Source: a virus. Taken from it: 30,050 bases of DNA. Each line of letters starts with the position of its first letter. Positions within the stretch are counted from its first letter, which is position 1. Position numbers and translations under genes: made by a program. The notes below the pieces were generated by a model that saw only the letters and a list, made by a program, of their open reading frames with translations, was not told the origin of the DNA and did not search any database. Below, piece after piece: positions 1-30,050 of this stretch. Location: IMG/VR virus record IMGVR_UViG_3300028008_000073, positions 1-30,050 of that record; one strand, 5' to 3'.

Positions 1-291
1 CACGCGGATAAGCTAACTATTAAAACGGAAGTAGAAAACCCTTTAAACTATTACGAGAACGCTCATTTAGTCTTAACGATGGTAGACTATAAGAAGTTAT
101 TAAAACATTACGACTCTAGTACTATAGACCATTACATAGCTAAAGTAGAAAACTGGAAGAAGAACGATAAAGTAAAGAGTCTTTATATGACTATTCTAAA
201 TTGGCTTAAAAGAGACTCAGAGGTAAAGTCTAACGACGTTAAGATAGTTAAGAACGAATCTTACTCTACCGGGTTCAACGAACATTTTTAA
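1..291 (+). CDS. Replisome organizer-like protein, C-terminal part (5' partial)
   Basis: The reading frame is already open at base 1 and runs to a TAA at 289-291, so this is the end of a longer gene that starts upstream of the window; the ATG at 79 is internal. The visible 96 residues include a segment around a Tyr-Ile-Ala-Lys-Val-Glu-Asn-Trp stretch followed by a Tyr..Thr-Ile-Leu-Asn-Trp motif. That pattern is typical of the C-terminal end of phage replisome organizers and DnaD-like replication initiators, which load the helicase at the phage origin. The next gene, 11 bases downstream, is a DnaB-like helicase, which agrees with this role. The N-terminal DNA-binding part is outside the window, so the assignment rests on the C-terminal motif and context only. 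Confidence 0.55.
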   Translation, partial: HADKLTIKTEVENPLNYYENAHLVLTMVDYKKLLKHYDSSTIDHYIAKVENWKKNDKVKSLYMTILNWLKRDSEVKSNDVKIVKNESYSTGFNEHF

Positions 292-302
292 AACGAATAA
301 CT

Positions 303-1358
303 ATGAGTAAGCAAAAACACTACTACCAATTAAGCGACGTTACTAACGAATTATTTAAACTAAGAGAAAAAGGGTTAACTAGAGGTAAAGAAATAGGGTT
401 TGACTTCGACAAGTGCGGTATGTCCGTTAAAAAAGGTTGTACTACTTATATCGCAGGCGCTCCAGCTTCGGGTAAATCGGAGTTTTGGCTAGAGGTATTA
501 GTTAACCTATCTTGTATCTACGGAGATAAGCATATTATATTCACTCCTGAGACGGGAGAAGTACACGAGGTATTTGCGGAGCTATGTCATAAGTACGTTA
601 ATAAACCTTACTTCGGTAAGGACGGGGTAAAAATGACGGAGACGGATAAAGCTCAGTCCGAATACTTTATAGGCGAACACTTTATAGTTATAGACCCGAA
701 AGATGACACTATGTCTTTAGACGAGTATTACGAGATGGTAGATAAGGTAGAAAAGGAATTAGACTGGAAGTTCGCTACTACTACTATAGACCCTTTTAAC
801 GAGGTTAAACACGATTTTAGCGGTAGACAAGATTTATATATAGAGGAGTTATTAGGTAAGTGTAGAAGGAACGCTAGGAAAACGGGTAGACATAACTGTT
901 TGATTACTCACGTTAGAGACCAGCCTATTATAGAAAAAGACGGTAAGAGGTTTTGTCCTATGCCTACTCCTAGAGAGTTCGCAGGTGGTCAAGCTTGGTT
1001 TAGGAAAGGAGAACAAATGATTATCGTTTGGCGACCTCCTTACGGAGTTACTAGAGATAACGGACAAGGAACTTACGAAGCTAACGAAGCTATAATAAGG
1101 ATAGCTAAAGAAAAACCTAAAGGAGCTTCTAAGAAAGGCGATTATACTTTTTTCTACAATAAAGAGATGAACGCTTACTACTGTAAAGACTGGGACGGGG
1201 TAGATATTTACGCAGATAGAACACCTATAAAGTCAAGAGCTGGTAAGCAAGAAACCTTACAAGGTTTAGACGCTAAAGAAGAAGATAATTTTTTTAAGAA
1301 TAAATCTTTCGAAAGAACAACTGACGAAGACGATATATTACAAAACACCCCATTTTAA
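303..1358 (+). CDS. DnaB-like replicative helicase (RecA-fold ATPase)
   Basis: A 351-residue protein with a Walker A loop GAPASGKS at residues 52-59 and a Walker B-like hydrophobic strand ending in Thr-Ile-Asp-Pro at about 160-164. A Thr-His-Val-Arg motif near 202-205 and a Gly-Gly-Gln-Ala-Trp-Phe-Arg-Lys segment near 228-235 match the sensor and arginine-finger regions of DnaB/Twinkle-type helicases. It lacks the N-terminal domain of DnaB (about 450 aa) and no primase motifs are visible, so it is a minimal phage helicase core. It would unwind DNA at the phage replication fork using ATP. It follows the replisome-organizer-like gene and precedes recombination genes. The ATPase fold is clear; the helicase role is by family resemblance and position. 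Confidence 0.75.
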   Translation: MSKQKHYYQLSDVTNELFKLREKGLTRGKEIGFDFDKCGMSVKKGCTTYIAGAPASGKSEFWLEVLVNLSCIYGDKHIIFTPETGEVHEVFAELCHKYVNKPYFGKDGVKMTETDKAQSEYFIGEHFIVIDPKDDTMSLDEYYEMVDKVEKELDWKFATTTIDPFNEVKHDFSGRQDLYIEELLGKCRRNARKTGRHNCLITHVRDQPIIEKDGKRFCPMPTPREFAGGQAWFRKGEQMIIVWRPPYGVTRDNGQGTYEANEAIIRIAKEKPKGASKKGDYTFFYNKEMNAYYCKDWDGVDIYADRTPIKSRAGKQETLQGLDAKEEDNFFKNKSFERTTDEDDILQNTPF

Positions 1359-1367
1359 CCTAATACT

Positions 1368-1664
1368 ATGGAATTAAACTTAGACACCTTAAAGAGTCAC
1401 GGGATACTATCGGAGCTAACCGCTAAACTAGAAGCTAGACCCGAAAATACTAAAGAGACTAAAAAGATAATAAGCGACCTTAAGGGCGTTAATTTACACT
1501 TACTTAGACTCCAAGAGTGGTACGACCATAAAGACGAGAAACTAACTAAAACCGAACTAGAGAACGATAGAAACGATATGATACTAACTAGCTACCAGAG
1601 AAAAATAAGAGTCTTAGAGAAGGAATTAAACGAGATAAAGACAGTACTATACGATAGTATTTAG
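1368..1664 (+). CDS. Hypothetical coiled-coil protein
   Basis: A 98-residue, strongly charged, helical protein. Its second half, from about residue 35, has heptad-like spacing of Leu/Ile with many Glu and Lys, suggesting a coiled coil. No catalytic motif, signal peptide or membrane segment is visible. It sits nine bases after the helicase gene and before the metallophosphoesterase gene in the same transcription direction, so a role as a replication accessory or helicase partner is possible but is inference from position only. Stop is TAG. Confidence 0.6.
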   Translation: MELNLDTLKSHGILSELTAKLEARPENTKETKKIISDLKGVNLHLLRLQEWYDHKDEKLTKTELENDRNDMILTSYQRKIRVLEKELNEIKTVLYDSI

Positions 1665-1702
1665 TTAATTATTAGTAATTTAAGCGAAAAATAAATATAA
1701 AA

Positions 1703-2773
1703 ATGTCGAAAGAAGGACTTAGAAACTACCGAAAGAAACACCCACACCAAGTAAGAATGACTACCGAAGAGTTTACAGCTTGGAAAAGTTTTAAAGAAGA
1801 CGATAAAGAAAGAAATAATCTATTAAAAGACGAAGCCGGAGCAGCTGGTATAGACTTAAAAGATATTAAGCACTATTGGTATAAATCGGAGAAGTTTTCG
1901 ATGTTCGCTAAAAACTCTAGTAAGACTTACGAAGAGTTAAGAGACGAGATTATAGCGGATATGGACGGTTATAGCCCTAAGTATCCTAAGATTAAAAGAA
2001 AACCATCTACAGACGGGCATTTACTTGTTATTGATATAGCGGACCTTCATATTAATAAACACGCTAAAGAGTACAGTACACAAGAAGCAGTTAAAAGAGC
2101 TATACTAGGTACTGAAGGGTTACTACAAAAGTCTAGTGGTTTTAATATTGATAAAATTCTTTTTGTTATTGGTAATGATGTTTTAAATACTGACAACATA
2201 AGTAAGACAACTACTAAAGGAACTCCACAAGATACAGACGTACATTGGTATAAAGCTTTTACTATAGCTAGAGAGGTTTATGTTAAGTGTATTGAAATGT
2301 GTATGCAGGTAGCTGATGTAGACGTTATTCATTGCCCATCTAACCACGATTTAATGTCTGGTTGTTTCTTAGCTGATAGCTTAAATAGTTGGTTTAGATT
2401 GTCTAAAAATGTTAATTTCTTTATAGGTCCTGACTACAGAAAGTACTACCAGTATCATTCAAATATGATAGAGTTAGAACACGGAGATAAGGGTAAGAAA
2501 GCTAACCTACCTTTATTAATGGCTCAGGAGCAGCCTAAAATGTGGGCAGACACTAAATTTAGATACGCTTATTTACATCACGTGCACCATTCCGACAAAA
2601 CACAATTCCAAACAAGCAAAGATTATATTGGTTGTAACGTAACTTACTTACGCTCTCCATCTTCTGCCGATGAGTGGCACGAATTACAAGGGTTTATTAA
2701 TATAGTAGCTGTAGAAGCTTTTATACACAGTAAAGAACTTGGTAGAGTATCGCATTTAACACATTACTTTTAA
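1703..2773 (+). CDS. Metallophosphoesterase (calcineurin-like), probable DNA-processing enzyme
   Basis: A 356-residue protein with the metallophosphoesterase motifs in order: Asp-Ile-Ala-Asp-Leu-His at 111-116 (D-x-H), Gly-Asn-Asp at 157-159 (in place of GD), Ser-Asn-His-Asp at 213-216 (the GNHD box with Ser for Gly), Glu-His-Gly-Asp at 259-262, and His-His-Val-His near 292-295 (GHxH-like). These residues bind a two-metal centre that hydrolyses phosphoester bonds. The first ~100 residues are a charged extension that may bind DNA or a partner. Placement between the helicase and a RusA-like resolvase suggests nucleic-acid substrates, as for SbcD-like nucleases, but the exact substrate cannot be read from sequence. 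Its TAA overlaps the next start in TAATG. Confidence 0.75.
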   Translation: MSKEGLRNYRKKHPHQVRMTTEEFTAWKSFKEDDKERNNLLKDEAGAAGIDLKDIKHYWYKSEKFSMFAKNSSKTYEELRDEIIADMDGYSPKYPKIKRKPSTDGHLLVIDIADLHINKHAKEYSTQEAVKRAILGTEGLLQKSSGFNIDKILFVIGNDVLNTDNISKTTTKGTPQDTDVHWYKAFTIAREVYVKCIEMCMQVADVDVIHCPSNHDLMSGCFLADSLNSWFRLSKNVNFFIGPDYRKYYQYHSNMIELEHGDKGKKANLPLLMAQEQPKMWADTKFRYAYLHHVHHSDKTQFQTSKDYIGCNVTYLRSPSSADEWHELQGFINIVAVEAFIHSKELGRVSHLTHYF

Positions 2774-3120
2774 TGATTTACGAATACTACATAAAAGAAA
2801 ACCCTATAAGCCTTAACAAAGTCTATTCAACTCCTCATTGGACAGTTAGAAGTAAACTTAAAAGTAAATGGTTTGAATTATTTAAAGAGTATTTAGACGT
2901 TAACCCTCCAGAGCCTATAGCAGAGTATAATTTAACCTTAACAGTTAATAGCAGGCTAGACCCTTCAAATTGTATAATGGTTATAAAGTTCTTTGAAGAC
3001 ACGTTAAAGAAGCTGGGTTACATTGTAGACGATTCGCCTAAATACTGTAAAAGTATTACCATAAAACCAGATTTAACACTAGAGAAGCCTAGTTTTAGAA
3101 TAGTATTAGAGAATTTATAA
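2773..3120 (+). CDS. rusA-like: RusA-like Holliday junction resolvase
   Basis: A 115-residue protein, close to the usual RusA length of about 120. It has the early Asn-Pro-Ile-Ser-Leu-Asn-Lys segment, an Asp at 63 in Arg-Leu-Asp-Pro-Ser-Asn (DxDN-like), an Asp at 76 in Glu-Asp-Thr-Leu, and the paired Asp-Asp at 86-87. RusA enzymes are dimers that cut Holliday junctions during phage recombination and before packaging. The second Asp of the usual DxDN motif is Ser here, so catalytic competence deserves checking. The start overlaps the upstream stop (TAATG), which fixes the start and implies translational coupling. A terminator follows 20 bases after the stop. Confidence 0.7.
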   Translation: MIYEYYIKENPISLNKVYSTPHWTVRSKLKSKWFELFKEYLDVNPPEPIAEYNLTLTVNSRLDPSNCIMVIKFFEDTLKKLGYIVDDSPKYCKSITIKPDLTLEKPSFRIVLENL

Positions 3121-3140
3121 AATTATTCTTATTGATAATC

Positions 3141-3170
3141 AAGCACTTAGATAACTAGGTGCTTTTTTCT
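3141..3170 (+). terminator. Rho-independent terminator after the replication genes
   Basis: AAGCACTTAG pairs with CTAGGTGCTT (one G-T pair) around an ATAA loop, and a run of T follows at 3163-3168. It lies just after the RusA-like stop and before the promoter at 3181-3213, separating two transcription units. Confidence 0.85.
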
Positions 3171-3180
3171 TGTTTAAAAG

Positions 3181-3213
3181 TTTGCAGTTGTCAACACAGA
3201 ATACATATATTTG
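3181..3213 (+). promoter_or_regulatory. Bacteroidota-type promoter
   Basis: TTTG at 3181-3184 is followed after 21 bases by TATATTTG at 3206-3213, matching the Bacteroidota sigma-ABfr consensus (-33 TTTG, -7 TAnnTTTG). It stands between the terminator and the ATG at 3235, 21 bases downstream, so the transcript leader would be short. The bases after the -7 box (AGAAAC) recur after the TATATTTG at 6073. Confidence 0.75.
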
Positions 3214-3234
3214 TAGAAACAAAAACAAATAACT

Positions 3235-3510
3235 ATGAAATTAACAAGCGGACAAATTCAAGACGTAAAAAGAGCAATCATTAAAGAAGTGAAAGAATTA
3301 GAGTACGGTACTAAGACTGTTAACTCTTATGTAACACTAACTAACTTAGATTTAGACTTAGACTACACTTTAAAAGTAGCTCCAGTAGTAGACAGCGGTT
3401 TAACTTTAATAGCTTGTTTAGATTACTGTGTAGCATTCCACGAAAGTGTTGGAGACGTAGAAGTAGATAACACAGAAGATATTGAGACTATAACTATTAA
3501 ACTTTGGTAA
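3235..3510 (+). CDS. Hypothetical protein, first gene of an early unit
   Basis: A 91-residue acidic protein that I do not recognise. The N-terminal 25 residues look helical and charged; the rest alternates hydrophobic and polar residues as in a small beta-rich fold. It is the first gene behind a clear TAnnTTTG promoter and is preceded by the A-rich leader typical of Bacteroidota, so it is probably well expressed early in infection. Small first genes of this kind in phages are often host-takeover or regulatory proteins, but nothing in the sequence shows a function. Confidence 0.65.
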   Translation: MKLTSGQIQDVKRAIIKEVKELEYGTKTVNSYVTLTNLDLDLDYTLKVAPVVDSGLTLIACLDYCVAFHESVGDVEVDNTEDIETITIKLW

Positions 3511-3511
3511 T

Positions 3512-3676
3512 ATGGATAACGATACACTACAAGCGATAGAGATAGTAGATAACTTACTGCTATCCTATCAAGATAAGATAAAGAAGCTCCCGGATAACGA
3601 AAAGCTTAAACAAGGCTTTGAAGATATGCTACAAGTAAGGGGTGTATTATGGAACTTAGGAAAAAACAAAAATTAA
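3512..3676 (+). CDS. Small hypothetical protein (54 aa)
   Basis: A short open frame that starts one base after the previous stop, at ATG 3512, and ends at TAA 3674-3676. The 54-residue product is helical and charged with regularly spaced Leu and Ile (Ala-Ile-Glu-Ile-Val-Asp-Asn-Leu-Leu-Leu and later Phe-Glu-Asp-Met-Leu). Coding is supported by the tight spacing to the gene before it, amino-acid composition like its neighbours, and no competing frame. Function unknown. Confidence 0.6.
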   Translation: MDNDTLQAIEIVDNLLLSYQDKIKKLPDNEKLKQGFEDMLQVRGVLWNLGKNKN

Positions 3677-3717
3677 ATTAGAAACCAATTAAAAACAAAC
3701 AAACAAAAAAAACAATT

Positions 3718-4182
3718 ATGAGAAATTTATTATTAGTACTAGCAGTTATTACAAGTCTAACAACTAACGCACAATGGAAGCAGGGTTATTATGTAGATGA
3801 ATTTGGAGACAGAACGGGAGATACTTATATGTTTATTAGAGCTATAGGAACTTTTACTAACTCAGCTACGCAAGATTCTAAATGTACCTATCTTTTTATT
3901 GATTCAGATAACGCTATGACTGTAGACGTTAAAGAGTATGGTAGTAGTATGGCTACATATACCAGTTGGACACCTGAGATAGTAAAAATAAAAACCCCTA
4001 GTGGAGAGGTTAAAACAGTAAAGAACGTGCATTTCACTAGGTCAGGTTCTTTAGTATTTATGGATAAAAAGTATAACGAACTAAAATCTATACTAACAGA
4101 AAGTGGTAGATACGTTATGGTATTCAGAAGGTCTGGTAGATACTCTAGCTCATCATACAAAGCTATTTTTAATATTGACTAA
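3718..4182 (+). CDS. Secreted protein of unknown function with signal peptide
   Basis: A 154-residue protein with an N-terminal signal peptide: one Arg, a hydrophobic core at residues 4-14, and a probable signal peptidase I site after Asn-Ala at 17-18 with Gln at +1, the form common in Bacteroidota. The mature part is beta-rich with many Thr, Ser, Tyr and charged residues and no Cys pair or lipobox. It should be exported to the periplasm or beyond. An exported protein among phage replication and early genes suggests an infection-modifying factor (superinfection exclusion, envelope alteration) or a lysogenic-conversion cargo gene; this is inference. The ATG is preceded by a long A-rich leader, so it may have its own transcription start. 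Confidence 0.7.
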   Translation: MRNLLLVLAVITSLTTNAQWKQGYYVDEFGDRTGDTYMFIRAIGTFTNSATQDSKCTYLFIDSDNAMTVDVKEYGSSMATYTSWTPEIVKIKTPSGEVKTVKNVHFTRSGSLVFMDKKYNELKSILTESGRYVMVFRRSGRYSSSSYKAIFNID

Positions 4183-4209
4183 CAATAAACCTAAGTTTAA
4201 ACCAGTATA

Positions 4210-4602
4210 ATGAATGAAAAAGAAACAGTAGATAGATTAAACAAAGAGGGAACTAATTTAACTCTAGTAAAGGATAAATTTAGTGTTTATGACGCAGAAG
4301 ACGATAACTACATAGTAGAGATAAAAAATAGAAGAGAATATTACAGCGAAAAGTTAATAGAGGCTTTTAAATTATTTAAGAACTTTCAACTGTCTCAAAT
4401 ATTAGACAAGAGCTTTTTATACGTAGTAACAGATTCTAAAGGATTGTATATATATAATATTTCTAAAGACATAGATAATATATTAAGTAAACCTATTAAA
4501 GCTATTAAATGTCCTAAAACAACAGATTTTAAAAACAAAGAGAAGATTATTAAATACAGTTATACTCTAAGCGAAGATATAGCTACAAAATTAGAACTAT
4601 GA
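4210..4602 (+). CDS. Hypothetical protein, possible PD-(D/E)XK nuclease fold
   Basis: A 130-residue protein. Residues 27-39 contain Tyr-Asp-Ala-Glu-Asp-Asp followed by a strand ending Glu-Ile-Lys (E37, K39), which resembles the D...ExK core of PD-(D/E)XK nucleases. After it come a Lys-rich helix and a strand Leu-Tyr-Val-Val-Thr-Asp, as in small restriction-like folds. If real, it would cut or process DNA, possibly as a resolvase or VRR-NUC-like enzyme. The full motif spacing could not be confirmed by alignment, so this remains a suggestion. Its TGA overlaps the next ATG (ATGA), indicating coupled translation. Confidence 0.55.
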   Translation: MNEKETVDRLNKEGTNLTLVKDKFSVYDAEDDNYIVEIKNRREYYSEKLIEAFKLFKNFQLSQILDKSFLYVVTDSKGLYIYNISKDIDNILSKPIKAIKCPKTTDFKNKEKIIKYSYTLSEDIATKLEL

Positions 4603-4919
4603 AAAAGTGCTTTACTTGTAAAAAGAACTTGCCTCTATTTATGTATCAAAAGATACCAGAAGAGGACTACCAATTAAAGATCGATAAAGGAACTTTAACC
4701 GAATGTAGAATATGTAGCTATACTAGACTTAAAAGAGACGGTAGTAAGTTACACCCTTACGCTAAGAACTTAAAAGTAGGTAGAGTTAGGCGGTTTACTT
4801 CGTTCGATATGACTAATAAGCAAGCTTTTATATATTGCTTTTTAATGAGCTACGAGGGAAGAAGAAGTTACCTAAGATATAGATTACACGAATTAGGCTT
4901 AGAGCCTTATAATTATTAA
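4599..4919 (+). CDS. Small zinc-finger-like protein
   Basis: A 106-residue basic protein with C4-x2-C7 near the start and C36-x2-C39, making a likely four-Cys zinc site, followed by a very Arg- and Tyr-rich C-terminal half. Such small zinc-binding proteins are common in phages, where they bind nucleic acids or a protein partner. It is translationally coupled to the preceding gene by an ATGA overlap. It contains the only GATC that I found in the window (4679-4682), which may hint at different ancestry from its surroundings. Confidence 0.6.
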   Translation: MKKCFTCKKNLPLFMYQKIPEEDYQLKIDKGTLTECRICSYTRLKRDGSKLHPYAKNLKVGRVRRFTSFDMTNKQAFIYCFLMSYEGRRSYLRYRLHELGLEPYNY

Positions 4920-4921
4920 TA

Positions 4922-4954
4922 ACCGGACAAGTACCGGACAAGTACCGGACAAGT
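4922..4954. repeat. Three perfect tandem copies of an 11-bp repeat
   Basis: ACCGGACAAGT occurs three times head to tail with no spacer (4922-4932, 4933-4943, 4944-4954). The period of 11 is close to one helical turn, so a protein could bind each copy on the same DNA face, as at iteron-type origins or operators. It lies between two genes, upstream of the gene for a DnaA-domain protein. Whether it is an origin, an operator or a simple tandem duplication is not known. Confidence 0.9.
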
Positions 4955-4969
4955 TAACGGTTTGGCTAT

Positions 4970-5001
4970 GTGTAGTGCCGACCTTGAATAAATTACTACA
5001 C
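4970..5001. repeat. Inverted repeat upstream of the gene at 5023
   Basis: GTGTAGT (4970-4976) and ACTACAC (4995-5001) are perfect complements separated by 18 bases. The site lies in the leader of the gene at 5023 and directly after the 11-bp repeats. It could be an operator half-site pair or an RNA hairpin; no T-run follows, so it is not a terminator. Confidence 0.5.
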
Positions 5002-5022
5002 TTAATTAATAAATACAAAATT

Positions 5023-5232
5023 ATGAGTAAAGAACAAGAGATTTTAGAAAAGTACAAGGCATTACATATAGGTGGTGTTAGCGTTTCGTTACCCTCAGTT
5101 GATGATTCTGGAATTATAGCAGTAGCAATATCTGAAATAAACAACGAAATGACAGCACAAGAACTATCCTATTTTATAGCGGGATTCACTGAATGTATAA
5201 AGTACTTAGAGATGCAAAGTAATGAACGCTAA
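5023..5232 (+). CDS. Small hypothetical protein (69 aa)
   Basis: The frame is open from a GTG at 4975, but the ATG at 5023 is the better start: it follows an A-rich leader (AAAATT), whereas the GTG lies inside the inverted repeat at 4970-5001. The 69-residue product has a charged N-terminal helix, a Gly/Ser/Val-rich middle and a helical C-terminal part with Glu-Leu-Ser-Tyr-Phe-Ile-Ala-Gly-Phe. I do not recognise it. Its stop codon lies inside a nested inverted repeat that precedes the MazG/DnaA-like gene. Confidence 0.55.
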   Translation: MSKEQEILEKYKALHIGGVSVSLPSVDDSGIIAVAISEINNEMTAQELSYFIAGFTECIKYLEMQSNER

Positions 5233-5283
5233 CGCCAAAGTGAGAAACGTTTTAATGTTTCTTAATGACCGTTGAAGAGCGTT
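5225..5283. repeat. Nested inverted repeats before the MazG/DnaA-like gene
   Basis: The outer arms AACGCT (5225-5230) and AGCGTT (5278-5283) are perfect complements. Within them AACG (5231-5234) pairs with CGTT (5270-5273), and AGAAAC (5243-5248) with GTTTCT (5257-5262). A short direct repeat CGTTTTAATG occurs at 5248-5257 and 5280-5289. No clean T-run follows, so it may be an operator or cruciform-prone element rather than a terminator. Confidence 0.55.
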
Positions 5284-5310
5284 TTAATGCGAACTAATTA
5301 AATAAAAATT

Positions 5311-6042
5311 ATGAAAAGAAAAGAAATAACAGAATTTAACGAAGCGTTCGGTTGTCCAGCGCCTAAGAAGCCTACTACGGTAGCAAACAGTAAACTTAGA
5401 AGTAAATTAATTATCGAAGAATTAACCGAGTATAACGACGCGGTAAAAGATAACGATATAGTAGAAATAGCAGACGCTATAGGTGATATGCTTTACTTAG
5501 TATTAGGAGCTGCAGTAGAACACGGTATCGAGATAGAACCGGTATTCGACGAAATCCACTTATCTAATATGTCTAAGCTAGACTCTGACGGTAAACCTAT
5601 CTATAGAGAGGACGGTAAAGTACTAAAAGGAGAAAACTACTTTAAGCCGGATATTAAAAAGGTTTTAGTTCACTCTTTAAACTACACCGGGAAGAAGTAC
5701 GTAAAAGACCAAAATATTAAAGAGTTAGACGTAGAAGTAGAGGATTACGTTCATAAGGTTATAGACGTAGTAGCTAATTACTACGATGTAACGGTAAACG
5801 CTTTAGCTGGAGTAAAACGTACTCAACCTCTCGCAATAGCTAGGCATATTATAGCTTATTTATGTTACCAGAGATACGAGTACTACTCTATCTTCGGTAA
5901 AGAGCTTACTAACGTAATTAATAGAGATAGAACTACTTTTATACACGGGAACAAGATTGTAAGAGACGGATTAATATACGATAAGCCTTTAAGGACTGCG
6001 GTAAACGACATAACTAATAACCTTAAAAAAGAAATAAGTTAA
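5311..6042 (+). CDS. MazG-like NTP pyrophosphohydrolase fused to a DnaA domain IV-like DNA-binding domain
   Basis: A 243-residue two-domain protein. Residues 1-115 fit the all-alpha NTP pyrophosphohydrolase (MazG/HisE-like) family: Glu-Glu-x-x-Glu at 36-40, then Glu-x-x-Asp at 52-55 with Asp 59, followed by a Ser-Asn-Met-Ser-Lys segment (85-89) and a Gly-Lys-Val-Leu-Lys-Gly segment (102-107) typical of phage members. These enzymes hydrolyse NTPs or dNTPs to NMP plus pyrophosphate using Mg. Residues about 145-218 resemble DnaA domain IV, the DnaA-box reader: Val-Lys-Arg-Thr-Gln-Pro..Ala-Arg-His-Ile at 168-180 and Arg-Asp-Arg-Thr-Thr-Phe-Ile-His at 205-212, close to the DnaA signature RDHTTVLH. 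No AAA+ ATPase domain is present. The fusion could couple nucleotide control to origin or operator binding. Confidence 0.75.
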   Translation: MKRKEITEFNEAFGCPAPKKPTTVANSKLRSKLIIEELTEYNDAVKDNDIVEIADAIGDMLYLVLGAAVEHGIEIEPVFDEIHLSNMSKLDSDGKPIYREDGKVLKGENYFKPDIKKVLVHSLNYTGKKYVKDQNIKELDVEVEDYVHKVIDVVANYYDVTVNALAGVKRTQPLAIARHIIAYLCYQRYEYYSIFGKELTNVINRDRTTFIHGNKIVRDGLIYDKPLRTAVNDITNNLKKEIS

Positions 6043-6072
6043 AAAGTATTAGTTTATTAACTAAATAGTATT

Positions 6073-6080
6073 TATATTTG
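6073..6080 (+). promoter_or_regulatory. Promoter -7 box TATATTTG
   Basis: TATATTTG matches the Bacteroidota -7 consensus TAnnTTTG and lies 24 bases before the ATG at 6105. The following AGAAACGAAT and the A-rich leader resemble those of the promoter at 3181-3213. A convincing -33 TTTG is not seen, so the promoter may be weak or need an activator. Confidence 0.6.
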
Positions 6081-6104
6081 AGAAACGAATAAAACAAACG
6101 AATA

Positions 6105-6335
6105 ATGAAAGTACAAGATTTAAGAAACGAACTAAGTAACGGAGTAACAGACTTCGCATTTATCAAAAAAGACGGAACAGTAAGAGTAGCTCAAGGAACT
6201 ACAAACTTGGCTTTTGTGCCAGTAGAGAAGCACCCTAAAGGAGGTAAAGCATCTGAAAAAGTATTAGCTTACTTCGATTTAGAAAAAGATAACTGGAGAT
6301 GTCTATCGGTTAACACGGAATTTGTAACAGCTTAA
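6105..6335 (+). CDS. SH3 beta-barrel fold phage protein (DUF2693-like)
   Basis: A 76-residue protein with the pattern Phe-x-x-Ile-Lys-Lys-Asp-Gly-Thr-Val-Arg (19-27), then Thr-Thr-Asn (32-34), then a Tyr-Phe-Asp-Leu-Glu-Lys-Asp-x-Trp-Arg segment near the end. This matches the small SH3-like beta-barrel proteins common in Bacteroidota phages and mobile elements. Their biochemical role is not established. It is a single-gene unit with its own TATATTTG box upstream and a terminator eight bases after the stop, which suggests strong independent expression. Confidence 0.65.
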   Translation: MKVQDLRNELSNGVTDFAFIKKDGTVRVAQGTTNLAFVPVEKHPKGGKASEKVLAYFDLEKDNWRCLSVNTEFVTA

Positions 6336-6342
6336 TAACTAC

Positions 6343-6364
6343 GGGAGGGTAAAACCTCCCTTTT
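6343..6364 (+). terminator. Rho-independent terminator
   Basis: GGGAGG (6343-6348) pairs perfectly with CCTCCC (6355-6360) around a GTAAAA loop, followed by TTTT. It ends the single-gene unit at 6105-6335. Confidence 0.8.
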
Positions 6365-6377
6365 AAAACGAATAACT

Positions 6378-6602
6378 ATGAACGAGTGGAGTATTTTAAT
6401 AGCTTTATTTAGAGCTACTACCCAGCAGAAAGGATTTCTACAAGGAGAAACGAAACAACACGCTAAACTACTCTTTAACCGATGGGAGCGCGAAGGAGAC
6501 AAGTTAGTAAACCTTATAGAGTCTATGTCTAACGAAGACGAGTTAGAACGAATAACGGAAGTAATAGAAGAAGCAGTACACAAACTAAGAACAAATAAAT
6601 AA
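6378..6602 (+). CDS. Hypothetical protein (74 aa)
   Basis: A helical, charged 74-residue protein with Trp-Ser-Ile-Leu-Ile-Ala-Leu-Phe near the N terminus and an acidic C-terminal helix containing Ile-Thr-Glu-Val-Ile-Glu-Glu-Ala-Val. No known motif is recognised. It precedes the helicase gene by one base and shares its orientation, so it may be a partner of the helicase/methyltransferase pair; that is inference from position. Confidence 0.55.
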   Translation: MNEWSILIALFRATTQQKGFLQGETKQHAKLLFNRWEREGDKLVNLIESMSNEDELERITEVIEEAVHKLRTNK

Positions 6603-6603
6603 T

Positions 6604-7968
6604 ATGAATTACGAAGAATTTTTAAAAGGTAAACGTCATTACATAGGTAATAGTGGGTTCGAACCTAACTATATACCTAATATGGCTTTTGATTTCCAGA
6701 AGGAAGTAATTACCAGAGCAGTTAAAAAGGGTCGTATGGCTGTTTTTGCTGACACCGGGCTAGGTAAAACTTTAATGCAGATTTCAATAGCTCAAAACGT
6801 AGTAAACCACACGCAAGGAAAAGTATTAATATTAACTCCTTTAGCTGTAGCTTTTCAGTTTATTATTGAAGCTGAGAAAATGGGTATAACAGATATTGAA
6901 TACTCTAAAGACGGAAGTCATAGTAAAAGTATAGTAATATCTAACTACGAGAGACTTCACTATTTCGATAGTAAAGACTTTCAAGGAGTAGTACTAGATG
7001 AGTCGTCAATACTTAAAAACTTTGACGGTAAGATTAAGAATCAAGTAACTAGCTTTGTAAAGAAAATATCTTATAGGTTTTTATCAACCGCTACACCTTC
7101 TCCTAATGATTTTATAGAGTTAGGTACAAGTTCTGAAGCTTTAGGATATATGGGATATATGGATATGCTAGGTAAGTTTTTTAAGAATAATAATAGTAGC
7201 GTAGCAAAGCAGACTAGGAATATCGGAGAGAAGTACTATTTAAAACCACACGCGGAGACGGAGTTTTTTGCTTGGGTTAATCAATGGAGCGTAATGATTA
7301 AAATGCCTAGCGATTTAGGATTTAATAACGATAGATATAAGCTCCCTGAGTTAATAATAAATAAACACGTAGTAGACAACTTGTCTTTAGTAGGGTTAAA
7401 CGACCAGTCTCAAATGTTTCCAAAAGAGGCTAAGACTTTTCAAGAAATAAGACTAGAGCAAAAGCAGACCATAAAAGAAAGATGCGAAAAGGCTGTAGAA
7501 TTAGCGAAAGATAAAACATCTGTATACTGGGTTAACTTAAACGAAGAAAGTAGTTTAATAAATGAGCTAGACCCGGAAGCTGTAGAGATTAAGGGTAGTA
7601 TGAATATTGATAAAAAAGAGGATATACTATTAAGATTTGCTAAAGGAGAAATAAAAAGGATTATAACAAAGGCTAAGATGACTGGAATGGGTTTAAATTG
7701 GCAACATTGTAACCACTCTGTATTTTTCCCTACTTACTCTTATGAACAGTATTACCAAGCTATTAGACGTTTTTGGAGGTTCGGACAAAAGAATAACGTA
7801 GTTATAGATGTAGTTACTTCTGGAGGTCAAAAAAGAGTAATGAAAGCTCTAGAACAGAAAACAGAAAAAGCTATACAACTTTATGAGAATTTAACAAAGA
7901 ATGTAAACAGTAATTTTATTGACGATAAAAAAGAATTTAAAAACGAAATCATTAAACCAAAATTTTAA
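6604..7968 (+). CDS. SNF2/DEAD-like superfamily 2 helicase
   Basis: A 454-residue SF2 ATPase with all core motifs: Walker A Ala-Asp-Thr-Gly-Leu-Gly-Lys-Thr at 49-56, motif Ia near Leu-Thr-Pro-Leu (77-80), motif II Leu-Asp-Glu-Ser at 131-134, motif III Ser-Thr-Ala-Thr-Pro-Ser-Pro-Asn-Asp-Phe at 161-170, motif V Met-Thr-Gly-Met-Gly-Leu-Asn-Trp near 359-366, and motif VI Gln-Ala-Ile-Arg-Arg-Phe-Trp-Arg-Phe-Gly-Gln at 385-395. No nuclease or methyltransferase domain is attached. It should move along or remodel double-stranded DNA using ATP. It stands directly before a DNA methyltransferase gene (four bases apart), a pairing that recalls split restriction-modification or modification-only systems. 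Confidence 0.85.
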   Translation: MNYEEFLKGKRHYIGNSGFEPNYIPNMAFDFQKEVITRAVKKGRMAVFADTGLGKTLMQISIAQNVVNHTQGKVLILTPLAVAFQFIIEAEKMGITDIEYSKDGSHSKSIVISNYERLHYFDSKDFQGVVLDESSILKNFDGKIKNQVTSFVKKISYRFLSTATPSPNDFIELGTSSEALGYMGYMDMLGKFFKNNNSSVAKQTRNIGEKYYLKPHAETEFFAWVNQWSVMIKMPSDLGFNNDRYKLPELIINKHVVDNLSLVGLNDQSQMFPKEAKTFQEIRLEQKQTIKERCEKAVELAKDKTSVYWVNLNEESSLINELDPEAVEIKGSMNIDKKEDILLRFAKGEIKRIITKAKMTGMGLNWQHCNHSVFFPTYSYEQYYQAIRRFWRFGQKNNVVIDVVTSGGQKRVMKALEQKTEKAIQLYENLTKNVNSNFIDDKKEFKNEIIKPKF

Positions 7969-7972
7969 CATT

Positions 7973-8992
7973 ATGAACAAAGTAAAAGACCAATTAGTAA
8001 CAGACAACTACGCAATCTATAATAGTGACTGTATGTATGTTTTACCAACTTTAGAAGATGAATCAATAGACTTATCTGTTTATTCTCCTCCTTTCGCTGG
8101 ACTGTATAATTACTCATCTAGTGAGAATGATTTTTCTAACTGTGAAAGTAAAGAGCAATTTTTAGAGCAGTACGAGTACTTAGTGGAGCAAGTTGCAAGA
8201 GTAACAAAACCGGGTAGAATAACTGCGGTACATTGTACGGACGTTTTTGATAACACGTGTAGACTATGGGACTTTCCTAGTGAGATAATTAAAATACATC
8301 AGAAGTACGGTTTTGAATACCGTAATAGGATTACAATATGGAAAGAACCTTTAAAAGTTCGTATGCGTACTATGGTCCAATCTTTAATGCACAAATTTAT
8401 AGTTGAGGACTCTACAAGATGTTTTACCGCTATGCCTGATTACGTTTTAGTATTCACTAAGAAAGGAGAAAACCAAGTTCCGGTAACTCATTCAAAAGGA
8501 TTATCTAAATACTTTGGAGCTACTCCGATATTGCCTAATATCTTACAAGCTTGGAATAATGCTAATAAATCAGATTTAAACGAGGCTCAATTATGGGACC
8601 ACTTAAATAGAGAGTTTAAGAACCACGAAGACCCTAAGAGTAATAAGTTATCGCACTACATCTGGCAGAGGTATGCGTCTTCTGTATGGGACGATATTAG
8701 AATAGATAACGTATTACCTTTTAGAGACTCTAGAGAAGAGGACGACGAGAAACACGTACACCCTTTACAGTTAGATGTTATTGATAGAATTGTAGAACTA
8801 TACTCTAATCCCGGAGAAGTTGTATTTACTCCTTTTATGGGTGTAGGTTCAGAGGTTTACAGTCCAGTATCTTTAGGACGTAAAGCTATCGGTATTGAGT
8901 TAAAAGATTCGTATTTTAAACAAGCTAAGATAAACTTAGACTTAGCCGACCAAAGATTTAAAGACGAGGTTAAACAAGAAACTTTATTTTAA
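7973..8992 (+). CDS. DNA methyltransferase, beta class (N4-cytosine or N6-adenine)
   Basis: The ATG at 7973 is preferred to an upstream ATG at 7919, because the upstream one lies inside the helicase gene and adds residues with no family similarity; it gives 339 residues. Motif IV is Ser-Pro-Pro-Phe at 38-41 near the N terminus, and motif I (Phe-Thr-Pro-Phe-Met-Gly-Val-Gly-Ser) is at 285-293 near the C terminus, the circular order of beta-class enzymes. The segment Lys-His-Val-His-Pro-Leu-Gln at 260-266 matches the conserved region before motif I. SPPF/SPPY is common in N4-cytosine methyltransferases, though not exclusive to them. It would transfer a methyl group from S-adenosylmethionine to phage or host DNA. 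The usual Asp of DPF is Thr here. Target site unknown. Confidence 0.85.
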   Translation: MNKVKDQLVTDNYAIYNSDCMYVLPTLEDESIDLSVYSPPFAGLYNYSSSENDFSNCESKEQFLEQYEYLVEQVARVTKPGRITAVHCTDVFDNTCRLWDFPSEIIKIHQKYGFEYRNRITIWKEPLKVRMRTMVQSLMHKFIVEDSTRCFTAMPDYVLVFTKKGENQVPVTHSKGLSKYFGATPILPNILQAWNNANKSDLNEAQLWDHLNREFKNHEDPKSNKLSHYIWQRYASSVWDDIRIDNVLPFRDSREEDDEKHVHPLQLDVIDRIVELYSNPGEVVFTPFMGVGSEVYSPVSLGRKAIGIELKDSYFKQAKINLDLADQRFKDEVKQETLF

Positions 8993-8993
8993 T

Positions 8994-9392
8994 ATGAAAG
9001 ATAGATTTATAAAATTATTAGACTCGGTAGGTTATCCCTACCGGTCTATTAACTCAGTAGACAAGAAAGAGTTAGTAGAAATCCATAGAGCTATATTTAA
9101 TAAGACTAGCTCTTACTATAATAGTAGAACTTGTAGCTCGTGCTACGTGTCTATGCTTAATGATTTAGTTATTAAGTACGGATTACCTAAAAGAGTAGAA
9201 GTTGCAAATAATTACGAGGAGCGAATGGCTATTTGTAGAGACTGTACCGCTACTAAAGGACAAGAAGGTAATAGTATTTTAATTTGTGGTAAACTTGGTA
9301 GACCTACTAAAGGACGTTACCCTACTTGTTCTTGTATCTTGAATGTAAAAAACCGCTTCAAGAGTCAAAAATGTCCTAGAGGTAAGTTTTAA
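8994..9392 (+). CDS. Cysteine-rich zinc-binding protein
   Basis: A 132-residue protein with Cys pairs at 47/50 and 81/84, then Cys 98 (Ile-Cys-Gly), Cys 112/114 (Cys-Ser-Cys) and Cys 127 (Lys-Cys-Pro). The C-terminal block CxxC...CG...CxC...CP is a pattern seen in small zinc-binding domains of Bacteroidota phage proteins. It starts one base after the methyltransferase stop, so helicase, methyltransferase and this protein form one operon. It may bind DNA or guide its partners, but no function is shown by sequence. Confidence 0.65.
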   Translation: MKDRFIKLLDSVGYPYRSINSVDKKELVEIHRAIFNKTSSYYNSRTCSSCYVSMLNDLVIKYGLPKRVEVANNYEERMAICRDCTATKGQEGNSILICGKLGRPTKGRYPTCSCILNVKNRFKSQKCPRGKF

Positions 9393-9410
9393 TATTTTTT
9401 TGTATATTAT

Positions 9411-9487
9411 AGAGCGTAGTTCGGATTAATTACCCGATGCAAAAGGTTTAAACACTTCCTGCTACGCTTTTCTATTTTAAGTGTTTA
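9411..9487 (+). ncRNA. Candidate structured RNA or attenuator before the HNH gene
   Basis: The 113-base gap at 9393-9505 holds two overlapping inverted repeats. AGAGCGTAG (9411-9419) pairs with CTACGCTTT (9462-9470, with one G-T pair), and inside it TCGG (9421-9424) pairs with CCGA (9434-9437); a T-rich tract TTTTCTATTTT follows at 9468-9478. TAAACACTT (9449-9457) is the exact complement of AAGTGTTTA (9479-9487); forming this stem would sequester the right arm of the first in its loop. Two largely exclusive structures, one followed by T residues, look like a terminator/antiterminator switch or a branched terminator. No known riboswitch class was recognised. Confidence 0.45.
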
Positions 9488-9505
9488 TTAAAAATGTGTT
9501 AAAAT

Positions 9506-10012
9506 ATGCAAGAGATTTGGAAAGATGTTCCGGGACACGAAGGAATGTATCAAGTAAGTAATTTGGGAAGGGTTAAAAGCTTAGGTTGGAAAGCGCCTTC
9601 AATTAGAAATGGTAGATATTTTGAAAGGAAAGTGAATGGAAAAATCCTAAAAGGAAGACCTAATAAGAGAAGTTATTTAAGAGTCGCATTGTTAGGTAAG
9701 GATTTTAGAATCCATCAGTTAGTTGCAATGGCTTTTCTAGGTCATAAACCTAACGGAATGGAATTAGTAGTAGACCATATAAACGGTAATAAGACTGACA
9801 ATAGAGTCCAGAACTTAAGAATTGTAACACAGAGGGAAAATTGTGTAGGCGGTAACAAAACGTCTGATTATAAAGGTGTTCATTTTTGTAATACAGCAAA
9901 AAAGTTTATAGCTAAAATATACATAAACGGGAAAAGTAAATATTTAGGAAGGTTTGATAGAGATATAGACGCTTCTTTAGCATATCAAAAAGCATTAAAA
10001 GAATTATTATAA
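9506..10012 (+). CDS. HNH homing-type endonuclease (NUMOD4-HNH-AP2)
   Basis: A 168-residue three-part protein. Residues 3-26 carry the NUMOD4 motif (Ile-Trp-Lys-Asp-Val-Pro-Gly...Tyr-Gln-Val-Ser-Asn-Leu-Gly-Arg-Val). Residues 68-112 form an HNH core with His 70, Asp-His at 90-91 and Asn at 99 and 103. Residues 120-160 resemble an AP2-type DNA-binding domain (Tyr-Lys-Gly-Val...Tyr-Leu-Gly-Arg-Phe). This layout is typical of free-standing homing endonucleases that cut and invade phage genomes. It follows the structured gap at 9393-9505 and precedes endolysin and terminase. HNH proteins next to terminases can also assist packaging, but the NUMOD4/AP2 layout favours a mobile endonuclease. TAATG overlap with the next gene. 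Confidence 0.85.
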   Translation: MQEIWKDVPGHEGMYQVSNLGRVKSLGWKAPSIRNGRYFERKVNGKILKGRPNKRSYLRVALLGKDFRIHQLVAMAFLGHKPNGMELVVDHINGNKTDNRVQNLRIVTQRENCVGGNKTSDYKGVHFCNTAKKFIAKIYINGKSKYLGRFDRDIDASLAYQKALKELL

Positions 10013-10524
10013 TGGGAGTAAAAAAAGATAGTATAGTAAGAACTATAGAACTAGAAGGAGGTTTTACGGAACACCCTAACGATAGAGGTAATTATACACC
10101 TTCCGGAGAATTGAAAGGTACTAAATACGGAGTTAGTGCTAGGTCTTATCCTGACTTAGATATTAAAAACTTAACCTATCAAGACGCTTATAAGATTTAT
10201 GAGAGAGACTACTGGAATAAGGTAGTAAAAGTAGAATACCCTAGAGAATTAAAACCTATGCTTTTCGATATGGCAGTTAATCACGGTATAAACGGAGCTA
10301 TAAAAATTCTACAGAGGGCGGCAAAAGTTAATCCAGACGGAGTAGTAGGTCCGGTAACCTTAAGAGCTGTTAAGGACGTAAAACTATTAGACCTATCTTT
10401 AGAAAGGGTTAAGAGGTTTGTTTTAATTACTGAAAAACGACCTAAAAACTTAGTATTTTTAAAGGGGTGGATTAATAGAGTTAAAGAAATGGTAGAGTTT
10501 ACCGAAAAAATTATTAAAGTATGA
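10012..10524 (+). CDS. Endolysin, GH108-type N-acetylmuramidase
   Basis: A 170-residue protein with Glu-Gly-Gly-Phe at 15-18, where Glu 15 is the expected catalytic acid, followed by a Gly-Thr-Lys-Tyr-Gly-Val-Ser segment (36-42) and Asp-Tyr-Trp-Asn near 66-69. These match GH108 lysozymes, which cleave the MurNAc-GlcNAc backbone of peptidoglycan. The C-terminal part from about 100 has the Pro-Asp-Gly-Val-Val-Gly-Pro-Val-Thr segment of the associated peptidoglycan-binding domain. There is no signal peptide, so release would need a holin; none is recognised in the window. Start overlaps the HNH stop (TAATG) and the stop overlaps the small-terminase start (ATGA). Confidence 0.8.
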   Translation: MGVKKDSIVRTIELEGGFTEHPNDRGNYTPSGELKGTKYGVSARSYPDLDIKNLTYQDAYKIYERDYWNKVVKVEYPRELKPMLFDMAVNHGINGAIKILQRAAKVNPDGVVGPVTLRAVKDVKLLDLSLERVKRFVLITEKRPKNLVFLKGWINRVKEMVEFTEKIIKV

Positions 10525-10934
10525 AAAGTGATAATAATAAAAGGAAAATAGCGGACGCGAGAGAGTCCGAGAAGAGGGTAAATAAAGCTATAGAGATGTT
10601 ATTATGCGATAACACTAGTAGAGCTGAATGGGTAATTTACTGTAAAGACGTTTATAATATAGAATCTAGACAGTCAGATATTTACTGGAGGAAAGCTAAA
10701 GACGCTATAGAAGATAAGTACTCTAAGGATAGGGAGTCTATCTTTGAAAGTCACCACGCTAGACTATTCGAGCTTTATAAGAAAGCTATTAAAGACGATG
10801 AAAAAGAAGTAGCTAGAAAGATTCTCGCGGATATGGCTAAGTTAACCGGGGTAAATGAACCAGACCGTAAAGACGTAACTAGCGAAGGAGAAAGAATACA
10901 AATTAATATATCAGTCGAAGACGATGAGGAATAA
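10521..10934 (+). CDS. terS: Terminase small subunit
   Basis: A 137-residue, mostly helical protein. A basic N-terminal half with helix-turn-helix character (residues about 15-75) is followed by a helical part and a segment Leu-Thr-Gly-Val-Asn-Glu-Pro (112-118) and an acidic C terminus, a pattern often seen in small terminases of Bacteroidota phages. It recognises the packaging site on phage DNA and feeds it to the large subunit. It stands just upstream of the large-terminase gene, the usual arrangement, and is coupled to the endolysin by ATGA. Confidence 0.7.
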   Translation: MKSDNNKRKIADARESEKRVNKAIEMLLCDNTSRAEWVIYCKDVYNIESRQSDIYWRKAKDAIEDKYSKDRESIFESHHARLFELYKKAIKDDEKEVARKILADMAKLTGVNEPDRKDVTSEGERIQINISVEDDEE

Positions 10935-11073
10935 AATACTAGAAGAAAACCGTAGAAAAAGAAAAGAGCTAAAAACTAAAGTTAGTGCTATGCCTTTCGA
11001 GATTAGATACACTAATTCGTTTAGATATATGTACGGTAAATTTAGAAGAACTCGTACCTATGGTGAGGAATGA
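10924..11073 (+). CDS. Small basic protein between terminase genes (49 aa)
   Basis: ATG at 10924 overlaps the end of the small-terminase gene by 11 bases, and TGA at 11071-11073 overlaps the large-terminase start by 14 bases. The 49-residue product is strongly basic (Arg-Arg-Lys-Arg-Lys near residues 9-14 and Arg-Arg-Thr-Arg near 41-44) with several Tyr. It exactly bridges the gap between the two terminase genes, which supports translation and coupling. It could bind DNA or the terminase. The alternative is that the frame is only a bridge with no function. Confidence 0.5.
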   Translation: MRNKILEENRRKRKELKTKVSAMPFEIRYTNSFRYMYGKFRRTRTYGEE

Positions 11074-12379
11074 TATTAAGGTAACTAAAAAACAAGCCTT
11101 AGCCTATAAGTACTTAACCGATAAGGAAACTGTAGAAATATTATATGGAGGCGCAGCCGGAGGAGGTAAATCTTTCTTCGGCGTTCTTTGGGTTATTAAT
11201 AACTGTATTAACTATAAGGGGTCTAGATGGTTAATAGGTCGTGCTAAGTTAGACGCTCTTAAAAAGACTACGCTAAACTCTTTTTTCGATGTAGCTACCT
11301 TATTAGGGGTTACTGATGCGTTTAGATATAACGCTAACGAAAAGACGATTACCTTTAATAACGGTAGTCAGGTTATACTTAAGGATTTATTCCATTATCC
11401 TTCTGACCCTAACTTTGACTCTTTAGGTTCGTTAGAAATTACCGGAGCGTTCATCGACGAGTGTAACCAAGTAGTAGAGAAAGCTAAAAACGTAGTTATG
11501 TCTAGGATTCGTTACAAGCTAACGGACTTTGACTTAACTCCTAAGTTATTTATGACTTGTAACCCGGCTAAAGGTTGGGTGTACGAAACTTTCTTTAAAC
11601 CGGATAGAGAGGGTAGGTTACCGAAGCATAGGAAATTTATTCAAGCCTTGTTAACCGATAATAAGCATTTACATAAGTCTTACGCGGAATCACTTAGTAA
11701 ACTAGACGAAGCTAGTAAGCAGAGATTACTATACGGGAATTGGCAGTACGATGACGATGTAGCGAAGCTATTTAAGTACGAAGACGTTTTAGACTCTTAT
11801 ACTAATCAATTCGTTCCGGAAGGAGAAAAGTACATAACTGCGGATATTGCTAGATTTGGTAACGATAGTACGGTTATAGCTTTATGGAACGGCTGGAGGT
11901 TAGAGAGTTTCTTAAAACTAGATAAAGCCGATACGGTAAAGACTTCGGAAACTATAAGAAAGTTAGCTAATGAGAATTATATCCCTATGAGTAGAGTTAT
12001 AGCAGATGCCGACGGAATCGGAGGAGGAGTAGTCGACCAGTTAAGATGTAAGAGTTTTGTAAATAATTCAACTCCCTTAAAGGTGGACGGAGTTAAACAG
12101 AACTTTAGTAACTTAAAGAGTCAATGCTATTTTTATTTAGCTGACCGATTCGCTAAGAAAGAAATTTACGTAAGAGACGGAAGTCTAAGACAGATGATAG
12201 ACGAAGAGTTAGTATTAGTTAGGCAAAAGGATTTTGATAAAGACACTAAAAAAGCTGTAGAGGGTAAAGAAAACATCAAGGCTTTACTAGGTAGGTCTCC
12301 CGATGTCGCTGATACTATTATGATGCGCTCTTACTTCGACTTAGTAGGTTCTAGGTCTTGGGTAGACGATTTAATTTAA
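11060..12379 (+). CDS. terL: Terminase large subunit (DNA-packaging ATPase/nuclease)
   Basis: The ATG at 11060 gives 439 residues; a GTG at 10985 in frame would add 25 residues unlike the family. Walker A is Gly-Gly-Ala-Ala-Gly-Gly-Gly-Lys-Ser at 30-38 and Walker B ends Phe-Ile-Asp-Glu at 131-134. The nuclease domain shows Thr-Ala-Asp at 260-262, Ala-Asp-Ala-Asp at 315-318 and a Pro-Asp-Val-Ala-Asp segment at 414-418, matching the RNase H-like acidic triad. The protein pumps DNA into the prohead and cuts it at the start and end. It follows the small subunit and is followed by a strong terminator and a long gene-free stretch instead of the usual portal gene. Confidence 0.92.
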   Translation: MVRNDIKVTKKQALAYKYLTDKETVEILYGGAAGGGKSFFGVLWVINNCINYKGSRWLIGRAKLDALKKTTLNSFFDVATLLGVTDAFRYNANEKTITFNNGSQVILKDLFHYPSDPNFDSLGSLEITGAFIDECNQVVEKAKNVVMSRIRYKLTDFDLTPKLFMTCNPAKGWVYETFFKPDREGRLPKHRKFIQALLTDNKHLHKSYAESLSKLDEASKQRLLYGNWQYDDDVAKLFKYEDVLDSYTNQFVPEGEKYITADIARFGNDSTVIALWNGWRLESFLKLDKADTVKTSETIRKLANENYIPMSRVIADADGIGGGVVDQLRCKSFVNNSTPLKVDGVKQNFSNLKSQCYFYLADRFAKKEIYVRDGSLRQMIDEELVLVRQKDFDKDTKKAVEGKENIKALLGRSPDVADTIMMRSYFDLVGSRSWVDDLI

Positions 12380-12406
12380 GAAATAAAAACGATTAAATAA
12401 ATAATT

Positions 12407-12438
12407 AAAAGAGGGGTTAACAGCTCCTCTTTTTTTTT
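12407..12438 (+). terminator. Rho-independent terminator after terL
   Basis: AAAAGAGGGG (12407-12416) pairs with the bases from 12424 on (one G-T pair) around a TTAACAG loop, followed by T residues to 12438. The loop is almost the same as that of the terminator at 25199-25227 (TTAATAG). Confidence 0.85.
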
Positions 12439-12570
12439 AAGTCTGATTAGTAAAATCGTAAAAATATATCTAAAAGCTATACAAACTAAATACCGGAGTA
12501 AACTACTTAAACCTATCTAAACTCATCTCATCTTTAAAAGCTAACTACTTAAGTATTAGCTAGTTTAATC

Positions 12571-12620
12571 CTTTCGAACCCTTAGAAACCCTTTCGAACC
12601 CTTAGAAACCCTTTCGAACC
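12571..12620. repeat. 10-bp iterons, locus A
   Basis: Five 10-bp units follow in phase: CTTTCGAACC, CTTAGAAACC, CTTTCGAACC, CTTAGAAACC, CTTTCGAACC. The reverse complement of the main unit, GGTTCGAAAG, also occurs in locus B at 25108-25117, and both continue into GATTA (locus A on the opposite strand). Helical-turn spacing suggests cooperative protein binding. There are no unique spacers, so it is not a CRISPR array. Confidence 0.85.
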
Positions 12621-12625
12621 GTATA

Positions 12626-12668
12626 GGAACGGTTTACAAATAGAAATAGAATAGAATATAATTTAATA
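12626..12668. repeat. Segment shared with the second gene-free region
   Basis: GGAACGGTTTACAAAT (12626-12641) recurs exactly at 25124-25139 in the same orientation, and TAGAATATAATTTAATA (12652-12668) recurs exactly at 25181-25197. The pieces are AT-rich apart from the GGAACGG start. Together with the iterons they define a two-copy dispersed element whose spacing differs between copies. Confidence 0.85.
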
Positions 12669-12909
12669 CTAATCTAAGTTAATTTAAGTGATAGTTACGC
12701 GATAACCAGACCGGACTACGTCCTTACCGACTACGATTTTTAAAATAAGCGATTTAAGAGACTTTAAAAGACCTAGATAATAGATAATACTATTTTAGTT
12801 TAAAAGTTAGTTAGAACGGCTTAAAAGTACCTTAGAGAGGGTTTATTTATTTAAAGTTAAGAGAGGGTTTTAGCTTTTAGTTCTAAATAAGTATTACTAT
12901 CTTTATCCT

Positions 12910-13158
12910 ATGAATATTGACGAAGCTATACGAAGTACCCGTTATTCCGCTACTACAGAGCAACTTACGAGTATTGTAGAGTGGTATATCGAGGAAAAGA
13001 AAGGGATAAAGGTTAAGATAGATATGTATTCCGACTGTTTATTAGCTCCGGGAAGGCTTAACCCTATTCTATTTAAGATTTATCTTAATAAGCTATTTAA
13101 GGCTTACGTTAAAGCTTTAGAGTATTACGAGAATGATTATATTAGAGAAAAAAAATAA
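12910..13158 (+). CDS. Hypothetical protein (82 aa)
   Basis: An 82-residue helical protein with no recognised domain. It has a Glu-Glu-Lys-Lys-Gly-Ile-Lys-Val-Lys segment in the middle and a Tyr-rich C-terminal helix. It is the first gene of the tail module, and its TAA overlaps the next start in TAATG, so it is probably co-translated with the following genes. Function unknown. Confidence 0.6.
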   Translation: MNIDEAIRSTRYSATTEQLTSIVEWYIEEKKGIKVKIDMYSDCLLAPGRLNPILFKIYLNKLFKAYVKALEYYENDYIREKK

Positions 13159-13373
13159 TGAAGAAATTGAACGAACTACCTGAGACGGATAGAACGTATA
13201 GGATTATCGCTCCGGACTACGAGCCTAAACCTTTTGAAGCTTACTTAGACTTGAACGGTGACTGGTGGGACTGTAGAGTACCTAAGAGCGGGCTATCTTT
13301 CGTATACGCAGAGGTAACGCACTACGAACCGGTAGATATAATAGAGGATTTAAACGACTTAGAGAATGATTAA
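13158..13373 (+). CDS. Hypothetical protein (71 aa)
   Basis: A 71-residue protein with a compact predicted beta-rich core (Tyr-Arg-Ile-Ile-Ala-Pro...Trp-Trp-Asp-Cys-Arg-Val-Pro) and an acidic tail. No known family is recognised. It is coupled upstream by TAATG and downstream by an eight-base overlap (ATGATTAA) with the tail gene that follows. Confidence 0.6.
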   Translation: MKKLNELPETDRTYRIIAPDYEPKPFEAYLDLNGDWWDCRVPKSGLSFVYAEVTHYEPVDIIEDLNDLEND

Positions 13374-14135
13374 AGGACACTTACATAGAGGAGACGAGAA
13401 GATTAACTTTACTATCCCAGAAGGTTGGAAAGAATTAACCTTAGAAACCTACGAGAAGATTAACGAAGAAATGGACGCTTTAGAGGTCTTTTCTTTACTC
13501 TCTGGATTAGAGATTGAGTTAGTAAGAAAGTGCGATGTTAGTGAGGTGGAGTTTTTAGTAAGTCAGATAGAGGTTTTATTTAACCCTAAAGACCTAGAAA
13601 ACGACTTAGAATCGGTAGGAGCTTTCAAGATTAAAGGGAGGACGTTTAACGTACCTACGGACTTATTAAGTATTAAAGCCGGGCAGTACTACGATATTAA
13701 GAAGATAGAAGATATGTATAGAGATAAGCCTTTAGAAGCTGTTAGGCGGTTATTATCTTATCTAATCTTAGAAGAGGGTAAAGAGTACGACTATAAAGAC
13801 GCTGACGACAAGTACGAGCTATTTAAAGATTTAGACGTTTCTACTGCTTATAGAGTTAGAGGTTTTTTTTTGAGCAATCTACTCTTATCTATAAACGATT
13901 CGAGTCTCTCTTTAATAAAGAGTACGAAGCGAAAGAACTTAAAGCGGGCTACGACGTTATTACTAGGAAGTATGGTAGCTTACTTACCGTCTATAGTTTG
14001 GCTCAAGATAAAAGCATTATTTCGGCTATTTTCGGGGAAAAAGAAAAGATAACAGATTATAAGATAGGCGAGATATTTACTTATCTTATGCTTAAACAGG
14101 ATAAAAACGAATGCGATATAAAATATAATAAGTAA
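13366..14135 (+). CDS. Tail protein or tail assembly chaperone with a -1 frame change
   Basis: The first 168 codons from ATG 13366 read as a globular protein with Ile-Pro-Glu-Gly-Trp-Lys-Glu-Leu-Thr near residues 18-26, a pattern seen in tail proteins of Bacteroidota phages. At a run of nine T (13863-13871) the frame that continues sensibly is -1: 88 more codons, rich in Lys, Glu and Tyr, to a TAA at 14133-14135. That TAA overlaps the ATG of the next gene as TAATG, as elsewhere in the window. Staying in frame 0 instead gives a 60-codon tail to 14052 with hydrophobic and Lys/Arg-rich composition unlike the first part. Position before the tape measure fits G/GT-type tail chaperones, which use -1 frameshifting. 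A missing T in the sequence would look the same. Confidence 0.6.
13863..13871 (+). other. Run of nine T at the frame-change point
   Basis: GG followed by nine T and GAGC. Such a run allows both ribosomal or polymerase slippage by -1 and homopolymer length errors in sequencing; adding one T would join both frames directly. Confidence 0.7.
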
Positions 14136-14296
14136 TGGGGAGCACTAAGGTTAAATTTGAAGACCAATACCACTCTATAGAAATAGAGCAAAAGAAAGAA
14201 GACTTAGATATTAACGAGTTCTTTGAGCTTTGTATAACTTTAGCTAAAGCGATAGGTTATCACGATAGTACGATTAATGAATATTTAAATGATTAA
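14135..14296 (+). CDS. Small hypothetical protein (53 aa)
   Basis: ATG at 14135 overlaps the stop of the -1 frame of the previous gene (TAATG); the stop is TAA 14294-14296, three bases before the next ATG. The 53-residue product is acidic, with Glu-Ile-Glu-Gln-Lys-Lys-Glu-Asp-Leu in the middle and a helical second half. Exact fit between two genes supports translation. Function unknown. Confidence 0.65.
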   Translation: MGSTKVKFEDQYHSIEIEQKKEDLDINEFFELCITLAKAIGYHDSTINEYLND

Positions 14297-14299
14297 GTA

Positions 14300-14794
14300 A
14301 TGAACTTAAGTACGATACAGAATATATTTAAAGACTTAGCTACTAAGCATAAAGCTATTAAAACCTTTTACACGGGGTTAGCTTCCGAGTTTAATCCAGA
14401 CTTCGAGTTAAACTATCCAGCTTTAGTAGTAGACCCGGTTAGTATTACTAAGTCAGCTAGAGAAGGATTTTTCGTTAATAACTGGAATCTAGTAGTAGAG
14501 ATTATAGATATACTATCAGAAGAGCGAACGATGGACGAGGTTAACGAAACCTTAGACGCTACTCAGAGAATCTTAGACCAAGTTATAAGTAGATTTATTA
14601 CCGACTTTAACGATACGGTATTAACTTATAATAACGAGAGCGAACGAGCGGACTGGGTTATTCAAGATAACTTTACGGTACTACCTTTAATAGACGATGA
14701 AGATAAAAGCCATACGGGCTGGCAAATCTCTTTTACTATAACCGAGCAAGTAAGATACTCTACTTGTTGTAACGACGACGTATTCGATGCCTAG
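14300..14794 (+). CDS. Putative tail terminator or tail-completion protein
   Basis: A 164-residue acidic alpha/beta protein with Leu-Asn-Tyr-Pro-Ala-Leu-Val-Val near residues 37-44 and a strand pattern Trp-Asn-Leu-Val-Val-Glu-Ile near 62-68, features seen in tail terminators and related head-tail proteins of siphophages. The next gene resembles HK97 gp10-type tail-completion proteins, which supports a role at the head-tail junction. Its last bases overlap the next gene by eight (stop TAG). Family placement is tentative. Confidence 0.55.
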   Translation: MNLSTIQNIFKDLATKHKAIKTFYTGLASEFNPDFELNYPALVVDPVSITKSAREGFFVNNWNLVVEIIDILSEERTMDEVNETLDATQRILDQVISRFITDFNDTVLTYNNESERADWVIQDNFTVLPLIDDEDKSHTGWQISFTITEQVRYSTCCNDDVFDA

Positions 14795-15245
14795 ACCTTT
14801 CTCCCAGACTTTACTAAGAGTTAAGATAGCCGGTTTCGATATGATAGACGATATTATAGACGACTTAAATAGCGGTAAGAAGAACGCTACCGGAGACTTA
14901 GCTAAGAGTTTAAAGGTAGAAGCTTCCGAGTTAGGAGGTATCGTATCGGTTAGGTTTAAGGCTAAGAGTCATTGGAAGTACGTAGACGGAGGAAGAAAGC
15001 CGGGAACTAGACCGCCTATAGGACCATTACAGAGATGGGTAACTGTTAAACTAGGTATATCAGACGAGAACGACTCTAAGAGTATCGCTTTCGCTATAGC
15101 TAAGAATATCGAGAAGAATGGAATTAAGCCTACTTATATCTTTAGAAATAACGTAGATAAATTTAAGTCTAAATTAAAAACCTTAATTTTAAAAACGGGT
15201 AAAGAAGACGTAACAAAAGAAATTAGAAAAATATTAAATAGATGA
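14787..15245 (+). CDS. HK97 gp10-like tail-completion protein
   Basis: A 152-residue basic protein. It has Tyr-Val-Asp-Gly-Gly-Arg-Lys-Pro-Gly-Thr-Arg-Pro-Pro-Ile near residues 65-78, then Trp-Val-Thr-Val-Lys and Ile-Ala-Lys-Asn-Ile-Glu-Lys-Asn-Gly-Ile. That Gly-x-Pro-rich block followed by a helix is characteristic of the gp10/minor tail protein Z-like family, which joins head and tail. Overlaps both neighbours (TAG overlap upstream, ATGA downstream), so the set is translationally coupled. Confidence 0.7.
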   Translation: MPRPFSQTLLRVKIAGFDMIDDIIDDLNSGKKNATGDLAKSLKVEASELGGIVSVRFKAKSHWKYVDGGRKPGTRPPIGPLQRWVTVKLGISDENDSKSIAFAIAKNIEKNGIKPTYIFRNNVDKFKSKLKTLILKTGKEDVTKEIRKILNR

Positions 15246-15667
15246 GTACAATATTAACAACAACTTTCGGAGCTTCCGTAACGATTAACGGAACTTCTTA
15301 CAGCGTAGTAAATAACGAGAGTGTAACTCTAGTAGGAGAAGAAGCGGTACAGCAAGTAGTAAGCGTACCTACTTCTGAAACTGTTATAGCTAACGTAGGA
15401 GCGGTAGGACCAGCTTCATTAACTGATTTAAGCTACTTAGTAGTAATTAATAGAGACACTACGAACTTCGTAAGGCTAAGACTATCGGATACGGGAGGAG
15501 CTACTACGGACGTTAAATTAACTCCGGGCTCAGCTTTCGTATTTAACACAAGAGAATTAAGCGTGTCAGCTACAGAGGGAGCTTTCGCATCTTTTTCTAA
15601 TATAGATAACATTAAAGCACAAGCGGATACTGCAGCGTGTGACGTAGAACTATTATTAGCTTACTAA
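15242..15667 (+). CDS. Beta-rich virion-associated protein, hypothetical
   Basis: A 141-residue protein rich in Val, Thr, Ser and Ala with alternating hydrophobic residues, almost no Lys and no recognised motif. This composition suits a small beta-sandwich structural or decoration protein. Its neighbours are tail genes, so a place in the tail or at the head-tail junction is likely. Starts in an ATGA overlap with the gene before it. Confidence 0.6.
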   Translation: MSTILTTTFGASVTINGTSYSVVNNESVTLVGEEAVQQVVSVPTSETVIANVGAVGPASLTDLSYLVVINRDTTNFVRLRLSDTGGATTDVKLTPGSAFVFNTRELSVSATEGAFASFSNIDNIKAQADTAACDVELLLAY

Positions 15668-15668
15668 T

Positions 15669-17192
15669 ATGGCTTTAACGGTAGTAAATAGACCGGATAG
15701 CTATAGCGCAGCTTATCTACCGGTAGAGTATAAGTTTACTTCGGACTTATCTCCTAATTCAGTAGCGGGCGAATTAAACAGTACTGCGTCTTTACGAGGT
15801 ACTTCTTTTAGTGGAGCGGACGTATTAATTAACACTAGTACTCAGCCTTTACCTTTAATAGTAGGGGATTTCGTTTATATAGAGAACGCAGGAGAATATA
15901 ACGGAGTACATAGGGTAAGTTCTATCTTATCGGGTTTAGCTGGTGTATCGGTTACCGAGTTTTATATAGATACTCCGGTAGTTACGGAAGAGATTGTTAT
16001 ACCTTTCTTAAACAACGTAATTAAGATAGCCGCAGAGGTTAGTAAGTATTATAATAATTATAACGCGGTAGCTGACGTTTATATAGGTGGTAGCTTCGTA
16101 GTAAGACTAAGAGAAAAAAGAAACTTCGATAACGAATTTATATTCGATTTAAGCTCTATTATACAAGAGTATTTAGGTAGTGACTTACTTACCTTAGGAA
16201 CTACTACTACGAGTACTACGGTAGACTTAAGTAAAGAGGTTTATATTCAGTACGCTGAAGAATACGATACTATATCTAACGGTATAGCTACTTTAACCTT
16301 AACCGCTTTTACGGACGATAGCACTAATACTTTTACTGCGGTAAATAGTACTATACCTTACGTCTTTATGAATGACTTTACTATTAGTTCTACTAACTAT
16401 AACTTAAGCGATTATTACGCTACTAACGCTTTGTTTACTTCGGCTTCAGCTTATAACTGGCTAACTAGACAACCAGACGTTAGAATAGGTAGTAACGACT
16501 CTTATCAAATGAGTTTTATAAACGCTACGCAAACTTATAACGGTTCACCTAACCCTATAGCGGTAGACTTAGACTTAGTTTTAAAGACTTACGATAGTCA
16601 AGGAGCTTTATTAGCTACAGACATTATAGTCTTAGATACTGACACTACGACTAATTTAGAGGGGGTTTATAACGTACCGGTAGGACCAGCGAACTTATCC
16701 GCTTATATCACTAGTAACGTAGCTAAATACGAGGTAAGAGCTAGAATAGACGGTTTTACTTTAGCTAACTATAAGACTTTTATTATAGAGGACGATTGTA
16801 ATAGAATCCTTAGACGCTTCGAATGGGTTAACTCTCTAGGAGGTATAGATTCTTTTACTTTTAAAGGTAAAGAGGTAAGAGATATAGATATAGAGAAGCA
16901 GACCTTTAAGAGAATTATAGGAGCTAGTAGAAGTATTCCTGAGCGTTCGGTAACTACTTTCGGAGTACAGACTAAAGACGTTTATAACGTAAATAGCGGT
17001 ATAGTATCTAGAGACGAGAAAGAGTGGTTATTAAGCTTAATAGAAAGCCCAGAGGTTTATATAGTAGTAGACGGTTATAGATTACCGGTACAGTTAACTA
17101 CTGACTTTTCTATAGAGAAATTAGCGGAGTACAGTTATAACGTCTCGGTAGAATACGAATTAGCTTATGATAAAATAATCCAAAGAAACTAA
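15669..17192 (+). CDS. Large beta-rich tail structural protein
   Basis: A 507-residue protein with long Thr/Ser/Asp-rich beta-strand stretches, Tyr-Ile-Glu-Asn-Ala-Gly-Glu-Tyr-Asn-Gly-Val-His near 76-87 and a more ordered C-terminal part. No catalytic motif is visible. Length, composition and position before the tape measure point to a tail structural component, possibly distal tail or baseplate-like. Its TAA overlaps the next ATG (TAATG). Exact family not recognised. Confidence 0.6.
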   Translation: MALTVVNRPDSYSAAYLPVEYKFTSDLSPNSVAGELNSTASLRGTSFSGADVLINTSTQPLPLIVGDFVYIENAGEYNGVHRVSSILSGLAGVSVTEFYIDTPVVTEEIVIPFLNNVIKIAAEVSKYYNNYNAVADVYIGGSFVVRLREKRNFDNEFIFDLSSIIQEYLGSDLLTLGTTTTSTTVDLSKEVYIQYAEEYDTISNGIATLTLTAFTDDSTNTFTAVNSTIPYVFMNDFTISSTNYNLSDYYATNALFTSASAYNWLTRQPDVRIGSNDSYQMSFINATQTYNGSPNPIAVDLDLVLKTYDSQGALLATDIIVLDTDTTTNLEGVYNVPVGPANLSAYITSNVAKYEVRARIDGFTLANYKTFIIEDDCNRILRRFEWVNSLGGIDSFTFKGKEVRDIDIEKQTFKRIIGASRSIPERSVTTFGVQTKDVYNVNSGIVSRDEKEWLLSLIESPEVYIVVDGYRLPVQLTTDFSIEKLAEYSYNVSVEYELAYDKIIQRN

Positions 17193-19210
17193 TGGCTACT
17201 CCTTTAAATATATACAACTTAGATAAGTTTAACCCTTACGACTTTTTTATTCCTTTAACCTTTAGTATTAATGACTTTAGAGATATTAGCACGAGGAATG
17301 GTACATTTAGTAAAACTGTTAAGATACCGGGTACTAAAAAGAATGACTCATTATTAGGTCACTCTTTTAAGATAACCGCAGAGGGTTTCTTCGATAGGAA
17401 TACTAGAGTACCGGCTATAATAGAAAAGGACGGTATAAGGTATTTAGATGGTTCTATGCAGCTTAAAAGCGTAGATATAACAGATAATAAGTCTCACGTT
17501 TATAATATTATACTTTACTCTAATTTATCGGACTGGGGAGCTTTAATTAAGGATAAAAATATTAGAGACTTAGAATATGATACTCTTACCTATAACCCTA
17601 CTAATGTTGAGGCTTCTTGGTCTTATAATGGACGTGATAACGGTTATACTTTTCCTCTTATTAATTATAACGAGTTTGCGGCTTATCCTACTTTAGAAAC
17701 CACTAATATAGTAGTAGAGGACTTCTTACCGGGTGTATTCGTTTACGATGTGTTTAGAAAGATATTCGACGGTGTAGGATACCAACTTAAACCGGGTTTC
17801 TTCGGTAGAGAAGAGTATAGAGACTTAGTTATGCCTTCTATAAATACTGACTTAAGCGCTTCTAAAGAGTTTTTAGACGCTAATAGGGCTAGAGCTATAG
17901 TAGGTAATACTCAATCGGTAGTACTTAACTCTCAAACGGGGTTATTTAATTTTTATACCGGCTTAGAAGACCCTTCTAATAATTGGAGTAACTTTTACTA
18001 TGTAGTACCTTTTCCTAACTCTAACTTTAGCGGTAACGCTACGATAGAGGTAACTAACTTGCAATTTGCTTTCGATAACGATGTAACTTTCAAGATTAGC
18101 GAATACCAGACTCTTAGTATACTAAGCCAAGTTATAGATGAACAGACTATAACGGTTAAAAAGAACTCCCAAGAGGTAGCTACTTTTGAGCTATCCTTTA
18201 ACGACGTTACTTTAACTGACGGTTATTATATCCTTATTGAATGGTCGGCTACTAATAGTGGTACTAAGTTACAAGTGCAGCCTAGTGGTTTACAGTTTAA
18301 TATTACACCTATAAGCGCTCCTTTAGTTAACGGTTCTGAAATATCTATTAAGGACTTCGTTTACGATATAGGGCAAAGTAATTTCGTTAAGCATTTCGTA
18401 CAGTTATTTAACTTAGTTCACTTAACGGACGAAAGAGCTAAAACGGTAGAGTTTCTACATAGAGATGACTTTTATAAGTCTATAGAAGAAGCAGAAGACT
18501 GGTCTGAGAAGTTAGATGTATCTAAAAAGCAGACTATAGAACAGATAGACGAAAAGTTAAATAGAAACCTATTATTTGAGTACAAAAACGACACGGAAGA
18601 CGTAAACTTAGTAGGATTTAAAGATACTTGGGATACTACTATATCGAACGATTCACGCAAATTAGATAACGAATTTTTAAAAGATGAAAAAACAATCGCA
18701 GATATTCCTTTCGCTGGAAGTGTGGGAAGTGGTACTATTATCCAAGAAGCAGGTGGAAGTTTATATCTGCCTCAATTAATAAATAATTATAAGTCTGTAG
18801 GAGATGAGTTAGATTTAAAACCTAGACTATTAATTTACGAGGGTTTAAAAAGCGGTAACTTTACCTTTGAATCTGTATCTAAAAGCTCTTTTCCTAGCAG
18901 TTATTATATTAAAAAAGCTTCTGGACCTTTCGATGTATCTTTAAGTTTTAAGAACCTAAACGACATTAGTAAGTCTTTACAAGATAATGACGTAGGATTA
19001 GTAGATAGGCACTACAAAGAACAGATTAGACAGTTTAACGAGTCTAGGTTATATACTTGTTACTTAAGATTAACGGGTGTAGATATTGTTAACTTAAACT
19101 TTAGAACTCCTAAGTTAATTAACGGAGTTTATTACTATCTTAATAAGATAGAAGATTATAAAGCCGGAGTATTCGAGTCGGTTAAATGTGAATTAATACA
19201 AATAGTATAA
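17192..19210 (+). CDS. Tail/baseplate structural protein
   Basis: A 672-residue protein with an early segment Phe-Ser-Lys-Thr-Val-Lys-Ile-Pro-Gly-Thr-Lys-Lys-Asn-Asp (39-52), a recurring pattern at the N terminus of large tail or baseplate proteins in Bacteroidota phages, which insert between tube and host-binding parts. The rest is beta-rich with many Asn, Asp and aromatic residues. No enzyme motif seen. It lies between the 507-residue protein and the tape measure. Confidence 0.65.
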   Translation: MATPLNIYNLDKFNPYDFFIPLTFSINDFRDISTRNGTFSKTVKIPGTKKNDSLLGHSFKITAEGFFDRNTRVPAIIEKDGIRYLDGSMQLKSVDITDNKSHVYNIILYSNLSDWGALIKDKNIRDLEYDTLTYNPTNVEASWSYNGRDNGYTFPLINYNEFAAYPTLETTNIVVEDFLPGVFVYDVFRKIFDGVGYQLKPGFFGREEYRDLVMPSINTDLSASKEFLDANRARAIVGNTQSVVLNSQTGLFNFYTGLEDPSNNWSNFYYVVPFPNSNFSGNATIEVTNLQFAFDNDVTFKISEYQTLSILSQVIDEQTITVKKNSQEVATFELSFNDVTLTDGYYILIEWSATNSGTKLQVQPSGLQFNITPISAPLVNGSEISIKDFVYDIGQSNFVKHFVQLFNLVHLTDERAKTVEFLHRDDFYKSIEEAEDWSEKLDVSKKQTIEQIDEKLNRNLLFEYKNDTEDVNLVGFKDTWDTTISNDSRKLDNEFLKDEKTIADIPFAGSVGSGTIIQEAGGSLYLPQLINNYKSVGDELDLKPRLLIYEGLKSGNFTFESVSKSSFPSSYYIKKASGPFDVSLSFKNLNDISKSLQDNDVGLVDRHYKEQIRQFNESRLYTCYLRLTGVDIVNLNFRTPKLINGVYYYLNKIEDYKAGVFESVKCELIQIV

Positions 19211-19211
19211 T

Positions 19212-22121
19212 ATGGCTAAAGAAGAAGTATTTTTTGGAATAAATATAGATACGGGAGAAGCTATTAAAGACTTCGGAACTCTTAAGAAAAGGACTAAAGA
19301 ATTAAAGAAAGAATTAGACGGTACTAAGGTAGGTACTAAAAGATTCAAGGAACTACAGACTGAGATAACTAAGAATCAAGGCACTATAAGACGTTTTAAC
19401 AGAGAGTTAAGAGAAACTAAGTCTTTAGCTACTAGAGTAGGTCAAGGAGTTACGACAGCGTTTAAAAGGGTAGGAGTAGCTATGGCGGGTGCTTTTGCCG
19501 TTAGCGGTATATTCCAAGCGGTTAAGAACGCGGTAGGCGTAATGATGGACTTCGAACAAGCTATAGCAGATGTAGGAGCAGTTTCGGGAGCAACGGGAGA
19601 AGAGTTAAAAGGTTTAGAGACTTCGGCAAGGGAACTAGCAAAGGTGTCTATTTTTACAGCTCAACAAGTAGCCGGACTACAGTTAGAGTTAGCTAAGTTA
19701 GGTTTCACCTCTAAAGAGATACAACAGTCTTCTTCGGGTATTATTAACCTATCTACTGCTTTTAGAATAGACCTTAGTCAAGCCGCAGCGGTTTCGGCTT
19801 CAACTTTAAGAGCTTTCGGTTTAGATGCTTCTGAAATGACTAGAGTTACTGACGTAATGGCGGATTCTTTCGCTTCTTCAGCTTTAGATATTAATAAGTT
19901 CCAAGAGTCTATGAAGCTAGTAGCGCCTACTTCTAAATCTACGGGAAGAAGTTTAGAAGAGACTACAGCGTTATTAGGAGTTTTAGCAGATAACGGTATT
20001 AACGGAAGTATAGCGGGAACGCAGTTAAGAAGAGTATTTATAGAACTTAATAAGCAAGGGTTAAGTCTAGAGGACGCAATGGACAAAACGGCTAACTCTA
20101 CCGATAAACTAGGTACAGCTACGGAGTTAGTAGGAGTTAGAGGAGCTACCGCCTTACAGATATTTGCTTCACAATCGGAAAAATTAAAGGAGTTAAGAGA
20201 AGACTTTAGCGACACGTCAGGAACGGCAGCAGAACTAGCCGAAAAGTCAGGAGATACGTTACAAGGTGCTTTTAAGAGATTACAATCAGCTTATGACGAG
20301 TTAATACTAAAGTTTAGCGGTTCTAAAGGTACTATAAGAGACGTAGTTAGGAGTATTACCGACTTTATAAACTCTATAGATGAGGAAGACGTTAAGCGGT
20401 TTACCTCTGCTATTAAAAACTTATTCAAGGTAGTTTCTATAGGTGTAAAGACTTGGATAGCTTATAAGGCTACAATAATAGCTACTAATTTAGCTACTAA
20501 GCTTTATACTGCTTCTACCGTATCAGCTAGGATAGCATCTATAGCTTTTTCGGGAGGTTTAAAGGGTGTTAATAGAGCTATGAAACTACTTAACCTTACT
20601 ATTAAGTCTAACCCTATAGGCTTATTAGTAGGAGGTATTACTACTTTAATATCTGTTATGTCTCTATGGCAAAACGAAGAAGAAGATATAGAAAAAAAAG
20701 TATCTAAGACTAATAAATCTTTAGAATCTCGGAAAAATATAATAGACGAATTAACCGCTCAGACTCCAGAACTTAGTAAAGCTATTGAGGATTTAGAAGA
20801 CGATATAGGTTGGTTTGACGGAGGAGCAACTGAGGAACAAGCTGAACAGCTTGAAAATTTAAGGAAAGCAGCTCTGGACGCTTTTTTAAATTCCGCAGCC
20901 GCTTATAAAGACGGTTTAGGTAGTATAGATTTATTCTCTTTACAGAATGACGCAAAAGATTTAACGGATAAGATAAGCGATTTAGAATACCAATTAGAGT
21001 TTTTCGACGCTGGAGATAATAAGTCTAACATATTAGGATACTTAAATACTTTTAAAGAATTACTAAAAGCGATTAATAGAGAAATATCTAGTAGAGGAGG
21101 AAAAGAAGATTCTTTAGGATTAATACAGAGCTTAGAGGATAAGCTAAAAGAATTAGGTAAAAACCTTAAACAAGCTAATACTGTTAAAGAAATATCTAGG
21201 ATAGGAGAAGAGATAAAAGCGGTTAACAGAGAGTTAGCTTTTTATAAAGAACTATCTAAAGGAATTAGCGACGTAGGAGACGACCCAGAAGAAAGCGATT
21301 CGTTTTTTAATACTTTCGACGAAGATTCTAAAGACCCTATGTCTATAGATGAAGACCCAGATATACAATTCGCTAGACTTAAAAGACAAGAGTTCTTAGA
21401 TAACGCTGCAGAGACTACGGACGGACTTATAGCGGAAGAGAAAAGATTAACGGAGTCTAAAAGAAGAGAAGCGGATAAGCTTAGAGAAATAAACAACCAG
21501 AGATTAGAATCTACTGCTAGTTTAATAGGTTCTACTATTCAGTTATTATCTAGAGACGAAGAATCTAGAAGAAAGAACGCTAAACTTATAAAAGCTTTTG
21601 CTATAGCGGAGATAGCTGTTAATACTCAAAAAGCCTTAATGAATGTAGAGGTTAACGAGAAGTCGCCTTTATTCTTACCTAACTTATTTACTGGTGGTTT
21701 AGCCGGCTTAACTGTTGGAGCTGTTCAGAAGATAGCTATAGCAGCACAAGGAGCAGCAAGTATAGCAACGGTAGCTTCACAGAAATTCGCTAAAGGTGGT
21801 ATCTTAAACGGTCCAAGTCACGCTCAAGGCGGTATTAAAACTAATCTAGGCGAGTTAGAAGGAGGTGAAGCGGTTATTAATAAAAAGTCTACGGCTATGT
21901 TTGGTGGCACTTTATCTGCTATAAATGAAGCCGGAGGAGGTAAAAAGTTCGCTAGAGGTGGAGTATTACCTACACCTAGTACTATAACTACTCCTAACGA
22001 TATAAATAAGGATATATTAAGAGCTTTAACTAACTTTAACCTAAGTCCTACCGTAAGTGTAGTAGAGATTAACGAAGCTCAGACTAGAATATCAGAAATA
22101 GAAAACAATTCAACATTATAA
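19212..22121 (+). CDS. Tail tape measure protein
   Basis: A 969-residue protein, the longest in the window. The first ~80 residues form a charged coiled coil, followed by a hydrophobic segment near 90-115 and the tape-measure core (Met-Asp-Phe-Glu-Gln-Ala-Ile-Ala-Asp-Val near 116-125, later Gly-Leu-Asp-Ala-Ser-Glu-Met and Ala-Pro-Thr-Ser-Lys-Ser). More hydrophobic stretches (about 410-480) and long charged helices follow, and the C-terminal part is Gly-rich with another membrane-like stretch. It fixes tail length and takes part in DNA ejection. Length suggests a tail on the order of 150 nm at about 1.5 angstrom per residue, a rule of thumb only. Confidence 0.9.
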   Translation: MAKEEVFFGINIDTGEAIKDFGTLKKRTKELKKELDGTKVGTKRFKELQTEITKNQGTIRRFNRELRETKSLATRVGQGVTTAFKRVGVAMAGAFAVSGIFQAVKNAVGVMMDFEQAIADVGAVSGATGEELKGLETSARELAKVSIFTAQQVAGLQLELAKLGFTSKEIQQSSSGIINLSTAFRIDLSQAAAVSASTLRAFGLDASEMTRVTDVMADSFASSALDINKFQESMKLVAPTSKSTGRSLEETTALLGVLADNGINGSIAGTQLRRVFIELNKQGLSLEDAMDKTANSTDKLGTATELVGVRGATALQIFASQSEKLKELREDFSDTSGTAAELAEKSGDTLQGAFKRLQSAYDELILKFSGSKGTIRDVVRSITDFINSIDEEDVKRFTSAIKNLFKVVSIGVKTWIAYKATIIATNLATKLYTASTVSARIASIAFSGGLKGVNRAMKLLNLTIKSNPIGLLVGGITTLISVMSLWQNEEEDIEKKVSKTNKSLESRKNIIDELTAQTPELSKAIEDLEDDIGWFDGGATEEQAEQLENLRKAALDAFLNSAAAYKDGLGSIDLFSLQNDAKDLTDKISDLEYQLEFFDAGDNKSNILGYLNTFKELLKAINREISSRGGKEDSLGLIQSLEDKLKELGKNLKQANTVKEISRIGEEIKAVNRELAFYKELSKGISDVGDDPEESDSFFNTFDEDSKDPMSIDEDPDIQFARLKRQEFLDNAAETTDGLIAEEKRLTESKRREADKLREINNQRLESTASLIGSTIQLLSRDEESRRKNAKLIKAFAIAEIAVNTQKALMNVEVNEKSPLFLPNLFTGGLAGLTVGAVQKIAIAAQGAASIATVASQKFAKGGILNGPSHAQGGIKTNLGELEGGEAVINKKSTAMFGGTLSAINEAGGGKKFARGGVLPTPSTITTPNDINKDILRALTNFNLSPTVSVVEINEAQTRISEIENNSTL

Positions 22122-22122
22122 A

Positions 22123-22365
22123 ATGAGTAATAAAAAAAGGATTTCGGAACTATTAAATATAGATTTAGAATCAGTAGAGAAACTATTTAACGAAGGTCTT
22201 ATAGACCCAAGAGGACTTAATAAATATTTATTATGTTCTGACTTTAAAGAGTTAAAGGAGTTAAAACCGGAAGCTAAGAACTTAGATTTATATACAGAGC
22301 TTAGTATAAAGTATAATCTTTCTGAGTCTGCGGTCTATAAGTGGGTTAATAACTATAAAAACTAG
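22123..22365 (+). CDS. Small protein with helix-turn-helix-like C-terminal part
   Basis: An 80-residue protein whose C-terminal half contains Leu-Ser-Ile-Lys-Tyr-Asn-Leu-Ser-Glu-Ser-Ala-Val-Tyr-Lys-Trp-Val (60-75), close to a helix-turn-helix of the type in small regulators and terminase N termini. It starts one base after the tape-measure stop. It may be a DNA-binding regulator placed in the late operon, but the short length leaves the call tentative. A small hairpin follows its stop. Confidence 0.5.
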   Translation: MSNKKRISELLNIDLESVEKLFNEGLIDPRGLNKYLLCSDFKELKELKPEAKNLDLYTELSIKYNLSESAVYKWVNNYKN

Positions 22366-22366
22366 T

Positions 22367-22381
22367 TTTACGTTTCGTAAA
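22367..22381 (+). other. Small hairpin between the tail and head modules
   Basis: TTTACG-TTT-CGTAAA is a perfect six-base stem with a three-base loop just after the TAG at 22363-22365. No T-run follows directly, so it may be a weak processing or protein-binding site rather than a terminator. Confidence 0.45.
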
Positions 22382-22417
22382 CTTATAAAGTAAAAAAAGT
22401 TAATAATATTATAAAAT

Positions 22418-23506
22418 ATGTGGTATAAAGCATTAAAAGTAAATAACGCAGTAGAGCTAGACTTATTCGACGAAATCGGAGGATGGGGAATCTACGCTAA
22501 AGACCTTAAAGACGAACTATCTAATATGATAGGAAATCCTACGGAAGAAGTAGTAGTTAATATTAACTCTCCGGGAGGTTCTGTTTTTGAAGGTATCGAG
22601 ATTTATAATTACTTAAAAGGTTTACCTAATAAAGTAACGGTAAAGATTAACTCTTTAGCCGCTAGTATCGCTACCGTAATCGCTTTAGGAGCAGATGAAT
22701 TAGAGATTAGTGAAAGCGCTTTCTTTATGATTCATAACCCTTGGACGATGGCGGGAGGTGAGTCTGAAGATTTAAGGAAACAAGCGGATGTACTAGATAA
22801 GATTAAAGAAACTATCTTAAACATCTATAAGAAGAACTCAAATCTATCTTTAGAGCGTTTAACTGCTTTAATGGACGAGGAAACTTGGTTAACGGGTTCG
22901 GAAGCATTAGAGTACGGATTTGCTACTAGATTAACTGAAGGAATGAACGTAGCAGCGATGGCTACTACTGATATAGTAAATAAATTTAATAATATACCAA
23001 ACGGTTTAAGAATGGCAGAAAATCAAGAGACTGTAGAAGCAGTCGAAGAGGTTGCTATCGAAGCTACTAACGTAGAAGAGACCGTAGAAGAAACTACCGA
23101 AGAAGTAGTAGAGTCTACGGAGGAAATTACTAACGAAGTAGTAGAGGAAGTAACAGAAGAAAAAGAGAGTATACTAAATAAGGTAAAAGCTTTCTTATCT
23201 AACAAATTAGAAACAGCATCTAACGAATTACAAGATAGATACGCAGAGATTTCTAACGAGGTTAAGAACTTAAAAGAGGCTAACGCTGATTTAGATAGCG
23301 AATTAATCGAAACTAGAAACGTATTAGAAGAGTCTTACGAGGCTATGAACTCTCTTAAAGCGACTATCGAAGCAAAGGATTTAGAGATTAAGGAATTAAA
23401 CGAGAAGCTAGAAGAGCCTATCGGAGAGGATTTAGTTCCAGTAGTAGAGCCAGAAGCGAAAGCAAAGGCGAGTGTAAAAGAAGTATTTAGAAACTTAAAA
23501 AAATAA
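22418..23506 (+). CDS. ClpP-type prohead protease fused to a scaffold-like domain
   Basis: A 362-residue protein. The N-terminal ~190 residues are a ClpP-like (S14) fold: Asn-Ser-Pro-Gly-Gly-Ser at 50-55, nucleophile Ser 83 in Leu-Ala-Ala-Ser-Ile-Ala, His 106 in Met-Ile-His-Asn-Pro, and Asp 153 in a Met-Asp-Glu-Glu-Thr-Trp segment. The part after about residue 200 is a very acidic stretch (many Glu-Val-Thr repeats) followed by a predicted coiled coil at about 245-340 and a basic end, as in phage scaffolds. The protease would cleave the scaffold and capsid N termini during head maturation. Directly upstream of the major capsid gene by four bases. Confidence 0.85.
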   Translation: MWYKALKVNNAVELDLFDEIGGWGIYAKDLKDELSNMIGNPTEEVVVNINSPGGSVFEGIEIYNYLKGLPNKVTVKINSLAASIATVIALGADELEISESAFFMIHNPWTMAGGESEDLRKQADVLDKIKETILNIYKKNSNLSLERLTALMDEETWLTGSEALEYGFATRLTEGMNVAAMATTDIVNKFNNIPNGLRMAENQETVEAVEEVAIEATNVEETVEETTEEVVESTEEITNEVVEEVTEEKESILNKVKAFLSNKLETASNELQDRYAEISNEVKNLKEANADLDSELIETRNVLEESYEAMNSLKATIEAKDLEIKELNEKLEEPIGEDLVPVVEPEAKAKASVKEVFRNLKK

Positions 23507-23510
23507 TAAA

Positions 23511-24461
23511 ATGGCATTTGATTTAACAGCGTTATCAGACTATACAACTGAACACGCAGGAACATTTTTCGCTAAATCGGTAATGAAATCGAAATTAGCA
23601 GCATTAGCAACAGTTTACACTGGTTTTAAACCGGGTACTCATAAGCTACCAGACGTAGAACACGACTACGACTTATTACAAAACGGAGAGGCTTGCGGAT
23701 TTAACGCTTCGGGAGACTTAAACATCGAGCAAAGACAAATTATCGTAGAGTCTTTAAAGATTAACACTCAGTACTGCGTTAGAGACTTAGAGAAGAAGTT
23801 TACTCGTCAGATTATGCCTTCAGGTCAAGACTACGAAGGATTAGCACCTTTAGAAGCTGAATTAATGGCTTCTTTAGACAGAGCTATCGGTAAGATGATG
23901 GAGCAAGTATTAGTTAAAGGAGACAAGTCTACTGCGCCTAACGCTTTATCTTCTTTAGACTACTTAAACGGTCTTAATAAAGTTATCGCTACTGAAATCG
24001 CTGGTGGAGGTATTCCAGCTGCTCAGGCTTTAAGTTCTGGAGCTTTAACTACTGCTAATATCGTTTCAAGAGTAGAAGCTCTTTACGACGCTTTACCAGT
24101 AGATGCTTACTCTACTATTAACGACGAGAAGTGGTACGTACTTATGGGAGACGATAAGGCTAAGATGTACGATAGAGGTTATAGAGATAACTTAGGTACT
24201 ACTGTTTATAATACTGGATTCGAAAAGAGATTCGTAGACGGTACTAATATAGGTATCGAAGGAATCCCGGGATTAAACGGTACTGATAAATTAGTTCTTA
24301 TTAAAGAGTCTGATTTAGTATTAGCTGTAGACGTAGAAGGAGAAGAAATGGATTTAAAAGTAGGAATGGACCAGTACGAAGAGAACGTATGGATTAAGGG
24401 TAGATTCGCTGCAGGTTTCCAAATTCACTTCCCATCTCAAGTAGTAGTAGATAACTACTAA
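23511..24461 (+). CDS. Major capsid protein (HK97 fold)
   Basis: A 316-residue protein following the protease/scaffold gene. Early residues Lys-Ser-Val-Met-Lys-Ser-Lys-Leu-Ala (22-30) are followed by a long alpha/beta body; near the C terminus come Val-Gly-Met-Asp-Gln-Tyr-Glu-Glu-Asn-Val-Trp-Ile-Lys-Gly and a Phe-Ala-Ala-Gly-Phe-Gln-Ile segment, usual for capsid proteins of Bacteroidota phages. It assembles the head shell. Strong expression is likely; the UUCG-loop terminator right after it would help set the ratio of capsid to tail tube. No long cleaved prodomain is obvious. Confidence 0.85.
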   Translation: MAFDLTALSDYTTEHAGTFFAKSVMKSKLAALATVYTGFKPGTHKLPDVEHDYDLLQNGEACGFNASGDLNIEQRQIIVESLKINTQYCVRDLEKKFTRQIMPSGQDYEGLAPLEAELMASLDRAIGKMMEQVLVKGDKSTAPNALSSLDYLNGLNKVIATEIAGGGIPAAQALSSGALTTANIVSRVEALYDALPVDAYSTINDEKWYVLMGDDKAKMYDRGYRDNLGTTVYNTGFEKRFVDGTNIGIEGIPGLNGTDKLVLIKESDLVLAVDVEGEEMDLKVGMDQYEENVWIKGRFAAGFQIHFPSQVVVDNY

Positions 24462-24478
24462 TAAAAAGATTTAATAAC

Positions 24479-24500
24479 GGGGGTCTTCGGACTCCCTTTT
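24479..24500 (+). terminator. Terminator with a TTCG tetraloop after the capsid gene
   Basis: GGGGGTC (24479-24485) pairs with GACTCCC (24490-24496), one G-T pair, around the very stable loop TTCG closed by C-G, followed by TTTT. It separates the capsid and tail-tube genes, likely reducing or dividing transcription. Confidence 0.85.
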
Positions 24501-24513
24501 AAAAATATATAAA

Positions 24514-25065
24514 ATGGCAGAATGTTTAATTACAGCAGGTTGGGCAGGTCCATCTTGCGACGAGACTTTCAACGTACCGGGTATTGAGAAAGATAAAATT
24601 TATGTAGGTAATAAGTCTGAGATTACGGCGTTCACTAGCACGGTAGACGGAGAAATTGACGGTCTTACTTTCGATACTTACAAAGGTTTATACGCTCTTA
24701 CAGTTCATAAGGACACGGCTTCTTTTACAGAAGAATTACAAGTAGGTGCTAACTCAGGTTATTACTATAACGAAACAGTAACTTTTAGAACTATCGACGC
24801 ATCTACAGCGGTTAGAAACGCTATCGAGGATATGGTAGGTACTTCTTTAGTTTTCGTACTTAAGGATAAAAACGGTAAATGGACTGTTTTAGGAGAGACT
24901 GACGGTGTAGAGCTTTCAGAACAGACTAAGACTTCGGGAGCTGCTCCGGGAGACGATACAGGAGACGTATTGACTTTTGCGGGTGTTAATAGAGGTAAAG
25001 CGAAGAAGTTTTTTGCAACTGACGCGGCTACAACTGACTCTACGTTAGCAGGTTACTTACTTTAA
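24514..25065 (+). CDS. Tail tube protein
   Basis: A 183-residue protein with an N-terminal Cys-rich start (Cys 4, Cys 16 in a Gly-Pro-Ser-Cys-Asp segment), beta-rich middle (Phe-Thr-Glu-Glu-Leu-Gln-Val-Gly and Tyr-Tyr-Asn-Glu-Thr-Val), a Val-Phe-Val-Leu-Lys-Asp-Lys-Asn-Gly-Lys-Trp segment near 113-123, and Gly-Val-Glu-Leu-Ser...Lys-Thr-Ser-Gly-Ala-Ala-Pro-Gly-Asp near 131-146. This layout matches major tail-tube proteins of Bacteroidota phages. It would form the stacked tube rings. It is downstream of the capsid gene and far from the tape measure, an unusual place. A gene-free repeat region follows. Confidence 0.65.
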   Translation: MAECLITAGWAGPSCDETFNVPGIEKDKIYVGNKSEITAFTSTVDGEIDGLTFDTYKGLYALTVHKDTASFTEELQVGANSGYYYNETVTFRTIDASTAVRNAIEDMVGTSLVFVLKDKNGKWTVLGETDGVELSEQTKTSGAAPGDDTGDVLTFAGVNRGKAKKFFATDAATTDSTLAGYLL

Positions 25066-25087
25066 TAGTTAGTTAGGTTTATTTAAT

Positions 25088-25139
25088 GGTTCGGAACGGT
25101 TCGGAAGGGTTCGAAAGGATTACGGAACGGTTTACAAAT
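25088..25139. repeat. 10-bp iterons, locus B, with shared segment
   Basis: GGTTCGGAAC, GGTTCGGAAG and GGTTCGAAAG follow in phase (25088-25117), then GATTACGGAAC and GGTTTACAAAT. The third unit is the exact reverse complement of the locus A unit (12571). GGAACGGTTTACAAAT (25124-25139) is identical to 12626-12641, and TAGAATATAATTTAATA at 25181-25197 matches 12652-12668. The whole gap at 25066-25249 holds no gene. Likely a site recognised by one protein at two loci. Confidence 0.85.
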
Positions 25140-25198
25140 TTAATTAAATATAATAGAATATAATATAAGCTTAATAGAAGTAGAATATAATTTAATAA

Positions 25199-25227
25199 AA
25201 GGGGAGGTTAATAGCCTCCTTTTTTTA
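25199..25227 (+). terminator. Rho-independent terminator before the glycan island
   Basis: AAGGGGAGG (25199-25207) pairs with the bases from 25215 (CCTCCTTTT, two G-T pairs) around loop TTAATAG, followed by T residues. Same loop family as the terminator at 12407-12438. It closes the head/tail-tube unit. Confidence 0.85.
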
Positions 25228-25249
25228 TCTTTAAAAAAAATACGTACTT

Positions 25250-25495
25250 ATGGAAGAGAAAAAGACTAAAAGAAGTTATAAGAAGCGTTCTAAGGAACTT
25301 TCAGAAGAAAGTCAATTGAATATTAATAAAGAAGAAGAAAAAGCCTTAAAACCTAAGAAATGGGTGTTTAAGAACGTAAATAGAAAGATACTCTTAGCTG
25401 GTTCTGTAATTTCTAACTACGACTTAGAAAATAACCAAGCTTTAGCGGAAATCTTAATATCTAAAGGTTTAGGTAATCTTATATGCTTCGAGTAA
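25250..25495 (+). CDS. Hypothetical protein (81 aa)
   Basis: An 81-residue protein: a highly basic and charged first 30 residues (Lys-Lys-Arg-Ser-Tyr-Lys-Lys-Arg), then a compact helical part with Leu-Leu-Ala-Gly-Ser-Val-Ile-Ser near 48-55. No domain recognised. It starts after the terminator at 25199-25227 and overlaps the next gene by 13 bases, so the two are coupled. Whether it belongs to the head module or to the glycan genes is not clear. Confidence 0.55.
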   Translation: MEEKKTKRSYKKRSKELSEESQLNINKEEEKALKPKKWVFKNVNRKILLAGSVISNYDLENNQALAEILISKGLGNLICFE

Positions 25496-26160
25496 GACAG
25501 ATTTACTATAAAGAGATTCAGAAAGTTATTAATATGGAGCGGACTAGAAACTTCGTTCCGTATTATAACCCTATATCTGACGAAACCTTAGAAAGCGGAG
25601 TTATTAGAAGACTATTCGAGGAAGGAGACTATAAAAGCTCGGAGTATTACGGGGTGTTATCTCATAAGTTTTATAAGAAACTAAAGAAAGATTCTAACTA
25701 TATAGAAAATACTATCTTAAACGACGAAGATAAGGCGGACGTTTATAGCTTCTTTGGTAACCTAAATAAGACTAACTTAATTACTCAGGGTAATAACTGG
25801 CACCCTTTATTCGTAGATATCTATAAAGTTATAGCTAATCGCTTAGACTGGGGTATAGACTTAGAAGATAATAAAGCGTTAATGCAGCCTATATATTCTA
25901 ACCATTGGATAGCTTCTAAGGAAACCTTTAAAGAGTTTTGTTTAGACTTTCTTATTCCGGTTACTGATTTAATGAACGAATCTAAACTTCTTAGAGACCT
26001 TTGTAATCAGGACGCTAATTATATTAGTAGAGAGAAGATAAGCCCAGAGAACTGCTTAAAAGTATTTAATAAGCCTTATTATACTTACCATTGCTTTATA
26101 TTAGAACGCTTATTCCCTTTATTCTGCTATTTAAGAAATAAAACCGTTAAGCATATATGA
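25483..26160 (+). CDS. Glycosyltransferase-like or glycan-associated protein
   Basis: A 225-residue protein with Phe-Val-Pro-Tyr-Tyr-Asn near 24-29, Tyr-Tyr-Gly-Val-Leu-Ser-His-Lys-Phe near 55-63, a Trp-His-Pro segment near 105-107 and Tyr-Tyr-Thr-Tyr-His-Cys-Phe-Ile-Leu-Glu-Arg near the C terminus. This pattern recalls proteins encoded beside glycosyltransferases in surface-polysaccharide loci. It heads a set of two glycosyltransferase-like proteins and an acyltransferase, so a glycan role is likely; catalytic residues are not identified. The ATG at 25483 overlaps the previous gene; an ATG at 25534 is an alternative. Stop overlaps the next start (ATGA). Confidence 0.45.
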   Translation: MLRVRQIYYKEIQKVINMERTRNFVPYYNPISDETLESGVIRRLFEEGDYKSSEYYGVLSHKFYKKLKKDSNYIENTILNDEDKADVYSFFGNLNKTNLITQGNNWHPLFVDIYKVIANRLDWGIDLEDNKALMQPIYSNHWIASKETFKEFCLDFLIPVTDLMNESKLLRDLCNQDANYISREKISPENCLKVFNKPYYTYHCFILERLFPLFCYLRNKTVKHI

Positions 26161-26855
26161 AGTTTTTAGTATTAGTACCGATTTATAGACGTTATAGCGT
26201 TTTAAGGCTTTTTAACGAAGGTTTAGAGAGTTTAAAGAGAAAAGGGTACGAAATAGAAGTTCTAGCAGTAGGAGACGAAAAAGACGCTTTAATAGCTAAA
26301 GAATTAGGCTATAGATACGTTACTCATAGGAATATACTAGGAGAAAAGTTAAATAAGGCTTTAAAAGTAGCTAAGAAGATAGACTTCGACGCTATGTTAA
26401 TGCTAGGTTCTGACGATACCTTAAATTCCGAAGTATTAGACTTTTATATAGAAGCTTTTAATAACGATTACCGCTTCGTAGGTTTCTTAGATTGCTATTT
26501 CTACGACTTAGAGAAGCGTAATATGATTAAGTGGAATGGATATAGAGGAGAAAGAGCCGGAGAGCCTATAGGAGCTTGGAGATGCTTTAGAAGAGATTTA
26601 ATAGATGAGCTTAATTGGGAGCTTTGGGATAATCAGCATTACTCTATAGATTACACTATGTGGGCTAAGATTAAAAAGCGTTCCGACTTATTAAAAGCTA
26701 AACTATCAGGAAATCAGTTTATTTGCGACCTTAAAACCTCCGATAATGTAACTAAATTTCGTAAATTTGATAACTCAGTAATAACTAATCCTTTAGAAGG
26801 GTTGAATAAGTTAGAAGCTAATTATAAAAACCAGATACTAAACTATGGACAATAA
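26157..26855 (+). CDS. Glycosyltransferase, GT-A fold (family 2-like)
   Basis: A 232-residue protein starting with a strand Leu-Val-Leu-Val-Pro-Ile-Tyr (4-10), typical of GT-A nucleotide-sugar enzymes, and with Gly-Ser-Asp-Asp-Thr at 84-88, the metal-binding DxD-type site. A C-terminal Trp- and Asp-rich part (Trp-Glu-Leu-Trp-Asp-Asn near 154-159) would hold the acceptor. It would transfer a sugar from a nucleotide donor in the cytoplasm. It overlaps both neighbours, so the cluster is one operon. The acceptor (virion protein, lipopolysaccharide or capsule) is unknown. Confidence 0.75.
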   Translation: MKFLVLVPIYRRYSVLRLFNEGLESLKRKGYEIEVLAVGDEKDALIAKELGYRYVTHRNILGEKLNKALKVAKKIDFDAMLMLGSDDTLNSEVLDFYIEAFNNDYRFVGFLDCYFYDLEKRNMIKWNGYRGERAGEPIGAWRCFRRDLIDELNWELWDNQHYSIDYTMWAKIKKRSDLLKAKLSGNQFICDLKTSDNVTKFRKFDNSVITNPLEGLNKLEANYKNQILNYGQ

Positions 26856-27438
26856 GATACACGAAACCGCTATTATAGGCGAGAACGTAACGATAGGAAA
26901 AGGTAATATTATCGGAGCTTATACGGTTATTTACGATAACGTAGAGATAGGAGATAATAATACTATCGGCAGCTTTGTAGTAATAGGAGGAGACGGAGAA
27001 ACGAAAAGAGAAACTGAGTTCACAAAAAAGATTATAATTTGTGACAATAATTTAATAAACCATCACGTAACAGTAGATAGAGGTAACGAAAGAGATACTA
27101 TTATAGGAGACTATTGTTATATTATGACTAAGTCGCACTTAGGTCACGACGTACAGTTAGAAAATAACGTAACTATATCTTCCGGAGCTAATATAGGAGG
27201 ACACGTTACTATCGAAGAATACGCTAACGTAGGACTAAACGCTGAGGTACATCAGAGGTTAAGAATCGGTCAAAGTGCTATGGTAGGAATGGGTAGTAGT
27301 ATTACTAAACCGGTCTACCCTTTTATGAAAGTAGTAGGAGTTAATAGAATCTTAGGTTATAACGTAAAACGTGTAAAAGCTTCCGGCTTAGATATGCGCG
27401 AGATTAGAATTATAGGTAGAGAATTTAAGGTTAAGTAA
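26845..27438 (+). CDS. LpxA-like hexapeptide-repeat acyltransferase
   Basis: A 197-residue left-handed beta-helix protein with repeated Ile-Gly-x-x hexapeptides (for example Ala-Ile-Ile-Gly-Glu-Asn-Val-Thr-Ile-Gly at 9-18). The segment Ser-His-Leu-Gly-His-Asp at 97-102 matches the LpxA motif with the catalytic His (His 101 here), and Gly-Gly-His-Val near 118-121 and Glu-Val-His-Gln-Arg near 134-138 also follow LpxA. LpxA adds the first acyl chain to UDP-GlcNAc in lipid A synthesis. This one is about 65 residues shorter than the usual 262, missing most of the C-terminal helical domain, so substrate may differ. It stands between two glycosyltransferase-like genes. Confidence 0.75.
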   Translation: MDNKIHETAIIGENVTIGKGNIIGAYTVIYDNVEIGDNNTIGSFVVIGGDGETKRETEFTKKIIICDNNLINHHVTVDRGNERDTIIGDYCYIMTKSHLGHDVQLENNVTISSGANIGGHVTIEEYANVGLNAEVHQRLRIGQSAMVGMGSSITKPVYPFMKVVGVNRILGYNVKRVKASGLDMREIRIIGREFKVK

Positions 27439-28190
27439 TGAGGTTAGCAGCTTGTTATACAGTATTTAACGGAGTAGAGTTATTAGAGTACGCTATAGAT
27501 TCGGTTAAGAATCACGTAGACGAAATTATTATAGCTTTTCAGACGGTAAGTAATTACGGTAACGAATGTAACGATATTTTAGACTTTAAAAAAAGGTTTC
27601 CTAACTACGATTATATAGAGTATAAACCTAACTTAAAAGTAGACGCTAAGACTAACGAAAAGTTAAAACATCAGGGACTTATAGAAAGGTCTAGAGGTTT
27701 AAACTGCTCTCACTTCTTCTTATCCGCTACAGACCATCTTTATAAAGAAGACGAGATACTATACGCTAAGAACTTAGTAGAGACTACCGGAGTTAAGACT
27801 ACTTACTCTAAGATGATTACCTACTTTAAGACTCCTACACTAAGGTTAGAGCCTTTAGAAGCTTATTATATGCCTTTTATCTGTAGTACTTCGGTTAATA
27901 TAGGTTTACACGCTCCGGTATTAGTAGACCCTGCTTGTAGTTTTAGACCTTTTGCGCCTTTTTACGTATTTAACGAAGACGAAGTATTAATGCACCACTT
28001 TTCTTGGATTAGAGACGATATATCTAGTAAGTTAGATAACGCTGCGGCTAAAGTTAATTGGTTAGATAAGATAGAAGATTTTAAAGAGAAGTATAATAAC
28101 TTTAAGTTAGGCGATAAATTCCCTTATTATCCGACTCACGAGATAGTAAAAAGTGAAGATGTTTTTAATTTAGGTAAAAGGTTTAAATAA
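27438..28190 (+). CDS. Glycosyltransferase-like protein
   Basis: A 250-residue protein that begins Ala-Ala-Cys-Tyr-Thr-Val-Phe-Asn-Gly-Val-Glu-Leu-Leu, followed by Asp-Ser-Val near 21-23 and Ala-Phe-Gln-Thr-Val-Ser-Asn-Tyr near 33-40, the usual start of GT2-like folds in phage and surface-polysaccharide loci. A Thr-Asp-His at 98-100 sits where the DxD motif is expected, with only one Asp clear. The start overlaps the LpxA-like stop (TAATG), so they should act together. Confidence 0.65.
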   Translation: MRLAACYTVFNGVELLEYAIDSVKNHVDEIIIAFQTVSNYGNECNDILDFKKRFPNYDYIEYKPNLKVDAKTNEKLKHQGLIERSRGLNCSHFFLSATDHLYKEDEILYAKNLVETTGVKTTYSKMITYFKTPTLRLEPLEAYYMPFICSTSVNIGLHAPVLVDPACSFRPFAPFYVFNEDEVLMHHFSWIRDDISSKLDNAAAKVNWLDKIEDFKEKYNNFKLGDKFPYYPTHEIVKSEDVFNLGKRFK

Positions 28191-28215
28191 GTATTTAATT
28201 TATTTTTAATAAATA

Positions 28216-29493
28216 ATGAAAGAAGCTAGTAAAATAGAAAACAAAAGCGACGTTTTTTTTGTAAATCTAACTACGGAAACGGTAACGCCTTCGGTAGATT
28301 CAAGAAAAAATAGAAAGAAGGAATATATTTACTTCGGTAAAGATAATTTATTTCCTGAATACCTTATAGGTTTAGCAGATAACTGTTCTATTCATAGAGC
28401 GTTATTAGAGACTAAATCGAAGTTTATAGCCGGAGAGGGTTTTATATTCGAAGGGGAAGACGGTCAGGTAAGCGCTGCAGAAAAGTTTTTAGAAGGATTA
28501 GATAGAGATTTCTTAAGAAAGACTGCTACCGATATGTCTTACTTTAACGGTTTTTACTGGCAATCTAAATTCGAAAGAGGAGGTAACGTAGCTTATTTAC
28601 GTAATATAGACTTCTCTTACGTTAGAAGCGGTAAGATGAACGAAAACGGAGAAATAGAAAAGTATTACTTTACTCCAGATTGGGCTTTCGCTACTAAAAA
28701 GACTTCTTTTAAACCAGAGGACGCTATCTATGAGCCTAAGCCTATTGCTTCTTGGTATTCATCGGATAGAGCTTTAGTTAAAAAAAGAGGAGAATTAATA
28801 GAGGGTAAGACTTATTCTCCGGGTAAATTGTTTTATGCAGAGCCTAGTTATTTAGGAGCTTTAAACTATATAGAGATTAGTAACCAGATAGCGGAGTTCC
28901 ATAAGAATAACTTAGATAACGGAATGGTAGGTTCGATGCACATTCACTTATTCGAGGACTTAAGCGATAGCGAGAAAAGAAGAAAGGTAGAAAAGGGTAT
29001 ATCTCAGAAATTCGTAGGAAGTGAAAACGCTGGTAAAGTCGTAGTAACTTGGTCTACTAATCCGGATATGAAAACCTTAGTAGAATCTATCCCGGTTAAC
29101 GACTCTCACGAGATGTTTACTTTACTTAACGGTAAGGTTTCGGAAGAAATAGTAATGGCTCATCGTACTCCTATGGCTTTAGCTGGAATTAAAGTAGCTA
29201 CCGGTTTGCAATCGGACGAAGCTTTAACTAGGTCAAATATGGAGTACTACCAGAATACGGTAATAAGACCTTCTCAGAGGGTTATAGAAGAATCTTTAGA
29301 TAGAGTATTAGAGCGTAACGGTATTAAAGTTAAGACCGTAATTAAGCCTTTAAGACCTATAGATATTTTAGGTTCAGAGGAGTTAATGTCTCAGGTAATG
29401 ACTATTAACGAAATAAGAACTAAGGTACTAGGAATAGATATTTTAGAAGAGGGAGGAGACTCTTTCTTAAATGATAATAATATAGTAGAGTAA
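28216..29493 (+). CDS. Portal protein
   Basis: A 425-residue protein with the layout of phage portals: an N-terminal Asp/Asn-rich part, Ile-Tyr-Phe-Gly-Lys-Asp-Asn-Leu-Phe-Pro-Glu-Tyr-Leu near 38-50, a wing region with Phe-Tyr-Trp-Gln-Ser-Lys-Phe, a helical stem with Glu-Ile-Ser-Asn-Gln-Ile-Ala-Glu-Phe-His-Lys-Asn-Asn, and a C-terminal crown with Met-Ala-His-Arg-Thr-Pro-Met-Ala-Leu-Ala-Gly. It forms the dodecameric channel for DNA packaging. Unusually it lies about 16 kb downstream of the large terminase and behind the capsid and glycan genes. The next gene starts immediately after its stop. Confidence 0.85.
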   Translation: MKEASKIENKSDVFFVNLTTETVTPSVDSRKNRKKEYIYFGKDNLFPEYLIGLADNCSIHRALLETKSKFIAGEGFIFEGEDGQVSAAEKFLEGLDRDFLRKTATDMSYFNGFYWQSKFERGGNVAYLRNIDFSYVRSGKMNENGEIEKYYFTPDWAFATKKTSFKPEDAIYEPKPIASWYSSDRALVKKRGELIEGKTYSPGKLFYAEPSYLGALNYIEISNQIAEFHKNNLDNGMVGSMHIHLFEDLSDSEKRRKVEKGISQKFVGSENAGKVVVTWSTNPDMKTLVESIPVNDSHEMFTLLNGKVSEEIVMAHRTPMALAGIKVATGLQSDEALTRSNMEYYQNTVIRPSQRVIEESLDRVLERNGIKVKTVIKPLRPIDILGSEELMSQVMTINEIRTKVLGIDILEEGGDSFLNDNNIVE

Positions 29494-30050
29494 ATGGCAT
29501 TAGATTTAGGCATATTTTTAGAGGGTTCACAAAGTACTTTTAAGGTTAAGGTGTCTGAAAATGACGCACAAGCTCAATTTTTACTAGATAAACTTACTAG
29601 CTCAGACGGTTCGGTAACTATTACCGAGACTAACGACGGAGGAATAGAGACTATAGATTTAGTAGCTGGTGGAGGTTCGCCTTTAACGACTAAGGGAGAT
29701 TTATTTACCTATTCTACTGCGGACGCTAGATTAGGAGTAGGAGCTGACGGAGAAGTTTTATTAGCTGATTCTGCCGAAGCTACTGGTTTAAAGTGGGGTA
29801 CTATTTCTGCTGATAATATGGCTACAGCTGACCTAACCTTAACTGGGAACAGAACGCACGACTTAGCGGGATTTGATTTAACAATAACAGACGCTACTAA
29901 TGGTGATGTGTTAAACCTTAGAGCAGATGGTTCTTTCGCTTTAGGTGAAAATATAACAGAGGGAGCAAGTGCGTATAAACAATACAATACGCTCATAGGT
30001 AGTGGAGTAAGTGTTAATAACGGATACTATTTAACCATTTTAGGTCAAGG
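29494..30050 (+). CDS. Tail fibre-like virion protein (3' partial)
   Basis: ATG at 29494 follows the portal stop directly, and the frame stays open to the window end (185 complete codons). It contains Pro-Leu-Thr-Thr-Lys-Gly-Asp-Leu-Phe-Thr-Tyr and an Ala-Asp-Gly-Glu-Val-Leu-Leu-Ala-Asp-Ser segment near 85-95, a recurring pattern in phage fibre and virion-surface proteins. The rest is beta-rich with many Gly, Thr and Asp. A fibre or head-surface role is likely. The C-terminal, usually receptor-binding, part is not in the window. Confidence 0.65.
   Translation, partial: MALDLGIFLEGSQSTFKVKVSENDAQAQFLLDKLTSSDGSVTITETNDGGIETIDLVAGGGSPLTTKGDLFTYSTADARLGVGADGEVLLADSAEATGLKWGTISADNMATADLTLTGNRTHDLAGFDLTITDATNGDVLNLRADGSFALGENITEGASAYKQYNTLIGSGVSVNNGYYLTILGQ

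Follow-up and report, generated by a model that had tools for sequence, protein, structure and literature searches.

Enzymes of the DR2231 type cleave dUTP, and a family relationship links MazG with the all-alpha dimeric dUTPases (PMC5122711). The preferred substrates of a cyanophage MazG are dGTP and dCTP, with (p)ppGpp left untouched (PMC6850273), and dimeric phage dUTPases have a regulatory role that is exerted by binding the Stl repressor (PMC6770826). On the DNA-binding side, domain IV of DnaA recognizes the DnaA box through R399, which reads the minor groove, and through a helix starting at residue 434, which reads the major groove (PMC5742627). A domain of this type has also been described in another enzyme: TnpA_REP HuH endonucleases of subgroup 2.1.2 carry a C-terminal Bac_DnaA_C domain, and the repeats flanking them are unlike DnaA boxes (PMC6006769). 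Phages frequently encode proteins that consist of DnaA domain IV only (DnaA-IV-only proteins), and no paper on the function of these proteins was found in the literature searched.

The sequence analyzed here, referred to below as the window, is a complete IMG/VR virus record of 30,050 bases. Its plus strand carries a coding sequence at 5311-6042 (start ATG) for a protein of 243 aa, which an earlier note, made from the sequence alone, had described as a MazG-like pyrophosphohydrolase fused to a DnaA domain IV-like DNA reader, with no AAA+ domain. A Pfam scan of the full-length protein bore out this description: PF01503 matched residues 7-86 (1.7e-16; 60.8 bits against a cut-off of 21.3), PF03819 matched residues 32-82 (5.5e-05; 23.8 bits against a cut-off of 22), and PF08299 matched residues 148-215 (2.9e-11; 43.7 bits against a cut-off of 31.5). 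Each half scanned alone, as the note had proposed, gave the same domain. No AAA+ profile matched the 243-aa protein, and the fusion, lacking the AAA+ domain III that defines a DnaA initiator, is therefore not a DnaA. An assembly artefact or a frameshift join is ruled out by the recurrence of the full-length fusion in 14 further viral contigs at 44-99% identity. A MazG-type pyrophosphohydrolase and a DnaA domain IV are thus genuinely joined in one protein. The fusion is rare, and the novelty lies in the combination, both domains being well known in themselves. The note knew of no characterized example, and likewise we found no description of one in the literature searched, subscription papers being outside its reach.

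The N-terminal domain (residues 7-86; 5329-5568, plus strand) belongs to the all-alpha NTP pyrophosphohydrolases of the PRA-PH/MazG class. The nearest solved structures by sequence are 3nl9 and Deinococcus DR2231, and in standalone relatives the homology reaches to about residue 119. The catalytic signature had been read as EExxE...ExxD. Comparison with 79 standalone relatives upheld EExxE (E36, E37 and E40) and D55, and did not uphold E52: E36, E37, E40 and D59 are each present in 79/79 relatives and D55 in 74/79. Because E52 is kept in only 44/79, the signature of this subfamily is better written EExxE...DxxxD, comprising E36, E37, E40, D55 and D59 (5416-5487, plus strand). These carboxylates are intact in every fusion except the L045 lineage. 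The N-terminal half very probably functions as a dNTP pyrophosphohydrolase of the all-alpha DR2231/phage-MazG type, and the enzyme is probably active in most fusion lineages.

Between the domains lies a linker (residues 119-147; 5665-5751, plus strand), which is followed by DnaA domain IV (PF08299, residues 148-215; 5752-5955, plus strand), whose fold extends to about residue 243. An AlphaFold model of the full-length protein, built from a shallow alignment of nine close relatives, reached a pLDDT of 40 and was not used. Residues 136-243, modelled from 46 aligned sequences, reached a mean pLDDT of 94.8. The nearest solved structure to this half by sequence is DnaA domain IV, and the credible PDB matches of the model in Foldseek were DnaA domain IV structures only (3pvp, 1j1v, 1l8q, 8btg and 3r8f). 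The Mycobacterium tuberculosis DnaA-DBD with DNA (3pvp) matched at TM 0.78 and rmsd 1.8, and E. coli domain IV bound to a DnaA box (1j1v) at TM 0.75; the next match after these structures had an E above 1. From a confident model that matches DnaA domain IV alone, it follows that the helix-turn-helix expected by the note is predicted to be present in the fusion.

Alignment placed most DNA-contact residues of DnaA in the fusion, with E. coli residue numbers derived from the 1j1v sequence: R170 corresponds to R399, R178 to R407, D206 to D433, T208 to T435, T209 to T436 and H212 to H439. One alignment that mixed MazG-only and DnaA-only rows was discarded, as MAFFT had placed the DnaA rows on the MazG half. 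R170 (5818-5820, plus strand), the equivalent of the minor-groove contact with the DnaA box, is invariant in intact fusions, and so are the equivalents of R407, D433 and H439, the most diverged fusions L280 and L284 included. The recognition-helix signature RDRTTFIH noticed earlier is indeed present at residues 205-212 (5923-5946, plus strand), and D206, R207, T208 and H212 are invariant among intact fusions. R207 replaces E. coli H434, and the alignment also places a 3-residue insertion ahead of the recognition helix. All 11 Flavobacteriaceae DnaAs sampled carry the host-type signature RDHATVLH, whereas the fusions carry RDRT[ST]FIH. The C-terminal half, by its sequence and predicted structure, is a genuine reader of the DnaA type whose recognition surface is altered; therefore, the DnaA box cannot be assumed to be its site. 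Its fold and residue conservation suggest that the fusion binds DNA sequence-specifically. The alternative that this domain is a protein-protein module, for example for the phage ATPase or for host DnaA or DnaB, would suit its weak basic charge (net +2) and the drift of the recognition helix in L280 and L284, which reads LDRVT...H with one extra residue in the helix. Against it, the residues kept across the fusions are precisely the DNA-contact equivalents of R399, R407, D433 and H439, and of all the readings considered we give this one the least credence.

The note had further suggested that the phage could titrate host initiation, or mark its own origin, through DnaA boxes. As a host decoy, the fusion would compete for or titrate DnaA boxes and so stop initiation on the host chromosome; the retained DnaA-IV fold and contact residues would allow this, and a protein without AAA+ could block an origin without opening it. 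The box counts lend this no support. TTWTNCACA occurred once in the 30 kb window; ten fusion contigs together had 4 occurrences, compared with 13 of the reversed pattern taken as control, and TTATCCACA with at most one mismatch occurred 3 times against 3.85 expected. Phage contigs are thus not enriched in DnaA boxes, although a purely host-directed decoy would need none there. The repeats at 4922-4954, which the note had offered as binding sites, do exist, as three perfect copies of 11 nt with the core CCGGACAAG. They are absent 5' of the gene in L001 despite a 99% identical protein, and the core was not found in the other fusion contigs scanned, though it recurs in the fragment L010, whose sequence is almost that of the window. 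Not being conserved with the gene, these repeats were rejected as the fusion's target. Titration of host initiation, or marking of the phage origin, through DnaA boxes is accordingly unsupported, since the boxes are not enriched and the repeats are not conserved with the gene. The changed recognition helix, with H434 replaced by arginine in every fusion and three residues inserted ahead of the helix, argues against a decoy acting solely on the host chromosome, and we regard host titration as very unlikely.

Other non-coding features of the window were recorded. Intergenic repeat arrays phased at 10 bp lie at 12566-12632 (CCTTTCGAACCCTTAGAAAC, 2.5 copies) and 25088-25132 (GGTTCGGAAC, 4.4 copies); both are followed by an AT-rich stretch, and the two are inverted relative to each other. 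No array-like cluster arose in 300 shuffles of the window. Similar arrays occupy matching positions, after the terminase and before the gene at 25250, in G003, G008 and many other contigs, and are degenerate in contig G010. The arrays are candidates for an origin, a packaging site or an operator. As targets of the fusion, those at 12570 and 25088 were set aside: although conserved in the phage group, they bear no resemblance to DnaA boxes. The array-bearing records found without a fusion are apparently fragments that stop short of the early region. Past the terminase gene, a non-coding stretch of about 500 nt (12400-12909), which includes ACCGGACTACGTCCTTACCGACTACGATTTTTAAAA and TAATAGATAATACTATTTTA, is conserved in relatives with proteins no more than about 50-90% alike. 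A hairpin lies directly 5' of the fusion gene (5227-5294; in L001, just upstream of 5001), and its stem, GAAAC/GTTTC in the window and GTAGA/TCTAC in L001, differs with pairing kept. The L001 form folded better than 200/200 shuffles (z -3.8), and the window form was less clear (z -1.7). Rfam at its gathering threshold gave no match in the window.

We then assessed how widely the fusion is distributed. Among 2.9 million viral contigs, the full fusion was found in the 14 further contigs (L001-L009, L044-L046, L280 and L284), and fragments of it in L010 and L011. The L001-L009 proteins are 68-99% identical to the window protein, and L044-L046 share identical DNA at the locus. Neither of two queries had a match covering 80% of the protein in 50,697 phage records, and no such match was found in 72,556 plasmids. 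With the C-terminal half as query against 349 Flavobacteriaceae genomes, nothing fusion-like appeared among the matches listed, best first; these were frames of the size of host DnaA, in nearly every case about 475-510 aa, scoring no more than 33 bits, compared with 154 bits for the diverged G010 fusion. Of the 80 closest viral MazG matches, 79 were standalone and the remaining one was a fusion already found, and none of 80 viral DnaA-IV loci carried a MazG, many of them being short proteins without AAA+. When genome contigs were scanned with the C-terminal half, no relative emerged, and another scan gave standalone MazG only, mostly from Flavobacteriales. Weak C-terminal matches in faecal 'phage' scaffolds proved to be complete DnaA genes. 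Phylogenetic analysis placed the fusions in one group (96/97 support; 99% of bootstrap trees), with L280 and L284 outermost and L045 at the base of the remainder, in a tree that comes from a short alignment and has many other forks poorly resolved. This distribution and the single tree group suggest that the fusion apparently arose once, in one phage group. Among cellular MazG proteins, the closest relatives come overwhelmingly from flavobacteria; this agrees with marine Flavobacteria as the probable hosts of the fusion phages without proving it.

The two halves of the fusion, judged by the sequences of its relatives, behave as modules. L044-L046 (contig G010) have an open frame in which E36, E37, E40, D55, D59, K89 and K103 have become F, D, G, H, S, F and A; the pyrophosphohydrolase is no longer detected by Pfam, and PF08299 is still above its cut-off. 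In the tree this lineage has intact enzymes on either side, which marks the loss of the active site as secondary. About 1.5 kb downstream of the fusion, beside a thymidylate synthase gene (thyA, L045:6056-6835), the contig encodes a separate MazG of 106 aa whose motif is intact (L045:6848-7168). As an observation in its own right, the stretch L045:5653-7168, which follows the pseudoenzyme fusion with a DUF6378 protein, thymidylate synthase and the standalone MazG, forms a nucleotide-metabolism cassette not seen in the window. No MazG match other than the fusion was present in G001, G003 or G008, all of which carry intact fusions, and in the window the fusion was the sole match to a custom profile able to detect the standalone MazG of G010. 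An intact fusion without a second MazG, and a dead fusion with one, hint at complementarity; this is suggestive only, because the lineages are few and the contigs possibly incomplete.

The relative L009 is a natural mosaic. Its first approximately 115 codons match L006 (dS 0.32, against 0.78 to L005) and the remainder matches L005 (dS 0.33, against 1.21 to L006), with sliding identity to these two switching at codons 101-130, that is, at the linker. In all pairs compared, dN was far below dS in both halves, and both halves are therefore under purifying selection. The diverged fusions at L280:6357-7040 and L284:13623-14306 present the reverse of the G010 state, with the MazG half intact and the DnaA reader drifted. 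Distant relatives that share the RecA/DnaB-type ATPase gene (window 303-1358) have a DnaA-IV-only protein of about 140-190 aa instead (L282, L286, L288, L299, L300, L302 and others), usually no more than a few kb from the ATPase gene, and L282 has a separate MazG besides.

These observations bear on a reading in which the enzyme is what matters and domain IV serves only to park it at the replication origin of the phage or host, where it would remove dUTP or other unwanted dNTPs beside the fork. Active-site residues that only one fusion lineage has lost, a MazG half as constrained as the DNA-binding half, DR2231 as nearest solved relative, and the thyA neighbour of the separate G010 MazG, a pointer to pyrimidine or dUTP metabolism, would all fit such targeted sanitation. 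However, G010 retains a fusion whose enzyme is dead, so the presumed parking module must be useful without the enzyme, and a freely diffusing pool of small molecules gains little from local hydrolysis. We consider this reading unlikely.

The genomic context is that of an early region. In the window, genes for a primase/helicase-like ATPase, an exonuclease, a RusA-like resolvase and small proteins precede the fusion; those for WYL_2, a DEAD-box helicase, a methyltransferase, an HNH endonuclease, an endolysin and the terminase follow, with the portal further on. This order is largely common to relatives. The next gene (6105-6335, plus strand) encodes a WYL_2 (PF10902) Sm-like SH3 protein, which stands 3' of the fusion in several relatives too. 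The DEAD-box helicase and DNA methyltransferase genes (6604-8992) are matched in L036 at 97% identity and not in most other relatives, as if the pair were exchanged like a cassette. Gene 36 of Tenacibaculum phage Gundel_1, which encodes a DnaA-IV-only protein, has NinB on one side and, directly after it, two annotated replication proteins on the other. Such neighbours support a replication role for the fusion without showing one, the region also holding unrelated genes.

Taken together, the evidence leads us to lean, without great firmness, towards the fusion being a site-directed phage replication or transcription factor, a two-module early-region protein in which DnaA-IV readers dimerized through MazG act on the phage's own sites. 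By analogy with the dimeric dUTPases related to MazG (PMC5122711), the MazG half would supply a dimeric scaffold, and the C-terminal half would supply a DnaA-IV helix-turn-helix without the AAA+ motor. A dimer with two DnaA-type readers could then bind paired, phage-specific sites, the likeliest target being the phage's own origin or operator rather than host DnaA boxes. DNA binding would be the part retained when the enzyme decays, and the enzyme would serve for nucleotide clean-up and possibly for nucleotide-dependent control of binding. The domains, the predicted C-terminal fold, the conservation of catalytic and DNA-contact residues, purifying selection, the apparent single origin and the loss of the G010 active site are directly supported; dimerization, enzyme activity, the DNA target and the link to replication are inferred. 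A possible but doubtful extension is a nucleotide-sensing switch, in which binding of a dNTP substrate controls the grip of the reader pair on a phage origin or operator; the G010 enzyme would then be a pseudoenzyme scaffold, with catalysis left to the second gene. If this were so, phage replication or early transcription would be tuned directly by the dNTP pool. As a site-directed factor, the fusion would be a nucleotide-pool enzyme equipped with a site-specific DNA-binding domain that descends from a replication initiator. The fusion clade, in which a dead-enzyme version and a domain-swap mosaic occur naturally, offers ready-made contrasts for studying the function of DnaA-IV proteins.

Compared with known systems, the N-terminal half belongs to the family of DR2231 and phage MazG (PF01503/PF03819; phrog_671), and shares with standalone phage and flavobacterial proteins the EExxE...D motif, the length and a C-terminal REDGKxLKGxxxFxPD block. 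These relatives differ from the fusion in having no DnaA domain: nearly all of the closest viral ones are standalone, at about 120-180 aa as a rule, as are the cellular ones examined. Dimeric phage dUTPases act via a repressor protein, whereas the fusion enzyme has its own DNA-binding domain. Phage DnaA-IV-only proteins, such as Gundel_1 gene 36 and the BFVD 'DnaA C-terminal' proteins of uncultured Caudovirales, have the same fold, are phage-encoded, lack AAA+ and often lie in a replication region. In contrast to the fusions, they have no pyrophosphohydrolase and carry the usual DH at the recognition helix instead of RDR, and the fusions form their tree group outside them. Cellular DnaA shares the domain IV helix-turn-helix and the residues equivalent to R399, R407, D433 and H439; the fusion has an altered recognition helix and is without domains I-III, hence without ATP-driven origin opening. 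TnpA_REP provides a precedent for DnaA-IV joined to an unrelated enzyme (PMC6006769), although that enzyme is a transposon single-strand DNA endonuclease and not a nucleotide pyrophosphohydrolase.
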